The position numbers and the translations under genes are program-made. Below the pieces are notes generated by a model. That model saw nothing but the letters and a program-made list of their open reading frames with translations, made no database searches and was not told the DNA's origin. A DNA stretch of 64,000 nt from an uncultured Bacteroidia bacterium. Lineage in GTDB: Bacteria; Bacteroidota; Bacteroidia; Bacteroidales; F082. The stretch spans positions 62,001 to 126,000 of the forward strand of contig CADADR010000003.1 in the NCBI GenBank assembly GCA_902786745.1, written 5' to 3'. Numbering within the stretch: position 1 is the stretch's first letter; each line of letters starts with the position of its first letter. Of the stretch, positions 1-64,000 are shown one piece after another.

Positions 1-2940
1 GCCCATAAGATTGCTGTTCAGCACGATATCACGACCTAAGCTGTAACCGTAGTGGTAGATGCCCTGGGCGTCATAAAGGTCAGCGCAAAGCACGCCTTGA
101 CGTTCCACCGACTGGCCATCAACAAACTCGGGCGAATTCCAATAGAAATGAATCTTAGGCCCTTCGTCATCAGCCACGGCCGAGGGATCGACGCCACCCA
201 GCGACAAGTTATCGTACTTGCCCATAGCATCGACATTGTTGATGGAATCATAGGCATAGAAGGTGAATCTCGGCACTCCGCCTTCTTGGTCTATATCCTT
301 AGGCACCTGGAAGGAGAGGCTGAACCTACCGTTGTTCACGCTGACCTTCCCTCGGTAGAGCACATCCTTATGGTAATACACATATCTCGGAGAGGCACCA
401 TTGAACTTCACCTTGACCTTAGCCTTCTTGTCGAAGAATCGGGCCCATAAGGTGCCATTGAAACCGTTATCAACCGTTCCGTCAATCCTTTTGACGACAC
501 CTTCCACAGTAACCATGCTCATGGCATGCAATTGAAGGTCATCGCTGCTTCCAATGGCCGCACCGTTGATTGTTCTCACTTCCACTTCCTCATGAGGCAA
601 GGGGAAACGCAACACCGGGTCGCCCATGAACACAAAACGGATGTTTAAATTAACCATTGGATTGCTGGAGTAGTTATCAGGATTGTTCTTTGTCATCCTG
701 ACGATGTCACCAAAACGCAGCGACAGCCCATCTTCATCCCTTTGGGTGAGCACTTTCACCAATGCCTTTGAGTGCAGGATGTTATGGTTTCCAAAGGTGG
801 GACGGCAGGCCGTGAACAAGGCCACGCAGCCTCCATTCGGATTCAACATCATCAACTCGCCCGAAGAGACCAACAGAGGATTGTCGTATTTGGTGAACTC
901 GCAAGTGGCGGTATAAACGAAAGGCATCTTGTCGTAATTGTTGAGCGCTGCGATGTCGGCATTGGTAAACACATTATCGCCCGTCAGGCCTCTCACACCG
1001 CCATGACCCGTGTAAAGCATGGCCAATGCTCCTTTGTCAAAGGCATCCATCAAATCGCGATTGGCGCCAGGAATCTCAACGCCATTTGAGGTATTGACCA
1101 CGGGATAGGCGCCACAATACACTTTCTTGGCCGTCAGCAACGGGCAGATCGTATCCAGCATCCTGTATAAAGTCTCCGTATTCTCCACATAACTCAGCGT
1201 TTCGTCATCAGCGCAAAAGATGATGTCGTTCTTCCATTCGCCATGTGAAGCTATCAGGTCGTTGAAATGGCGGATCTTACGCAACACCGTCTCAGCCTCC
1301 TCAACCGTAGAGACCGAGATACGGCCCACACCGATATCCACCTTACCTTCGCAGTTGGAGCCTTCGTTATTGTCCATCAAAGCATAATAATCGTCGGCGC
1401 AAAAACTCAATTCATGGTGCGGATCAGCAAAAGTTTCATAGCAAGGCACAAAGTTCTGGCCATATCCCATGATATTACGGAAATCGGCAGATGCACGCCC
1501 AAAGAGGGTCAGGTATTTGAGTCGGCCCGAACTGCGGCGATACACCATACGCACAAAATCGCGAATGCCGGTAGGATCGGGCGTGCCAGTCGAAAACTCG
1601 TTGTAAATCTCGTTGACGTTGACCACTACGCTGGTCAAGCCGTCCAACTCGGTATGGTAGTCAGCCAGCTCTTGTGCCTGCTCCAAAAAGATGGGCGAAG
1701 TCAAGATCAGGTTATCGGCCAAGGCAATGCCATGAAGATTCTGGTTGGGAACAGCCTTCCAGCTAATGACATCCATAGCAGCCGACGGCTTGAACATCAC
1801 ATAGCGTTTTTCCGTCTTTTCATTGGTGGCGAAGACCATATTACCACCGCTCAACACACCTGTCTGCATGACGGGGCTCATCGGGTCGGTCACCTCCCAA
1901 AGCCTATAGTCGGCATTGGTGTTCTGCACCCAAACGGCAGTCTTGTCGTTTCCAAACTGACTTGGCATCAAACGGAAAGGAAAGACGCTGCCCACACATT
2001 TCAAATGACGCCATCCATAGATCTCCACATAGTCAAGATACAAAGAGGCTTTGGGATTGGGCACGAAACTCATCTCAAATAGAGCCGTGTCACCATCCAA
2101 TACGATCTGTTTCTCAAAAACAGAAGGATTGGCGTATTTATGCGTTTTGTAATAGTCAATGGTCTTGTTCTCCACAACATGATTGTCGTCGACCCAGATA
2201 TTGTATGACATGGTACCAGAAGAGACACGGCCATAAACAGTGCCTACCACTCGCAGGTTTTTCTCCTTTACCAGATTGGGAAACACAAAGGGTATCGACA
2301 GCGTTTCATCACCTGAAATCACCTCGCCGAACCAATTCTGTCCAATGAAAAAAGGCGAGAAGAGTTCCTCCTCGTGCCAAGCCCAATCAGGGAACTCGGA
2401 AATGACCGTCGTGGCGTCCTCAACGGGAAGGCTAGACTTCTCTCCCACCCTCAATCCATCAACGCCACTGTCGACGCAGAGATAATAATAGGTAGTGTCA
2501 GAATAGTAATTGCGTTCTCTCTGATAGGTTTTGCCGTTTTGGTCAACCAGCTTCCACCGCGTCGGCTCTTGGCCATAGAAAAGCACCTTGTCGCCTTCAT
2601 CGAACGAGCCGTCTTCGGCGCCTTCCACCACGATGGCCATCTCCGTCAAATCGTCGGGACGGATTTCAGAGTTTTTCTCAGGCAACTTCCCCGAAGGATT
2701 ACCGAAGACGCGTATCTGGTCGGGATTCAATTGATCCATATTAATGCCCATGGCCTGCAACGTGCCATAATCCAGTCGGTAAACACCTTCTTGCGTCACC
2801 GAAAGTCTATGCCATGTGTGCTCACTCAGGACTGAATGATAGTTGTTCACTTGAGCGACAGTCGACCTCGTCGGAAGCAACAAAACCGCCGCAGCAAAAA
2901 GGACAATGGAAAATATTCTTTTCATCATACTTTGTTTCAT
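1..2940 (-). CDS. C25-family (gingipain-like) cysteine peptidase, PorU paralogue, C-terminus cut by window edge
   Basis: The reading frame is open from ATG at 2940 to base 1, giving 980 codons with no stop, so the C-terminus lies outside the window. The N-terminus (MKQSMMKRIFSIVLFAAAV...) is a Sec signal peptide. The C25 catalytic pair is visible: His646 in YTGHGG and Cys680 in TATCEF. They are 34 residues apart, exactly as in the adjacent PorU (787/821). Unlike PorU it lacks the long pro-region: the WHRLSVTQEGVYRLDY segment that precedes the peptidase part starts almost at once (about residue 43). Its ATG overlaps the TGA of porU in an ATGA, so the two are translationally coupled. Because the C-terminus is missing, I cannot tell whether it carries a T9SS sorting domain. 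It could be a second sortase-like protein or an ordinary secreted protease. Confidence 0.88.
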   Translation of the reverse strand, partial: MKQSMMKRIFSIVLFAAAVLLLPTRSTVAQVNNYHSVLSEHTWHRLSVTQEGVYRLDYGTLQAMGINMDQLNPDQIRVFGNPSGKLPEKNSEIRPDDLTEMAIVVEGAEDGSFDEGDKVLFYGQEPTRWKLVDQNGKTYQRERNYYSDTTYYYLCVDSGVDGLRVGEKSSLPVEDATTVISEFPDWAWHEEELFSPFFIGQNWFGEVISGDETLSIPFVFPNLVKEKNLRVVGTVYGRVSSGTMSYNIWVDDNHVVENKTIDYYKTHKYANPSVFEKQIVLDGDTALFEMSFVPNPKASLYLDYVEIYGWRHLKCVGSVFPFRLMPSQFGNDKTAVWVQNTNADYRLWEVTDPMSPVMQTGVLSGGNMVFATNEKTEKRYVMFKPSAAMDVISWKAVPNQNLHGIALADNLILTSPIFLEQAQELADYHTELDGLTSVVVNVNEIYNEFSTGTPDPTGIRDFVRMVYRRSSGRLKYLTLFGRASADFRNIMGYGQNFVPCYETFADPHHELSFCADDYYALMDNNEGSNCEGKVDIGVGRISVSTVEEAETVLRKIRHFNDLIASHGEWKNDIIFCADDETLSYVENTETLYRMLDTICPLLTAKKVYCGAYPVVNTSNGVEIPGANRDLMDAFDKGALAMLYTGHGGVRGLTGDNVFTNADIAALNNYDKMPFVYTATCEFTKYDNPLLVSSGELMMLNPNGGCVALFTACRPTFGNHNILHSKALVKVLTQRDEDGLSLRFGDIVRMTKNNPDNYSSNPMVNLNIRFVFMGDPVLRFPLPHEEVEVRTINGAAIGSSDDLQLHAMSMVTVEGVVKRIDGTVDNGFNGTLWARFFDKKAKVKVKFNGASPRYVYYHKDVLYRGKVSVNNGRFSLSFQVPKDIDQEGGVPRFTFYAYDSINNVDAMGKYDNLSLGGVDPSAVADDEGPKIHFYWNSPEFVDGQSVERQGVLCADLYDAQGIYHYGYSLGRDIVLNSNLMG

Positions 2941-5900
2941 TTACTTAATACCAATTTTGAGACCAAGGTATCCGTTTCACCCTTGTCATTGGTGGCAATA
3001 ATGCGATAGATATAAATGCCGTTTCTGAGACGCTCGCCACGGGCACCACAGCCGTTCCAGCGGATGGGGTTGATACGCGTCGAGGTACCTGCCACTTTTT
3101 CGGAAAGCGTGGTGACCCAACGTCCCATGATGTCATAGATAATGATGTCCACATTGAGATTGTTGCCCACCTGATTATGGTCGAACACGAAGCCGGTCTC
3201 ATCAAACACAGGATTGGGCACATTATAGGCATTTTCAATATGCATGGCGCCGCTGTTGACGACCGTGAAATCAATGGACGCCGTACCCGAATTGTTATAG
3301 ACATCCCACACCTTCAATGTCAGTGTGTAGTCGCCATCGGAAAGATCCTGCATCTTGAAGGTGATGGAACCTTTGCCAGGCTGGTCGACTTCAGACACGA
3401 AATAATCGTTCAGACAATAGGCATTCTTTGACGGACCCGTCAAAGTGGCCATAATATCGTGTCCGATACCGGCACCTGTTGTATTGATACCGCTTTCATC
3501 ATTGACAAAAGCAAGCAATATCGGGTTCTCACTCGTGATACCGCCACTCACAAACAAGGTGTCGTCGATAAACATACGTATCTCGGGCGGATTCTGGTCT
3601 TCAAAGGCCTCATCATAAAAACCGCCGATGATGAACGAGTCGCAGTTGCCATTGGCCTCTTCGACGTAATCGGTAGCATAATAGTTGATCAAACCTTGTC
3701 CATAACGATAGGAAATATCGCGAGGCACAATGAAACTGATCGTGAACTTTCCATTCTTGACATCGGCCTTGCCATTGAAGATCATGCTATTACGCAGATT
3801 AAACTGATACACATAACCATTGGCATCAGCAGAGCCGAGTGTGGATAGCTCAGCTTCCTTATCGTAGACGATTACGCTCACCACACCATTAAATCCCGTA
3901 GCGATATTACCATCCAAGTCTTTCACTACGCCTTCAATCTCAACGTTCTGCAAAGCACTGATGGTATCCACAAAGACAGGATAGGTCTGCCATGTCGAGT
4001 CATCGAGTTGGACCGAGTCGAGCACATAACCTGGATACTGCCCATTGATGCTCAGCGTCTCCACCTTCCACTTGGGATAGGCCAAACGCAAAGCCGGGTC
4101 GCCAAAGAACACATAGCGTTTTTCGTAAACGCCACCGTTGGTTTTTCCCATACGATAGATGTCGCCCAAACGGTAGTGCTCGCCGCCATTGATACGGAAC
4201 AACTTGTTATAGAGTCCTTCGGCGAAGTTCTGGTTGCTTCCGCCGTCAGTCACCCTAGATGTGGTAAACATGGCAATCATGCCACCATATTGGTTGAGGA
4301 AGGAATACTCGCCCAGAGAAGTGCGTTTGTGGTCGTCATAACGGCTGAACTCACATGTGCCAGTGATCATCAGAGGATACATAGGAGCATTGCGCCAAGA
4401 GTCCACATCTTTCCTTTGAAGAATCTTTTCCTCCGACAATTGAACCTCGCCGCCATGACCGATATAATGGAGTATCATCGTACCTTTCTCCATCCTATTG
4501 TTGATGGCAGCATTCACCTCGGGTGCAATCTCACCTCCAGGAGCGCTGACCTGCTGATAAGCGTCAAGATAGATTTTGTCGACGACAGTGCCTTCGCCTC
4601 CCACATTCTTCAGCAAACGAGCCAATGTCTCGGCGTTTCTAACGAATCCGCCTTCATCATCGGTAAAGAACGTAACCATATTGCGCCAAGGCTGCATAGT
4701 GGTGGCGTCTTTGACAACGTAACGTTCAATCTTATCCACCATTTGCGAGGCCTGCTCCAAGGTCTGCACGGGAAAACGGCCTATTCCGATATCAGCCAAA
4801 GAATGTCCGATGTCTCCTTCGTTCTCATCCATCAAACCGAAATAATCGTCGGTGACATAGGTCTTCTTCATATCAAGCGACTGAACGGTCTCAAAAGCAG
4901 GCACAAAATCCACCACGCCGTTCCTATTCTTATAGTCGTAGGAGCAATCGCCCAAGAGTAGCATATACTTCAGTTTATGCCCTGCATTACTATCGAGATA
5001 AAGCATACGGCAGAAGTCGCGAATGGCAGAGACATCTTTTGCACCACACGAGAACTCGTTGTAAATCAACTCAGGCGTTGTGATAAATACATTCAGCTCG
5101 GGGTCAAGACGGCCATGGAGTTCTTTCAGCCTTTCGGCTTGCGACATGAAGCCTTCGTAGGTCAGGATGAGGAAGTCCACGTCACGAACCCCATGAAGGT
5201 TTTGGTTTTCTGTCTTCTCAAATGTCTTCGCTGTACAATACGAGCTGCCGTTGAAGGCGACGAAGGCATTGTCGCGGTTGCCCATTACCTTAAACGAGAA
5301 CTGCGAGCCGTTGATCTGTCCCTTCACCTTTTGAGGGAACAAGGGGTCGGTGACATCCCAAACCTGCAATTGTTGCGAGGCATTAGTGAGTTTGTATTCG
5401 TATACCTTATTATTAATGAGCGCTTCAGGATTACGGAAAGGCATCTGGCCGCCCACCATCTTCAGGTTGCGCCATGCATTGACGAGAATATAATCCACAT
5501 AGCCCTCGGAGGTGGTGCTGTAGCCAAGCGCATCGTGTTTCAGCGTGATGCAAACCGTTTCGCCGGTGGGATTGGCATTAACCCAGCCGCCCACTTCGTT
5601 AGCGTACGGATCTTGGGTAGTGCCTGCAGTCGTCTGGATGGCATACGTGGCTTTCTTCACATGGTCGATCGAAACCTCAAAGTTGGCCGGACTGAAATTG
5701 CGTCCAGCCATAGCCGTCTTCACCCAACAGGTCTTAGTGGTGATCACATTGGGGAAACTGAAATTGAAGTTCTTGGTCGAAGTGAGTTCCATCTTGTCGC
5801 CGAAAAAGGATCGTCCCGTTCCGTTGGGATTAAACTCATCCAGCTCATGGACCTGATAGTCAAGGAACTGGTCCACAACCACATCGGCTGAAGACGTTGG

Positions 5901-6815
5901 AGCCGATGCCTCAGCGATGCGCTTGCCGTTGCCTAGCCCAGTGACAACAAAGGCATAAGAATAATCATCATATGGATTCTGCTGATGGACATAAGCCGTC
6001 TTCACATCGTCGAGCTTCCAGCAAACGGGGCCTCGGCCATAGAAAAGGATATAATCGTTGTTGTCGAACCGACCATCCGACTCGCCCGACACATAGATGG
6101 GAATCTCCACCAAGTCAGCGGGTCGAGGATCGGCATTCAACTCGGGCAAGGTGCCGCCACCATTATGATAGATACGGATCTGCCGCGGATCGACAGCCGA
6201 CACATTGATACCCAGCGCCGAGAGATCCGAGGCCGTGAGTTTATAGATGCCCGTCTCTTGCAAGCCTATCTTGTACCAATTACCACGCGCCATTACCGAC
6301 TCCGTAACAAAAGGTGCTCTTGACTTATTGATTTCAGTATCAGGAGTTAGCGTAACAGAAATCGAAGCCGATGTCAATTTCTCAATTCTTCCACCCACCT
6401 GACGGAAAGGGATGATACGTAGAGAAAGCAACGATTCGTCACGCGAACGCAAAGGGGCTGCCTCAACCATAAAGTCAGAAGAAAAAGCATAAGCTTGTGC
6501 GAGTGCCAACTCAGCATCCGAAAGAGGCGATGTCTTTACATTCTTGAGCTCGGCACGGACTTTCACAGCATCGTCATAAATGGGGAACGACTGGCAAAAA
6601 ACAGGCATGGAGCCATCGTATTCTGCCGACTCCAAAGCTATATAAGACCAAACATCATCACCATAGCGTTCCGTCTCCACGCCATGCCATTTCAGCTGCA
6701 CCGGATAGTTTTGAGCCGTTTGTGCAACGAGAGAAACGGGGGATATGAGAGCGAAAAAAGCCATTAGTAGAGCCATCATCGCCCTTGTATAAACATACAA
6801 ATAATTTCTAGTCAT
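2937..6815 (-). CDS. porU: Type IX secretion system sortase PorU (C25 peptidase)
   Basis: PorU sits on the outer membrane. It cleaves the C-terminal domain from T9SS cargo and attaches the cargo to surface lipopolysaccharide. The 1292-residue protein has an N-terminal hydrophobic signal (ALLMAFFALISPVSLVAQ), a pro-region of about 170 residues, the RGNWYKIGLQETGIYKL segment typical of PorU, and a C25 catalytic domain with His787 (YIGHGGE) and Cys821 (GTCEFSR). It ends in a beta-sandwich tail (VPNPVFDETGF ... NGIYIYRI ... LVSKLVLSK) resembling a T9SS C-terminal domain. Met1 at 6815 or Met13 at 6779 could be the start. It is divergent from gldJ, the arrangement known around porU/gldJ in flavobacteria. 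The downstream C25 gene overlaps it by 4 bases. Confidence 0.92.
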   Translation of the reverse strand: MTRNYLYVYTRAMMALLMAFFALISPVSLVAQTAQNYPVQLKWHGVETERYGDDVWSYIALESAEYDGSMPVFCQSFPIYDDAVKVRAELKNVKTSPLSDAELALAQAYAFSSDFMVEAAPLRSRDESLLSLRIIPFRQVGGRIEKLTSASISVTLTPDTEINKSRAPFVTESVMARGNWYKIGLQETGIYKLTASDLSALGINVSAVDPRQIRIYHNGGGTLPELNADPRPADLVEIPIYVSGESDGRFDNNDYILFYGRGPVCWKLDDVKTAYVHQQNPYDDYSYAFVVTGLGNGKRIAEASAPTSSADVVVDQFLDYQVHELDEFNPNGTGRSFFGDKMELTSTKNFNFSFPNVITTKTCWVKTAMAGRNFSPANFEVSIDHVKKATYAIQTTAGTTQDPYANEVGGWVNANPTGETVCITLKHDALGYSTTSEGYVDYILVNAWRNLKMVGGQMPFRNPEALINNKVYEYKLTNASQQLQVWDVTDPLFPQKVKGQINGSQFSFKVMGNRDNAFVAFNGSSYCTAKTFEKTENQNLHGVRDVDFLILTYEGFMSQAERLKELHGRLDPELNVFITTPELIYNEFSCGAKDVSAIRDFCRMLYLDSNAGHKLKYMLLLGDCSYDYKNRNGVVDFVPAFETVQSLDMKKTYVTDDYFGLMDENEGDIGHSLADIGIGRFPVQTLEQASQMVDKIERYVVKDATTMQPWRNMVTFFTDDEGGFVRNAETLARLLKNVGGEGTVVDKIYLDAYQQVSAPGGEIAPEVNAAINNRMEKGTMILHYIGHGGEVQLSEEKILQRKDVDSWRNAPMYPLMITGTCEFSRYDDHKRTSLGEYSFLNQYGGMIAMFTTSRVTDGGSNQNFAEGLYNKLFRINGGEHYRLGDIYRMGKTNGGVYEKRYVFFGDPALRLAYPKWKVETLSINGQYPGYVLDSVQLDDSTWQTYPVFVDTISALQNVEIEGVVKDLDGNIATGFNGVVSVIVYDKEAELSTLGSADANGYVYQFNLRNSMIFNGKADVKNGKFTISFIVPRDISYRYGQGLINYYATDYVEEANGNCDSFIIGGFYDEAFEDQNPPEIRMFIDDTLFVSGGITSENPILLAFVNDESGINTTGAGIGHDIMATLTGPSKNAYCLNDYFVSEVDQPGKGSITFKMQDLSDGDYTLTLKVWDVYNNSGTASIDFTVVNSGAMHIENAYNVPNPVFDETGFVFDHNQVGNNLNVDIIIYDIMGRWVTTLSEKVAGTSTRINPIRWNGCGARGERLRNGIYIYRIIATNDKGETDTLVSKLVLSK

Positions 6816-6966
6816 TTAATTATCAATTGATTAAATCAAAAGCCAAAATCCTTTTTTACCTTATATATAAAGTGAACGAAAATACAACTTTTTTATTATA
6901 GGAGGGTCATTTTTGGCAGAAAAAAGTTTTTTTTCCAAAAAACGCAGTGGATTCAAAAAAAGTCCC

Positions 6967-6974
6967 TAAATTTG
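6967..6974 (+). promoter_or_regulatory. gldJ: Putative -7 element of the gldJ promoter (TAAATTTG)
   Basis: TAAATTTG matches the Bacteroidota -7 consensus TAnnTTTG and lies about 80 bases before the gldJ ATG. No clear TTTG is seen at -33. The same 240-base divergent spacer (6816-7055) holds an imperfect minus-strand match (TATTTTCG at 6884-6877) that could serve porU. The rest is A/T-rich with no other structure I can recognise. Confidence 0.5.
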
Positions 6975-7055
6975 CGTGATTTTTTTGAAAAAAAGTGAGG
7001 GGCGATACAATAATCGTTTCTCAATAGAGTTATTAGATAACAAATTTGAACAACA

Positions 7056-8546
7056 ATGTATAGAAAACAAGCATTCAAAACATTCGCCATCATCGCATTG
7101 GCAGGTCTGCTCTCTGTTTCATGTTCCAAGAAATCATCACGTACGACGGGATGGGCCTACAACGATGCCAACAACGGCGGCTTTGAAGTTACCGAAATCA
7201 ACGACCAGGAAATCGGTCCCGGCCTGATTGCCATCGAAGGCGGCACCTTCGTCATGGGCGCCACCACCGACAATCTGACCTATTCGTGGGACAACTCGCC
7301 CCGCAAGGTCACCGTGCCTTCCTTCCTTATGGACCGCACCGAGGTCAGCAATGTGGACTATCGTGAGTACATCTACTGGCTCAACCGTGTTTATGGCCAG
7401 AACTATCCTCAAGTGGTCCGCAACGCCGCTCCCGACACCCTGGTTTGGCGTGACCGTTTGTCGTATAACGAACCCATGGTTGAAATCTATTTCCGTCATC
7501 CTTCCTATAATGACTACCCGGTGGTCGGCGTGACTTGGGTGCAAGCCAACGACTACTGCGCCTGGCGTACCGACCGCGTCAACGAGTTGATGCTCGTTGA
7601 AGCCGGCATCCTCGACTGGGACCCCACCCAACAGGATGAAGAGAACTTCAACACCGACGCATATCTGGCTGGCCAGTACACTGGTAAGGTGAAGAACGGC
7701 AAGAAAGACCTCTCCAAGGGTGGCGACGGTCTGCGTAATGTGCGTATGGACGACGGCATCCTGCTGCCCTCCTACCGTCTGCCTACGGAAGCTGAATGGG
7801 AATATGCCGCTGTCGGCCTGGTGGGTAACACCTCCAATGAGATCGTAAGCGAACGTAAGGTTTATCCTTGGAACGGCGATGGTCTTCGCACCGACAACAA
7901 GAGATATATGGGTAGCTTCATGGCCAACTTCAAGAGAGGCCCTGGTGACTACATGGGTGTTGCTGGCCACCTGAACGATGGTGCCGCTCTGCCCGCTCCC
8001 GTTGGCTCCTACTGGCCCAACGACTACGGTCTGTATAACATGGCTGGCAATGTCGCCGAGTGGTGCCAAGACGTCTACCGTCCGCTGTCACACGAAGACG
8101 TGGCCGACTATAGCCCCTTCCGTGGTAACGTGTTCACCCGCAAGGCCGTCGACGACGAAGGCTTCCTGCTGCAGAAAGACTCTCTCGGCCGTATCCGCAG
8201 AGAGCCCATCCCTCAGGAAGAAGCTGCCAAGCGTCAGAACTACCGTACGAGCTTCAACTCCAACTACGACGACGGTGACTACATGTCAGCCATCCGTAAC
8301 CGCTGGAGCGATCCTCAAGACGACCAGAGCATCTTCACCAAGGAAATGTATGAATATGCCACCAACGACACCCCTGGTACCACGCTCATCAGCGACGAAT
8401 CGAGAGTGTACAAAGGCGGTTCATGGGCCGATGGTCCGTACTACCTGAGCCCCGGCAATCGCCGTTACCTCAACCAAAACCAGTCAGCATCCACCATTGG
8501 CTTCCGCTGCGCCATGAACAAGGTGGGTAGCTCATTCGCCAAGTAA
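7056..8546 (+). CDS. gldJ: T9SS / gliding lipoprotein GldJ
   Basis: GldJ is a periplasmic-face lipoprotein that stabilises the GldK/PorK-GldN/PorN ring of the type IX system. The 496-residue protein has a lipoprotein signal ending in LLSVSC (Cys23). A formylglycine-generating-enzyme/SUMF1-like fold follows, marked by ETGP-like GPGLIAIEGGTFVMG, then TEVSNVDYREY, RLPTEAEWEYAA, NMAGNVAEWCQDVY and RVYKGGSWAD. The NDPNNGGF-type motif (here NDANNGGF) and the motif LVWRDRLSYNEPM place it in GldJ rather than PorK/GldK. The start is ATG at 7056. A hairpin terminator follows at once. Downstream murF is a neighbour seen with gldJ in other Bacteroidota as well. Sulfatase-modifying activity is not expected in this subfamily. 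Confidence 0.9.
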   Translation: MYRKQAFKTFAIIALAGLLSVSCSKKSSRTTGWAYNDANNGGFEVTEINDQEIGPGLIAIEGGTFVMGATTDNLTYSWDNSPRKVTVPSFLMDRTEVSNVDYREYIYWLNRVYGQNYPQVVRNAAPDTLVWRDRLSYNEPMVEIYFRHPSYNDYPVVGVTWVQANDYCAWRTDRVNELMLVEAGILDWDPTQQDEENFNTDAYLAGQYTGKVKNGKKDLSKGGDGLRNVRMDDGILLPSYRLPTEAEWEYAAVGLVGNTSNEIVSERKVYPWNGDGLRTDNKRYMGSFMANFKRGPGDYMGVAGHLNDGAALPAPVGSYWPNDYGLYNMAGNVAEWCQDVYRPLSHEDVADYSPFRGNVFTRKAVDDEGFLLQKDSLGRIRREPIPQEEAAKRQNYRTSFNSNYDDGDYMSAIRNRWSDPQDDQSIFTKEMYEYATNDTPGTTLISDESRVYKGGSWADGPYYLSPGNRRYLNQNQSASTIGFRCAMNKVGSSFAK

Positions 8547-8574
8547 ATAGAAATAAGTTTTTCATGATAATTGA

Positions 8575-8606
8575 GAAGCCGTTTGATCCGTCAGGCGGCT
8601 TCTTTT
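8575..8606 (+). terminator. Rho-independent terminator after gldJ
   Basis: GAAGCCG (8575-8581) pairs with CGGCTTC (8596-8602), with a small inner TGA/TCA pairing, followed by TTTT. It ends 15 bases before the murF ATG, which argues against the longer murF start upstream. Confidence 0.75.
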
Positions 8607-8621
8607 ATTAAAACCCAAGCC

Positions 8622-9908
8622 ATGAATCCTATCGAAACCATATACCAACACTACATCAAGGCCTATAAGGTATCTACCGACAGCCGCAAGATTGAACAAG
8701 ACGCCGTTTTCTTCGCCCTCAAAGGCGAGAACTTCGACGCCAACGACTTCGCTTTGCAAGTGGCGGAACAAGGTGTGGCCACCAGCCTCGTCGTCGCCGA
8801 CCGCAAGGATTTACCAAAACATGAGCGCATCCTCATCGTCGACGATTCACTGAAGACACTGCAAGACCTCGCTGCCTACCACCGTCAACAGAGCAAGGCC
8901 ACGGTGCTCAGCATCACTGGTACCAATGGCAAGACGACCACCAAGGAACTCGTTTCGGCTGTGCTGGCCAAGAAATACAACATCATCCACACGATGGGTA
9001 ACCTCAACAACCACATCGGTGTACCCCTCACCCTGCTGAGCATCAAGCCTGAGACTGAGATTGCCGTCGTGGAAATGGGTGCCAACCACCCTGGGGAAAT
9101 CGACTTCCTCTGCAAGATTGCCAATCCCGACTATGGCCTCATCACCAACATCGGAAAAGCACATCTGGAAGGCTTCGGTAGCTTCGAAGGCGTCATCAAG
9201 ACCAAGACCGAACTTTATAGGCATATCAAAGCCAACGGCAAGGCTGTCTTCGTCAACCAAGGCAACCCGTTACTTTGGGAGCAATCAGAGGGACAGGAAC
9301 GCATCAGCTATGGCAGACATTGCGCGGCCTTCTGCCCTGTCGCGCCTGCTGCCTGCAACCCGTATTTGAGTGTCGGCTGGAGGGATCACCTCATTCAGAC
9401 CCATCTCGTGGGAAGCTACAACTTCGAGAATGTAGCCGCCGCCATTGGCGTGGGACAGTATTTCGAGGTGGACGAGAATGCCATCATCGAAGCCTTGGAG
9501 GCATACACGCCTACCAACAGCCGCTCGCAAGTGATTGAAACCGGCAAGAACCGCATCATTATGGATGCCTACAACGCCAACCCCACCTCCATGCGCGCCG
9601 CCTTGATTAATTTCGCCAGCATCTGCGGCGACAACAGTCTTTTGATATTAGGCGACATGCGTGAGTTGGGCACGGCTTCCGAAGAGGAACACCGCAATAT
9701 CCTTGGCTTGATGAAGGAGTTGAAATTCAAGGAGGCTTTGTTGGTCGGGTCGAACTTCAGCGCCTACAATGAGAATCCTGATTGGAAGACCTTCGATAAT
9801 GTCCAGAACCTGTGTCAATATCTTGAAAGCAGTCCGGTTAGCGGAAAAACGATACTCGTTAAAGGCTCCAATAGCATACAATTAGGGAAAGTGTTACCAT
9901 TATTATAA
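8622..9908 (+). CDS. murF: UDP-N-acetylmuramoyl-tripeptide--D-alanyl-D-alanine ligase
   Basis: MurF is the cytoplasmic Mur ligase that adds D-Ala-D-Ala to UDP-MurNAc-tripeptide using ATP, completing the peptidoglycan precursor. The 428-residue protein shows the N-terminal substrate domain with VSTDSRK, the ATP loop TGTNGKTTTKE at about residue 98, the central MGNLNNHIGVPLTLL and EMGANHPGEI motifs, and the C-terminal domain with DAYNANPTSM and GDMRELG. I chose ATG 8622 (MNPIETIYQHY) because the upstream in-frame ATG at 8571 would make the terminator hairpin part of the coding sequence. Its stop codon directly abuts the ATG of anmK. Confidence 0.95.
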   Translation: MNPIETIYQHYIKAYKVSTDSRKIEQDAVFFALKGENFDANDFALQVAEQGVATSLVVADRKDLPKHERILIVDDSLKTLQDLAAYHRQQSKATVLSITGTNGKTTTKELVSAVLAKKYNIIHTMGNLNNHIGVPLTLLSIKPETEIAVVEMGANHPGEIDFLCKIANPDYGLITNIGKAHLEGFGSFEGVIKTKTELYRHIKANGKAVFVNQGNPLLWEQSEGQERISYGRHCAAFCPVAPAACNPYLSVGWRDHLIQTHLVGSYNFENVAAAIGVGQYFEVDENAIIEALEAYTPTNSRSQVIETGKNRIIMDAYNANPTSMRAALINFASICGDNSLLILGDMRELGTASEEEHRNILGLMKELKFKEALLVGSNFSAYNENPDWKTFDNVQNLCQYLESSPVSGKTILVKGSNSIQLGKVLPLL

Positions 9909-10967
9909 ATGAAAGAAACCATCGCCATAGGACTCATGTCGGGCAGCTCGTTAGACGGGCTGGATATCGCCCTTGTGCGCTTCCAAGAAGAGGACGGCAA
10001 ATACCACTTCCAAATCTTGCAGGCCGAGACCCTACCCTATCCCGAATACTGGACCGAGCAGCTCTCAGAAGCTTTCCACAAGCAGCCCGAAGAGTTGGTA
10101 CAGCTAGACAAGGACTACGGCAAATATTTAGGCGAACAAGTGTTGGCTTTTGCCAAGAAACACAATACCACACCCGACTTCGTTGCTTCGCACGGCCACA
10201 CCATCTTCCACCGTCCCGAGGAGCATTACACACTTCAAATTGGCGACGGACAAGAGTTAGCCAAAGCTTGTGGCTTCACCGTCATCAACGACTTCCGCAG
10301 CGAGGACGTCAGCAAGGGCGGACAAGGTGCACCACTCGTTCCCATTGGCGACAAGTTGCTTTTCGGCGACTATGAGATCTGCCTCAACATCGGGGGCATC
10401 GCCAATGTCTCCTACGACGAAGACGGCAAACGCATTGCATTCGATCTATGCATCGCCAACCAAGCCCTCAATTATCTCGCCCAGATGAAAGGCCTGCCCT
10501 ACGACCGCGACGGCGAGTTGGCTCGTAGTGGCCAAGTCGACATGAACCTATTAAAAAGCTTGAATAAGCATCCTTTCTATGGTCAGTTCCCGCCCAAGTC
10601 GTTGGGCCGTGAGTTCTTTGAAGCCAACCAGAAGGAACTTTTGCAAGGCCTTTCTGTGCCAGACCTGCTGGCCACCTTTGTGGAGCACATCGCTTTGCAA
10701 ATCGCATTGGGAGTGAGTCATCTGCCCAAGGGAAAGATTCTCGTCACCGGTGGCGGTGCGAGGAACAAGTTCCTTATGGAGCGCCTTCAAGCCCGTAGTT
10801 CACATGAAGTCGTTATCCCCGAAAAGATGATCATCGACTACAAGGAGGCTTTGGTCTTTGCCTTCCTCGGACTGCTTCGCATGGAAGACAAGACCAATGT
10901 GCTGTCTTCGGTGACTGGTGCTGAAAGTGACAGTTGCAGTGGGCAGATTTGGAAATCTAACGAATAG
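9909..10967 (+). CDS. anmK: Anhydro-N-acetylmuramic acid kinase
   Basis: AnmK phosphorylates and opens 1,6-anhydro-MurNAc released during cell-wall turnover, giving MurNAc-6-phosphate for peptidoglycan recycling. The 352 residues match the family length. Visible motifs are the N-terminal phosphate loop GLMSGSSLDGLD, SHGHTIFHRPEE, NDFRSEDVSKGGQGAPLVP, the LNIGGIANVSY stretch and the C-terminal VTGGGARNKFLMERL, as expected for the ASKHA-type kinase fold. The ATG follows the murF TAA with no spacer, so the two are almost certainly co-transcribed. The promoter of the next gene lies within or just after its last codons. Confidence 0.95.
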   Translation: MKETIAIGLMSGSSLDGLDIALVRFQEEDGKYHFQILQAETLPYPEYWTEQLSEAFHKQPEELVQLDKDYGKYLGEQVLAFAKKHNTTPDFVASHGHTIFHRPEEHYTLQIGDGQELAKACGFTVINDFRSEDVSKGGQGAPLVPIGDKLLFGDYEICLNIGGIANVSYDEDGKRIAFDLCIANQALNYLAQMKGLPYDRDGELARSGQVDMNLLKSLNKHPFYGQFPPKSLGREFFEANQKELLQGLSVPDLLATFVEHIALQIALGVSHLPKGKILVTGGGARNKFLMERLQARSSHEVVIPEKMIIDYKEALVFAFLGLLRMEDKTNVLSSVTGAESDSCSGQIWKSNE

Positions 10968-10979
10968 TTGTTATTTTTG
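10948..10979 (+). promoter_or_regulatory. Bacteroidota-type promoter for the flippase/glycosyltransferase genes
   Basis: TTTG at 10948-10951 is followed 20 bases later by TATTTTTG at 10972-10979, a full match to the -33/-7 consensus. Transcription should begin near 10986, about 15 bases before the GTG start of the flippase gene. The -33 element overlaps the end of anmK. Confidence 0.75.
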
Positions 10980-11000
10980 CGGTGAATAAAACGCGGAACC

Positions 11001-12296
11001 GTGTTCAAGAAAATCCTAAATACCTTTGGCACTAAGATACTGGCGGCAATCCTCAATTTCGCCATAGCCATTATCATCTCCCAGACCTTGGGTGATACGG
11101 GCAAAGGTACACAGGCACTTCTACTGACCACCATCTCCTTTATCCTTATCTTCTCCGACATCATCTGTGGCGCGAGTATCATCTATCTCGCCCCGCGCCA
11201 TTCGTTCAAGAAGATCTTGGTAGCCTCCACAATATGGGCGGCCCTTATCGCGGTGATCATGGGCTTCGCCATTTGGCTGTTTTATCCGAAGCTGGCGCCC
11301 GACTTGGTCGCACACGTGGCCATTCTGTCATTCATCTCCTCGCTCAGCAACATCAACTTTCGCTTCTTGGTCGGCAAGGAGGAAATCAAAAAGGCCAACT
11401 ACAACACGCTTCTCCAACCCGTGCTTTTGGCCTTGACTTTGGTCATCTATTATATCTTGCTGAAGCGAACCGACATCTACGGCTATGTCATAGGATTGTA
11501 TGCCGCCTACGGAGGCACTTTCCTGCTGGGTATTTGGATGCTACGCAAGGAATACGCCAACCTGCGTCGTGATACGGACAAGGACTACAAACCCGTCTTG
11601 AAAGACCTCTTCAAATACGGTTTCCTCAACCAGACGGGTCATTTCGTGCAGTTCTTCAACCTGCGCTTGAGTTATTATCTGCTGGACAAATACATCAGCG
11701 TAGGACGCGTGGGGGTGTTCTCCAATGCCCTCTCGCTTGCCGAGGCCATCTGGATCATCAGCAACAGTATTGCGCTCGTGCAATATGCCCGCATCTCCAA
11801 TGCCGACGACCGCGCCTATGCGCAAAAGCTCACCCTCGACTTGAGCAAAATCTGTCTTCTTATCTCTGCCTTGGCGGTCGTGGTGTTGTGCCTGCTACCG
11901 CCTGCAGTCTACACCTTCGTCTTCGGTCCCGAGTTCGGCGAGATGGCGGGACTTATCCGCATCCTAGCACCAGGCATTTTGCTCTATTGCATTTTCCTCA
12001 TCCTCGGACACTATTATTCAGGCACCGGACGTTATCAGATGAACACCTTCGCGGCACTCTGCGGGCTGGTCGTCACCTTCGTCTGCGGCTTCACGTTGAT
12101 ACCTCGCTATGACGTCACAGGCGCTGCCATAACCTCAGCGGTGTCGTATACGGTCAATGCGGTGTTCCTGTTCGTGTTCTTCGTCAAGGAGTCGCACTTC
12201 AAAGGTTGTGATTTCCTGTTGACCAAGAGCGAGATACAGAACTACATCGCCGGTTTGAAACAACAATTCTTGAAACAACCTACCGAAAATGAATAA
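11001..12296 (+). CDS. Polysaccharide flippase (Wzx/MATE-like, MVF superfamily)
   Basis: This is a 431-residue integral membrane protein with about 12 hydrophobic segments spread over its length (for example LAAILNFAIAIIISQTLG, LLTTISFILIFSDIICGASIIYL and the closing VNAVFLFVFFV). It has the N-terminal GDTGKGTQA loop found in O-antigen and capsule translocases. Its probable job is moving a lipid-linked oligosaccharide across the inner membrane. It starts with GTG at 11001, 15 bases after the predicted transcription start, and no better ATG is present. Its last 8 bases overlap the downstream methyltransferase. The context with a methyltransferase and a GT4 enzyme supports surface-polysaccharide assembly, but the substrate is unknown. 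Confidence 0.85.
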   Translation: MFKKILNTFGTKILAAILNFAIAIIISQTLGDTGKGTQALLLTTISFILIFSDIICGASIIYLAPRHSFKKILVASTIWAALIAVIMGFAIWLFYPKLAPDLVAHVAILSFISSLSNINFRFLVGKEEIKKANYNTLLQPVLLALTLVIYYILLKRTDIYGYVIGLYAAYGGTFLLGIWMLRKEYANLRRDTDKDYKPVLKDLFKYGFLNQTGHFVQFFNLRLSYYLLDKYISVGRVGVFSNALSLAEAIWIISNSIALVQYARISNADDRAYAQKLTLDLSKICLLISALAVVVLCLLPPAVYTFVFGPEFGEMAGLIRILAPGILLYCIFLILGHYYSGTGRYQMNTFAALCGLVVTFVCGFTLIPRYDVTGAAITSAVSYTVNAVFLFVFFVKESHFKGCDFLLTKSEIQNYIAGLKQQFLKQPTENE

Positions 12297-13095
12297 ACTC
12301 CATAAATTCACGAAAGCCCTCGGGCGCATCATCAAGCATCCTTATCTGCTCAACCTCGTCCTTCAAGATGAGGACAGCAACAAGGAAGACGTCATCCAGA
12401 AATATGGTCTCACCGATGGGCTGCCCGTCATCGAAATCAACGAATTGTTCCCTGACTTCCACGAAATCGCGAAGCCTTACGCCTATCTCTCGGGTGCCAC
12501 CATGCCTATTGATATCGCACTATTGAGAGCCTTGGCGAAACGCTATGCGGTGAAAGACTACTTCGAAATCGGCACCTGGCGTGGCGAGAGCGTGGCCAAT
12601 CTGGCTGACGTGGCCGAACATTGCGTCACGTTTAACCTGCCGAAAGAAGACATCGTCAAGCTGACCAACAACCAGTTATACGCCGACTTGCACAGTTTCT
12701 TCAGCAAGGATTTAAGCAACGTGGAACAACTCTACGGCGACTCACAAACCTTCGACTTCGGCCCACATATCGGCAAGTATGACATGGTTTTTGTCGATGG
12801 CGACCACCATTACGAGAGCGTAAAGAAAGACACCGAGACCGCCTTTAAACTCTTGAAAGGTGAGCGCAGCATCATCGTGTGGCACGACTACGGCCTCGAC
12901 CCCGAGACCATCCGCTGGGATGTGATGGGCGCCATCTTGGACGGTGCACCTGCTGAGAAGCGCAAACATATCTATCATGTCTCCAACACCTTGTGTGCCG
13001 TTTATCTACCTGAAGACTTCCCCACGCACAAGCTTGTGCCGTATGAAATGCCAAAGAAATACTTTGAAATTGATATTAAAACGCATATTTGCTAA
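12289..13095 (+). CDS. Class I SAM-dependent methyltransferase (Methyltransf_24-like)
   Basis: This 268-residue cytoplasmic protein has methyltransferase motif I as DYFEIGTWRGESVANLA at about residue 92, and a motif IV/post-I region MVFVDGDHHYESVKKD followed by SIIVWHDYGLD. The VDGDHxYE pattern is characteristic of cephalosporin-hydroxylase/Methyltransf_24-type enzymes, often found in O-antigen and sugar-modification loci. The ATG lies inside the end of the flippase gene (8-base overlap, different frame), and a GT4 gene follows 3 bases after the stop, so the three form one unit. The acceptor, a sugar or another small molecule, cannot be read from the sequence. Confidence 0.8.
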   Translation: MNKLHKFTKALGRIIKHPYLLNLVLQDEDSNKEDVIQKYGLTDGLPVIEINELFPDFHEIAKPYAYLSGATMPIDIALLRALAKRYAVKDYFEIGTWRGESVANLADVAEHCVTFNLPKEDIVKLTNNQLYADLHSFFSKDLSNVEQLYGDSQTFDFGPHIGKYDMVFVDGDHHYESVKKDTETAFKLLKGERSIIVWHDYGLDPETIRWDVMGAILDGAPAEKRKHIYHVSNTLCAVYLPEDFPTHKLVPYEMPKKYFEIDIKTHIC

Positions 13096-13098
13096 GCG

Positions 13099-14235
13099 AT
13101 GAACGTTCTGCACCTATTGAGTTGGTTCCCCACCCCCGACGACCCCACCTTGGGCAACTTCTGCGTCCGCATGATTGACGCACTGCCTGAGGATTGCCAT
13201 TCCGTCATCCTCTCCGTATGCGACGGCAAGAACATGACGAAATCGTTCGAGGTCAAGGAGATTCCCGGAGCACACCACACCCACGTGCAGATCTACATCC
13301 GTCCGCCAAAGATCAACGCCATTCGCAAACTCAAAATGCTGCGGATGTACCAATATGGCTTGAAATACATCAAGAAGCAATTTTTCAATCCCGATTTGAT
13401 TCATCTGCATGTCACCTACCCTCTCGGACAAGTGGCCTTGCTGTGGAAGAAACTATTTGGCTACAAATATGTCCTCACCGAACACTGGACCATTTACCAG
13501 CCGCAGAACAAGGACGTTTTGGTCGGCAAGCTGAAGCGGAAAATCGTCAAGATTGCCAATAATGCCGAGCTCATCATGCCAGTAAGCCTTGACTTGCAGC
13601 GGTGTATGGAAGGTCATGGTGTGCACAACCGTTTTCAGGTGATTTACAATTTGGTGAATACGGATATTTTCCGTTTGGGTTCCACCCAAACGGAAAATAA
13701 AAAACACATGCTTCACATCTCTACCTTGCGTGACGAGGCCAAGAACTTCAGCGGCATTTTACGTGTGGTTGAGCGTTTGCGCCAACAGTGCAACGACTTC
13801 GAGCTGCACGTCATCCATGATTATGATGCTCCGGAATTCAAGGTGTTTGTAAAAGAACACCATTTGGATGACTGCGTCATTTTCCATGGCAAGAAAACCT
13901 CTGCCGAAGTTGCCGAAGCCTACCAACAGGCAGACTTCTTCGTATTGTTCTCCAACTTTGAGAACTTGCCCTGCGTCATTGTTGAGGCCTTCGCCAGCGG
14001 TGTACCCGTTTTGAGCACTTCTGTGGGAGGCATTGCTGAAATCCTCTCACCTGAGAGAGGCATCCTCATCCCCCAAGGTGACGAAGACGCTTTGCTACAA
14101 GGCATGATCCAAATGCTCGACCATTCTTCAGAATACGACCACCAAGCCATTCGCGACTATGCCATAAAAACATTTGCTGCCCAAAACATTGGACAGCAAA
14201 TATTTGAAGCATACAAGAAAGTGGTTATTTCTTAA
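13099..14235 (+). CDS. Glycosyltransferase family 4
   Basis: This 378-residue GT-B fold enzyme should transfer a sugar from a nucleotide donor to a growing glycan. The N-terminal Rossmann domain starts with MNVLHLLSWFPTPDDPTLGNF, and LIHLHVTYPLGQVALLW lies near residue 100. The C-terminal donor domain shows LHISTLRDEAKNFSGIL and the GT4 signature FENLPCVIVEAFASGVPVLSTSVGG with the conserved Glu (split here: FENLPCVIVEAF then ASGVPVLSTSVGG). It is the last gene of the flippase-methyltransferase unit. Its TAA overlaps the convergent C10 peptidase gene by 11 bases. Confidence 0.9.
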   Translation: MNVLHLLSWFPTPDDPTLGNFCVRMIDALPEDCHSVILSVCDGKNMTKSFEVKEIPGAHHTHVQIYIRPPKINAIRKLKMLRMYQYGLKYIKKQFFNPDLIHLHVTYPLGQVALLWKKLFGYKYVLTEHWTIYQPQNKDVLVGKLKRKIVKIANNAELIMPVSLDLQRCMEGHGVHNRFQVIYNLVNTDIFRLGSTQTENKKHMLHISTLRDEAKNFSGILRVVERLRQQCNDFELHVIHDYDAPEFKVFVKEHHLDDCVIFHGKKTSAEVAEAYQQADFFVLFSNFENLPCVIVEAFASGVPVLSTSVGGIAEILSPERGILIPQGDEDALLQGMIQMLDHSSEYDHQAIRDYAIKTFAAQNIGQQIFEAYKKVVIS

Positions 14236-16198
14236 TTACCTTTTCAGAGTAGACCTTCCCTTCGGCCGTTCTCACGCGGAAGAAATACAACCCGTTTTCC
14301 ATACCAGAGAGGTCAATGGTTTGTTGGCAAGACGCTGCAACACGTTGTCCAATTGCGTTATACACCTCCAACCATTCAACTTCAACACCCTCAATTGTCA
14401 CCTGCGACTCGGTTGGATTCGGATAGAGATTAAAGCCAGCCTCGTTGTTTTCGGCGACATCATCACCGCAATCGGTGTAGACTTGGCACAACTCGCCCAC
14501 CGTGGGTTTGCCGTTGGTAGCATAGACCAGGCTACCATTCCAGTCGTAAACCTCAAAATAACTCTCGTCGTCTTTGCCTCCAATAGAATAGGCCCAACGC
14601 AGACTCAGTTCGTCATCCGACGGGACTTCAACGGTAAGTGTAGCATCGCTGCCTTCGGTCAAGCCCAGCCTTGCGACGGCATGGCCACGTGAGTCGACAA
14701 TAGAGATGGACTCAGCAATCCAGCCATCGCCCACCGAATCGTGGAGATGGAAGGTCAGTTCGCAGGTCGGTCCATTCAGAATGGTGTCCTTTTTGGCCAT
14801 GCCAACAGAGCCATAATACCATGGAGTCAATGAATAATGGCAAATGCCTAAGGCATCGGTATCAACAAAAGACACCTCCGCGCCTAATGCGACATCCTTT
14901 TCGGTGTGAACGACTACATTATTGCGCATAACCACGACAGAATCGAGCTGTCCCAATTCAAGCTCACACTCGGTAAAGGAAGGGGTTGTAAAAGAAACCC
15001 TGTTCGCTCCAGCCGACACCTCTTCGACATGCAAATCGCTAACAGGGAGAGGTCTGTAGCAAAATTCCCCTCCTGGATAAATGCCGAACAACGCCGCATG
15101 GTAGTCCGGGAAAGAATAGTGTGAGAGGTAGAAGCCATTGATAGGATAATAACCATTGTCAAGGCCCTGCCATCCCCAATTGAAATGGAACATGTCGTTG
15201 TCGTCATAGCCATCACAGACAAAAGCGTGGCCGCCATCGTCACCACTGGCACTATAGTAAAGCGGCATGCCATAGTCCAGGTTCTCACGAAGCATATTAT
15301 TCCAAACCAAATCCGTATATGCATACTTATAATTGAATTCCATCGACAGGCCATCGTAGTTGAAATAGGTCTCTAGGGCATAGAGCACCAATTCAGAATA
15401 AGCACCACTGCCTTCAGGGCTGTAACCCATATTGACACTTATGCCTGCATGGTATTGCAACAAAGCCACAGCCTGGATCTCCTCTGGTCTCGAGGTCCAA
15501 TCCAGATAGTCAGGCATCATGCTGAAATCATAAGTGGTGGCACCGAAGTTAGCAAACAAATCGCCATAAGGATAACAATTGTATGCGTTCATTCCGCTTC
15601 CCGTTTGAGGCCATTGCCAATAATACATGATCTGAGACATTGCCGTGGCCACGCATCCGGCGTAGACATGGTTATTGGGGCCCAACGTGTCGATAGGACA
15701 AAGGTCGTTGTATAAAGCCGACTGGTTCCAAATGGAAGTCAGTAAACGCGGCACTTCACGCGTAATCTTCGCATCGTTAATCTTACCTGTAGCAGCCAAG
15801 CGTTCCCAGTCAGCTACAGCTTCTGGGGTACGCTCTTCGTTGGCGGCCATCATTTGGCTGAATCCAGCCTGATAATTCTTAAAGAACGACTGAAGACCGT
15901 CGGCGATCTCTTCGGCACTGAATACACTCTCCGTGGAATAGCCCAAAATGGGTTTGGCACGGTCGTCAGCACTGACGATGACAAAACCCTTGGGCTGCAT
16001 GGTGAAGACATAAAATGCTGCCGATCCATTATCGGCATAAACCGTGTAGGTCAACTCAGTAGTAACTGATTTTATCTCAGTATTGGCCTTCAGAAACTTC
16101 TCGCCCAAGAATTTAGCCGTTTGCATATCAACAGGCTTGGCTTGCACGCCGCTTATGAATAGAACAGCAAGCAAGAGTGTAAAAAAAGACTTTTTCAT
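14225..16198 (-). CDS. C10-family (streptopain-like) peptidase with T9SS type A sorting domain
   Basis: This is a secreted cysteine peptidase of 657 residues. It has a Sec signal (MKKSFFTLLLAVLFISGVQA), a streptopain-type inhibitory pro-region (about residues 25-130) and a C10 catalytic domain with Cys182 in YAGCVATAMSQ and His324 in GGHAFVCDGYD, followed by FHFNWGWQG. Accessory beta domains come next, and the last roughly 70 residues form a T9SS C-terminal domain (LYPNPTESQVTI ... ENGLYFFRV ... SEKVIKK). A longer reading frame begins at 16285, but the signal peptide begins at the Met encoded at 16198, 8 bases after the stop of the preceding C10 gene, so I use that start. It is probably exported by the T9SS and trimmed by PorU. 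Confidence 0.9.
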   Translation of the reverse strand: MKKSFFTLLLAVLFISGVQAKPVDMQTAKFLGEKFLKANTEIKSVTTELTYTVYADNGSAAFYVFTMQPKGFVIVSADDRAKPILGYSTESVFSAEEIADGLQSFFKNYQAGFSQMMAANEERTPEAVADWERLAATGKINDAKITREVPRLLTSIWNQSALYNDLCPIDTLGPNNHVYAGCVATAMSQIMYYWQWPQTGSGMNAYNCYPYGDLFANFGATTYDFSMMPDYLDWTSRPEEIQAVALLQYHAGISVNMGYSPEGSGAYSELVLYALETYFNYDGLSMEFNYKYAYTDLVWNNMLRENLDYGMPLYYSASGDDGGHAFVCDGYDDNDMFHFNWGWQGLDNGYYPINGFYLSHYSFPDYHAALFGIYPGGEFCYRPLPVSDLHVEEVSAGANRVSFTTPSFTECELELGQLDSVVVMRNNVVVHTEKDVALGAEVSFVDTDALGICHYSLTPWYYGSVGMAKKDTILNGPTCELTFHLHDSVGDGWIAESISIVDSRGHAVARLGLTEGSDATLTVEVPSDDELSLRWAYSIGGKDDESYFEVYDWNGSLVYATNGKPTVGELCQVYTDCGDDVAENNEAGFNLYPNPTESQVTIEGVEVEWLEVYNAIGQRVAASCQQTIDLSGMENGLYFFRVRTAEGKVYSEKVIKK

Positions 16199-16206
16199 AG
16201 TTACAA

Positions 16207-18558
16207 TTACTTTTTGATGATTTTTTTCGTTATAGTATTCCCTGTTTCCGTTGTTATTCTCATAAAGTAAATCCCACTTTCCCAACGGCTTACATCAACA
16301 GACGTGGTTAAGCCTTGATACACTTTCTGTCCCAAGGCATCGTACACTTCGACTTGCGCCTCAGCATTCAGATATAGCCTATCGCTGACAGGATTGGGAT
16401 AAGCAGTGGCTGCATCAGGATGTTCCTCGACGGAAGTAACATATATCTCGGCGTAATCCAACTCAGGATCATAGAGATTCGGTGCAAATGCAGACTGCTG
16501 GTAAACGCCTCCGCCAACCGCATACTCCGCCAACACACGATAATAATAGTTGCCAGGCTCAACTTGATCGAAATAAGAAAGCCCAGTAGTTCTTATCATC
16601 ACATGATCACTGCTATTCGGGTCGGTAAACCGCATGAGGACAAAATCGCGGAACCACTGGTTCTGATCCAGGTCCCAAGAAACTTGCGCCCCGTATGTGC
16701 CGTCATCGTTATAAACATACTCAGCCGTAATATAATATGGCGCTATGATGGGATTCCATTCAACATTGAAAGTACACAATTCGCCCACCTCGGGTCTCGC
16801 TGTTTGGGCATACTTCAAATTCCCTTGAAAGTCATATACTTCAAACGAGCACTCAGCATCATCGTCCTCATAGCCACGGTTGCAATAATTCCAATACAAT
16901 GTCCATTCGTTGTTGTAGGTGATGGGCAAATCCACCGAAACCGTATCGTTGCTGCCCTCTGCAAGGCCAATGCGATATTGGACTATGCCACGCTCATCGA
17001 GAACCGACAAGGCGGGCGAAAGCCAACCGTCACCAGCCGCATCATGTAAGCAGAAAGTGACCGGGAAATTCATCACGCCGGGAGAAGTCCAAGTCGCGAC
17101 ACTATCCGTCACGGCATGACCACGACCTTCTTCGGTCACAGGATAGATTGTGAAGTAATTCATCCGCGAATGAGCAAGGTTGTCCGGAAAGAAATAGCCG
17201 AATTCAAGATTCGCTCCCGGTTGAGGCGAAATAAAGGAATGTATCAGTTCTCCATTCACCATCAAAACAATGGAGTCAATGCTTGTAAGTGACTCACCAC
17301 CTATGGATTCCGAAGGCGCAGTAAAGCTCATCGTAACGGCCTGTCCATAAAACTCGGGTACAATCTCCAAATTCCCAATGGGCATGGGTTGTTCGTAATA
17401 CTCCTCATCTGGGTGGATATTGACCAACGCATAATGGTTGTAGTTGTAACCATGATGGGTCAGGTTCATCGCATTGATGCTGTAGAAGCCGTTGTCGAAG
17501 CCCTGCCAGCCCCAGTTGAAATGCATGAAGTCGTTCGCATCATAACCATCGCAGATGAAGGCATGACCGCCACGGGTGCCGCCCTTGGTCGGGCTGTAGG
17601 CCGAATAATACACTGGACGGCCGTTGTCGAACTCGTTCTTCAACATGGCAATCCATTGGGAATCGGTATAGTTGTCACGGTTGTTGTAGGACAACGTGTT
17701 GGCATAGCGGAAATAGTCCACCAAGGCATACTGAACGTCAGCAGAATAGGCACCCGAGGCATTAGGACCATAGCTCATCTCCACGCTCACGCCCGTGTGG
17801 TACTCCAGCAACGCCACCGCGTCGATTTCGTCGGGACGACTGTTGTAGTCCAGGAAGTCGGGCATCAACTCATAACGGTAGTCCGCCTCCCCGAAATTGG
17901 CCGACAAGGTGCCATAGGAGGTGCTGCCATAGCCGGAGCAATAATAGCTATGCGAGCCTGTACCTGTCTTGGGCCACTCCCAATAACGCATCAGCTGGCT
18001 CATGGTGCTGGCCACACAACCCACCTTCACATGGCCGTCATAGCCTTCGGGGTCTTCGGGACAATGGTAGTTGTATAGCTGCGTCTGATGCCAAGTGGAA
18101 GTCAGCAAAGGGCCGACAGAGCGATCGCCGCGGTGAGACAAACGGCCTGTTTCGGACAACATTTGCCATTGTTCAGCAACCTCTGGTGACTGTTTCAAAT
18201 CCAACGCAACGGCTTGGCTCAAATCGCTGTTGTAGGCATCAAAAAGAACCTGCAAACCATTCTCCTCGTCAGGGATGCCAAAGCTGCCATCCAACGAATA
18301 GCCCAGGATGGGGCGCATCCTGTCGTCGGCTGCAACGATGACAAAGCCTTTGGGTTGCAGCGCGAAGACATAAAAACAAGCCTGCCCATTGTTAGCATAA
18401 GACGTGTAAATCAATTCCGCCGTAGTTGACTTTACCTCAGTGTTAGCATTCATAAACTTGACACCAAGTCCTTTGGCTGTCTCGACACCAACGGGCTTCG
18501 CCTGAAGGCCACCCGTCAGCAAAACGGCAAACAAGAGCAAAAAGAGTGTCTTTTTCAT
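16207..18558 (-). CDS. C10-family (streptopain-like) peptidase with T9SS type A sorting domain
   Basis: This 783-residue protein is a paralogue of the downstream C10 gene. It has a signal peptide (MKKTLFLLLFAVLLTGGLQA), a pro-region (about 25-130) and a catalytic domain with Cys181 in KVGCVASTMSQ and His332 in GGHAFICDGYD, then MHFNWGWQG. Beta-sandwich or fibronectin-like segments follow (ITAEYVYNDDGTYGAQVSWD). The T9SS sorting domain spans about residues 710-783 (AYPNPVSDRLYL ... WESGIYFMRI ... TKKIIKK). It begins 20 bases after the zinc-ribbon gene and ends 8 bases before the second C10 gene, so all three can be one transcript. Substrates are unknown; general extracellular proteolysis is the natural guess. 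Confidence 0.9.
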   Translation of the reverse strand: MKKTLFLLLFAVLLTGGLQAKPVGVETAKGLGVKFMNANTEVKSTTAELIYTSYANNGQACFYVFALQPKGFVIVAADDRMRPILGYSLDGSFGIPDEENGLQVLFDAYNSDLSQAVALDLKQSPEVAEQWQMLSETGRLSHRGDRSVGPLLTSTWHQTQLYNYHCPEDPEGYDGHVKVGCVASTMSQLMRYWEWPKTGTGSHSYYCSGYGSTSYGTLSANFGEADYRYELMPDFLDYNSRPDEIDAVALLEYHTGVSVEMSYGPNASGAYSADVQYALVDYFRYANTLSYNNRDNYTDSQWIAMLKNEFDNGRPVYYSAYSPTKGGTRGGHAFICDGYDANDFMHFNWGWQGFDNGFYSINAMNLTHHGYNYNHYALVNIHPDEEYYEQPMPIGNLEIVPEFYGQAVTMSFTAPSESIGGESLTSIDSIVLMVNGELIHSFISPQPGANLEFGYFFPDNLAHSRMNYFTIYPVTEEGRGHAVTDSVATWTSPGVMNFPVTFCLHDAAGDGWLSPALSVLDERGIVQYRIGLAEGSNDTVSVDLPITYNNEWTLYWNYCNRGYEDDDAECSFEVYDFQGNLKYAQTARPEVGELCTFNVEWNPIIAPYYITAEYVYNDDGTYGAQVSWDLDQNQWFRDFVLMRFTDPNSSDHVMIRTTGLSYFDQVEPGNYYYRVLAEYAVGGGVYQQSAFAPNLYDPELDYAEIYVTSVEEHPDAATAYPNPVSDRLYLNAEAQVEVYDALGQKVYQGLTTSVDVSRWESGIYFMRITTETGNTITKKIIKK

Positions 18559-18578
18559 GATTTATGGTCTTAATGTTA

Positions 18579-18938
18579 TCAATCCATGTTCTTTACCAAG
18601 ACGAACGCATCTTTATCGGTTTCCTTTGGCACATAGCCTTGGTCGTAAACAAAATGGTAAACGGAGCCTGCCTTAGTGGTATAGGTACTTGTAAAATACT
18701 TGAAGTCAAAGCCTTTCTCTGTCAGTTGTTGCCTACTGGCAAAGCCCTTCCCATTGGGATTCAGCTCCAACAGTATATTGTGATTACGGGCAAGAATACC
18801 ATTGATTTTCCTTATTACATTAAGTTGTTTATGGGTCTTTTCGTAGTTATAGCTGTTGCGGCACGAGTCACAGCAGAATTTCTTGTCGACACGGCCGATG
18901 ATCGGTTCACCGCAATAGAGGCATTTTCTTTCTTCCAT
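18579..18938 (-). CDS. Small zinc-ribbon protein of unknown function
   Basis: A 119-residue soluble protein whose N-terminus carries a four-cysteine zinc ribbon: CLYCGEPI, then KKFCCDSCRNSYNY. This treble-clef pattern resembles small DUF2116-type zinc ribbons. A basic, probably helical stretch follows (KTHKQLNVIRKINGILAR), then a beta-rich C-terminus (FDFKYFTSTYTTKAGSVYHFVYDQGY) with no motif I recognise. There is no signal peptide. It lies upstream of the two C10 peptidases with a 20-base gap. A nucleic-acid-binding or regulatory role is possible, but this is inference from the ribbon only. Confidence 0.75.
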   Translation of the reverse strand: MEERKCLYCGEPIIGRVDKKFCCDSCRNSYNYEKTHKQLNVIRKINGILARNHNILLELNPNGKGFASRQQLTEKGFDFKYFTSTYTTKAGSVYHFVYDQGYVPKETDKDAFVLVKNMD

Positions 18939-19049
18939 AGTTATCAGTTGTTCAGTTGTTAGTTGTTCAGTTAATGACTTCGGGACTTCGAGACGCGTGA
19001 CTTCGGGACTTTGTCTGTCTCGCAGTCCCGTAGTCCCGCAGTCTCGTGT
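18939..19049. repeat. Degenerate direct and inverted intergenic repeats
   Basis: The 111-base spacer between the DUF4159 and zinc-ribbon genes has two repeat types. One is GTTCAGTTGTTAG-like units (about 18950-18972). The other is a G/C-rich array in which GACTTCGGGACTT occurs twice (about 18977-19011) and is answered by AGTCCCGTAGTCCCGCAGTC-like units in the opposite sense (about 19023-19043). The two senses can pair, so the transcript may fold. No coding frame is evident. Confidence 0.6.
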
Positions 19050-19697
19050 CTATTGTGTAAACACATACCGTAATATATTCGCTCCCATCTTTAGGGCTTT
19101 CTCTCGGGTCTCTTGCGAGTCGTGGTGCACACGTTGGTCCTCCCAACCGTCGCCAAGGTCGCATTCGTAAGTGAAGATGCAAACAACTCTCCCTTCATAA
19201 ATCAAGGCAAAGAGTTGTGGTGGTTTGTTATCGTGTTCGTGAATCTTCGGCAAGCCGTTCGGGAAGGCATATGGCTTCTTGAAGATCTCATGCGTGTATG
19301 GCAGTTCCACAAAGTCCAACTCAGGAAACACCTTCTTCATCTGCGGCTCGATGTACTGCCGAATGCCATAGTTGTCGTCAATATGGAGGAAACCACCCGC
19401 CAACATATAGTTGCGAAGGTTTTGCGCCTCTGCGGCATCGAAGACCACATTGCCGTGACCCGTCATATAGACGTAGGGATAGTTGAACAAATCGGGAGAT
19501 GACGGCTCCACCGTCGGCACGTTCGGGTTGATATCTGTCCCGATTTCCTGATTGCAGAAACGCACCAAGTTGGGTAACGAGGTCGGGTTGCCATACCAAT
19601 CTCCTCCCCCACGGTATTTCAGCAAAGCAATATTGAGTTGCTGGGCCGAGGCAACGAACGAGAAGGACAATAATATGGCAATCAATAGTTTCTTCAT
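19050..19697 (-). CDS. DUF4159 domain-containing exported protein
   Basis: This 215-residue protein has a Sec signal peptide (MKKLLIAILLSFSFVASAQ) and then a single DUF4159 domain (LNIALLKYRGGGDWYGNP ... NLVRFCNQEIGTDINP ... YVYMTGHGNVVF ... AGGFLHIDDNYG). The fold is thought to be related to class I glutamine-amidotransferase-like domains, and the function is unknown. Its ATG overlaps the rsmE stop in an ATGA, so translation is coupled to the rRNA methyltransferase gene. Mature protein is predicted to be periplasmic. Confidence 0.85.
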   Translation of the reverse strand: MKKLLIAILLSFSFVASAQQLNIALLKYRGGGDWYGNPTSLPNLVRFCNQEIGTDINPNVPTVEPSSPDLFNYPYVYMTGHGNVVFDAAEAQNLRNYMLAGGFLHIDDNYGIRQYIEPQMKKVFPELDFVELPYTHEIFKKPYAFPNGLPKIHEHDNKPPQLFALIYEGRVVCIFTYECDLGDGWEDQRVHHDSQETREKALKMGANILRYVFTQ

Positions 19698-20401
19698 TTC
19701 ATTTGGTTAATGAGTTGAATAGTGTGACAAGCCACAACGGCCGCTGTTTCGGTACGCAGACGCGCATCGCCCAGACTGCAGGCTACAAATCCATTTTCTC
19801 GAGCCAATGCCACTTCCTCAGGGCTGAAATCGCCCTCGGGGCCAATGAGTACCAAAGCATTTTCACCTTTATGATACAGATCGCAGAGACAGTCTTTTAC
19901 GTCATCGTCGATCCAAGCGATGAACTTCTGTCCCTCGAAAGGTTGTTTCACCAGTTTTTCGAACGGCACCAAGTCATCCACCTTCGGCAGGCGTGACTTG
20001 ATGCTCTGCTTCATGGCAGCGACCATCACCTTTTGGAAACGCTCCACATTGGCAGCACGGCGCTCAGAATGATAGGAAGTGAACAACCTCACTCGGTCGA
20101 TGCCGATTTCCGTAGCTTTCTCCAAAAACCACTCCGTGCGCTCATTGAGCTTAGTCGGCGCGATGGCGATTTCGAGGTTGAAGCCCCAGTGGTCATACCC
20201 TTTGCGCTGGTTGGTCAAGTTGACGGTGGCCCGTTTGGGCAAAGCCTCCACCAACTCGGCGTCGAAGAGAAAGCCCTCGCCGTTGGTGACGCAGAAACGC
20301 TCGCCCTCAGTCATGCGCAACACCTTGACGCAGTGCTTCGACTCGTCCTCGGGCAAGGTCGTCAGGCCTTCAGTCGCTCCAGGTATGTAAAAGACGTTCA
20401 T
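19694..20401 (-). CDS. rsmE: 16S rRNA (uracil-1498-N3)-methyltransferase
   Basis: RsmE uses S-adenosylmethionine to methylate U1498 in the decoding region of 16S rRNA. The 235-residue protein has the family's N-terminal PUA-like domain (HCVKVLRMTEGERFCVTNGEG). The C-terminal SPOUT knot follows, with APTKLNERTEWFLEKATEIG, TSYHSERR, the SAM-binding VLIGPEGDFSPEEV and LGDARLRTETA. It starts 2 bases after the argS stop and overlaps the DUF4159 gene by 4 bases, giving a tight argS-rsmE-DUF4159 operon. Confidence 0.95.
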   Translation of the reverse strand: MNVFYIPGATEGLTTLPEDESKHCVKVLRMTEGERFCVTNGEGFLFDAELVEALPKRATVNLTNQRKGYDHWGFNLEIAIAPTKLNERTEWFLEKATEIGIDRVRLFTSYHSERRAANVERFQKVMVAAMKQSIKSRLPKVDDLVPFEKLVKQPFEGQKFIAWIDDDVKDCLCDLYHKGENALVLIGPEGDFSPEEVALARENGFVACSLGDARLRTETAAVVACHTIQLINQMK

Positions 20402-20403
20402 TA

Positions 20404-22215
20404 TTACATTCTATTCGGCATTCCAATACCCAGCAATTCAGACGCATTGCGCAGCAAGGCAGCCACCATGTCGCACACCTGCAAACGGAACATGCGGCGG
20501 TCGGCATCGGGTTCCTTAAGGATGCTGCACTCTTGGTAGAACTGGTTGAATTCCTTGGCGAGGTCGAAGATGAAGTTGGCAATCATCGCGGGGCTGCGGT
20601 TCTCGGCAGCTTGGTTCAAGACCATCGGCCAGCCGTACATCATCACAATGATTTCCTTTTCCTTGGGCTGCAAGTCGCTGACCTTAACCGCGCTTTCGAG
20701 CTTGATGCCTTGTTCTTCAGCCTTTCGCAACACTGAGCAGATACGGGCGTGGGTGTATTGCACAAACGGACCCGTATTGCCGTTGAAGTCGATGGACTCC
20801 TCGGGGTTGAAGAGCATGGTCTTCTTCGGGTCGACCTTGAGGATAAAGTATTTCAAAGCGCCCAAGCCGATGGTGTGATAGAGTTTATCAGCCTCCTCAG
20901 GCGAAAGGTCCTTTGCCTTTCCGAGCTCATCGGAGACGGCCTTGGCTGTGGCCACCATTTCGTCCATGAGGTCATCGGCATCGACCACGGTGCCCTCGCG
21001 CGACTTCATCTTACCGTTGGGCAGTTCCACCATACCATAGGAAAGGTGTTCGATATCGTTGCCCCACTCGCGACCGAGGCGCACAAGAACGCGCTTCAGC
21101 ACATCAAAATGATAGATTTGTTCGTTACCCACAACATAAATCAACTTCTCCGGGTCATATTCCTTGACACGCAGTTGGGCGGTACCGAGGTCTTGGGTCA
21201 TATAGACCGAGGTGCCATCGCGTCGGAGCAGGAGCTTCTCGTCCAAACCTTCATCACGGAGATCGCACCACACGGAGTTGTCATCACGACGATAGAGGAC
21301 GCCTTTTTCGAGGCCTTCCTGAACCAATGCCTTACCCAATAGATAAGTCTGTGATTCATAGTAAATCTTCTCAAAGGCAACGCCCATGCGTTTGTAGGTC
21401 ACATCGAAGCCGTCGTACACCCATTGGTTCATCGTCTCCCATAGGTGACGCACCTCGGGGTCGTTGGCTTCCCATTTCACCAGCATCTCACGGGCTTCCT
21501 GCATCAGCGTGGACTCGGCTTCAGCCTTGGCCTTGGCTTCTTCCTTGGCTTTCTCATCCAAAGTGTCGTAATTGTCCGGCAGCAAGGATTTCACCTCTTC
21601 CTTGAACTTCTTGTCGAACAACACATAGAAGTCACCGATGAGGTGGTCACCCTTCTTGCCCGTCGACTCAGGCGTGCAACCATTGCCCCACTTCAGCCAT
21701 GCCAACATGCTCTTGCAGATGTGGATGCCACGGTCGTTGACCAGGTTCACGCGCACCACTCTCTTGCCATTGGCTTTCATGATCTCCGACACGCTCCAGC
21801 CGAGGAGGTTGTTACGGATATGGCCTAAATGCAAGGGCTTGTTTGTGTTGGGCGAGGAATACTCGATCACCACATTCTTGCCCGATACAGGCTTGCGACC
21901 GAACTCACGGTTCTCGTGATTTGCCTTGAAGAAATCCATCCAAAACTTATCGGAAATCAACAGGTTAAGAAAACCTTTCACCACATTGAACTTGGCAATC
22001 ATGTCCGACTCCTTGATCATCTCGGCACCCATCTCGTTGGCCAACTGCTCAGGATTGCGGCCTGCCAGCTTCACGAAGGGAAACACCACAATGGTCATGT
22101 CGCCCTCAAACTCGGGGCGCGTTTTCTGGAAATTCACCTGCTGCACAGGCGGTTCCTGTCCGTATAAAGTTGAGAATGACTTTATGAATAATTGTCTTAA
22201 TACTTCTTCTAACAT
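20404..22215 (-). CDS. argS: Arginyl-tRNA synthetase
   Basis: This class I synthetase charges tRNA-Arg. The protein is 603 residues from the ATG at 22215 (MLEEVLRQLFIKSF). The reading frame is open further up to 22302, but that extension is non-homologous and covers the promoter. Visible are the N-terminal Arg-tRNA additional domain, the HIGH motif as PLHLGHIRNNLLG (about residue 125), a degenerate KMSKS as KMKSREG, and the C-terminal anticodon-binding DALR domain (FVQYTHARICSVLRKA). The TATTTTTG at 22242-22235 should drive it. Confidence 0.96.
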   Translation of the reverse strand: MLEEVLRQLFIKSFSTLYGQEPPVQQVNFQKTRPEFEGDMTIVVFPFVKLAGRNPEQLANEMGAEMIKESDMIAKFNVVKGFLNLLISDKFWMDFFKANHENREFGRKPVSGKNVVIEYSSPNTNKPLHLGHIRNNLLGWSVSEIMKANGKRVVRVNLVNDRGIHICKSMLAWLKWGNGCTPESTGKKGDHLIGDFYVLFDKKFKEEVKSLLPDNYDTLDEKAKEEAKAKAEAESTLMQEAREMLVKWEANDPEVRHLWETMNQWVYDGFDVTYKRMGVAFEKIYYESQTYLLGKALVQEGLEKGVLYRRDDNSVWCDLRDEGLDEKLLLRRDGTSVYMTQDLGTAQLRVKEYDPEKLIYVVGNEQIYHFDVLKRVLVRLGREWGNDIEHLSYGMVELPNGKMKSREGTVVDADDLMDEMVATAKAVSDELGKAKDLSPEEADKLYHTIGLGALKYFILKVDPKKTMLFNPEESIDFNGNTGPFVQYTHARICSVLRKAEEQGIKLESAVKVSDLQPKEKEIIVMMYGWPMVLNQAAENRSPAMIANFIFDLAKEFNQFYQECSILKEPDADRRMFRLQVCDMVAALLRNASELLGIGMPNRM

Positions 22216-22234
22216 AGGGTTGAAATTTATTGCA

Positions 22235-22242
22235 CAAAAATA
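22235..22242 (-). promoter_or_regulatory. argS: -7 element of the argS promoter (TATTTTTG)
   Basis: On the minus strand TATTTTTG fits the Bacteroidota -7 consensus and ends 20 bases before the argS ATG. It faces away from the pyrB promoter, whose -7 element is only 33 bases further on. Confidence 0.6.
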
Positions 22243-22275
22243 GTAAAAAAGCTGGTCATGGAATAAAAAAAACCT

Positions 22276-22283
22276 TATTTTTG
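22276..22283 (+). promoter_or_regulatory. pyrB: -7 element of the pyrB promoter (TATTTTTG)
   Basis: TATTTTTG at 22276-22283 predicts a transcript beginning near 22289, directly in front of or at the leader ORF ATG (22291). Only a weak -33 match (CTGG near 22252) is present. The transcript would have a leader of about 150 bases before pyrB. Confidence 0.65.
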
Positions 22284-22290
22284 CAATCCG

Positions 22291-22434
22291 ATGAGATACC
22301 AAAACAAGCCATCGGAAAAGATTATCTGCACGGAATCAAATGGTTCCATCAAATTGAATTTCCTTTTACCCCATACTGACGGTCACTTTGTTGGCCGTCT
22401 TTTTTTTGCCAACAACAACAAATCAAACAAATAA
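22291..22434 (+). CDS. Putative PyrL-like leader peptide of the pyrBI operon
   Basis: A 47-codon ORF (begins MRYQNKP, ends NNNKSNK) starts with ATG at 22291 and stops with TAA at 22432-22434, 4 bases before the pyrB ATG. It runs straight through the pause-like hairpin, the U-rich tract and the terminator hairpin. This is the layout of the enterobacterial pyrL leader, where a translating ribosome close behind RNA polymerase prevents terminator formation when UTP is low. Evidence is positional only: the peptide has no homology I recognise, and the predicted transcript start leaves almost no 5' leader, so translation would have to be leaderless. Confidence 0.5.
22332..22367 (+). promoter_or_regulatory. 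Putative transcription-pause hairpin and U-rich tract in the pyrB leader
   Basis: GGAATC (22332-22337) and GGTTCC (22342-22347) can pair across an AAAT loop. A U-rich run (TTGAATTTCCTTTT, 22354-22367) follows. In the enterobacterial pyrBI leader a pause hairpin followed by a U-rich stretch is where RNA polymerase slows when UTP is scarce. The same order here is suggestive; function is inferred. Confidence 0.45.
22378..22407 (+). terminator. Intrinsic terminator / attenuator in front of pyrB
   Basis: GACGGTCA (22378-22385) pairs with TGGCCGTC (22392-22399), an 8-bp stem with one G-U pair and a 6-base loop, followed by eight T. It lies inside the transcript leader, 31 bases before the pyrB ATG. 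A terminator at this position must be controlled or leaky for pyrB to be expressed, which makes it an attenuator candidate. Confidence 0.8.
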
Positions 22435-22438
22435 GCCT

Positions 22439-23359
22439 ATGTCAATATCACTGAAAAACCGCAGCTTGATTTCCATCAGCGACTACACACCTGAGGAAAT
22501 CTGCCATGTCCTCGACATCGCCGAGGACTTTGAGAAAAACCCGCATCAGAACCTGCTGAACGGGCGCATCATCGCCTCGCTGTTCTTCGAGCCTTCCACC
22601 CGCACCCGCCTGAGCTTTGAGACTGCCATCCAACTGCTGGGTGGCAACGTCATCGGCTTCAGTAGCACCGCTGGAACGAGTATACAGAAGGGCGAATCGC
22701 TCGCCGACACCATCACTATGGTAGCCAGCTATGCCGACCTTATCGTCATGCGCAACCCCATCGAGGGCTCTGCCCGCTTCGCTTCCGAGGTATCGAAAGT
22801 GCCGGTCATCAACGCAGGCGACGGCGCCAACCAACACCCCACCCAGTGCATGCTCGACCTCTACAGCATCCGCAAGACACAAGGCACGCTTGAGAACCTT
22901 GAGATTACCCTCGTTGGCGACCTGAAATACGGCCGCACCGTCCATAGCCTTGTGGAAGCCATGTGCCACTTCAACGCGAAGTTCAACCTCGTCTCGCCCG
23001 TCGAGCTTAAGCTGCCGAGTGTGGTGAAGCAACACATCAAGGACCGCAACCTCGAATACCACCAATACACCGAGCTGGAGGACGCCATCCCCCACTCCGA
23101 CATCATTTACATGACCCGTATCCAACGCGAACGCTTCCCCGACCCCGAGGAATACGAAAAGGTGAAGAACTCCTACGTGCTTCGCAACGCCATGCTGGAG
23201 AACTCCAAGCCCAACTGCCGCGTTCTGCACCCGCTGCCGCGCGTCAACGAGATCCACGTGGACGTCGATGCTAACCCGAAAGCTTATTACTTCCAGCAGG
23301 CACAAAACGGCGTCTACGCCCGTCAAGCTTTAATTGCATCAATCTTAGGACTTAAATAA
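22439..23359 (+). CDS. pyrB: Aspartate carbamoyltransferase catalytic chain
   Basis: PyrB condenses carbamoyl phosphate and aspartate, the committed step of pyrimidine synthesis. The 306-residue protein has the carbamoyl-phosphate site [13 protein letters not shown] at about residue 51, GESLADT, the HPTQ motif in [13 protein letters not shown], and the aspartate-binding region MTRIQRERF and [10 protein letters not shown]. The ATG at 22439 is used because the longer frame from 22388 runs out of the attenuator. The regulatory chain gene pyrI follows 8 bases later, so this is a class B, allosteric holoenzyme. Confidence 0.96.
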
Positions 23360-23367
23360 TCTGAACC

Positions 23368-23835
23368 ATGGAAAAGAAAAAAGAATTGACTGTTTCCGCC
23401 ATCGAGAATGGCACCGTCATCGACCATATCCCCGCCGACAAAGTGTTCCAAGTCGTCAAGATCCTGGGCTTGGATAGAGTCAGCACCCCTGTGTATTTCG
23501 GCACCAACGTGGAGAGCAAGAAATACGGCACCAAGGGCTTCATCAAAGCCTCCAACAAGTACTTTGAGACCGAAGACGTAAACAAGATTGCCCTTGTCGC
23601 CCCCACTGCCTCCATCATCGAAATAAAGGACTTTGAAGTCGTGAACAAGCAAACAGTGACCATCCCTGACAGCATTGAGCACATTGTGAAATGCTTCAAC
23701 CCCAACTGCGTCACCAACAAGGAGCATGACGTGCCGACCAAGTTCAATGTCATCAAGGACGCACAAGGCAACATCAAGCTGCACTGCCACTATTGCGAGA
23801 AGAACACCACGCAGGACAAACTTGAATTCATCTAA
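23368..23835 (+). CDS. pyrI: Aspartate carbamoyltransferase regulatory chain
   Basis: PyrI binds CTP/UTP or ATP and holds the catalytic trimers together in the dodecamer. The 155-residue chain has the N-terminal nucleotide-binding domain (IENGTVIDHIPADKVFQV) and the C-terminal zinc domain with four cysteines: CFNPNCVTN and, further on, CHYCEKN. All four zinc ligands are present, so the chain looks functional. It follows pyrB by 8 bases and precedes lemA by 2. Confidence 0.96.
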   Translation: MEKKKELTVSAIENGTVIDHIPADKVFQVVKILGLDRVSTPVYFGTNVESKKYGTKGFIKASNKYFETEDVNKIALVAPTASIIEIKDFEVVNKQTVTIPDSIEHIVKCFNPNCVTNKEHDVPTKFNVIKDAQGNIKLHCHYCEKNTTQDKLEFI

Positions 23836-23837
23836 TC

Positions 23838-24419
23838 ATGAAGAAGACAGGTGTCATTATCGCCATCATTGTAGGCCTTATCCTCATATGGGGCATCGGT
23901 GCCTACAATGGTTTCGTGAAGAAACAGGAAGCCATGACTACGGCTTGGGGACAAGTGGAAAACGTCTACCAACGCCGTGCCGATCTGGTGCCCAACCTCG
24001 TCGCCTTAGTTAAGAACTATGCCGAATACGAGCAAGGCACCCTCATCGCCGTAACGGAGGCTCGTGCCAAAAAAGCAGCTGCCACCACTGTGGACATTGA
24101 GAACTACACCGAGAGCGACCTCAAAGACTTTCAAGCTGCTCAAGACGAATTGGGCAGCTCCTTGAACCGCCTCATCGTTTCAGTCGAGAACTACCCTGAC
24201 CTCAAGGCGAATGAGGAATACCTCACCTTGCAAGCCCAACTGGCGGGTTGCGAGAATCGTATCCTGACAGAACGCCAACGCTTCAACGAAGCCGCCAAGG
24301 CTTACAACCAAAGCATCCGCAAGTTTCCAGGCAATCTGATTGCCAATATGTTCGGCTTTGAAAAACGGCCATATTTTGAGGCTGACGAAGGAGCCGACAT
24401 AGTTCCGGAAACATTCTAA
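23838..24419 (+). CDS. LemA family membrane-anchored protein
   Basis: A 193-residue LemA protein with a single N-terminal membrane anchor (VIIAIIVGLILIWGIGAYNG) and a helical bundle outside (QVENVYQRRADLVPNLVALV, LGSSLNRLIVSVENYPDLKA, ILTERQRFNEAAKAYNQSI). These are the family's hallmark segments. The biochemical role of LemA is not established. It starts 2 bases after pyrI and so is probably read from the pyr promoter, although no link with pyrimidine synthesis is known. A strong bidirectional hairpin ends the unit. Confidence 0.9.
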   Translation: MKKTGVIIAIIVGLILIWGIGAYNGFVKKQEAMTTAWGQVENVYQRRADLVPNLVALVKNYAEYEQGTLIAVTEARAKKAAATTVDIENYTESDLKDFQAAQDELGSSLNRLIVSVENYPDLKANEEYLTLQAQLAGCENRILTERQRFNEAAKAYNQSIRKFPGNLIANMFGFEKRPYFEADEGADIVPETF

Positions 24420-24433
24420 TCGACATCATACTT

Positions 24434-24478
24434 ATACAAATTCGGGCGGAATTCTAATGATTTCCGCCCGTATTGTAT
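24434..24478. terminator. Bidirectional terminator between lemA and the esterase gene
   Basis: CGGGCGGAA (24443-24451) pairs with TTCCGCCCG (24462-24470), and an outer ATACAA/TTGTAT pairing (24434-24439 with 24473-24478) extends it. It lies between two convergent genes and can serve both. Confidence 0.8.
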
Positions 24479-25254
24479 CATCTTCTCTTTCCAAACAACC
24501 ATTTAAACAGCCCTGGCGTGGAAAAAGCCGCATCCCAGCACACATGGCCCAATTCGGGATAAGTGACCAGAACAGCATCCTCATTGCCGACATCCTTTAA
24601 AGCGTCGTACATTTGCAGGCTACGCGAAGGCATAACCACTCCATCACGCAAACCGTGAAAGATATAGACAGGGATGTTCTTCATGGCATGGGCATAAGCT
24701 GTGTCTCCCCCTCCACAGATGGCAATAGCTGCCGCAAATCTCTCCGGCCAACGCTGCAAGGCATCCCAAGTGCCAAAGCTTCCCATAGAAATGCCGCAAA
24801 TGTAAACTTGTGTCGAATCCACGGCACCGGCATCAATTAGGCTGTCAAGCACGGCCATCACACCACGTAACTCAGCTGTAGGAACACTATCCATCGTGTG
24901 CTCAGGCTGGCTCCAGTCGGTATTCACCCAACGCTTTCCGTCTGGGCATTGCGGAACCATCAACAGAAAAGGATAACGGCTTGTGATCGTGTCTTCCAAG
25001 AAATACTTGATGCAATGCTTTAACTGCATAAAATTATCGTTACCGCGCTCTCCTGCGCCATGCAGGAAAATGACCAAAGGTAATGCTTCAGTCATTGTAT
25101 CAGCCTTCTTTGAACGGTAAAGCCTATAAGGAAGTGTGTCATTCCCTTCGATATGATAATACGATGCAAACAAGCTGGTATCTGGCAATTGTTCCTGAGC
25201 CTGTAGATAAATGCCAGCCATCAATACCAAAAGTAATAAGAGGAAGTGTTTCAT
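24478..25254 (-). CDS. Exported alpha/beta-hydrolase (esterase / prolyl-oligopeptidase-like)
   Basis: This 258-residue protein has a Sec signal peptide (MKHFLLLLLVLMAGIYLQA) and an alpha/beta-hydrolase fold: the oxyanion-loop motif LVIFLHGAGERGND, the nucleophile elbow GISMGSFG (Ser), an acid region FHGLRDGVVMP and the His in ELGHVCWD. The architecture is that of periplasmic carboxylesterase/phospholipase-like enzymes (the dienelactone hydrolase/PET-esterase type clan). The substrate cannot be told. It stands alone, bracketed by a convergent terminator and by the hairpin at 25279-25329. Confidence 0.85.
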   Translation of the reverse strand: MKHFLLLLLVLMAGIYLQAQEQLPDTSLFASYYHIEGNDTLPYRLYRSKKADTMTEALPLVIFLHGAGERGNDNFMQLKHCIKYFLEDTITSRYPFLLMVPQCPDGKRWVNTDWSQPEHTMDSVPTAELRGVMAVLDSLIDAGAVDSTQVYICGISMGSFGTWDALQRWPERFAAAIAICGGGDTAYAHAMKNIPVYIFHGLRDGVVMPSRSLQMYDALKDVGNEDAVLVTYPELGHVCWDAAFSTPGLFKWLFGKRR

Positions 25255-25278
25255 CGCTATATTAGTGCTTATTTACAA

Positions 25279-25329
25279 GAAATCGACCGCCTATGTCATT
25301 CCCTCGGGAATCTATAGGCGGTCGATTTC
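25279..25329 (-). terminator. Long perfect hairpin ending the rpoBC-DUF3467 transcript
   Basis: Sixteen bases (25279-25294) pair perfectly with 25314-25329, and inside the loop ATTCC/GGAAT closes a CTCG tetraloop. On the minus strand the stem ends in ATTTC followed by TTGT, so the U-tract is partly inside the stem. It lies 20 bases beyond the DUF3467 stop. Confidence 0.7.
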
Positions 25330-25349
25330 ATAATGACCAGTGTTGTTGA

Positions 25350-25658
25350 TCAAGCCTGAGCCGTAGGACCACCCATCGGGAACGGAGCGACATTACTGCC
25401 ACCATCGGTAATGGTGCCAAACTGTTGCTCGTACTTGGCGATGTTGTCGGCCAAAGCCTTGTAGAGACGCTTGGCGTTCAAGGGGTTCAAGATCACTCTT
25501 GAGCGCACTTTTGCCTTAGGCGTGCCAGGCATCATCTGGGCAAAGTCAACAATAAACTCATTAGGCGAGTGGGTAATGATGGCCAGATTGGAGTATTTGC
25601 CTTCAGCCACCTCGTCGCTGATTTCGATATTCAGTTGGTTTTTCTGATTGTTTTCCAT
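25350..25658 (-). CDS. DUF3467 domain-containing protein
   Basis: A 102-residue cytoplasmic protein consisting of one DUF3467 domain (LNIEISDEVAEGKYSNLAII ... NEFIVDFAQMMPG ... KAKVRSRVILNP) with a loose Gly/Pro tail (NVAPFPMGGPTAQA). The function is not known. It is found directly after rpoC in many Bacteroidota, as here. A hairpin terminator in the 62-base gap after rpoC implies that only a share of rpoC transcripts reach it, unless it has its own promoter. Confidence 0.9.
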   Translation of the reverse strand: MENNQKNQLNIEISDEVAEGKYSNLAIITHSPNEFIVDFAQMMPGTPKAKVRSRVILNPLNAKRLYKALADNIAKYEQQFGTITDGGSNVAPFPMGGPTAQA

Positions 25659-25674
25659 AATGCTATTTTATTAA

Positions 25675-25708
25675 AAAGCGGGGACAGCCATCAAGCCATC
25701 CCCGCTTT
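25675..25708 (-). terminator. Terminator between rpoC and DUF3467
   Basis: AAAGCGGGGA (25675-25684) pairs with TCCCCGCTTT (25699-25708). On the minus strand it is followed by TT and an A/T-rich run. A 10-bp perfect stem in this position should stop most transcripts after rpoC. Confidence 0.75.
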
Positions 25709-25720
25709 GTTCAACATTTG

Positions 25721-28700
25721 TTAAAGTGCGGCCTTTTCTTGCAGCTCTTCGTACTCTTCGCGAGAGCCAACAATCAAGTCCTCATACTCGCGCAGACCCG
25801 TACCGGCAGGAATCTTGTGACCAACAATCACATTCTCCTTCATGCCGAGCAGGAAGTCTGACTTGGCTGAGATGGCGGCATTGGTCAGCACCTTGGTGGT
25901 CTCCTGGAAGGAGGCTGCCGATATGAAGCTGTCCGTTGCCAAAGCAGCACGGGTGATACCTTGCAGCACCTGTTTGGCCGTGGCCGGACGAGCCGGACGT
26001 ACCTGAGGCAGTGCCAGGTCCTTACGCTTCAGTGCGGACTCTTCCTCACGAAGCTTCATAGCAGAGACAATCTCGCCCTTCATCAGCTTCTCGGAAGCAC
26101 CGTTGTCTTCCACGAAGAATTTACCGTAGATGTCGTCGTTCTCCTCTTGGAAAGTCAGTTTGTTGACCAACTCACCTTGCAGGAAGCGGGTGTCACCCGG
26201 ATCGATGATCTCGACCTTACGCATCATCTGACGCACGATAACCTCGAAGTGCTTGTCGTTGATGACCACACCTTGCTGACGATACACGCTTTGTGCCTCG
26301 TTGACGATGTATTCCTGAACCTTCATGGGTCCCATGATTTCCAGGATGCTGTTAGGCGTGATGACGCCTTCCGACAGCGGCTGGCCAGCTTTCACGAAGT
26401 CGCTCTCCTGAGCCAGGATCTGCTTCGTCGTAGGAATCAGATAACGCTTTTCTTCTCCTGTTTTAGCCGTAACGACAACCTCACGGTTACCACGCTTCAG
26501 CTTCTTCTCGAGATGGACGATACCGTCGATTTCGGAAACGACAGCAGGATCGATGGAGTTACGAGCCTCAAACAGCTCTTGCACACGCGGCAGACCGCCC
26601 GTGATATCACCGCCGCCAGAGACGTTACGCGGGATACGCACCAGCTGATCACCAGCACTGATAGCCTCGCCCTCTTCAACGATGACGTGGGCATCAACAG
26701 GCAAGTCGTAAGAAACCAAGGTCTCGCCATTCTCATCAACGATATCGATGAGCGGGTTCTTGGCACCTCTTCTACCCTCGATGATGACGCGCTCGTTAAA
26801 GCCCGTTTCAGCGATGGTCTCGTTACGGTAGGTAACACCTTCAACAACGTTCTGGAAGCGCACCTTACCATTGAATTCGGAGATGATAGTGGCATTGTAG
26901 GGATCCCATTCGCAGATCTTGTCGCCCTTCTTCACCTGATCGCCAGACTTGAAGAACAACTTGGCGCCATAAGGAATGTTGGTCGTCATCAAAACGACAT
27001 CCGTATGGTTGTCATGCAACTTCATCTCAGCCGAACGGCCAATCACGATTTGATACGTGTCGTTGTCCTTGTTAACTTCAACCGAACGGAGTTCGTCAAT
27101 CTCAAGGTAACCATCATACTTGGCTTCGGTGCTGTTGGCCACCAGACCCTTCGATGCCTTACCACCTTGGTGGAAGGTACGCAGAGTCAGCTGGGTACCA
27201 GGCTCACCGATGGACTGAGCGGCGATGACGCCCACAGCCTCACCTTTCTGCACCAGCTTGCTCGACGACAAGTTACGGCCGTAGCAGTTGGCACACACGC
27301 CGCGCTTCGACTCACAAGTCAGCACGGAACGGATCTCGACGCTCTCCAAAGGCGATTCGTCGATAGCCTCAGCAATGGCTTCGTTGATTTCCTCACCGCT
27401 GGCCACGATGAGTTCACCCGTCTGCGGATGGAACACGTCGTGCAAAGCCACACGGCCGAGGATACGGTCATATAACAAGGAGTGCTTACCAGGTTCTTTC
27501 TGTTCCTCACCACGCGAGATGGTCATACCACGGAGCGTACCGCAGTCCTTCTCGGTGATGATGACATCGTGCGCCACGTCGACCAGACGACGGGTCAGAT
27601 AACCAGCGTCAGCGGTCTTCAGAGCGGTATCGGCCAAACCCTTACGGGCACCGTGGGTGGAGATAAAGTACTCCAACACAGACAGACCTTCCTGGAAGTT
27701 GGACAAAATCGGGTTCTCAATGATTTCGGAGCCGCCTGAACCAGCCTTCATAGGCTTGGCCATCAGACCTCTCATACCACAGAGCTGTGACACCTGAGCC
27801 TCAGAACCACGAGCACCGGAGTGCAGCATCATGTAAACCGGGTTGAAGCCTTGGTCGTCGCTCGACAACACCTTCATCACCTCTTGGGTCAACTTGGCGT
27901 TGACATCGGTCCAAAGGTCAACGATCTGGTTGTAACGCTCATTCGGACCCATGAAGCCCATCTTTTCGAACTCACGAATCTCAGCAGCCTTGGAGTTAGC
28001 ATCAGAAATGAGGTTGCTCTTCATCTGAGGAACGAGGACGTTACCCAGGTTGAACGACAAGCCACCTTTATAGGCCTGATAGTAACCCATGTTCTTGATA
28101 TCGTCAAGGAACTTAGTGGTGACGGCGGTACCTTCCAACCTCACCATCTCACCGACGATGGTACGGAGCGACTTCTTGGTCAACAGCTCATTGATATAGC
28201 CATAGTCCTCGGGGACAACCTGGTTGAAGATGACACGACCCACAGTGGTCTCGACCAATTTGGTGACGAGTTTGTCCTCCTCACGCACCTTGACGCGCAC
28301 CTTGATAATGGCGTGCATGTCGGCACGACCTTCATTGTGGGCGATGATCACCTCTTCAGGCGAATAGAACGACATGCCTTCACCCTTAACAGGATGTTCA
28401 GGCGTGCTCTTACGAGGCTTGGTGATGTAGTACAAACCAAGAACCATATCCTGCGAAGGCAGCGTGATAGGAGCGCCATTCGAAGGGTTAAGGATGTTGT
28501 GCGAAGCCAGCATCAAGATCTGGGCTTCAAGCACAGCAGCGTTACCCAATGGTACGTGGACAGCCATCTGGTCACCGTCGAAGTCAGCGTTGAATGCCGT
28601 ACACACCAAGGGGTGCAGACGGATTGCTTTACCTTCGATGAGCTTAGGCTGGAAGGCCTGGATACCCAGACGGTGCAGCGTAGGAGCACGGTTCAGCAGA

Positions 28701-30025
28701 ATCGGGTGACCCTTCAGGATGTTTTCGAGGATATCCCAAACGACGGGATCCTTGCGGTCGACAATCTTCTTGGCCGATTTCACGGTCTTGACGATGCCGC
28801 GCTCGATGAGCTTACGAATCACAAACGGCTTGAACAGCTCAGCGGCCATATCCTTAGGCAGACCGCATTCGTTCATGTTCAAATCGGGACCCACGACGAT
28901 AACGGAACGACCAGAGTAGTCGACACGTTTACCAAGCAGGTTCTGACGGAAACGACCTTGCTTACCTTTCAGGCTGTCGCTCAATGACTTCAGCGGACGG
29001 TTCGAGTCGGTCTTCACAGCGCTCGACTTGCGGGAGTTGTCGAACAGGGAGTCGACAGCCTCCTGCAGCATACGCTTTTCATTACGCATGATGACGTCAG
29101 GAGCATTGATCTCGATCAAACGCTTCAGACGGTTGTTACGTATGATGACACGACGGTAGAGATCGTTCAAGTCGGAAGTAGCGAAACGGCCGCCATCCAA
29201 CGGGACGAGGGGACGCAGCTCAGGCGGAATCACCGGAACCACTTTCACGATCATCCATTCAGGACGGTTTTCGATGTGCGTGTTAGCCTCGCGGAAGGCC
29301 TCAAACACCTGCAAGCGTTTCAGCAGTTCTTGCTTACGCTGCTGGGCTTTCACCTCGTTGGCTTCGGCACGCAGACGGTTGGCTTCCTCATCGATATTCA
29401 GACGGGAAAGGAGGTCATAAAGAGCCTCAGCACCCATCTTGGCGATGAACTTATTCGGGTCATCCTCGGGCAAGTATTGGTTCTCGACCGGGATCGACTC
29501 CATCAGTTCGAGGTATTCTTCTTCCGTCAGGAACTCGTTCTTCGTCACCTTACGGCCTTCAGTGTCGTTGGGAATATCATGGCCTTCCAAGACACCACCT
29601 TGAATCACGACATAGCGTTCGTAATAAATGATGGAATCCAATTTCTTGGTAGGAATGCCAAGCAGGGCACCAATCTTATTGGGCAAGGAACGGAAATACC
29701 AGATATGGGCGACCGGCACCACCAAAGAGATGTGGCCCATGCGCTCACGTCTGACCTTCTTCTCAGTCACCTCTACACCGCAGTGGTCGCAAATGATGTT
29801 CTTATAACGGATGCGCTTGTACTTACCGCAGTGGCATTCCCAGTCCTTCACAGGACCGAAGATACGCTCGCAGAACAAGCCGTCGCGCTCGGGTTTATAA
29901 GTACGGTAGTTGATGGTTTCGGGTTTCAAAACCTCTCCGTGAGAACGGGCAAGAATCGATTCCGGCGAAGCCAAACTCACCGTTATGCTAGCGAAGTTGC
30001 TATTGACTATATTGTTAGTTGCCAT
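25721..30025 (-). CDS. rpoC: DNA-directed RNA polymerase subunit beta'
   Basis: The 1434-residue beta' subunit, full length for Bacteroidota. The N-terminal zinc site (CHCGKYK and CDHCG), the active-site loop [14 protein letters not shown] with its three magnesium-binding Asp residues, the second zinc site ([14 protein letters not shown]), the bridge-helix and trigger-loop region ([19 protein letters not shown]) and the C-terminal [19 protein letters not shown] are all present. It begins 33 bases after the rpoB stop. Nothing is missing or interrupted. Confidence 0.98.
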
Positions 30026-30058
30026 ATTTCTGTTTGTTTTATCCTAGCATTATTAAAC

Positions 30059-33904
<3,846 letters not shown>

Positions 33905-33958
33905 GGTATTATTGTTTTTAAGTGATGTAATGAGAAAGACGAACAAACTAAAAGAGGA

Positions 33959-34015
33959 ATTTTCGCATAAAGCGAAAAATCGGCACAAACCTCAGCCCCT
34001 ATCGGGACTGAGGTT
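33959..34015 (-). promoter_or_regulatory. Tandem hairpins in the rplL-rpoB spacer
   Basis: Between rplL and rpoB two stem-loops are visible. AACCTCAG (33988-33995) pairs with CTGAGGTT (34008-34015), with further CCC/GGG pairing inside. ATTTTCGC (33959-33966) pairs with GCGAAAAAT (33972-33980, one bulge). Neither is followed by a long U-run on the minus strand. Their position matches the rplL-rpoB attenuation or RNA-processing point known in enterobacteria; the function here is inferred. Confidence 0.55.
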
Positions 34016-34043
34016 GAATGCCGTTATTACGGGATATGAATCC

Positions 34044-34421
34044 TTATTTCACTTCCACTTCTGCACCGGCCTCTTCGAGTTGAGCCTTCAGTGCATTAGC
34101 TTCGTCTTTGCTCACGCCTTCCTTCAGGGCCTTAGGAGCTGCGTCAACGAGTTCCTTGGCTTCCTTCAGACCGAGGCTGGTGAGTTCCTTCACCAACTTC
34201 ACGACTGCCAGCTTCTGAGCACCAGCGCTCTTCAGGATGACATCGAAAGAAGTCTTTTCTTCAGCAGCGGCAGCGGCGCCACCAGCAGCAGGAGCAGCAA
34301 CAGCAACAGCGGCGGCTGCAGGTTCGATACCGTATTCTTCTTTCAGGATGTTAGCGAGTTCGTTCACTTCCTTCACGGTAAGATTCACTAATTGTTCAGC
34401 AAAAGCTTTAAGATCTGCCAT
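34044..34421 (-). CDS. rplL: 50S ribosomal protein L7/L12
   Basis: The stalk protein that recruits elongation GTPases; present as dimers bound to L10. The 125 residues show the N-terminal dimerisation helices ([21 protein letters not shown]), the Ala/Gly-rich hinge and the C-terminal domain ([40 protein letters not shown]). Length and layout are normal. It follows rplJ by 66 bases. Confidence 0.97.
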
Positions 34422-34487
34422 TTTACTAATTATTTTAAATTGTTAATACTTGCTTTTAATGATTTTGAATGATTCTCATTCGGTTTA

Positions 34488-35009
34488 TTATTCTGGTCTA
34501 TCAGACAAGGTTTCGAGAATACCGCTCAGCTTGTTGCCACCGGACTGCAGGCCGCTGATGATGTTCTTCATCGGCGATTGCAGCAGAGCGATAACATCGG
34601 CGATGAGGTCGTTCTTCGACTTCACGTTGCACAGGGCATCGATCATATCGTCGCCAATGTAGCAGCACTCTTCGATGTAGGCGCCCTTCAGGATGGGGCG
34701 GTCGCTGGTCTTACGGAAACTCTTGATCAGCTTGGCGGGAGCGTTGCCGGTCTCGCAAAGCATCAGCGCAGTTGATCCTTTCAGAACGTCGTACAGGCCT
34801 TCGTAGTCCTTCTCCATCTGCTGCATAGCCTTATGGAGCAAAGCGTTCTTCACAACGATCATTTTCACACCACTATTGAAGCACTGTCTTCTCAGCTGGC
34901 TCGTCTTCTCGGCGTTGAGGTCGGAGACGTCGGTCAGGTAGAAATTGGGGCAGGCTTTCAATTCACTCAGGATGGAGTCGATGAGGACTTGTTTATCTTC
35001 TTTTCTCAT
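34488..35009 (-). CDS. rplJ: 50S ribosomal protein L10
   Basis: L10 anchors the L7/L12 dimers to 23S rRNA. The 173-residue protein shows the N-terminal rRNA-binding segment (LKACPNFYLTDVSDLNAEKT, LRRQCFNSGVKMIVVKNALL) and the C-terminal helix region that carries L7/L12. It starts 20 bases after the rplA stop, so there is little room for a separate L10 leader in this spacer. Confidence 0.97.
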   Translation of the reverse strand: MRKEDKQVLIDSILSELKACPNFYLTDVSDLNAEKTSQLRRQCFNSGVKMIVVKNALLHKAMQQMEKDYEGLYDVLKGSTALMLCETGNAPAKLIKSFRKTSDRPILKGAYIEECCYIGDDMIDALCNVKSKNDLIADVIALLQSPMKNIISGLQSGGNKLSGILETLSDRPE

Positions 35010-35029
35010 TTCAACAAATTCCTTTCAAT

Positions 35030-35725
35030 TTAGTTTGACACTGATTTGACATCGATCTGCACACCCGGGCTCATCGTGCTAGAGATATAAATGCTCTTCA
35101 CATACGTACCTTTAGCAGCGGCTGGTTTCAACTTGATAACGGTTTGGATCAGCTCCTTGGCGTTATCAAAAATCTGTTCGGGAGAGAAGCTCACTTTAGC
35201 GACTCCAGCAGCAATGATACCGTATTTGTCGACCTTGAAGTCGATCTTACCGGCCTTTACTTCTTGAACAGCCTTTGCGACATCCATCGTAACAGTACCT
35301 GTCTTGGGGTTCGGCATCAAGCCGCGAGGACCGAGGATACGGCCCAGGGCACCCACCTTAGGCATGATGTTAGGAGTGGTGATCACAATGTCAATATCGG
35401 TCCAACCGTCTTTAATCTTCTGGATGTATTCATCCAGACCGACGTAATCAGCACCTGCGTCTAAAGCTTCCTGAGCCTTGTCCGGGTTACAAAGAACCAG
35501 AACGCGGACGACTTTACCAGTACCGTGGGGCAGCGTGACAGAACCGCGGACCATTTGATTGGCCTTACGGGGGTCAACACCCAAACGGATGTTCAAGTCA
35601 ACCGAAGCATCGAACTTGCTGTAGGTGATCTGTTTTACGATATTAACTGCTTCATTCAAGGAGTAACTCTTGCTTTTGTCGAACTTAGCTAAAGCTTCTT
35701 TCCTCTGTTTGGATACTTTTGACAT
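35030..35725 (-). CDS. rplA: 50S ribosomal protein L1
   Basis: L1 forms the mobile stalk beside the ribosomal E site and in many bacteria represses its own operon. The 231 residues include [31 protein letters not shown]-type [15 protein letters not shown] and [20 protein letters not shown], the family signature. It follows rplK by 40 bases in the usual order. Confidence 0.97.
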
Positions 35726-35765
35726 TTAACTAACTTTTTTTTGTTCTACAAATGCATGAAAGATC

Positions 35766-36212
35766 TTAGTCTTTCTTTAAAGGTGATTCGCCGGTTATCT
35801 TCACGCCCATGCTGCGTGCCGTACCTGCCACCATTGACATGGCGGACTCGACGGTAAAGCAATTCATGTCTTTCATCTTGTTGGTGGCGATTTCACGCAC
35901 TTGGTCCCAAGTCAACGAACCGACTTTCGTACGGTTAGGTTCCTTGGAGCCGCCTTTGATCTTCGCAGCCTCAATGATGGAGACAGCCACGGGAGAAGCC
36001 TTCACGATGAAATCGAAAGACTTGTCCTTGTAAACAGTGATAATGACGGGCAAAACCTTGCCAGCCTGATCCTGCGTACGGGCATTGAACTGCTTGCAGA
36101 ATTCCATGATGTTCACACCCTTCGAACCCAGAGCGGGACCAACGGGCGGGGCGGGATTCGCAGCTCCTCCTTTGATTTGCAATTTAATTAATCCGCTTAC
36201 TTCTTTTGCCAT
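35766..36212 (-). CDS. rplK: 50S ribosomal protein L11
   Basis: L11 binds the GTPase-associated centre of 23S rRNA and is needed for the stringent response. The 148-residue protein has the N-terminal proline-rich loop ([20 protein letters not shown]) and the C-terminal RNA-binding domain ([30 protein letters not shown]). It follows nusG by 54 bases. Confidence 0.97.
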
Positions 36213-36266
36213 TTCTTTAATCCTTATAAGTGTATTTAGGCAACAATTTAACTTGCATAAACTGAC

Positions 36267-36815
36267 TTAACTCTCCAACTTCACCTGGAAGAAACTCAGT
36301 TCCAACGGGGTCTTACGGCCAAAGATCTTAACAGCCACCTTCAGTTTCTTCTTTTCCTCGTTCACCTCTTCGATGACACCTTGGAAAGTGCTGAAGGGAC
36401 CGTCGTTGACGATGACCGACTGGCCCACCATGAACGTGACATCGCTGCCAGCGCCCATGCCTTGGAGCTCGTCAACCTTGCCGAGAATACGCTTCACCTC
36501 TTGCGGGCGCAGCGGACAAGGCTCACCAGCAGTGCCCAGGAAGCCGAGCACATTAGGAACGTCCTTGATGACATGAACGACCTCGCCCACCAAGACAGCC
36601 TCCACAAGCACATAGCCCGGCAGGTAGTTGCGCTCTTTGCACACCTTCTTGCCGTTCTTGACTTCGAAGTACTTCTCGGTCGGGATCAAGATAGTAGAAA
36701 TAAGGTCTTGCAGATTCAGCCTCTTGATCTCAGATTCAAGGTATTCCTTTACCTTTTTCTCCTTACCAGACATGGCCTTCACCACATACCATTTCTTCTC
36801 GTTCGTGTCACTCAT
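36267..36815 (-). CDS. nusG: Transcription termination/antitermination protein NusG
   Basis: NusG binds RNA polymerase and couples it to Rho or the ribosome. The 182 residues carry the NGN domain ([20 protein letters not shown] ... [12 protein letters not shown]) and the C-terminal KOW domain ([20 protein letters not shown] ... [20 protein letters not shown]). Length and order after secE are standard. Confidence 0.97.
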
Positions 36816-36872
36816 CTTCCACTCTAATTAAAAAGTCAGCCAATAAATGCTCATCAAGATTCAACCAATCTA

Positions 36873-37061
36873 TCAGAACAGTCTATAAAACGCTTCTAAC
36901 AGATTTTTGAATGAAATGTCCATCAGAAAAACCACCAAGGCGATTATTAGGGAAGCAATGGACACAACCCAAACGCTACTTCTCAACTCAGGCCAAGTAG
37001 GCCAAGTGACCTTCTCTTTGAGTTCAGTGTAGCACTCTTTAATGTAGTTTATAATTTTCAT
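36873..37061 (-). CDS. secE: Preprotein translocase subunit SecE
   Basis: A 62-residue single-span SecE, the minimal form found outside proteobacteria. It has a conserved amphipathic helix (YIKECYTELKEKVTWPTWPE) followed by one transmembrane segment (VWVVSIASLIIALVVFLMDI). It lies between tRNA-Trp and nusG, its conserved position. Confidence 0.95.
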   Translation of the reverse strand: MKIINYIKECYTELKEKVTWPTWPELRSSVWVVSIASLIIALVVFLMDISFKNLLEAFYRLF

Positions 37062-37084
37062 CTCTATTGAACCTTAATAAAAAG

Positions 37085-37157
37085 CACGGGCGGAAAGGCT
37101 CGAACTCTCGACACTCGGTTTTGGAGACCGATGCTCTACCAACTGAGCTACGCCCGT
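37085..37157 (-). tRNA. tRNA-Trp (anticodon CCA)
   Basis: A 73-base cloverleaf on the minus strand. The 7-bp acceptor stem ACGGGCG/CGCCCGT has a G discriminator, and the anticodon stem TCGGT/ACCGA holds the loop CTCCAAA with anticodon CCA. The 3' CCA is not encoded. It lies between tuf and secE. Confidence 0.95.
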
Positions 37158-37207
37158 AGAATAAGGGTGGGTGTTGCCCCACCCTTACATAATTAATTGT
37201 CCGTTAA

Positions 37208-38398
37208 TCAATCGTCGATGATCTCGATCACCTGACCGGAACCAACGGTACGGCCACCTTCACGGATAGCGAAGCGGAGACCCTTGTCCATGGCGATGTC
37301 GGCAATCAACTTAACGTCGATGGTGACGTGGTCGCCAGGCATGACCATTTCCATACCTTCGGGCAGGGTGATTTCACCGGTAACGTCGGTGGTTCTGAAG
37401 TAGAACTGAGGACGATACTTGTTACGGAACGGGGTGTGACGGCCACCTTCTTCTTTGCTCAGGACGTAGACCTGACCCTTGAAGTGGTGGTAAGGCTTCA
37501 CTGAACCGGGCTTGGCAATAACCATACCACGGCGGATTTCGTCCTTGTCGATACCACGGAGCAACAGACCAGCGTTATCGCCAGCTTCACCTTCGTCCAA
37601 AATCTTGCGGAACATTTCCACACCGGTAACGACCGACTTCAGCTTCTCAGCACCCATACCGAGGATATCAACGGGGTCACCAACGTGGATGACGCCAGTC
37701 TCGATACGACCGGTAGCAACGGTACCACGGCCAGTGATGGAGAACACGTCCTCGATAGGCATCAGGAACGGTTTGTCAACGGCACGAGCGGGTTCGGGAA
37801 TCCAAGTGTCGCAAGCTTCCATCAGCTCGTCGATGGCAGGAGTCCATTTCGGGTCATCGTTCAGAGCACCCAGAGCGGAGCCACGGATGATAGGCGTATT
37901 GTCGGCGTCGAATTCGTACTTGCCAAGGAGGTCGCGGATTTCCATCTCGACCAATTCGAGCAACTCTTCATCGTCAACAAGGTCGCACTTGTTCAGGAAC
38001 ACCACGAGGCGCGGCACACCAACCTGACGGGCGAGCAGGATGTGCTCACGGGTTTGAGGCATGGGACCGTCGGTGGCGGCGACAACGATGATAGCACCAT
38101 CCATCTGGGCGGCACCCGTAACCATGTTCTTCACATAGTCAGCGTGGCCGGGGCAGTCGACGTGAGCGTAGTGACGCTTCTCGGTCTGGTACTCAACGTG
38201 AGCCGTATTGATGGTGATACCTCTCTCCTTCTCTTCAGGAGCGGAGTCGATGGAGTCGAAGGATTTAACCTCCGAGAGACCCTTCTTGGCCAGGTGCAGG
38301 GTGATAGCAGCGGTCAAAGTGGTCTTGCCGTGGTCAACGTGGCCAATAGTACCAATGTTGACGTGCGGTTTAGTTCTTTCGAATTTTTCTTTTGCCAT
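37208..38398 (-). CDS. tuf: Elongation factor Tu
   Basis: EF-Tu, a GTPase that delivers aminoacyl-tRNA to the ribosome. The 396 residues have G1 [11 protein letters not shown], the switch-[14 protein letters not shown]3 DCPGHADY, G4 NKCD and G5 SAL, followed by two beta-barrel domains. It is preceded by four tRNA genes in the order seen before tufB in enterobacteria. The G/C-rich, uniform codon choice fits high expression. Confidence 0.98.
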
Positions 38399-38444
38399 TT
38401 TACTTTTCTATTTAAGGTTATAAACTCTTATCCATAAAAAATCG

Positions 38445-38516
38445 AGCCGATGGGGAGAATTGAACTCCCGACCCCTTCCTTACCAAGGAAGTGCTCTACC
38501 GCTGAGCTACATCGGC
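38445..38516 (-). tRNA. tRNA-Thr (anticodon GGT)
   Basis: A 72-base cloverleaf with acceptor stem GCCGATG/CATCGGC and T discriminator. Anticodon stem CTTCC/GGAAG encloses TTGGTAA, giving GGT. It is the last of four tRNAs before tuf. Confidence 0.95.
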
Positions 38517-38531
38517 TTGTCTGTTCATCTG

Positions 38532-38604
38532 AGCGGAAGACGGGGCTCGAACCCGCCACCTAAAGCTTGGAAGGCTTTCGCTCTGCCAAATGAGCTACTT
38601 CCGC
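38532..38604 (-). tRNA. tRNA-Gly (anticodon TCC)
   Basis: A 73-base cloverleaf with acceptor stem GCGGAAG/CTTCCGC and T discriminator. Anticodon stem AAAGC/GCTTT encloses CTTCCAA, giving TCC. Confidence 0.95.
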
Positions 38605-38612
38605 TTGACTTG

Positions 38613-38694
38613 TGGGGGAAGGTGGACTCGAACCACCGAACGGATACCCGGACAGATTTACAGTCTGTTGCAATTGCCACTATGCGACTCCCCC
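38613..38694 (-). tRNA. tRNA-Tyr (anticodon GTA)
   Basis: An 82-base class II tRNA with a long variable arm (around TCCGGGTATCCGTTC). Acceptor stem GGGGGAG pairs with TTCCCCC (one G-U), with discriminator A. Anticodon loop CTGTAAA gives GTA. Confidence 0.95.
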
Positions 38695-38705
38695 AGTGCT
38701 AACTG

Positions 38706-38778
38706 AGCCGGTAGACGGACTCGAACCGCCGACAGGCTGATTACAAATCAGCTACTCTACCAACTGAGTTATACCGGC
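38706..38778 (-). tRNA. tRNA-Thr (anticodon TGT)
   Basis: A 73-base cloverleaf with acceptor stem GCCGGTA/TACCGGC and T discriminator. Anticodon stem GCTGA/TCAGC encloses TTTGTAA, giving TGT. It is the first gene of the tRNA-tuf transcript. Confidence 0.95.
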
Positions 38779-38836
38779 ATGATGTGAAAGAACTGTCGGC
38801 TTCTTTTTGCCGCCCTTTTCTCCGCGAAAAGGTGTG

Positions 38837-38844
38837 CAAAAATA
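38837..38844 (-). promoter_or_regulatory. -7 element for the tRNA-tuf transcript (TATTTTTG)
   Basis: TATTTTTG on the minus strand, 58 bases before the first tRNA. The 250-base spacer 38779-39029 otherwise holds A/T-rich sequence and the raiA terminator. Confidence 0.6.
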
Positions 38845-38962
38845 GATACTTTTCTTGAATTGACAATGCGTTTTCTTCTTTTTTTTCGAAAAAAATTCTC
38901 AAATATTTACTATTTAATTGATATTCAATTATTTAAATCAACATGTTTTTCAAATAAAAAGG

Positions 38963-38991
38963 AAGCCGACCTGGTGTTTTCAGGCCGGCTT
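38963..38991 (-). terminator. Terminator after raiA
   Basis: AAGCCGACCTG (38963-38973) pairs with CAGGCCGGCTT (38981-38991) with one A-C mismatch. On the minus strand it is followed by CCTTTTTATTTG. Confidence 0.75.
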
Positions 38992-39029
38992 TCGTGTTTA
39001 ACAAGGTTTTTCGGAGTCTCCGAAGGGAA

Positions 39030-39326
39030 TTATTTTACGCTTCTACCCTTGTATTTCTCAAGTTGTTTCTTCAGTGCGTCAATCGAAGTGTCGATGGACT
39101 CTTCGAAAGTCTTGCTCTGCTTGCTGGCAAACAGGTCGTCGCCACGCAACACCAGGCGGATGTCTGCGATCTTGTTTTCAGGTGTGTCGGTGTTGTCGAG
39201 TTTCAACGACACTTCTGCATTGATCACCTCGCTGTACTTAGCGCAAAGCTTTTCCACTTTCTGCGTGATGAAGTCTTCAAGTTTTTGGTCAGCCTTGAAG
39301 TGAACTGAATTGATCATGACTTTCAT
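39030..39326 (-). CDS. raiA: Ribosome hibernation promoting factor (HPF/RaiA/YfiA family, short form)
   Basis: It binds the decoding centre of idle ribosomes and blocks translation in stationary phase. The 98-residue protein has the single domain of the short family (MKVMINSVHFKADQKLEDFI, VEKLCAKYSEVINAEVSLKL, NKIADIRLVLRGDDLFASKQ). I chose ATG 39326 over 39350 because homologues start at MKVxI and a GGAG lies upstream of it. It follows xerC by 20 bases, the usual Bacteroidota order rpsU-xerC-raiA. Confidence 0.92.
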   Translation of the reverse strand: MKVMINSVHFKADQKLEDFITQKVEKLCAKYSEVINAEVSLKLDNTDTPENKIADIRLVLRGDDLFASKQSKTFEESIDTSIDALKKQLEKYKGRSVK

Positions 39327-39346
39327 AATAAACTCCTTTCTTTTGG

Positions 39347-40222
39347 TCACCCTTTCGGGTGGGCTTGTTTATGAATTTTCTTAAGTTGTTCTATCGTGTT
39401 GTGGGCATAGATCTGCGTTGTGGCCAGGTCTTCATGCCCGAGCAGTTTCTGTATGGCCACAAGGTTGGCACCCTCGTCGAGCAGATGGGTGGCAAAGGTA
39501 TGGCGCAGCACATGCGGGCTCTTCTGCTTCAACGTTGTCACACCCTCCAACAGGTGATGCACCTTATTATATACATAATGCGGCGTCATCTCCTTCCCTT
39601 TGTCGTTCAAAAGCAGGCGATCGTCTTTTTCGGCGAACATCGCATCGCGCAATGCCTGATATTGTTCAATCATCTTCACCATCTGCCTTGATAACGGCAC
39701 CAGACGGTCTTTATTGCGTTTGCCATGTATTTTAAGCACCAAGCCCGCACGGTCAACATCGCTGTCGCGAAGTCCACGCAATTCGGCCTGACGCATGCCG
39801 GTCTGGTAGAGCAATTCGAAAAGCAGTTGGTCGCGACGGCTGGCGAAATCGTCCCCCTCATCAAACGACACCTTATTAATATCACCCTCAGTGACGAATT
39901 TGACCAAAGCCTTGGGCTGCTTCAATGCCTTGATGCCAGTCATGGGCGATTTCTCCATCAAGTTTTCGCGCAAGCAGTATTTATAGAAAGTGCGCAAAGC
40001 TGACGCCTTGCGGTTGATGCTTCTATTGACCAGTCCCTTCTCTTTCAGAGTGACGATGTACGACTTCACCTGCGTTGTTTTCACTTGCGTCAGGTCCTCG
40101 ACGCCGTATTCCGTCTTTATATATTCAGCAAATTGACACACGTCTCTACGGTACGCTTCAACGGTCAGCGCCGAAAAGCGTTTCTCCGCTTGAATGTATC
40201 CTATGAACTGGTCGATAAGCAT
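39347..40222 (-). CDS. xerC: Tyrosine recombinase XerC
   Basis: XerC and XerD resolve chromosome dimers at dif during division. The 291-residue protein has an N-terminal SAM-like core-binding domain (SALTVEAYRRDVCQFAEYI) and the C-terminal catalytic domain with all active residues: Arg in TGMRQAELRG (about 142-151), Lys in HGKRNKDR, His/Arg in HVLRHTFATHLL, His in LGHEDLATTQ and the Tyr nucleophile in IYAH. No mobile-element features surround it. The T-run of the rpsU terminator ends 7 bases before its ATG, so it depends on read-through or an atypical promoter. Confidence 0.93.
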   Translation of the reverse strand: MLIDQFIGYIQAEKRFSALTVEAYRRDVCQFAEYIKTEYGVEDLTQVKTTQVKSYIVTLKEKGLVNRSINRKASALRTFYKYCLRENLMEKSPMTGIKALKQPKALVKFVTEGDINKVSFDEGDDFASRRDQLLFELLYQTGMRQAELRGLRDSDVDRAGLVLKIHGKRNKDRLVPLSRQMVKMIEQYQALRDAMFAEKDDRLLLNDKGKEMTPHYVYNKVHHLLEGVTTLKQKSPHVLRHTFATHLLDEGANLVAIQKLLGHEDLATTQIYAHNTIEQLKKIHKQAHPKG

Positions 40223-40223
40223 A

Positions 40224-40277
40224 ATAAAAAAACTTCGCTGTAAAATTAGTAATAAATTACCAATTCACAGCGAAGTT
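40224..40277 (-). terminator. Terminator after rpsU, abutting the xerC start
   Basis: AACTTCGCTGT (40231-40241) pairs perfectly with ACAGCGAAGTT (40267-40277) over 11 bp with a 25-base A/T-rich loop. On the minus strand it is followed by a run of T that ends just before the xerC ATG. Confidence 0.8.
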
Positions 40278-40310
40278 TGCCTAAAAAAATTATTTTCCTA
40301 AGCGGGCGAA

Positions 40311-40508
40311 TTACATATTCTCTTCAGCCTGACGGAGTTTCTGAACGTAAATGGCCTTCATCATCTGAGCACGCTTGATGACTGAGGGCTTGGTGAACTG
40401 CTGACGAGCGCGCAATTCTTTCACAACGCCGGTCTTCTCATACTTTCTCTTGTAACGCTTCAAAGCTCTGTCGATGCTTTCGCCTTCTTTAACAGGAACA
40501 ATAATCAT
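40311..40508 (-). CDS. rpsU: 30S ribosomal protein S21
   Basis: S21 is a small subunit protein; in Bacteroidota it is thought to help hide the anti-Shine-Dalgarno sequence of 16S rRNA. The 65-residue protein begins MIIVPVKEGESIDRALKRYK and is rich in Lys/Arg, typical for the family. A minus-strand TACTTTTG (40572-40565) upstream is its likely promoter. Confidence 0.95.
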   Translation of the reverse strand: MIIVPVKEGESIDRALKRYKRKYEKTGVVKELRARQQFTKPSVIKRAQMMKAIYVQKLRQAEENM

Positions 40509-40564
40509 TTTAAAACACTTCCTTCTTTTAAATGGTTAGTACTAATTGAATTATTTTGAGGCCG

Positions 40565-40572
40565 CAAAAGTA
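40565..40572 (-). promoter_or_regulatory. rpsU: -7 element of the rpsU promoter (TACTTTTG)
   Basis: TACTTTTG on the minus strand lies 57 bases upstream of the rpsU ATG, back to back with the tatA promoter (40613-40620, plus strand). Confidence 0.6.
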
Positions 40573-40612
40573 CAACTTTTTCTTTTTCCGTAACACAAAA
40601 TTGAAAAATTTC

Positions 40613-40620
40613 TATCTTTG
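40613..40620 (+). promoter_or_regulatory. tatA: -7 element of the tatA promoter (TATCTTTG)
   Basis: TATCTTTG lies 30 bases before the tatA ATG and matches the Bacteroidota -7 consensus. No clear TTTG is seen at -33. It probably drives tatA, tatC and the iron-sulfur gene. Confidence 0.6.
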
Positions 40621-40649
40621 CAAGTGAAAAACCCTCAAAAACATAGCGT

Positions 40650-40850
40650 ATGAAATTACTTACCATCGGCACAACCGAAATCATCCTCATCGTGATTCTT
40701 GTATTATTGCTGTTTGGCGGACGCAAGATTCCGGAACTGATGAAGGGCTTGGGCAAAGGCGTAAAGAGCTTCAAGGACGGCGTGAACGGCGTTGAAGAAC
40801 CCGAGATCAAGGAAGAAAAGAAAACCGAAGAAAAGAAAGCCGAAGAATGA
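40650..40850 (+). CDS. tatA: Sec-independent (Tat) translocase subunit TatA
   Basis: TatA oligomers form the passage for folded proteins carrying a twin-arginine signal. The 66-residue protein has an N-terminal membrane span (EIILIVILVLLLFGGRKIPE) with the FGxxKIPE hinge, an amphipathic helix (LMKGLGKGVKSFKDG) and a highly charged Glu/Lys tail. No tatB is present, so this is a minimal TatAC system. The tatC ATG overlaps its TGA by 4 bases. Confidence 0.94.
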   Translation: MKLLTIGTTEIILIVILVLLLFGGRKIPELMKGLGKGVKSFKDGVNGVEEPEIKEEKKTEEKKAEE

Positions 40851-41641
40851 GCGAGCGGGAGGTCAGCAGTTTCTGGGACCACTTGGATGTGCTTCGGAAA
40901 GTGCTGTTCCGCTGCTTGATTGCCTGGGCAATCGGGGCCGTGGCGGCATTTTGTTTCAAGGACATTTTGTTTCGCCTGCTGTTCGCCCCATCAACGGACG
41001 GTTTCGTCTCCTATCGTGGTTTGGCTTGGCTTTGCGCCAAAACAGGATGGCAATCGCTTTGTCCAGGCAGCTTTCAGGCTTCGTTCATCAACACGGAACT
41101 GGCGGCACAGTTTATGACGCATCTCAAAGTGGCGCTCTGGGCGGGACTCGTGGTGGTTTCGCCTTACCTCATCGTGCAGCTTTACGGCTTCGTCGCGCCT
41201 GCCTTATACGACAAGGAGAAACGCCATGCCGCTCCTATTATTATATGGGGCTCATTGCTTTTCATCCTCGGCGTGCTGATGAACTACTTCATTATCTTCC
41301 CTTTCGCTTTCCGCTTCCTCTTCAACTACCAAGTCTATTCGGAGGTGTATAACCAGATTTCGCTTTCGTCCTACATCTCCAACCTGCTCATGCTTAGCCT
41401 GCTGATGGGCATTCTCTTTGAAATCCCTATTGTCAACTACCTCCTGGCCAAGGCTGGTCTTTTGCAAGCCGAGACCTTGAAGAAATACCGCCGTCACGCC
41501 ATCGTAGGCATCGCCATCGTGGCCGCCGTCATCACCCCTACCGGTGACGCAGTGACACTGACGCTGGTAACCTTGCCCATTTATCTTCTATATGAAGCAA
41601 GTATACTAATTGTAAAAAAGACAAACTCAAAATCAATCTAA
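40847..41641 (+). CDS. tatC: Sec-independent (Tat) translocase subunit TatC
   Basis: TatC is the receptor for twin-arginine signal peptides. The 264-residue protein has six membrane segments and family landmarks: FWDHLDVLRKVLFRCL at the N-terminus, LYGFVAPALYDKEKRH in the first cytoplasmic region, LLMGILFEIPIVNYLL, YRRHAIVGIAIVAAVITPTG and the LPIYLLYE end. It starts within the tatA stop and is followed 1 base later by an iron-sulfur gene, so a substrate or partner is encoded in the same transcript. Confidence 0.95.
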   Translation: MSEREVSSFWDHLDVLRKVLFRCLIAWAIGAVAAFCFKDILFRLLFAPSTDGFVSYRGLAWLCAKTGWQSLCPGSFQASFINTELAAQFMTHLKVALWAGLVVVSPYLIVQLYGFVAPALYDKEKRHAAPIIIWGSLLFILGVLMNYFIIFPFAFRFLFNYQVYSEVYNQISLSSYISNLLMLSLLMGILFEIPIVNYLLAKAGLLQAETLKKYRRHAIVGIAIVAAVITPTGDAVTLTLVTLPIYLLYEASILIVKKTNSKSI

Positions 41642-41642
41642 T

Positions 41643-43115
41643 ATGTTACGTAAAATCAGAATCTGCCTACAAGTGGTCATGATGACCTTAGTGACCTTGC
41701 TGCTACTCGGCATCGGTTTCCGAGTGCATCTTTGGGCGGGATGGGTGGCCAAAATCCAATTTTTGCCAGCCTTCCTTGCCTTCAACGCAGTTGTGGTGAC
41801 TGCCATTATCTTAGTCACCATATTTTTCGGAAGAATTTATTGTAGTGTGGTTTGCCCCTTGGGCATCATGCAAGACATTTTTTCGTGGATTGGCGGCAAA
41901 GCGAAGAAAAACCGTTTCAGCTATGCCAAGGAAATCAAATGGCTGCGCTATGGCTTCTTTGCCGTTTTCGCCATCATGCTCATCATCGGCTTCGCGCCTC
42001 TCACTACCCTATTTGCACCTTATAGTGCCTACGGCCGCATCGTCAATAGCTTGTTCAAGCCGCTGTATGACCTGCTCAACAACTGGCTCGCCGGCCTCGA
42101 TGCTGCCAACGACCGTTACAACTTCACAGAGGTGCAAATCTGGACCCGCAGCGTGACGACCTTCATAGTGGCCATCCTTACTTTAGTAATATTAGGCTTC
42201 CTCGCCTGGCGCAAAGGGCGTCTCTATTGCAACACGATTTGTCCTGTGGGTACCTTCCTCAGCTTCTTCTCACGTTTCTCCCTGCTACGTGTCCGCTTCG
42301 ACAAAGACAAGTGCAAGAATTGCGGCATGTGCGAAAAGAACTGCAAGGCACAAGCCATCGACTTCAAAGAAGGGAAAATTGATTATTCGCGCTGCGTGGT
42401 TTGCGGTGACTGCTTAGAAAAGTGCAAATTCGACGCGCTGAAATACGGCAGGGACTTGTCTGCTTTTAAAACCGAATCGAAACCCGTTGACACGGAACGT
42501 CGCGCCTTCCTCGTAGGTGCAGCGGTGGCTGGCACTACAGCGGCAATGGCACAAACCGAGATGAAAGTGGATGGCGGCTTGGCCGTCATTGAGGACAAGA
42601 AGGCTCCTAAACGTCAAACACCCATAACACCTCCAGGTTCTGTCTCCATTCGTCATCTGGAAAAGCATTGCACGGCTTGCCAACTCTGCGTTTCAAGCTG
42701 CCCGAACAATGTGTTGCGTCCGTCCACTGACCTGTTACATTTCATGCAACCCACGATGTCGTTTGAGCGCGGCTATTGCCGTCCCGAATGCACCCGCTGC
42801 AGCGAGGTCTGCCCTGCTGGTGCCATCAAGCCCATTTCCCGTGAGGAGAAGACAAATATCCATGTGGGGCATGCCGTATGGGTCAAGGACAATTGCGTGG
42901 TGCTCACCGACGGTGTCAGCTGCGGCAATTGCGCACGTCACTGCCCGACAGGAGCCATCCAAATGGTAGACTACGAAGGCCCGAACGGCACAGTGCAAGT
43001 GCCTGCCGTGGACGAGAACAAATGCATAGGCTGTGGTGCCTGCGAGCACCTCTGCCCTGCCCGACCGTTCAGCGCGATATACGTAGAAGGGAATGAGATG
43101 CATCATTTGAATTGA
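41643..43115 (+). CDS. NapH-like membrane ferredoxin fused to a NapG-like Fe-S domain with an internal twin-arginine motif
   Basis: A 490-residue electron-transfer protein. The N-terminal half (1-270) is NapH-like: four membrane spans, the CxxxCP signatures CSVVCPLG and CNTICPVG, and two [4Fe-4S] motifs (CKNCGMCEKNC, CVVCGDCLEKC). At residues 285-303 comes ERRAFLVGAAVAGTTAAMA, which reads like a Tat signal in the middle of the chain. The C-terminal half is NapG-like with four more motifs (CTACQLCVSSCP, CTRCSEVCP, CGNCARHCP, CIGCGACEHLCP). It likely passes electrons from quinol to an exported acceptor. It is the third gene after tatA-tatC and precedes a Tat-exported oxidoreductase. No napA or other Nap genes are nearby, so nitrate reduction is not implied. 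Confidence 0.85.
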   Translation: MLRKIRICLQVVMMTLVTLLLLGIGFRVHLWAGWVAKIQFLPAFLAFNAVVVTAIILVTIFFGRIYCSVVCPLGIMQDIFSWIGGKAKKNRFSYAKEIKWLRYGFFAVFAIMLIIGFAPLTTLFAPYSAYGRIVNSLFKPLYDLLNNWLAGLDAANDRYNFTEVQIWTRSVTTFIVAILTLVILGFLAWRKGRLYCNTICPVGTFLSFFSRFSLLRVRFDKDKCKNCGMCEKNCKAQAIDFKEGKIDYSRCVVCGDCLEKCKFDALKYGRDLSAFKTESKPVDTERRAFLVGAAVAGTTAAMAQTEMKVDGGLAVIEDKKAPKRQTPITPPGSVSIRHLEKHCTACQLCVSSCPNNVLRPSTDLLHFMQPTMSFERGYCRPECTRCSEVCPAGAIKPISREEKTNIHVGHAVWVKDNCVVLTDGVSCGNCARHCPTGAIQMVDYEGPNGTVQVPAVDENKCIGCGACEHLCPARPFSAIYVEGNEMHHLN

Positions 43116-43215
43116 TAATTGATAATTGATAGTTGACAATTGACAATTGATTATTATTTCAGGTTGTCATCACAATCTATCAACTCTAAACTCTAAACAC
43201 TAAACTCTAAACTAA
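43116..43215. repeat. Short A/T-rich tandem repeats between the Fe-S gene and the aldo/keto reductase gene
   Basis: About 40 bases directly after the stop consist of TTGATAA/TTGACAA units (around 43112-43156). After a 25-base spacer there is a second array of CTCTAAA/CACTAAA heptamers (about 43184-43214) that runs up to the next ATG. Neither codes for protein. The second array looks like telomere-type simple repeats. Confidence 0.7.
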
Positions 43216-43220
43216 ACAAA

Positions 43221-44618
43221 ATGGATAGAAGAGATTTCTTAAAACATATAGGTAGTGCAGCGGTAGCGACTTCGGTGGTGCTTTCCGCCTGCAAAAACAA
43301 CAATGGTGAAACGCCCATCGCCAAGGATGTCATCGACGGACAAGGCGAGATGACCTACCGCACCAACCCCAATACCGGCGACAAGGTGTCGCTTTTGGGC
43401 TACGGCATGATGCGCCTGCCCATCGAAAACGGGGCTGACATGCGAAAAGACCCCAACGCCCGTGTCGACCAGGAAATGGTCAACGAGGAGGTGGACTATG
43501 CATTGGCGCATGGCGTCAATTACTTCGACACCGCCCCGGTTTACACAAGAGGCTATTCAGAGACTGCCACGGGCATCGCACTATCGCGCCACCCACGCAA
43601 CTCATATTACATTGCCACCAAGCTTTCTAACTTCAGTCCATCGACATGGGACACGGAAAGCTCCAAGGCCATGTTTGAGAACTCACTCGAAAAGCTACAG
43701 ACCGATTACGTCGATTATCTGCTTATGCACAGCATCGGTGGCTCAGGCAAAGACATGACCAGCATGGAGATGTTCAATGCCCGCTTTATGGACAACGGCA
43801 TCCTCGACTGGCTCGTCGAACAGAAAAAGGTCGGACGCATCCGCAACCTCGGCTTTTCGTTCCACGGCGACCCGAAACTGTTCGACACCATGATGCAATG
43901 GCATGATGAAGGTAAATACCATTGGGATTTCGTGCAAATACAATTGAACTATGTGGACTGGAGCTTCGGCGAGATAGAAGGCGAAGGCGTCAACTCGTCA
44001 TACCTTTACGAGGAGCTGCACCGTCGTGGCATCCCAGTAGTGATTATGGAACCATTGCTTGGTGGAGGCCTTGCCAAACAACCCGACCACATCGTGAAGC
44101 AGATGAAAGAACGCGAGCCTGAGACACCCGTCGCCCGCTGGGCCTTCCGCTTTGCCGGCACGCCCGAAGGCATCCTCACCGTGCTGAGCGGCATGACTTA
44201 CATGGAGCATCTGCAACAAAACGTGGAGACCTATTCACCACTGCGACCCATCACCCCCGACGAGGACGAATTCCTCATGAGCGTTGCCGAGCAGTTCATC
44301 AAGCTGAAGACCGTGCCTTGCACCGCCTGCAACTACTGCATGCCCTGCCCCTACGGATTGAACATTCCTGCTGTGTTTGCCTACTACAACGAGAGCATCA
44401 CTCAAGGCAAGATGCCTACCGGCAATCGAGAAGCGAAAGCGTTTTGGGAAGCGAGGAAACGTTTCCTCATCGGCTACGACCGCAACATCCCAGCCATGCG
44501 TCAGGCAAGTCACTGTATCGGCTGCAACCAATGCACCGAGCACTGCCCACAAGAAATCGACATCCCCACGGAATTGCACCGCATCGATGAATATGTGGAG
44601 CAACTCAAACAAATGTAA
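43221..44618 (+). CDS. Tat-exported aldo/keto reductase lipoprotein with C-terminal [4Fe-4S] motifs
   Basis: A 465-residue oxidoreductase. The N-terminus MDRRDFLKHIGSAAVATSVV is a twin-arginine signal and ends in the lipobox LSAC (Cys24), so the mature enzyme is probably a lipoprotein outside the inner membrane. The aldo/keto reductase barrel keeps Asp and Tyr of the tetrad (YFDTAPVYTRGY), Lys (YIATKLS) and His (YLLMHSI). The C-terminus has two ferredoxin-like motifs, CTACNYCMPCPYG and CIGCNQCTEHCPQ. Export of a folded, cofactor-bearing enzyme fits Tat. Placed behind tatAC and a membrane Fe-S protein, it may take electrons from that protein instead of NADPH. The substrate is unknown. Confidence 0.88.
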   Translation: MDRRDFLKHIGSAAVATSVVLSACKNNNGETPIAKDVIDGQGEMTYRTNPNTGDKVSLLGYGMMRLPIENGADMRKDPNARVDQEMVNEEVDYALAHGVNYFDTAPVYTRGYSETATGIALSRHPRNSYYIATKLSNFSPSTWDTESSKAMFENSLEKLQTDYVDYLLMHSIGGSGKDMTSMEMFNARFMDNGILDWLVEQKKVGRIRNLGFSFHGDPKLFDTMMQWHDEGKYHWDFVQIQLNYVDWSFGEIEGEGVNSSYLYEELHRRGIPVVIMEPLLGGGLAKQPDHIVKQMKEREPETPVARWAFRFAGTPEGILTVLSGMTYMEHLQQNVETYSPLRPITPDEDEFLMSVAEQFIKLKTVPCTACNYCMPCPYGLNIPAVFAYYNESITQGKMPTGNREAKAFWEARKRFLIGYDRNIPAMRQASHCIGCNQCTEHCPQEIDIPTELHRIDEYVEQLKQM

Positions 44619-44663
44619 CGCAATAATGACAACAATTATCAAACAAATCAAAACAGAACCACA

Positions 44664-45305
44664 ATGAAAAAACTTTTTGTCATCACAGCTTTTGTTGCCG
44701 CCCTGCTTGTTGCAGAAAAAGCACAGGCGCAGCTGAACCTCCATGTGGATTATTCCCCCGAATTGATCAAGACCTATACGCCGACAGCCGACACCACGCT
44801 GTTTTTCCATGGAATCTCCTTCGGTTTAGACAGGACTTTCAGACTCAGCGACCACCTCGACCTCACTGCAGGAGCCCAGTATCGAATGAACTTAAGAGAT
44901 GTGTCTGAGCACTATGGAATTGTCATTCCTCTGATGTCCCACGGCCTTATTCGAGAACGGCAGACCCTTGTAGACATCCCCATCTTATTGAAATACAAAC
45001 TCCCCATTACTGACAAAATCACCAACACTCCATTTATCGGATCTATGCTGAGTTGGGGCATTCAAGGCAAAACCACGGAAATATTCACTTGGCCAAGCAA
45101 TACCGAGTTGCATCACGAATGGTACGGCGACGATGGCTATTTGAAACGCTTCAACGTGTATGCCATGGCTGGTGCGGAATTTGAATTCAAACGATTCACT
45201 GTTACACTTGGCGGGCGTTACGGATTCCTAAACCTCAACAAACGCAACACAGGCACCACAACCAAAGCTTACGGTTTCTTCCTCAGCTTTGGACATACTT
45301 TCTGA
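44664..45305 (+). CDS. Small outer-membrane beta-barrel protein (porin-like)
   Basis: A 213-residue protein with a Sec signal (MKKLFVITAFVAALLVAEKAQA) and alternating beta strands (LNLHVDYSPELIKTY, LDLTAGAQYRMNL, LLKYKLPI, FNVYAMAGAEFEFKRFTVTL) ending in FGHTF, a typical C-terminal barrel strand with final Phe. This resembles the outer-membrane protein beta-barrel families of Bacteroidota. It lies 45 bases after the aldo/keto reductase gene and could be on the same transcript. The function is not evident. Confidence 0.75.
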   Translation: MKKLFVITAFVAALLVAEKAQAQLNLHVDYSPELIKTYTPTADTTLFFHGISFGLDRTFRLSDHLDLTAGAQYRMNLRDVSEHYGIVIPLMSHGLIRERQTLVDIPILLKYKLPITDKITNTPFIGSMLSWGIQGKTTEIFTWPSNTELHHEWYGDDGYLKRFNVYAMAGAEFEFKRFTVTLGGRYGFLNLNKRNTGTTTKAYGFFLSFGHTF

Positions 45306-45335
45306 GAACACTCTCAGCGACCGTAGGTCGTCTTC
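45303..45335. terminator. Weak tandem hairpins between convergent genes
   Basis: TGAGA/TCTCA (45303-45316) and CGACC/GGTCG (45318-45330) can each form a 5-bp stem, followed by TCTTCTT. The stems are short and the call is tentative. Confidence 0.35.
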
Positions 45336-46556
45336 TTATTCGTACCTCAATGCATTGATCGGGTCGGTGCGCGAGGCCTTCAGTGCGGGGAAGAAACCCG
45401 AGATAAGGCCAAGGATGGCACATGACACGAAGGAAATAATCATCCACCCGACATTGACAACGTAGGGCAGCGACATGGCCAAGGAGACCACATAGGAAAG
45501 CAACAAGCCCAACAAAAGGCCTATCACACCACCGATAAGGCTCAGGATGATACTCTCGGTGAGGAACTGCATCAAGATGGCTGAATTCTTGGCACCGATC
45601 GACATACGAAGACCGATTTCCTTGGTGCGCTCCGTCACTGTGACGTACATGATGTTCATGATACCGATACAGCCTACCAGCAAGGAGATCAAGGCAATGG
45701 CAACCAAGACCGTCGTAATCATACCCGTCATCGACGACATCATCTCCAGCATCTCCTGTTGGGTACGCACTTCGAAGTCGTCATTACCGCCTTCTGGTAT
45801 CTTATGTGAAGCCCGCAAAATACTCTCAATCTCTTCCACGGCAGCCTCAGCCACGTCTTCAGAGGCGGCTGAGCAAACAATCTGTTGGATGTAATCGACG
45901 CCCAGCATACGCTTCTGCACGGTACTGTATGGCATCACCACGAGGTCGTCCTGGTCCATACCCATGCCGTTCTCGCCCCTTTCCTTCAGCGTTCCAATGA
46001 CCTTAAACGGCATATTGCCCACGCGTATGGTCTTGCCGATGGGATCTTCGCCTGTGTCAAACAACTCTTCCACGATGGTCTGTCCTATCAAGCCCACCTT
46101 GGCGTATTTCTTCACGTCTTCTTCAGTGAAGTTGACACCTGTTGCGATTTCGTATTTGCGGATTTCAAGATAATCCGGTGAACCGCCATACACAGTACCC
46201 GACCAGTTCTTGGAGCCATTGACCAACTGCCCACCGCTATTCACCACGGGACTGACCATCGTCACGTTTTTGGCACCTTTGGCTATCAACTCACAATCCC
46301 TGACCTTGAGCGACTGCACGTTGGACGAGCCCATGCTGACACCACCTCGCCTTTGGTTGGCACGCATCACCATGATAAGGTTGGTTCCCATGTCGGAAAG
46401 TTGGTTAGCGGTGCTCTGTTTCAAGCCTTCTCCCAAGTTGACTACAGCGATGACAGCAGCGATACCAATCACGATACCGAGCATGGAAAGAGCCGTGCGC
46501 GTCTTGTTGCGCAACAGGGCTTTCACCGATATTCTTATGAGATTCAGTATATCCAT
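45336..46556 (-). CDS. MacB-type ABC transporter permease (FtsX/MacB superfamily)
   Basis: The 406-residue permease has an N-terminal membrane span (LLRNKTRTALSMLGIVIGIA), a periplasmic MacB_PCD domain (about 45-260) and three C-terminal spans in the FtsX domain (MITTVLVAIALISLLVGCIG, LTESIILSLIGGVIGLLLG, ISFVSCAILGLISGFFPALK). The motif ERTKEIGLRMSIGAKNSAIL is typical of MacB. Unlike E. coli MacB, the ATPase is a separate upstream gene, the split form common in Bacteroidota. It works with MacA and TolC partners encoded upstream; the exported compound is unknown. Confidence 0.92.
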   Translation of the reverse strand: MDILNLIRISVKALLRNKTRTALSMLGIVIGIAAVIAVVNLGEGLKQSTANQLSDMGTNLIMVMRANQRRGGVSMGSSNVQSLKVRDCELIAKGAKNVTMVSPVVNSGGQLVNGSKNWSGTVYGGSPDYLEIRKYEIATGVNFTEEDVKKYAKVGLIGQTIVEELFDTGEDPIGKTIRVGNMPFKVIGTLKERGENGMGMDQDDLVVMPYSTVQKRMLGVDYIQQIVCSAASEDVAEAAVEEIESILRASHKIPEGGNDDFEVRTQQEMLEMMSSMTGMITTVLVAIALISLLVGCIGIMNIMYVTVTERTKEIGLRMSIGAKNSAILMQFLTESIILSLIGGVIGLLLGLLLSYVVSLAMSLPYVVNVGWMIISFVSCAILGLISGFFPALKASRTDPINALRYE

Positions 46557-46557
46557 A

Positions 46558-47313
46558 TCAATAATCGTTTTCTATCGGCAAGGCCGCAAGAGCCTCTGCT
46601 GCCGATTTGGTCTCCACGGGCTCATCACGAAGGATGTGGCCGTCGCGTAAGAATATCGTTCTACTTGTAAACACTGCAATATCCGACTCATGCGTCACAA
46701 AGGCAATGGTCTTACCTTGTTCATGCAGACTTTGAAACAGACTCATGATTTCGTATGAAGTACGCGTATCCAAGTTACCCGTGGCTTCGTCGGCCAACAC
46801 AATGACGGGGTCGTTGACCAAGGCACGAGCGATGGCCACACGCTGCTGCTGGCCACCCGAAAGCTGGTTGGGCATATGTCCCATACGGTCTTTCAAGCCC
46901 ACCAGTTCCAAGGCATGTTGGGCCTTCTCGTGACGCTCACGATGCGACACCTCCGGATTATACACCAAAGGCAACTCCACGTTTTCCAAAGCAGAGGTGC
47001 GCGGCAAGAGGTTATATGACTGAAACACGAAGCCAATCTTACGGTTACGAATGTCCGACAACTCGTTTTTCGAACGCTCACGCACCGAGATGCCGTCAAT
47101 GTAGTATTCGCCAGCCGTGGGCTGGTCGAGGCAACCAAGGATGTTGAGCAAAGTGGACTTGCCGCTGCCCGACGAACCCATGATGCTCACGAACTCGCCC
47201 TGACAGATGTCGAACGACACACCTTTGAGGGCATGCACTTCCTCGCTGCCGACGACAAAGGTCCGTTTCAGATTCTCAACTCTGATGATGGATTGACGTT
47301 CGCTCATGGTCAT
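46558..47313 (-). CDS. MacB-type ABC transporter ATP-binding protein
   Basis: A 251-residue ATPase with Walker [14 protein letters not shown]-loop [11 protein letters not shown], signature [15 protein letters not shown], Walker [14 protein letters not shown] and the switch His in FVTHESD. The family is LolD/MacB. It overlaps macA by 4 bases upstream and is separated from the permease gene by one base, so expression is tightly linked. The C-terminal tail beyond the ATPase core (about residues 225-251) is short and charged. Confidence 0.94.
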
Positions 47314-48563
47314 TTTTTGTCGTTACCGCCATTGTTATTGTTCCTATTCCTACCGGGAGGGCCTGGCATAAATGGATTCTCGCCTTTCTTCACGGCTTTC
47401 TCCTTAGTGACAAATTGTGCCGACAACACCACTGAATCGCCAGCCCGCACACCCTGTTCGATGATTTTATATGCGCCGTCGCTCATGCCCACTTTGACCG
47501 GGCGCGGCATCATATCATTTCCGTTTTTGAGCCATACCACAGTATGATCAGCTTGCTTTTCACCTTCTTGCATCATAGGTCGTTCCGGACGTTGGCCTTC
47601 GGGTTTGTCGGCTTTGCGAATGGCCTTCAGCACTTGCTCATCGGGAGTGAAGTTGAAGGCCTCAGCGGGAACGGCCAATCCTGTCTGCTCCTCGGTGACG
47701 ATGGTCACACTGGCCGTCATGCCTGGGAAAAGCTTTTGTTCCGGATTGGGTGCATCGATGATTACGGTGTAGGTCACCACATTGCTCGTGGTGGTGGGTT
47801 TCATACGAATTTGGTTCACGGTGCCGTTAAACACTTCGTCCATATAGGCATCGACGGTGAAGGTCACCCTTTGTCCTTCTTTCACCTGCCCGATGTCGGC
47901 TTCGTCGACGTCGGCCTCCACCTGCATCTTGGTCAGATCGTTGGCTAGCGTAAACAACGTAGGCGTGCTGAACGAAGCGGCCACCGTTTGACCCACCTCC
48001 ACAGCACGGTCGAGGACAATGCCGTCGATAGGCGAATAGATCTCGGCATAGGCCAAGTCGACTCTAGCCTGGTCATAGGCCGCTTGGGCATTCTTTTTGC
48101 TCATTTGTGCCTGGGTATATGAGTTTTGTGCCTCTTGATAAGCGGCCAGTGTAGCGGCGTTTGCGTCATACAGTTGCTTGGTACGTTCGTAGGTGAGTTT
48201 GGCATAATTCAGTTGGCTCTCAGCCGAGGTAAGGCTGGCTCTGGCACGACTCAGGCTCTGGCTGAGCGTCTGCTTGTCCAGTTCCGCCATCAGTTGGCCT
48301 TTCTTCACCACGTCGTTGAAATCCACATAGATCTTCTCCACCTTACCCGACACCTGCGTACCGACTTCGACCGTTTCCACTGGCTCGATGGTACCCGTCG
48401 CAGTGACGGTGTTCTCAACCGTATACTCCTCAACCACATGGGTACGGATAACCAACTCCTTGTTGGCCGATTTCGTGGCTTTCACAATCACCATCACGGC
48501 AATGGCCAAAACGACAATGCCAAGGATGATCCACCAAATTCTTCTTTTCTTCTTCATAGTCAT
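47310..48563 (-). CDS. MacA-type periplasmic adaptor protein
   Basis: A 417-residue membrane-fusion protein with one N-terminal membrane anchor (RIWWIILGIVVLAIAVMVIV), a split biotinyl-lipoyl domain (GTQVSGKVEKIYVDFNDVVK and IYSPIDGIVLDRAVEVGQTV), a coiled-coil hairpin between them, a beta-barrel domain and a Pro/Gly/Asn-rich C-terminus (PPGRNRNNNNGGND). It joins the inner-membrane ABC unit to the TolC channel. It overlaps both neighbours by 4 bases (ATGA). Confidence 0.92.
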   Translation of the reverse strand: MTMKKKRRIWWIILGIVVLAIAVMVIVKATKSANKELVIRTHVVEEYTVENTVTATGTIEPVETVEVGTQVSGKVEKIYVDFNDVVKKGQLMAELDKQTLSQSLSRARASLTSAESQLNYAKLTYERTKQLYDANAATLAAYQEAQNSYTQAQMSKKNAQAAYDQARVDLAYAEIYSPIDGIVLDRAVEVGQTVAASFSTPTLFTLANDLTKMQVEADVDEADIGQVKEGQRVTFTVDAYMDEVFNGTVNQIRMKPTTTSNVVTYTVIIDAPNPEQKLFPGMTASVTIVTEEQTGLAVPAEAFNFTPDEQVLKAIRKADKPEGQRPERPMMQEGEKQADHTVVWLKNGNDMMPRPVKVGMSDGAYKIIEQGVRAGDSVVLSAQFVTKEKAVKKGENPFMPGPPGRNRNNNNGGNDKK

Positions 48564-49864
48564 AATGTTATTTGTTTACCCATATAAACATCCAGAATCT
48601 TCCGTTTCATCAACAAGGAATACTTGTTTTGAATGTAAGAATTGAGCGCATTAAGGTAATTGTTTTGTTGTTGCAGCAATTCAACCGTAGTAATGCTCCC
48701 GTATTGGTATTGGATGTTATAGGCATTAAAACTCTTGCCATAAGCCTCTTCCTTAAGTTGCGAGACTTTGTATGCGTTGTATGCCGCAACCACATTCCGA
48801 TAGGCCTGCACCACCGTCTGGCGCACCGAGAGGGCCGATTGCTCATAATCCAATTGGGCCTGCTCCAAGGCAATGCGACTCTTCTTCACATTGGCTTTCG
48901 TCTGTCCACGGCTGTAGATAGGGATGCTCATCGAGATGCCGGCCGACTCGGTTGGCGTGTTGTACCATTTGTGGTTGCCGTCGCTGTCATATGAAAGCAC
49001 ACCCATGCCGACATTGGCATTGGCCGAGATGGACGGGAAATAATTACCACGAGCCATGTCGACGTTCTTCTCAGCTAGGCGAATGTCATAATCGCCCAAG
49101 CGAAGGTCGGGCATGTATTCCATGGCCTGGCTGACGGCCTCTTCTTCTATAGGCAAAGACGTTTTCAAATCATCGAGGTTGTCGGTATCAGGGGCTATGA
49201 TCTCCAAATCGTCGGAAGGGTTCATCGAAAGCAGCACCTTTAAATCCAACAAGTTGTTGTCGATGTTGATCCGGGTGTCGACCACATTGTTCGAATCGCT
49301 ATAATACTGCGCTTCGAGCAGAAGCAAGTCGCTCTCGAGGATGGCGCCAACGCGATAGCGGGTGCGACCTTGTTTCACCTGTTCACGGCTGGTGGCAAGC
49401 ACCTTCTGTTGGTAATTCAACAGTTCCTGATTGCCGAGTATGACCAGAAAGCTCTGCAATATCTGGGTGGCAAGTTGATTATCGTATCGCTCTAATTGCA
49501 CCTCGTTGCGCTCCATATTGAGACGATTCTGTTCGATGGTGTTGTTGATGTTGCCACCTTGGTAAATCGTCACCGAAGAGCCCACACCCACGTTGCCCGA
49601 TGTGGACCAACCATTCTCGTTATTATTGATACTTTGCCCCACCGAAGCGTTCAAGTTGGGGAGTCTTTGTTGCTTTGACTGCTCGTAGGTCGTCTCCAGC
49701 GACTGTCCCGTCAGCTCCATCGCCTTGCGTTCGTAACTGTTGGCCTGGGCAAAACGCAGGCAATCCCCCAATGAGAATCGGTAGGAATGGCTTTCCTGTG
49801 CCATCGCCGGGATCAACGACAAAAGCAGCAGCAACGATACGATTATTCTCTTTATAAGTGCCAT
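48560..49864 (-). CDS. TolC-family outer-membrane efflux protein
   Basis: A 434-residue outer-membrane channel subunit with a Sec signal (LLLLLSLIPAMAQ) and two OEP repeats rich in long helices (LRFAQANSYERKAMELTGQS ... SREQVKQGRTRYRVGAILES and RIALEQAQLDYEQSALSVRQ ... QYQYGSITTVELLQQQ). The start codon lies 5 bases after the stop of the DUF362 gene, so it is the second gene of the operon DUF362-tolC-macA-ATPase-permease. Confidence 0.92.
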   Translation of the reverse strand: MALIKRIIVSLLLLLSLIPAMAQESHSYRFSLGDCLRFAQANSYERKAMELTGQSLETTYEQSKQQRLPNLNASVGQSINNNENGWSTSGNVGVGSSVTIYQGGNINNTIEQNRLNMERNEVQLERYDNQLATQILQSFLVILGNQELLNYQQKVLATSREQVKQGRTRYRVGAILESDLLLLEAQYYSDSNNVVDTRINIDNNLLDLKVLLSMNPSDDLEIIAPDTDNLDDLKTSLPIEEEAVSQAMEYMPDLRLGDYDIRLAEKNVDMARGNYFPSISANANVGMGVLSYDSDGNHKWYNTPTESAGISMSIPIYSRGQTKANVKKSRIALEQAQLDYEQSALSVRQTVVQAYRNVVAAYNAYKVSQLKEEAYGKSFNAYNIQYQYGSITTVELLQQQNNYLNALNSYIQNKYSLLMKRKILDVYMGKQITL

Positions 49865-49869
49865 ATGAT

Positions 49870-50961
49870 TTATTGTTTCACAAAAGGCTTTAGGTCTTTG
49901 GCAGCATCGGCGGCAGTGATGCGCTTCCCACCATTGTCAAGGTCGATGAGGACATAACGGTCGTGGCCCATACCAAGTTCCTTCATGTAAGAAAGCTGGC
50001 GATAGCCATGACGGCTCTCCATGCGTTCCAACATATCATGGTGTTCCTCTTCGGTCATGGCATAAATGATGTCAACGCAAGCCTGGTCGATGGCCAAGAT
50101 GTCGGTCGAGGAAAGGATGCCCACGTTGGGAGTGACCACAGGTGCGGCAGCAGTGCCTTCGCAGTCGCACGACACCGACATGTTACGCATCACATTGACA
50201 TAAGTAACATGTTCGCCAAAGAAATCGATGGTGGCCTTGGTACTCTCAGTCATGCGCTCCATAAACTCCTCTTTGGCAATATCCCATTGGTTAGGCTGGC
50301 CAGGGGTGGTATGTATCCATGCCTTACCGATGCGACCGTCGGCACAGCCAATACCGATATTCTTGTTGCTACCGCCGAAGCCGCCTTGCGTATGTCCCTT
50401 GAAATGCGTCAGGGCGACGAGCGAGTTGTAGTTGGTCAAATGGCTACCCACAGCCATCTTGTCGAACCACTTGCCTCCCTTGATAGGCAGGGTCACCGTG
50501 TCTTCCTCGTCGAGGATGTCGACAGGAGCAAATGTCCAGCCGTTGACTTTCAAGGTCTCACGATGCTGTTCGGTGGTATAGCGATCGCCTTCGTAATAGG
50601 TATTCGTCTCGATGATGGAGGCATCTTTCAAGTCTTTTTCCATTAGGGCCTTCACCCATTCGCGAGGGATAATGTTGGGGCCATGTTGCTCACCAGTATG
50701 CACTTTGACGCCTACCTTGCCCTCTATCTTCCCGTTAACTTGTTCGTAAGCCTTGATAAGACCATCGGCCGAAAGGTCACGAGTGAAATAAACCACCGCT
50801 TCTTCGCCGGTGCGTTGTTCATAAGGCACATATTTGTTGCCATCTTTGCCAGGTTGTGGGTTTTGTTTCATAGTGTTGTTTTCTTCTTTTGGTTGGGCAT
50901 TTCCGCAAGCCGCAAGGACTGCGCAAAACGCCATCATAGTGAATACTCTTGTTATTTTCAT
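49870..50961 (-). CDS. DUF362 domain-containing lipoprotein
   Basis: A 363-residue protein with a lipoprotein signal (MAFCAVLAAC, Cys19) and a spacer rich in Asn/Gln/Pro, then a DUF362 domain: VVYFTRDLSADGLIKAYEQV, GVKVHTGEQHGPNIIPREWV, ALTHFKGHTQGGFGGSNKNI, a CDCEG motif and NVGILSSTDILAIDQACVDI. DUF362 proteins often carry a ferredoxin part, but none is seen here. The function of the family is unsettled. It is the first gene of the MacAB-TolC-type operon, an unexpected partner. Confidence 0.85.
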   Translation of the reverse strand: MKITRVFTMMAFCAVLAACGNAQPKEENNTMKQNPQPGKDGNKYVPYEQRTGEEAVVYFTRDLSADGLIKAYEQVNGKIEGKVGVKVHTGEQHGPNIIPREWVKALMEKDLKDASIIETNTYYEGDRYTTEQHRETLKVNGWTFAPVDILDEEDTVTLPIKGGKWFDKMAVGSHLTNYNSLVALTHFKGHTQGGFGGSNKNIGIGCADGRIGKAWIHTTPGQPNQWDIAKEEFMERMTESTKATIDFFGEHVTYVNVMRNMSVSCDCEGTAAAPVVTPNVGILSSTDILAIDQACVDIIYAMTEEEHHDMLERMESRHGYRQLSYMKELGMGHDRYVLIDLDNGGKRITAADAAKDLKPFVKQ

Positions 50962-50980
50962 GACTTGATTATTAAAAAGG

Positions 50981-50988
50981 CAAAAATA
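50981..50988 (-). promoter_or_regulatory. -7 element of the DUF362-efflux operon promoter (TATTTTTG)
   Basis: TATTTTTG on the minus strand, 20 bases upstream of the DUF362 ATG. It would drive the whole five-gene operon. Confidence 0.6.
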
Positions 50989-51013
50989 AACAAAATCTTC
51001 TTATAATCCGCTG

Positions 51014-51565
51014 TTACTTAACGCAAAAAAAATGGCTCAGATCAAATCCCTCATGTTTCAACAATGCAATTTTATTGTGCATCCCGCCTCCGTAACCCGT
51101 AAGATTGCCGTTGGCGCCTACCACCCTATGGCAAGGCGCGATAATGCAGATGGGGTTCCATCCTACTGCTCCACCCACAGCCTGCGCCGACATTTTTTTC
51201 TGCTGTAAAGACACTCCTTGGTGCATTTCTTCAATACGTTTTGCTATACCACCATAGGTTACTGTTTGCCCGAAAGGAATCTCACACATGATGTCCGAAA
51301 CCATTTTACGAAACGGTGTCAGGCCGTACATACGATAGGTAGGAATGAAATCGGGCTGACGACCACTGAAATAGATGTCCAGCCAACGGCAAACATCTGT
51401 GAACACGGCAGAGGGAATCGTTTCAGCAGAACCTACATAACCCAACAAATGCTCGTCTTCATCTCTCGAGCCTTCAAACCATAGGCCAGTCAGTGCCTCG
51501 CCATCCGAACACATCACAAGGTCGTCGAAGCCTTGAGGCGTGCGATAATGTTGTATGTATTTCAT
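51014..51565 (-). CDS. ogt: Methylated-DNA--[protein]-cysteine S-methyltransferase
   Basis: This suicide repair enzyme removes alkyl groups from O6 of guanine. The 183-residue protein has the N-terminal Methyltransf_1N-like part, the helix-turn-helix with the arginine finger region (GQTVTYGGIAKRIE) and the active site PCHRVVGANGNLTGYGGG. The Met at 51565 (MKYIQHYRTPQGF) is the likely start. The frame could begin at 51583, but the -7 element (51578-51571) lies inside that extension. No AdaA domain is fused. Confidence 0.92.
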   Translation of the reverse strand: MKYIQHYRTPQGFDDLVMCSDGEALTGLWFEGSRDEDEHLLGYVGSAETIPSAVFTDVCRWLDIYFSGRQPDFIPTYRMYGLTPFRKMVSDIMCEIPFGQTVTYGGIAKRIEEMHQGVSLQQKKMSAQAVGGAVGWNPICIIAPCHRVVGANGNLTGYGGGMHNKIALLKHEGFDLSHFFCVK

Positions 51566-51570
51566 TGCCA

Positions 51571-51578
51571 CAAAAATA
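51571..51578 (-). promoter_or_regulatory. ogt: -7 element of the ogt promoter (TATTTTTG)
   Basis: TATTTTTG ends only 6 bases before the ogt ATG, so the predicted transcript start falls at or next to the start codon. Confidence 0.5.
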
Positions 51579-51590
51579 CACAATCTTTAT

Positions 51591-51619
51591 TTTGGCGGTT
51601 GCTTATTTTTTTATTTTTG
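51591..51619 (+). promoter_or_regulatory. Promoter of the metallo-beta-lactamase-fold gene
   Basis: TTTG (51591-51594) and TATTTTTG (51612-51619) with a 17-base spacer. Transcription should start near 51625, about 34 bases before the ATG at 51659. Confidence 0.65.
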
Positions 51620-51658
51620 CAGAACAGAAATCCATTAAGCACTTCAAAAACAAACACC

Positions 51659-52405
51659 ATGAAAGCCATCTCATTACCTATTCTCCTCGGCATCATGACT
51701 GCCTGTGGACATCACAGCACACCTGCTGAGCCTTACGAAACCGACAGCTTCACCACAAAAAGTGGGAAAACCATGAAGTTCCACGCTTTGGTACACGCCA
51801 GCATCCGAATCGAGTACGACGGAAAGGAAATCGAAATCGACCCTGTACACCAGTTGGGTGACCGTACCATTGACTATGCAGCCTTCCCTAAGGCCGACTA
51901 TATCTTCGTGACGCACGAACACCACGACCACCTTGACACCGTGGCCATCGCTGCACTCACAAAGCCAGAAACCCAACTCATCACCAACCAACGCTGCGAC
52001 GAGATGCTGGGCTATGGTACGGTTATGGGCAACGGTGACTGCCTCGTGCTAAACGACTGGCTAACCGTTGAAGCCGTGCCGGCCTACAACATCACCGAAG
52101 GACATCAACAATTCCATCCCCAAGGCCGTGACAACGGTTTCATCCTTAACCTCGACGGACTGAGGATTTACATCGCTGGCGACACAGAGGACATCCCCGA
52201 GATGGCCGAAATCAAGAACATTGATATTGCTTTCCTGCCCTGCAACCAACCTTATACGATGACTCCGGAACAACTGGTTCGTTCCGCCCGCGTCATCAAG
52301 CCCAAAGTGCTGTTCCCTTACCATTACGGACAGACGAACGTGGGGGGATTGGCCGAACAACTAAAAGACGATGGCGTGGAAGTCCGTATTAGGCACTACG
52401 AATAA
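51659..52405 (+). CDS. Metallo-beta-lactamase-fold hydrolase, lipoprotein (UlaG-like)
   Basis: A 248-residue protein beginning MKAISLPILLGIMTACGHHS, a short lipoprotein signal with Cys at residue 17. The metallo-beta-lactamase fold is shown by VTHEHHDHLD (metal ligands), later IAGDTED and FLPCNQPYTMT, and FPYHYGQTN near the C-terminus. The closest recognised pattern is the UlaG/YtnP-like L-ascorbate-6-phosphate lactonase group (MBL_2), but the mature protein would be outside the cytoplasm, so that substrate is unlikely. I use ATG 51659 because upstream frame extensions to 51533 overlap ogt and the promoter. Confidence 0.85.
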   Translation: MKAISLPILLGIMTACGHHSTPAEPYETDSFTTKSGKTMKFHALVHASIRIEYDGKEIEIDPVHQLGDRTIDYAAFPKADYIFVTHEHHDHLDTVAIAALTKPETQLITNQRCDEMLGYGTVMGNGDCLVLNDWLTVEAVPAYNITEGHQQFHPQGRDNGFILNLDGLRIYIAGDTEDIPEMAEIKNIDIAFLPCNQPYTMTPEQLVRSARVIKPKVLFPYHYGQTNVGGLAEQLKDDGVEVRIRHYE

Positions 52406-52426
52406 CGGCAATACCCACTTTAAACA

Positions 52427-52460
52427 ACGTCAGCCCGGCAGCATGCTGTCGGGCTGACGT
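52427..52460. terminator. Bidirectional terminator between convergent genes
   Basis: ACGTCAGCCCG (52427-52437) pairs with CGGGCTGACGT (52450-52460), and the inner CAGCATGCTG is itself a palindrome, giving a stem of about 15 bp. It separates the MBL-fold gene from the convergent DPP-IV-like gene. Confidence 0.8.
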
Positions 52461-52479
52461 GTTATTAAACACTAACGGT

Positions 52480-54699
52480 TTACTCTCCCAGCAAATGTTC
52501 AAACAAGAAGCTGTCAATCTTGTTGAAGAGGTGCATGCGGCATTCGCCGGTGCCGTATTCATAGCCACCATAAATGCCGTGGTTCTTGTTGGGATAAATC
52601 ATCAGGTCAAATTGCTTGCCGTTGGAAATCATGGCCTTGATGAGTTCCATAGCGTTCTGGTAGTGGACATTGTCGTCGCCACTGCCATGGCAAAGCAGGT
52701 AGTTGCCCTTGATCATCGCCGTGTTGTGGACGGGAGAGTTGAGGTCGTAGCCATCAGGGTTCTCCTGAGGCGTGCGCATGAAACGCTCGGTGTAGACATT
52801 GTCGTAATAACGCCAGTTGGTCACAGGAGCCACCGACACAGCAGTGCTGATGACATCGGCACCCTTGGTGATACCATTGGCTGCCATGAAGCCACCGTAA
52901 CTCCAGCCGTAGATACCGATACGGTCTGCATCCACATAGGGTTGTTTGGCCATGTACTTGGCGAGGGTAATCATGTCTTCTGTTTCATACTTGCCCAATT
53001 GCAGGTAGGTCATCTTCTTGAAGACTTCACCCTGAGCGCCGCTACCACGATTGTTGATGGACACACTGATGATGCCATGCTGCGCCAGCAACTGCATCCA
53101 CCAATAGTCGCTGTCGGCCCATGAATTGTTGACCGTCTGATGGCCAGGACCACCGTATACATAAATCAACACAGGGTATTTCTTCGAAGGATCAAAGTCG
53201 GGAGGCAGGATCTGCCAAGCATCCACGTCGACCTGCGTTCCATCGGGAAGCACAAAAGCGGGGTCGCTGATCTTCATGAGTTTCTTCTCGCCAAGGTTGA
53301 AGGTCTTTAGCTTTTCAGCAAACTCGTGGTTGTCCTCCAACACGCGCACCAACTTGCCCTTGTTGGTATAAAGCTCGAATTGGCGGGGCTGACTGATGGT
53401 GCTGTTTATATTAATAAGGTAGCTGAAGTCGTTGCTGAAAGTGGCGTTGTTGGTGCCCGGGCGACCAATCACCTCGCGCATCTGGCCTTTCAGGTTGACG
53501 GCATAGATTTGACGGTCGACAGGCGTGTTCTTTGCGGCTTGAAAATACACTTCCTTGCCATCGAAGCCGTACACCGAAGTCACATCCCAAGGGCCGTCGG
53601 TGAGTTGTTTCACCAGAGTACCATCCAGATTGTAAAGATAGATGTGGTTGTAGCCACTTCTCTCGGAAGTCATCAGGAAGCGCTTGCCGTCCTTGAGGAA
53701 ATGCCAGTCGTCAGTAATGTCGATGTAGTAGTCGTTGGTCTCATCGTAAAAAACACGGCTCTTGCCCGTGGTGGCATCGGCAGCCAAAATCTCCAGATGA
53801 TTCTGATGGCGGTTGAGACGTTGGATGGCTAGCACGTTGGCATCCTTTGTCCAAGTGATACGGGGCAGGTAGATATCGGTTTCCTTGCCCGTATCCATCT
53901 TCACCGTCTTACCACTTTCGAGGTCGTAGACATAAATCTCAACAATGGAATTGTCCTCACCTGCCTTGGGATACTTGAAGCTGTACCAGTCGGGATAGAG
54001 ACCTTCGAACTCCTCCATCTGGAACTCGCGCACATTGCTCTCGTCGAACTTCATGAAAGCAATCTTCTTGCTGTCGGGCGACCAATAGAAACCTTGCGAG
54101 AAACTGAATTCCTCCTCATACACCCAGTCGGGAGCGCCATTGATAATATGGTTATATAGGCCGTCGTTCGTAAACTGCTTCTCCTCCCCTGTCTTCAGGT
54201 CTTTGATGAAAAGGTTGTTGTCGCGCATAAAGGCCACCTTGGATGCATCGGGCGAGAAAGTAGCCAGACGCTGCTTACCGTTCTTCGAAAGGGGTTGCAA
54301 AGTCTTAGTGGCGAAGTCATATACATAATAATTGGCATGGAACGAATGGCGGTAGATGCTCTCCATATCGGTGAGGCACAGCATTTTATCCTCATTTTCG
54401 CTCAACTCATAGTTCTGCAAGCCGATAGGCAGTGAATCGGGATGCATGGTGAGGTCAGCGATGCCGAACAAAGTCTTCTCCAGTTTGCCCGTCTTGTAAT
54501 TGTAGATGTTGAGTTGGCCTTTCTCGAATGAGGCGTAGGTCTTGCCATCCTTCATCGAGTTCATGCCGCGCACACTCTTTGCATAAAATGTACCACGCTG
54601 ATAAAGGTCTTCCAATTCAAAATTCTTCTTCTCTTGGGCCGAAGCCGAAAGCGTTCCAAAAACAAGGAACAAACTGACTAATAAGTACTTGAACTTCAT
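52480..54699 (-). CDS. Dipeptidyl peptidase IV-like S9 peptidase
   Basis: A 739-residue exported serine peptidase that should release dipeptides from peptides with Pro or Ala at position 2. It has a Sec signal (MKFKYLLVSLFLVFGTLSASA), an N-terminal beta-propeller (DPPIV_N; about residues 60-480, with the substrate-binding pair in YEEEFSFSQGFYWSPD) and a C-terminal hydrolase domain with Ser600 in GWSYGGFM, Asp in HGSGDDNVH and His in NKNHGIYGG. The start at 54699 skips seven upstream residues that would overlap the promoter side. It is monocistronic between a terminator and a divergent tRNA promoter. Confidence 0.94.
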   Translation of the reverse strand: MKFKYLLVSLFLVFGTLSASAQEKKNFELEDLYQRGTFYAKSVRGMNSMKDGKTYASFEKGQLNIYNYKTGKLEKTLFGIADLTMHPDSLPIGLQNYELSENEDKMLCLTDMESIYRHSFHANYYVYDFATKTLQPLSKNGKQRLATFSPDASKVAFMRDNNLFIKDLKTGEEKQFTNDGLYNHIINGAPDWVYEEEFSFSQGFYWSPDSKKIAFMKFDESNVREFQMEEFEGLYPDWYSFKYPKAGEDNSIVEIYVYDLESGKTVKMDTGKETDIYLPRITWTKDANVLAIQRLNRHQNHLEILAADATTGKSRVFYDETNDYYIDITDDWHFLKDGKRFLMTSERSGYNHIYLYNLDGTLVKQLTDGPWDVTSVYGFDGKEVYFQAAKNTPVDRQIYAVNLKGQMREVIGRPGTNNATFSNDFSYLININSTISQPRQFELYTNKGKLVRVLEDNHEFAEKLKTFNLGEKKLMKISDPAFVLPDGTQVDVDAWQILPPDFDPSKKYPVLIYVYGGPGHQTVNNSWADSDYWWMQLLAQHGIISVSINNRGSGAQGEVFKKMTYLQLGKYETEDMITLAKYMAKQPYVDADRIGIYGWSYGGFMAANGITKGADVISTAVSVAPVTNWRYYDNVYTERFMRTPQENPDGYDLNSPVHNTAMIKGNYLLCHGSGDDNVHYQNAMELIKAMISNGKQFDLMIYPNKNHGIYGGYEYGTGECRMHLFNKIDSFLFEHLLGE

Positions 54700-54719
54700 A
54701 ACGAATAGATTTGATTGCA

Positions 54720-54727
54720 CAAAGATA
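54720..54727 (-). promoter_or_regulatory. -7 element of the DPP-IV-like gene promoter (TATCTTTG)
   Basis: TATCTTTG on the minus strand, 21 bases before the ATG at 54699, again giving a very short 5' leader. Confidence 0.6.
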
Positions 54728-54757
54728 GAATTTTTTCAAAAAAAGGAAGAAAAAAAC

Positions 54758-54787
54758 TTGTCAGTTTCGGAAAAAGCCGTATTTTTG
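54758..54787 (+). promoter_or_regulatory. Promoter of tRNA-Val (GAC)
   Basis: TATTTTTG at 54780-54787 with TTG at 54758-54760, 19 bases upstream. Transcription should start about 6 bases before the tRNA. Confidence 0.65.
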
Positions 54788-54798
54788 CACCCGCATTT

Positions 54799-54873
54799 GG
54801 GACGGTAGCTCAGTTGGTTTAGAGCGCATGCTTGACAGGCATGAGGTCACAAGTTCGATCCTTGTTCGCCCCA
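54799..54873 (+). tRNA. tRNA-Val (anticodon GAC)
   Basis: A 75-base cloverleaf with D arm GCTC/GAGC, anticodon stem CATGC/GCATG around TTGACAG (anticodon GAC) and T arm ACAAG/CTTGT. The acceptor stem GGGACGG/TCGCCCC has an A-C mismatch at pair 4-69 and a G-U at 7-66. CCA is not encoded. Confidence 0.9.
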
Positions 54874-54877
54874 CACT

Positions 54878-54900
54878 AAAGACGCTGCAAAGCGTCTTTT
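54878..54900 (+). terminator. Terminator between the two tRNA-Val genes
   Basis: AAAGACGCT (54878-54886) and AGCGTCTTT (54891-54899) pair around GCAA and are followed by T. The two tRNA genes are therefore at least partly separate transcripts. Confidence 0.75.
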
Positions 54901-54912
54901 CTATCAACGGGA

Positions 54913-54990
54913 GGGACGTTAGCCCAGTTGGTTTAGAGCGCTGCCTTCACACGGCAGAGGTCACTGGTTCGAGTCCAGTACGTCCCACCA
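54913..54990 (+). tRNA. tRNA-Val (anticodon CAC)
   Basis: Cloverleaf with a perfect acceptor stem GGGACGT/ACGTCCC and discriminator A, followed by an encoded CCA (54988-54990). Anticodon stem CTGCC/GGCAG encloses TTCACAC, giving CAC. The D stem has one C-A mismatch (GCCC/GAGC). Confidence 0.92.
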
Positions 54991-54991
54991 A

Positions 54992-55021
54992 AAGCGAGCA
55001 AATAATTGCCCGCTTTTTTTA
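54992..55021 (+). terminator. Terminator after tRNA-Val (CAC)
   Basis: AAAGCG-A-GCAA (54992-55002) pairs with TTGC-C-CGCTTT (55007-55017), with one mismatch, followed by a T-run. Confidence 0.75.
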
Positions 55022-55053
55022 TTTGCACATATCACACTAATTCCCTATCTTTG
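55022..55053 (+). promoter_or_regulatory. Promoter of the aminotransferase gene
   Basis: TTTG (55022-55025), 20-base spacer, TATCTTTG (55046-55053): a full Bacteroidota promoter. Start expected near 55060, about 36 bases before the ATG. Confidence 0.75.
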
Positions 55054-55095
55054 CCGTTCCAATTAAAACGAGCAATTAGTATTATTCAAACAGAT

Positions 55096-56415
55096 ATGAT
55101 GCAACACAATATCGTACCCCAAGATTTGGCAAAGAAACTCTTTGCAGAAAGTGGTCTGCCGAGCATCGGAAGAGCCGGCATCCGTGAAATCAACAAGTTG
55201 GCCTTCGACCTCGAAGCAGCCAGCGGCAAGAAATTCATCCACATGGAGTTGGGCAACCCTGGTCTGCCCGCCGCCCGTGCTGGCGTGGAAGCCCAGATCA
55301 AGGCCTTGCAAAATGGCGTGGCTGCCAACTATCCGCCCATCGATGGCGCACCCGTTTTAAAGAAAGAGGCCTCGCGCTTCATCAAGAACTTCCTTGACCT
55401 CGATGTCGACCCCGCCAACTGCGTGCCCACTGTCGGTTCCATGCAGGGTGCCTTCGCCTCGTTCATGATTGCAGGTCATTCCGACGCTAAGAAAAACACC
55501 ATGCTTTTCATCGATCCAGGATTCCCCGTCCACAAGTTCCAAAACAAGGTGCTTGGCATCCCGATGGAGCATTTCGACATCTACGAATACCGTGGCGAGA
55601 AACTGCGTGCCAAATTGGAAGAAGTGTTGAGCAAAGGCAACATCCACAGCCTGCTCTACTCCAACCCCAACAACCCGACTTGGGTGTGCCTCACCGATGA
55701 GGAGTTGCGCATCATCGGCGAACTGACCAACAAGTATAACGTCATCGTCATGGAAGACCTCGCCTATTTCGGCATGGACTTCCGCAAGGACTACAGCCAT
55801 CCTGGCGAAGCCCCGTTCCAACCCACCGTGGGCAAATACACCGACTATTACATCCTGATGATTTCCAGCTCAAAAGCCTTCAGCTACGCCGGCGAGCGTT
55901 GCGCCATCCTTGGCATCAGCAACAAGTTGGCCCAGCACCACTTCCCCGACCTGAAAGCTTTCTGCGGACAGGAAGTCTTCTTGCGCGCCATACTATTCGG
56001 TGCCTTGCACCCGCTCAGCTCAGGCACATCGCACTCGGCACAACATGCTTTGGCTGCCGTGCTGAAAGCCGTCAATGATGGTACCTACAACTATCGTGAG
56101 GACGTTTTGGAATATGGTCGCAAGGCAGAGCTGATGAAGAAAGCCTTCATCGACAACGGCTTCTACATCACCTACGACAAGGACTGCGGTGAGCCCATCG
56201 CCGACGGCTTCTACTTCACCTATTGCTATCCTGGCTTCACAGGAGCCGACCTCGTGGAAGAAATGCTGTATTACGGTGTTTCTGGCATCTCGTTGGACAC
56301 CTGCGGCAGCACCAAGCAAGGCGTCCGCGCCTGCACCTCGCTGATCCAAAGGGAAGAAATCCCGATTCTGGCAGAGAGATTGAAGGCTTTTGCCATGGAT
56401 CACCCCGTGAAATAA
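55096..56415 (+). CDS. Class I/II pyridoxal-phosphate-dependent aminotransferase
   Basis: A 439-residue fold-type I aminotransferase. Visible are the N-terminal GNPGLPAARAG region, the cofactor-binding segment around VPTVGSMQGAFASFMIAG, LLYSNPNNPTWVCLTDEEL (Asn-Pro that packs on PLP), MEDLAYFGMD (Asp pairing with the pyridine N) and the Schiff-base lysine in MISSSKAFSYAGERCA. Substrate specificity cannot be read, but the downstream 2-oxoacid:ferredoxin oxidoreductase genes suggest it deaminates an amino acid whose 2-oxoacid they use. The start is ATG 55096 or 55099; the reading frame extends to 55006, which would overlap the promoter. Confidence 0.9.
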   Translation: MMQHNIVPQDLAKKLFAESGLPSIGRAGIREINKLAFDLEAASGKKFIHMELGNPGLPAARAGVEAQIKALQNGVAANYPPIDGAPVLKKEASRFIKNFLDLDVDPANCVPTVGSMQGAFASFMIAGHSDAKKNTMLFIDPGFPVHKFQNKVLGIPMEHFDIYEYRGEKLRAKLEEVLSKGNIHSLLYSNPNNPTWVCLTDEELRIIGELTNKYNVIVMEDLAYFGMDFRKDYSHPGEAPFQPTVGKYTDYYILMISSSKAFSYAGERCAILGISNKLAQHHFPDLKAFCGQEVFLRAILFGALHPLSSGTSHSAQHALAAVLKAVNDGTYNYREDVLEYGRKAELMKKAFIDNGFYITYDKDCGEPIADGFYFTYCYPGFTGADLVEEMLYYGVSGISLDTCGSTKQGVRACTSLIQREEIPILAERLKAFAMDHPVK

Positions 56416-56424
56416 GTTAGTGTA

Positions 56425-56491
56425 GGGACGCAACGCTTGCGTCCTTGAAAAAAACAGTAGAGACGCATGGCATTGCGTCTCTATTTTTTTT
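56425..56491 (+). terminator. Two palindromes of one repeat family, the second a terminator
   Basis: GGACGCAA/TTGCGTCC (56426-56433 with 56437-56444) is followed 14 bases later by TAGAGACGCA/TGCGTCTCTA (56458-56467 with 56474-56483) and eight T. Both share GTAG(G/A)GACGCA at the left arm. The second ends the aminotransferase transcript. The rest of the 231-base spacer to 56646 is A/T-rich, with a weak promoter-like TAATTTCG at 56593. Confidence 0.75.
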
Positions 56492-56646
56492 ATAGAGCAA
56501 GCAAAACCATCCGTTTTGTTTATAATCAATCTAAATTAACAACAAACCAAGAAATAAACCAAAAAGAAGAACAATGTTTGGGCAAAATTCCCTAATTTCG
56601 TGGCTCATTATTAATAGACACAACAATTTCTAAAAACTAATCAAAT

Positions 56647-56871
56647 ATGGCAAAATTCAGAGGAGCCATCGTAGTTGACACTGAGCGTTGTAAGGGTTGT
56701 GGTGTTTGCATCACGGCCTGTCCCTGCGGTGTCATCGAATTGGCAAAAGAAGTAAACGGAAAAGGTTACAATTACGCCTTCATGGCGAACCCCGAAGCCT
56801 GCATCGGCTGCGCTAGCTGCGGCATCACCTGCCCCGACGGCGTCATCAAGGTTTACAAGAAAGCCCTGTAA
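56647..56871 (+). CDS. 2-oxoacid:ferredoxin oxidoreductase, ferredoxin (delta) subunit
   Basis: A 74-residue protein with two [4Fe-4S] motifs, CKGCGVCITACPCG and CIGCASCGITCPDG, that carries electrons from the TPP subunit to soluble ferredoxin. It is the first of four genes with the order delta-alpha-beta-gamma typical of VorDBAC/KorDABC complexes. The alpha gene starts 39 bases after its stop. Confidence 0.92.
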   Translation: MAKFRGAIVVDTERCKGCGVCITACPCGVIELAKEVNGKGYNYAFMANPEACIGCASCGITCPDGVIKVYKKAL

Positions 56872-56910
56872 TCAAAACCTATTGTCTAACAAATCAAAAA
56901 ATCTTACATA

Positions 56911-57996
56911 ATGGGAGAATTAAAATTGATGAAGGGTAACGAGGCATTGGCCGAAGCCGCCATCCGCTGCGGTGCTGATGCTTATTTCGGATATCCTATC
57001 ACCCCCCAGTCGGAAGTGATCGAGTATCTGTCGGAACAGAACCCTTACGAACGCACCGGTATGGTCGTTCTTCAAGCAGAAAGTGAATTGGCAGCCATCA
57101 ACATGGTGTATGCCGCTGGTGCAGCTGGCAAGCATGTCATGACCTCCTCCTCCAGCCCAGGCGTGTGTCTGAAGCAGGAAGGTTTGGCCTACATCGCAGG
57201 TGCTGAGGTGCCTTGCGTCTTCGCCGACGTCGTCCGTGGCGGCCCGGGTCTGGGTACCATCCAACCCTCACAGGCCGACTATTTCCAGAACACCAAGGGT
57301 GGTGGCAATGGCGACTATCGTAACATCGTCCTCGCTCCTGCCTCCGTCCAGGAAATGGCCGACTTCGTGCCGCTGGGCTTCGACCTCGCCTTCAAGTATC
57401 GTATGGCAGTGTGCATCCTCTCCGACGGTGCCATCGGCCAGATGATGGAAAAGGTCGTCCTGCCCGAACAGAAGGCCCGCCTCACCGAAGAGGAAATCAA
57501 ATCCAAGTATCCTTGGGCTCTCACCGGCCGCAAGCGTGGCACGCAACACCGCGTGATCACTTCCTTGGACCTCGACTCAGCCCGCATGGAAGAGCACAAC
57601 CGTCACCTCCAACGCAAATACGACGAAGTGACCAAGAATGAAGTCCGCTACGAAATGATCGACTGCGACGATGCCGACTACGTGTTCGTCGCCTATGGCT
57701 CCAGCGCCCGTATCGCCCAGAAGTCGGTGCAACTCGGTCGTGCTGAAGGCCTGAAGGTTGGTCTGCTCCGTCCCATCACCCTGTGGCCCTACCCCACCCA
57801 AGCCATCCGCAACCTCATCGACAAGGGTGTCAAGGGATTCCTCTCAGTGGAATTGAGCTGTGGTCAGATGATCGAAGACGTGCTGCTGGCTTGCAATGGC
57901 CGCGCCAAGGCCGAACACTTTGGCCGCGTCGGTGGCATCATCCACACCCCGGAAGAAGTTCTCGAAGCTATGAAGAAACAAATTATAGGAGAATAA
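56911..57996 (+). CDS. vorB: 2-oxoacid:ferredoxin oxidoreductase alpha subunit (VorB/KorA type)
   Basis: A 361-residue subunit with the pyrimidine-binding POR_N domain (KGNEALAEAAIRCGADAYFG, YPITPQSEVIEYL, MTSSSSPGVCLKQEG, RGGPGLGTIQPSQADYF) and the C-terminal transketolase-like domain (FVAYGSSARIAQKSVQLGRA ... VKGFLSVELSCGQMIEDV). It oxidises branched-chain 2-oxoacids (or 2-oxoglutarate) to acyl-CoA, CO2 and reduced ferredoxin with the other three subunits. The symbol follows the usual annotation for this sequence type; substrate choice is not proven by sequence. Confidence 0.88.
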   Translation: MGELKLMKGNEALAEAAIRCGADAYFGYPITPQSEVIEYLSEQNPYERTGMVVLQAESELAAINMVYAAGAAGKHVMTSSSSPGVCLKQEGLAYIAGAEVPCVFADVVRGGPGLGTIQPSQADYFQNTKGGGNGDYRNIVLAPASVQEMADFVPLGFDLAFKYRMAVCILSDGAIGQMMEKVVLPEQKARLTEEEIKSKYPWALTGRKRGTQHRVITSLDLDSARMEEHNRHLQRKYDEVTKNEVRYEMIDCDDADYVFVAYGSSARIAQKSVQLGRAEGLKVGLLRPITLWPYPTQAIRNLIDKGVKGFLSVELSCGQMIEDVLLACNGRAKAEHFGRVGGIIHTPEEVLEAMKKQIIGE

Positions 57997-58000
57997 GACA

Positions 58001-58810
58001 ATGGCAGAAATCACATTACAAGATATCATCCAGCCTGAAAACTTGGTTTACGAAAAATCAAAGCTGCTGACTGAAAAACCTTTCCACTACTGCCCCGGCT
58101 GCGGTCACGGCACTGTGCACCGCATCATCGCTGAAGTGCTCGAAGAGCTTGGCGTTGACGACCGTACCATCGGTGTCTCCCCCGTGGGTTGCGCCGTTAT
58201 GGCTTACGACTACTTCGACGTCGACTTCGTCGAGGCTGCCCACGGCCGCGCTCCGGCGTGCGCCACGGGTATCAAGCGCGTGTGGCCCGACAAGGTCGTG
58301 TTCTCCTATCAAGGCGACGGTGACCTCGCTGCCATCGGCACCTGCGAGACCATCCACACCTGCAACCGCGGTGAGAACATCACCATGATCTTCGTCAACA
58401 ACGGTATCTACGGCATGACCGGTGGCCAGATGGCTCCTACCACCCTCGTTGGTATGAAGACCGCCACCACGCCTTACGGCCGTATGCCTCAGTGGCCCGA
58501 CGGAACACCTAACAACGGTTTCCCGCTCCAGATCACCCAACTGCTGGCCCAGCTGCCCGGCACGCGTTACGTCACCCGTCAGGCTGTGTTCAGCGCCGCC
58601 GCCGTGCGTAACGCCAAGAAGGCCATCAAGAAGGCTTTCCAAAACCAGATTGAGAACAAGAACGGTGTCAACTTCGTTGAAATCGTTTCGAACTGCAACT
58701 CCAACTGGAAGATGAGCGCCGTCGACGCCAACAAGTGGCTGCAAGACAACATGCTGCCCGTCTATCCTCTGGGCGACCTCAAGGACAATTTCGAGCTGAT
58801 TAAGAAATAA
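58001..58810 (+). CDS. 2-oxoacid:ferredoxin oxidoreductase beta (thiamine diphosphate-binding) subunit
   Basis: A 269-residue TPP subunit. It has CPGCGHGTVHR at the N-terminus, the TPP/magnesium motif GDGDLAAIGTCETIHTCNR with the second half IFVNNGIYGMTGGQMAPTT, and the substrate-side region TPNNGFPLQITQL. It starts 4 bases after the alpha subunit stop. It makes the hydroxyalkyl-TPP intermediate and passes electrons to the delta subunit. Confidence 0.93.
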   Translation: MAEITLQDIIQPENLVYEKSKLLTEKPFHYCPGCGHGTVHRIIAEVLEELGVDDRTIGVSPVGCAVMAYDYFDVDFVEAAHGRAPACATGIKRVWPDKVVFSYQGDGDLAAIGTCETIHTCNRGENITMIFVNNGIYGMTGGQMAPTTLVGMKTATTPYGRMPQWPDGTPNNGFPLQITQLLAQLPGTRYVTRQAVFSAAAVRNAKKAIKKAFQNQIENKNGVNFVEIVSNCNSNWKMSAVDANKWLQDNMLPVYPLGDLKDNFELIKK

Positions 58811-58827
58811 CTAAAAACGACAAAGCA

Positions 58828-59373
58828 ATGACAGAAGAAATTATTATAGCCGGTTTCGGCGGACAAGGTGTCTTGTCAATGGGTAAGATCCTTGCTTACA
58901 GTGGTATCATGCAGGACAAGGAAGTCAGCTGGATGCCTTCTTACGGCCCGGAGATGCGTGGCGGTACGGCCAACGTGACCGTTATCGTCAGCGACGAGCG
59001 CGTGTGCTCCCCCATCCTCAACGCTTTCGATACTGCCGTCATTCTGAATCAGCAGTCACTCGACAAGTTTGAGGACAAAGTGAAGCCCGGTGGCTATCTG
59101 CTCTATGATCCCAACGGCATCACCCACAAGCCCACCCGTAAGGACATTCACATCTACAGCATCGAAGGCGCACAGTTGGCCTCCGATATGGGCAACAGCA
59201 AGGTGTTCAACATGATCATCTTGGGTGCTTTCCTGAAGCTGCGCCCCATCATCGACAACAAGAACGTCGAAGAGGGTCTGCGTCACTCCCTGCCGGAGCG
59301 CGCCCACAAGCTCATCCCGCTGAACATGCAAGCCGTCCAGGTTGGCATGGACAATGTGAAGGCTGAGAACTAA
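58828..59373 (+). CDS. 2-oxoacid:ferredoxin oxidoreductase gamma subunit
   Basis: A 181-residue gamma subunit (POR family) with IIIAGFGGQGVLSMGKILA, SWMPSYGPEMRGGTANVTVI and NMIILGAFLKL, the family's conserved segments; it holds part of the CoA site. It starts 17 bases after the beta subunit and ends the four-gene operon, closed by a strong terminator. Confidence 0.93.
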   Translation: MTEEIIIAGFGGQGVLSMGKILAYSGIMQDKEVSWMPSYGPEMRGGTANVTVIVSDERVCSPILNAFDTAVILNQQSLDKFEDKVKPGGYLLYDPNGITHKPTRKDIHIYSIEGAQLASDMGNSKVFNMIILGAFLKLRPIIDNKNVEEGLRHSLPERAHKLIPLNMQAVQVGMDNVKAEN

Positions 59374-59398
59374 GATTCGGGTATCCCGATGATAAAAA

Positions 59399-59426
59399 AA
59401 GTCGCTCAATTGAGCGGCTTTTTTTT
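59399..59426 (+). terminator. Terminator of the 2-oxoacid:ferredoxin oxidoreductase operon
   Basis: GTCGCTC (59401-59407) and GAGCGGC (59412-59418) pair around AATT, followed by eight T. Confidence 0.85.
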
Positions 59427-59441
59427 GTTTTAGGCCTACAC

Positions 59442-59468
59442 AAAAAAAGGCTGCCCGAAGGCAGCCTT
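59442..59468 (-). terminator. Terminator of the ribosomal-protein operon (after rplQ)
   Basis: AAGGCTGCC (59447-59455) pairs with GGCAGCCTT (59460-59468) over a 4-base loop. On the minus strand seven T follow. With the plus-strand terminator next to it, this isolates the convergent operons. Confidence 0.85.
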
Positions 59469-59491
59469 CATCATCTGTATTGAAAAAAACA

Positions 59492-60013
59492 TTACTCTTT
59501 CACTTCAACCTGTTCGGCCGGAGCTTCTGCAGGAGCCTCAACGGGAGCCTCGGCCTTAGGAGCAGCCTTCTTGCTGCCACGGCGCGTGCTCTTAGCCTTG
59601 GTGGCCTTTTGACCCTCGCGGGTGTAGACCTCGTTATAGTCAACGAGTTCCATCATAGCCATTTCGGCAGCGTCGCCAAGACGGTTTTCCGGCATGCGGA
59701 TGATGCGGGTGTAGCCACCGGGACGGCTGGCCACTTTCGGACCCACTTCACGGAAGAGCTCGGTCACAGCAAACTTGTTTTGCAAGTAGCTGAAGACCAC
59801 ACGGCGGTTGCTCGTGCCTTGCTCCACGGTCGTGTTGTTCTCGGGTTTTGCCTTGGTAATCAGAGGTTCGACATAGATGCGCAAAGCCTTAGCCTTGGCA
59901 GTGGTAGTGATGATGCGTTTGTTCAGAATCAGCGAGGAAGCCATGTTTGAAAGCATAGCGTTGCGGTGAGCGCTTTTTCTTCCCAAGTGATTGAATTTCT
60001 TATTGTGTCTCAT
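59492..60013 (-). CDS. rplQ: 50S ribosomal protein L17
   Basis: L17 lies near the polypeptide exit tunnel. The 173-residue protein has the conserved core ([56 protein letters not shown]) and a C-terminal extension rich in Lys, then Ala/Pro/Glu ([18 protein letters not shown]) that makes it about 45 residues longer than the E. coli protein, as is usual in Bacteroidota. It starts 5 bases after rpoA. Confidence 0.96.
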
Positions 60014-60018
60014 CTTTC

Positions 60019-61011
60019 TTATTCCTTATCTAATTTATATTTGCTGACATTCATACCGAACTCGAGGCCTTTGCTTCTGACCAGCTCGTCCAACTCCGTG
60101 AGCGACTTCTTACCGAAGTTGCGGAATTTGAGAAGGTCTTGCTTATTGAAGGCAACAAGTTCACCAAGCGTTTCAACCTCAGCAGCTTTCAAGCAATTCA
60201 ACGCACGGACCGAAAGGTCGAGGTCAACGAGCTTTGTCTTGAGGAGCTGACGGATATGCAACGAGCCTTCATCAAGGTCTTCGGTCACAGTCTTCTCATC
60301 GGGGACGAGATTGATGTTCTCATCGGAGAAGAGCATGAAGTGGTAGATGAGGATCTTTGCAGCTTCTTTCAGAGCATCTTTAGGATTGATCGATCCATCG
60401 GTGTCGATTTCGATGACGAGCTTTTCGTAGTCGGTCTTCTGTTCGACGCGCCAGTTTTCCACCTTATAGCTCACGTTGCGGATGGGCGTATAGATAGAGT
60501 CAATGGCGATGGTGTCGACAGGAGCGCCGACGACCTTGTTCTCGTCAGCCGGGACATAACCTCTACCCTTGTTGATATTGAGTTCGATATTCAATTTCAC
60601 GGAAGGTTCGAGGTTGCAGATGACGAGATCGGGGTTCAGCACTTGGAAGGCATTGAGATATTTGTTAATATCACCTGCCTTGAACTGTTCCTGACCTGTG
60701 ATGGTGAAGCTCACCTTTTCATGAGTCTCTGAAGCCACAAGTTGCTTAAGGCGCACTTGTTTGAAGTTCAGAACGATGTCGGCGACATCTTCAATAACGC
60801 CATCGATAGAGGCGAACTCATGACTGACGCCATCAATGTGGATAGAAGTGATTGCGAAGCCTTCCAAGGAAGACAGCAGGATTCTTCTAAGCGCATTACC
60901 AATGGTGATACCAAAACCTGGTTCTAGAGGTCGAAACTCGAATACGCCTTTGGTGTCGGAGCCTTCAACCATGATAACCTCATCGGGTTTTTGAAACGCT
61001 AAAATTGCCAT
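60019..61011 (-). CDS. rpoA: DNA-directed RNA polymerase subunit alpha
   Basis: The 330-residue alpha subunit with the dimerisation domain ([41 protein letters not shown]) and the C-terminal DNA- and activator-binding domain ([35 protein letters not shown]). I use the ATG at 61011 ([12 protein letters not shown]); the frame extends to 61044 but only by 11 unconserved residues. Confidence 0.97.
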
Positions 61012-61044
61012 ATTTATTTTTTTTACCAGGTTAATAATCAACAA

Positions 61045-61653
61045 TTACTTAGAATACAATTCAACGATGAGCTGTTCGTTGATGTTCTCCGGAATCTCTT
61101 CACGAGCCGGATAGTTCATGAACTTGCCGCACATCTTGTCCGCATCCCATTCCAGCCAGGCAAAGTTGCTGCCCTGACGGCCTTCCAGAGAATTGGTGAC
61201 GACTTCCAAGCTCTTTGACTTTTCACGAACGCCAATCACATCACCGACTTTCACAAGGTAAGACGGGATATTGAGGATTTCACCATTGACGACGATATGA
61301 CGATGGTTCACAAGCTGACGGGCGGCCGAACGAGTGGGAGCGATTCCCAAGCGGTAGACCACATTGTCGAGGCGTGATTCCAAAAGTTGCATCAGGATCA
61401 GACCAGTGACGCCTTCCTTACGGCGGGCGTGCTCAAAGGTCTTGCGGAATTGTCTCTCGAGAACTCCGTAGGTATATTTAGCCTTTTGCTTCTCCTTCAG
61501 CTGGGTACCGTATTCCGAGACTTTCTTTCTTCTGCTGTTGGCACCGTGCATTCCAGGAGGATAATTTCTCTTTTCGAAGTACTTGTCGGAACCAAAGATA
61601 GGTTCACCGAACTTACGAGCGATCTTCGTTTTTGGACCTGTATATCTAGCCAT
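61045..61653 (-). CDS. rpsD: 30S ribosomal protein S4
   Basis: S4 starts assembly of the 30S body. The 202-residue protein carries [40 protein letters not shown] and the S4 RNA-binding motif ([40 protein letters not shown]). It lacks the cysteine zinc ligands of the C+ form. It lies between rpsK and rpoA. Confidence 0.97.
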
Positions 61654-61678
61654 AATTCTACGTTTTTAATTGTTCAAC

Positions 61679-62065
61679 TTACACTCTTCTACGTTTTGGA
61701 GGACGGCATCCATTGTGAGGCAGCGGGGTGACGTCGATGATTTCGGTCACTTCAACGCCCATGGAGTGGATGGCACGAATGGCGGATTCACGTCCTGCAC
61801 CAGGTCCCTTCACATAAACTTTAACTTTGCGTAATCCCAAGTCATAGGCAGTCTTGGCGCACTCTTCAGCAGCCATCTGAGCAGCGTATGGTGTGTTCTT
61901 CTTTGAGCCTTTAAAGCCCATTTTACCTGCTGATGCCCAAGAAATGACTTGTCCTTCATTGTTGGTCAAGGAAACGATGATGTTGTTGAACGAAGCCTTC
62001 ACGAAAGCCATGCCCGTTGCCTCGATCTTCACAACACGCTTCTTTGTAACTTTGTTTTTTGCCAT
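61679..62065 (-). CDS. rpsK: 30S ribosomal protein S11
   Basis: S11 is on the 30S platform. The 128 residues show [40 protein letters not shown], the rRNA-binding [13 protein letters not shown] and the conserved C-terminus [18 protein letters not shown]. Normal length and position. Confidence 0.97.
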
Positions 62066-62110
62066 TTTTTAATTGTGTGGTTTTTAAATTAGATATGATC
62101 CAACTACTTA

Positions 62111-62488
62111 TTACTTAGTAGCTTTCTTCTTGTTAGCGACAGTCTTTTTACGGCCCTTACGGGTACGTGCGTTGTTTTTGGTGCTCTGGCCACGAACGGG
62201 CAGACCAGCACGATGACGGACACCTCTGTAGCAACCGATATCCATCAAACGCTTAATGTTCATCTGAACTTCACCGCGAAGTTCACCTTCGGTCTTGTAC
62301 TGTTCGGCGATAATGTCACGAACGGTCTTCTGCTCATCGTCGGTCCAGTCCTGCACTTTCTTAGCGGGCTCAACACCAGCCTTCTTCAGGATTTCCTTCG
62401 ACAGCGACCTGCCAATACCATAAATGTAGGTTAAAGAGATCTCACCGGCTTTGTTGCTCGGGATATCTACACCAGCGATTCTTGCCAT
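62111..62488 (-). CDS. rpsM: 30S ribosomal protein S13
   Basis: S13 bridges the 30S head to the 50S subunit. The 125 residues include [54 protein letters not shown] and the basic tail. It follows rpmJ by 36 bases. Confidence 0.97.
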
Positions 62489-62524
62489 ATTATCTTTTAC
62501 TTTAGTTTAAATATTCAACCAAGA

Positions 62525-62641
62525 TTAACCCTGACGCTGATTCTCCTTAGGGTTCTTCTTATTAATCACATACACTCTGCCCTTACGCTTGACGATGATG
62601 CAATCGGCAGATCTTTTCTTTACAGATGCTTGAACTTTCAT
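62525..62641 (-). CDS. rpmJ: 50S ribosomal protein L36
   Basis: A 38-residue ORF, ATG at 62641, beginning [20 protein letters not shown] and including [18 protein letters not shown]. It matches L36, with one of the usual zinc-type cysteines (Cys14) left, so this is the zinc-free (C-) form. It lies between infA and rpsM. Confidence 0.95.
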
Positions 62642-62665
62642 TTCAATATTCTTTTGTAGTTTGCG

Positions 62666-62887
62666 TCAATTCTTGTATCTGAAGGTGATACGGCCCTTTG
62701 TCAGATCGTAGGGAGACATTTCCAGCTTGACTTTGTCGCCAGGCAGGATCTTGATATAGTGCATACGCATCTTGCCGGAAATCGTGGCAATGATCACCAG
62801 ACCGTTCTCCAGCTCGACACGAAACATGGCGTTACCCAATGCTTCCACTACTGTGCCTTCCTGTTCAATCGACATTTGTTTTACCAT
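62666..62887 (-). CDS. infA: Translation initiation factor IF-1
   Basis: IF-1 occupies the A site during initiation. The 73-residue OB-fold protein reads [20 protein letters not shown] and [20 protein letters not shown], with the C-terminal [14 protein letters not shown]. It begins the distal operon segment after a promoter at 62971; the gene usually just upstream (map) is absent here. Confidence 0.97.
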
Positions 62888-62963
62888 ATTCTATCCTTTC
62901 AAATACTATTTTGTTGTTATTCACTTCAGTCCTTCAACAATTCGGACCCAATTTTTCGGGCTG

Positions 62964-62971
62964 CAAAAGTA
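62964..62971 (-). promoter_or_regulatory. infA: -7 element upstream of infA (TACTTTTG)
   Basis: TACTTTTG on the minus strand, 77 bases before the infA ATG, in the 249-base spacer between secY and infA. Confidence 0.55.
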
Positions 62972-63051
62972 CAAAATCTTTTCCAATTGGAGGAATTTTT
63001 TGTCATTTTTCTTTCTTCCACCCTATTATATCGGTTTTTCCGCCTTTCCTA

Positions 63052-63123
63052 CGGGAAACCTCCGTGGTGATTCAACGAAGGTTTCCCGATTGGTTGGCGG
63101 TCCTTGCCGCAAGGGCAAAGGAC
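63052..63123 (-). promoter_or_regulatory. Two hairpins downstream of secY
   Basis: CGGGAAACCT (63052-63061) pairs with AGGTTTCCCG (63079-63088), 10 bp with a 17-base loop. GTCCTT (63100-63105) pairs with AAGGAC (63118-63123) with extra GCC/GGC pairing inside. Neither is followed by a T-run on the minus strand; they may be processing or stability elements at the secY end. Confidence 0.5.
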
Positions 63124-63136
63124 TGATTTCTTACAA

Positions 63137-64000
63137 TTACATTCTGCCGACACGACCCTTGATACGACCCGTCTTGGTCAGACCATCGTAGTGGTGCATC
63201 AAAAGGTGGCTTTCGATCTGTTGCAAGGTGTCGAGCACAACACCCACAAGAATCAGCAGCGAGGTTCCACCATAGAAGTGGGAGAATCCCGTGGTGACGT
63301 TCATGAGCGAAGCAACGATGGCAGGCATGATGGCGACGATGCCCAGGAAGATGGAACCCGGCAGGGTGATTCTCGACATGATGCTGTCGAGATACTCGGC
63401 CGTCTTCTTACCCGGCTTCACACCAGGAATGAAACCACCGTTCTTCTTGATGTCTTCCGCCATTTGGTTGGTGTTCATCGTAACAGCAGTATAGAAATAC
63501 GTGAAGGCGATGATCAGGAGGAAGAACACCAGGTTGTACCAGAAACCATTGATGTTGGTAAAGGCAGAGGCAAAGCCGGTAAGGCTTTCCGACTGGCTGA
63601 AGCCGGCAATGGTGATAGGCAGGAACATGATAGCCTGGGCGAAGATGATAGGCATAACACCAGCAGCATTCACTTTCAGCGGGATGTACTGGCGGACGCC
63701 ACCGTATTGACGGTTGCCGACAACACGCTTGGCATACTGTACCGGGATCTTACGCGTACCTTGGACGAGGGCGATGGTGCCCACCATCACAAAGAACAGG
63801 ACGATCAGTTCGATGACGAGGATCAAGAGACCCGTGCCGCCCTCATTGAAACGCGTACCGCATTCAGCGGCAAACGCACCGGGAAGACGGGCGATGATAC
63901 CAATCATAATGATCAAGGAGATACCATTACCAATACCCTTGTCGGTGATCTTCTCGCCGAGCCACATGATGAACAGGGTACCGGCGATGAGGAGGACGAC
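63137..64000 (-). CDS. secY: Preprotein translocase subunit SecY, N-terminus outside the window
   Basis: The last 287 codons of SecY, open to the window edge at 64000 (the visible part starts VVLLIAGTLFIMWLGEKITD). The family segments WLGEKITDKGIGNGISLII, the cytoplasmic loop with YAKRVVGNRQYGGVRQYIPL and GVMPIIFAQA, the later NQMAEDIKKNGGFIPGVKPG and the final transmembrane pair are clear. SecY forms the translocation channel with SecE. It is the upstream neighbour of infA in the ribosomal-protein operon. Confidence 0.97.
   Translation of the reverse strand, partial: VVLLIAGTLFIMWLGEKITDKGIGNGISLIIMIGIIARLPGAFAAECGTRFNEGGTGLLILVIELIVLFFVMVGTIALVQGTRKIPVQYAKRVVGNRQYGGVRQYIPLKVNAAGVMPIIFAQAIMFLPITIAGFSQSESLTGFASAFTNINGFWYNLVFFLLIIAFTYFYTAVTMNTNQMAEDIKKNGGFIPGVKPGKKTAEYLDSIMSRITLPGSIFLGIVAIMPAIVASLMNVTTGFSHFYGGTSLLILVGVVLDTLQQIESHLLMHHYDGLTKTGRIKGRVGRM

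Follow-up and report, generated by a model that had tools for sequence, protein, structure and literature searches.

The question raised by this locus is how a single protein chain with iron-sulfur motifs in both its membrane half and its C-terminal half is arranged across the membrane, and which translocase handles the latter. In the window (the whole 64,000-nucleotide stretch of Bacteroidales DNA analysed here by purely computational means), four genes lie on the + strand: tatA (40650..40850, 66 aa; Pfam TatA_B_E, 1.2e-13, and TIGR01411 above its cut-off), tatC (40847..41641, 264 aa; Pfam TatC, 5.6e-66, and TIGR00945 above its cut-off), a polytopic polyferredoxin of 490 aa, hereafter PFD (41643..43115), and an aldo/keto reductase of 465 aa, hereafter AKR (43221..44618; Pfam Aldo_ket_red, 1.3e-33, and Fer4). 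tatA and tatC overlap by 4 bases, the ATG of PFD is separated from the tatC stop by 1 base, and AKR begins 105 bases past PFD. AKR carries a predicted Tat lipoprotein signal, MDRRDFLKHIGSAAVATSVVLSAC, and two C-terminal four-Cys [4Fe-4S] motifs. The interval at 43116-43215, between PFD and AKR, contains short tandem repeats of TTGATAA-like and CTCTAAA-like units and several promoter-like matches.

Profile searches describe PFD as a NapH-like membrane half and a NapG-like four-cluster half joined in one chain. The NapH model TIGR02163 scores 86.6, below its cut-off of 213 (1.9e-24), with Fer4_5 also matched, and residues 279-473 score 74.4 with the NapG-type model NF007012, below its cut-off of 269 (7.6e-21). 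The two halves thus resemble the NapG and NapH quinol dehydrogenase components, but those are separate polypeptides and PFD falls far below their cut-offs; no nap genes were found beside PFD in the window. The NapH-like C-terminal part is also matched weakly at a second place in this genome (L002, C10:9418-9729), where a stop interrupts the matched region.

The four-span membrane ferredoxin named in a preliminary description of this DNA is borne out by four strongly hydrophobic segments, TM1-4 (residues 5-190, 41655..42212), with predicted insertion energies of -2.2 (5-28), -2.8 (43-67), -3.4 (100-124) and -2.9 kcal/mol (166-190); the values come from a re-implementation of the formula and are to be read relative to each other. 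Two CX3CP motifs lie at what are predicted to be the cytoplasmic ends of helices, one at the end of TM2 (residues 67-72, C67/C71) and one just past TM4 (residues 196-201, C196/C200), and two ferredoxin motifs (C224..234, C251..261) follow in a dicluster ferredoxin region predicted to be cytoplasmic (residues 217-267, 42291..42443; Fer4_6, Fer4_7 and Fer4_9 matches). The NapG-like domain (residues 340-475, 42660..43067), predicted to be periplasmic, holds the four [4Fe-4S] motifs that the preliminary description had counted (C343..353, C379..390, C418/427..434, C461..471); all four are present, and the ferredoxin and CX3CP motifs of the N-terminal half had been left out of that count. In 85 aligned Bacteroidota homologues 28 cysteines are invariant at every aligned position, which by their motifs is sufficient for seven predicted [4Fe-4S] clusters, three in the first half and four in the second.

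Between the halves lies the stretch on which the question turns. Residues 285-303 (42495..42551), with R286-R287 located in ERRAFLVGAAVAGTTAAMAQ, do have the Tat-like form previously ascribed to them: the motif reads R286-R287-A-F-L (RRxFL), it is conserved, and the segment passes the Tat signal model TIGR01409, marginally, with 16.8 against a cut-off of 16.7 bits. Across the whole 2.8 Mb genome only this segment and the AKR signal (19.2 bits) pass. These two matches are a lower bound, as the model missed the RR signals of CXXX-repeat peptides in relatives, and on that account PFD and AKR cannot be claimed as the sole Tat cargoes of the genome. The hydrophobic part of the segment, 286-303, has an unfavourable insertion energy of +1.8 kcal/mol, as expected of a weak fifth helix, and is followed by basic residues (K308, K319, K320, K323, R324), of which K308 is kept in at least 90% and K319 and R324 in all of the near-clade PFDs.

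The idea that a protein of this architecture is targeted by two translocases is not new. In a genome survey, Tooke et al. 2017 found a "polytopic polyferredoxin", a NapH-NapG fusion, and demonstrated, by means of MBP and AmiA fusions and RR to KK swaps, that TM5 of the protein from the delta-proteobacterium MLMS-1 (Q1NSB0) depends on Tat; low hydrophobicity of the last transmembrane segment and positive charges after it lead to release by Sec and pick-up by Tat (PMC5449189). By its published architecture as given there, Q1NSB0 shares with the window protein five transmembrane segments with RR immediately before TM5, seven [4Fe-4S] clusters (three cytoplasmic, four extracytoplasmic), a positive TM5 insertion energy and basic residues after TM5. 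The passages of that report consulted here do not name Bacteroidota for this family, and the type found in the window differs from Q1NSB0 in standing beside tatAC (in one lineage), in its Tat-lipoprotein AKR neighbour, and in the linked changes of motif and TatC that we describe below for sister species. The actinobacterial three-TM Rieske proteins (QcrA/Sco2149) are similar in principle, with Sec inserting the first segments and Tat the last segment together with a folded Fe-S domain, but their domains are unrelated, their cluster is 2Fe-2S, and only two segments precede the signal.

These features also bear on the idea that Sec/YidC alone inserts all five segments and that clusters are added in the periplasm. 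Neighbouring helices could pull TM5 into the membrane, and insertion of some marginal helices is noted in the MLMS-1 study (PMC5449189), yet a positive insertion energy followed by basic residues is the combination that fits the rule for release from Sec set out in that work. The changes in TatC described below also speak against insertion by Sec alone. Fe-S assembly is not known to occur in the periplasm, and we regard this route as barely credible.

A second alternative has the C-terminal domain remaining cytoplasmic, with residues 286-303 forming an amphipathic or re-entrant linker in which the two arginines are incidental. The unfavourable insertion energy of this segment is compatible with such an arrangement, as is a structural prediction that is uninformative (AlphaFold from 23 homologues; mean pLDDT 40, pTM 0.21, too poor for structural use). 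It accords poorly with conservation of the motif, with passage of the TIGR01409 cut-off and with the Tat export demonstrated for the MLMS-1 relative (PMC5449189). Among the 85 aligned homologues, arginine stands at position 286 in 77 (K in 5, L in 1) and at position 287 in 81 (K in 2), and phenylalanine at position 289 in 74, in contrast to the linker immediately ahead of RR, which differs in both length and sequence from one homologue to another; the retention of RRxFL next to so variable a stretch indicates conservation beyond chance. RR is not absolute, as KR, RK and one L-R-K variant exist. The preliminary description had held that homologues without both arginines would speak against export by Tat, and none was found among the 85 aligned. 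The poorest motif of all, A-L-R-K-T-L, occurs at L071 (genome G049), where AKR has RR and there are two TatC proteins, both bearing E103.

The distribution of PFD points the same way. It is present in 90 of 198 Bacteroidales genomes and in 22 of the 198 genomes of a phylum-wide draw. tatC, present in 166 of the 198 Bacteroidales genomes, accompanies PFD in 89 of 90 cases and is found in 77 of the 108 genomes without PFD, counts that are uncorrected for relatedness; the one PFD genome in which tatC was not found, G088, is 93% complete. The near absence of PFD without tatC speaks against a domain that stays in the cytoplasm. Gene position is weaker evidence. The preliminary description took the location directly behind tatA-tatC as support and asked whether the fusion occurs elsewhere and always beside these genes: it is widespread, and tatAC adjoins it in the window and in most close relatives of the window genome, but the linkage is lineage-specific. 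Among the 35 genomes with both PFD and AKR, tatC lies within 6 kb of PFD in at least seven and elsewhere in the others, and we rejected the notion that PFD invariably stands beside tatAC. The constant neighbour pair is PFD and AKR, with tatAC linkage optional: AKR orthologues occur in 35 genomes, PFD is present in all 35, and the two lie within 200 bases of each other in 33, the exceptions being G014 (on another contig) and G133 (2.7 kb apart).

Sister species of the window genome offer a natural experiment on whether TatC reads the internal motif of PFD. Fifteen genomes of its genus carry RK in both the PFD internal motif (S/T-R-K-x-F) and the AKR signal (S/T-R-K-D/E-F; PFD-AKR loci L067, L070, L124-L128, L150-L155, L159, L160), and 29 genomes of the genus, counted where both are readable, have RR in both. 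A model built on the RK motif gives strong scores to PFD and AKR in each searched RK genome that has both genes, and whatever ranks next is weaker by several orders of magnitude. A motif scan covered 1.6 Mb of the RK genome G176, roughly two thirds of its length. In this portion, S-R-K-x-F followed by a Tat-like, weakly hydrophobic stretch occurs in PFD and AKR only, and no convincing RR signal appeared when the list was judged by eye. Rescue of RK signals by higher hydrophobicity (cf. Huang and Palmer 2017) is unsupported for PFD (GRAVY 1.73 in both groups) and slight for AKR (1.25 vs 1.05).

TatC residues are numbered here after an E. coli reference that we presume to be correct, E15, F94 and E103 having aligned as expected. 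The window TatC retains F94, Y100 and E103, the last two within PALYDKEKR. In the E. coli TatBC-substrate structure (Nat Microbiol 2026), the first arginine of the signal contacts E15/F94, and the second forms a salt bridge with E103 and packs on Y100; E103A serves there as an inactive control (PMC13323110), and E103 is reported to be nearly invariant across all three domains (PMC5539426). The cognate TatC of the RK genomes has lost the two residues that face the second arginine, in 14 of the 14 examined (Y100 replaced by S/G, E103 by M/T/I/A; loci L168, L169, L200-L207, L209, L211, L213, L214), and keeps H12, F94, L99 and an acid at position 15. Compared with the published receptor site (PMC13323110), Y100 and E103 have thus gone together with the second arginine of the cargoes.

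E103 is present in all 48 other Bacteroidales TatC sequences of our tree, and the 16 that lack it group together in a single clade (support 99/97 with columns 96-106 excluded). Two further members extend the picture: in G242, AKR lies at a contig end and matches the RK model, and in G224, where PFD was not found, a Gfo/Idh-type, sugar-dehydrogenase-like dehydrogenase starts MDRKEFL (L247, 1495-2769). tatA adjoins the RK-type tatC at the one locus read closely. As the loss of E103 is confined to one clade, the receptor contributes a single event to the co-change, and with one independent pair a sign test is powerless. KR variants of the PFD motif occur without loss of E103 or F94 in TatC in the three KR genomes checked. 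A mixed case was also observed (G016; L082 and L226), with DRKDF in AKR, NRRRF in PFD, and a TatC that has Y100K and keeps E103.

Three of the RK genomes (G214, G237 and G222) encode a second TatC, which has both Y100 and E103; its gene shares a cassette with the genes for an SRREFF-bearing CXXX-repeat peptide and the radical SAM maturase of this peptide. Such sets of tatC near an RR-signal CXXX-repeat peptide and its maturase (TIGR04115/04116/04119/04117) were located at L284 (5960-10444), L285 (8178-12428), L287 (6975-10802) and L283 (1576-5508). The presence of this TatC beside an RR peptide means that RR and RK are each paired with the matching type of receptor within one genome. Based on these observations, we consider it somewhat probable that a subclade of this genus has rewritten its Tat code, with a TatC that lacks the Y100/E103 pocket and cargoes that have gone from RR to RK, and that, given the canonical TatC and RR peptides in three genomes, two Tat codes may coexist per cell. 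We found no description of the tatAC-PFD-AKR operon, or of the linked change of RR to RK and TatC, in the literature searched.

That the PFD motif, the signal of AKR and the pocket of TatC have changed jointly supports, at the level of sequence, the view that TatC reads the internal motif of PFD. The motif has changed alongside the AKR signal and TatC residues 100 and 103, which speaks against an incidental pair of arginines in a cytoplasmic linker, and together with the evidence above this makes retention of the domain in the cytoplasm very improbable. The earlier proposal that Sec inserts the N-terminal half and Tat moves the folded Fe-S domain finds support here from sequence criteria and from the co-change in TatC. 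We put at roughly 85% the probability that the window protein is a dual Sec/Tat-targeted polytopic polyferredoxin, with a NapH-type quinol-oxidising membrane half and a NapG-type periplasmic half, a handover from Sec to Tat, and probable electron transfer to AKR.

On this dual-targeting model, Sec would insert TM1-4 with the N-terminus inside, an orientation suggested by the order of the helices and by the basic character of the cytoplasmic loops; three clusters would then face the cytoplasm. The weakly hydrophobic fifth segment, followed by Lys/Arg, would be released by Sec, and the C-terminal domain would gain its four [4Fe-4S] clusters and fold in the cytoplasm before export. TatC would then read R286-R287-x-F, and TatAC would translocate the domain into the periplasm, leaving it anchored by the fifth segment. 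PFD would probably take electrons from menaquinol, or from a donor in the cytoplasm, and hand them to the neighbouring lipid-anchored AKR; their direction is suggested by analogy with NapGH and their delivery by gene order and by the clusters of AKR itself.

The partnership of PFD with AKR is the part of the model that we derive from gene order. A Tat lipoprotein signal is predicted at the N-terminus of nearly all AKR orthologues, and the enzyme retains the Asp, Tyr and Lys motifs of its family's catalytic tetrad, from which it could be supposed to hold a nicotinamide cofactor exported along with it. PFD might instead serve another periplasmic acceptor, AKR being merely a co-regulated Tat cargo. 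The more distant PFDs (36-45% identity), which mostly lack AKR, lend this some weight; in the near clade the adjacency of the two genes in nearly every genome, and the fact that no AKR orthologue occurs in a genome without PFD, argue against it, and we judge it possible and on the unlikely side. We retain AKR as the probable acceptor.

Membrane proteins handled by two translocases form a small class, which these observations extend to Bacteroidales of the rumen and gut; in these bacteria PFD is common. The co-change may be taken as evolutionary evidence that an internal signal, here within a polytopic protein, uses the TatC site at which ordinary N-terminal signals dock. A lineage that lacks E103 and Y100, and whose cargoes have changed their second arginine, puts the receptor model to the test in nature, and the Tat system of the RK clade offers an export pathway that could perhaps be turned into an orthogonal one.
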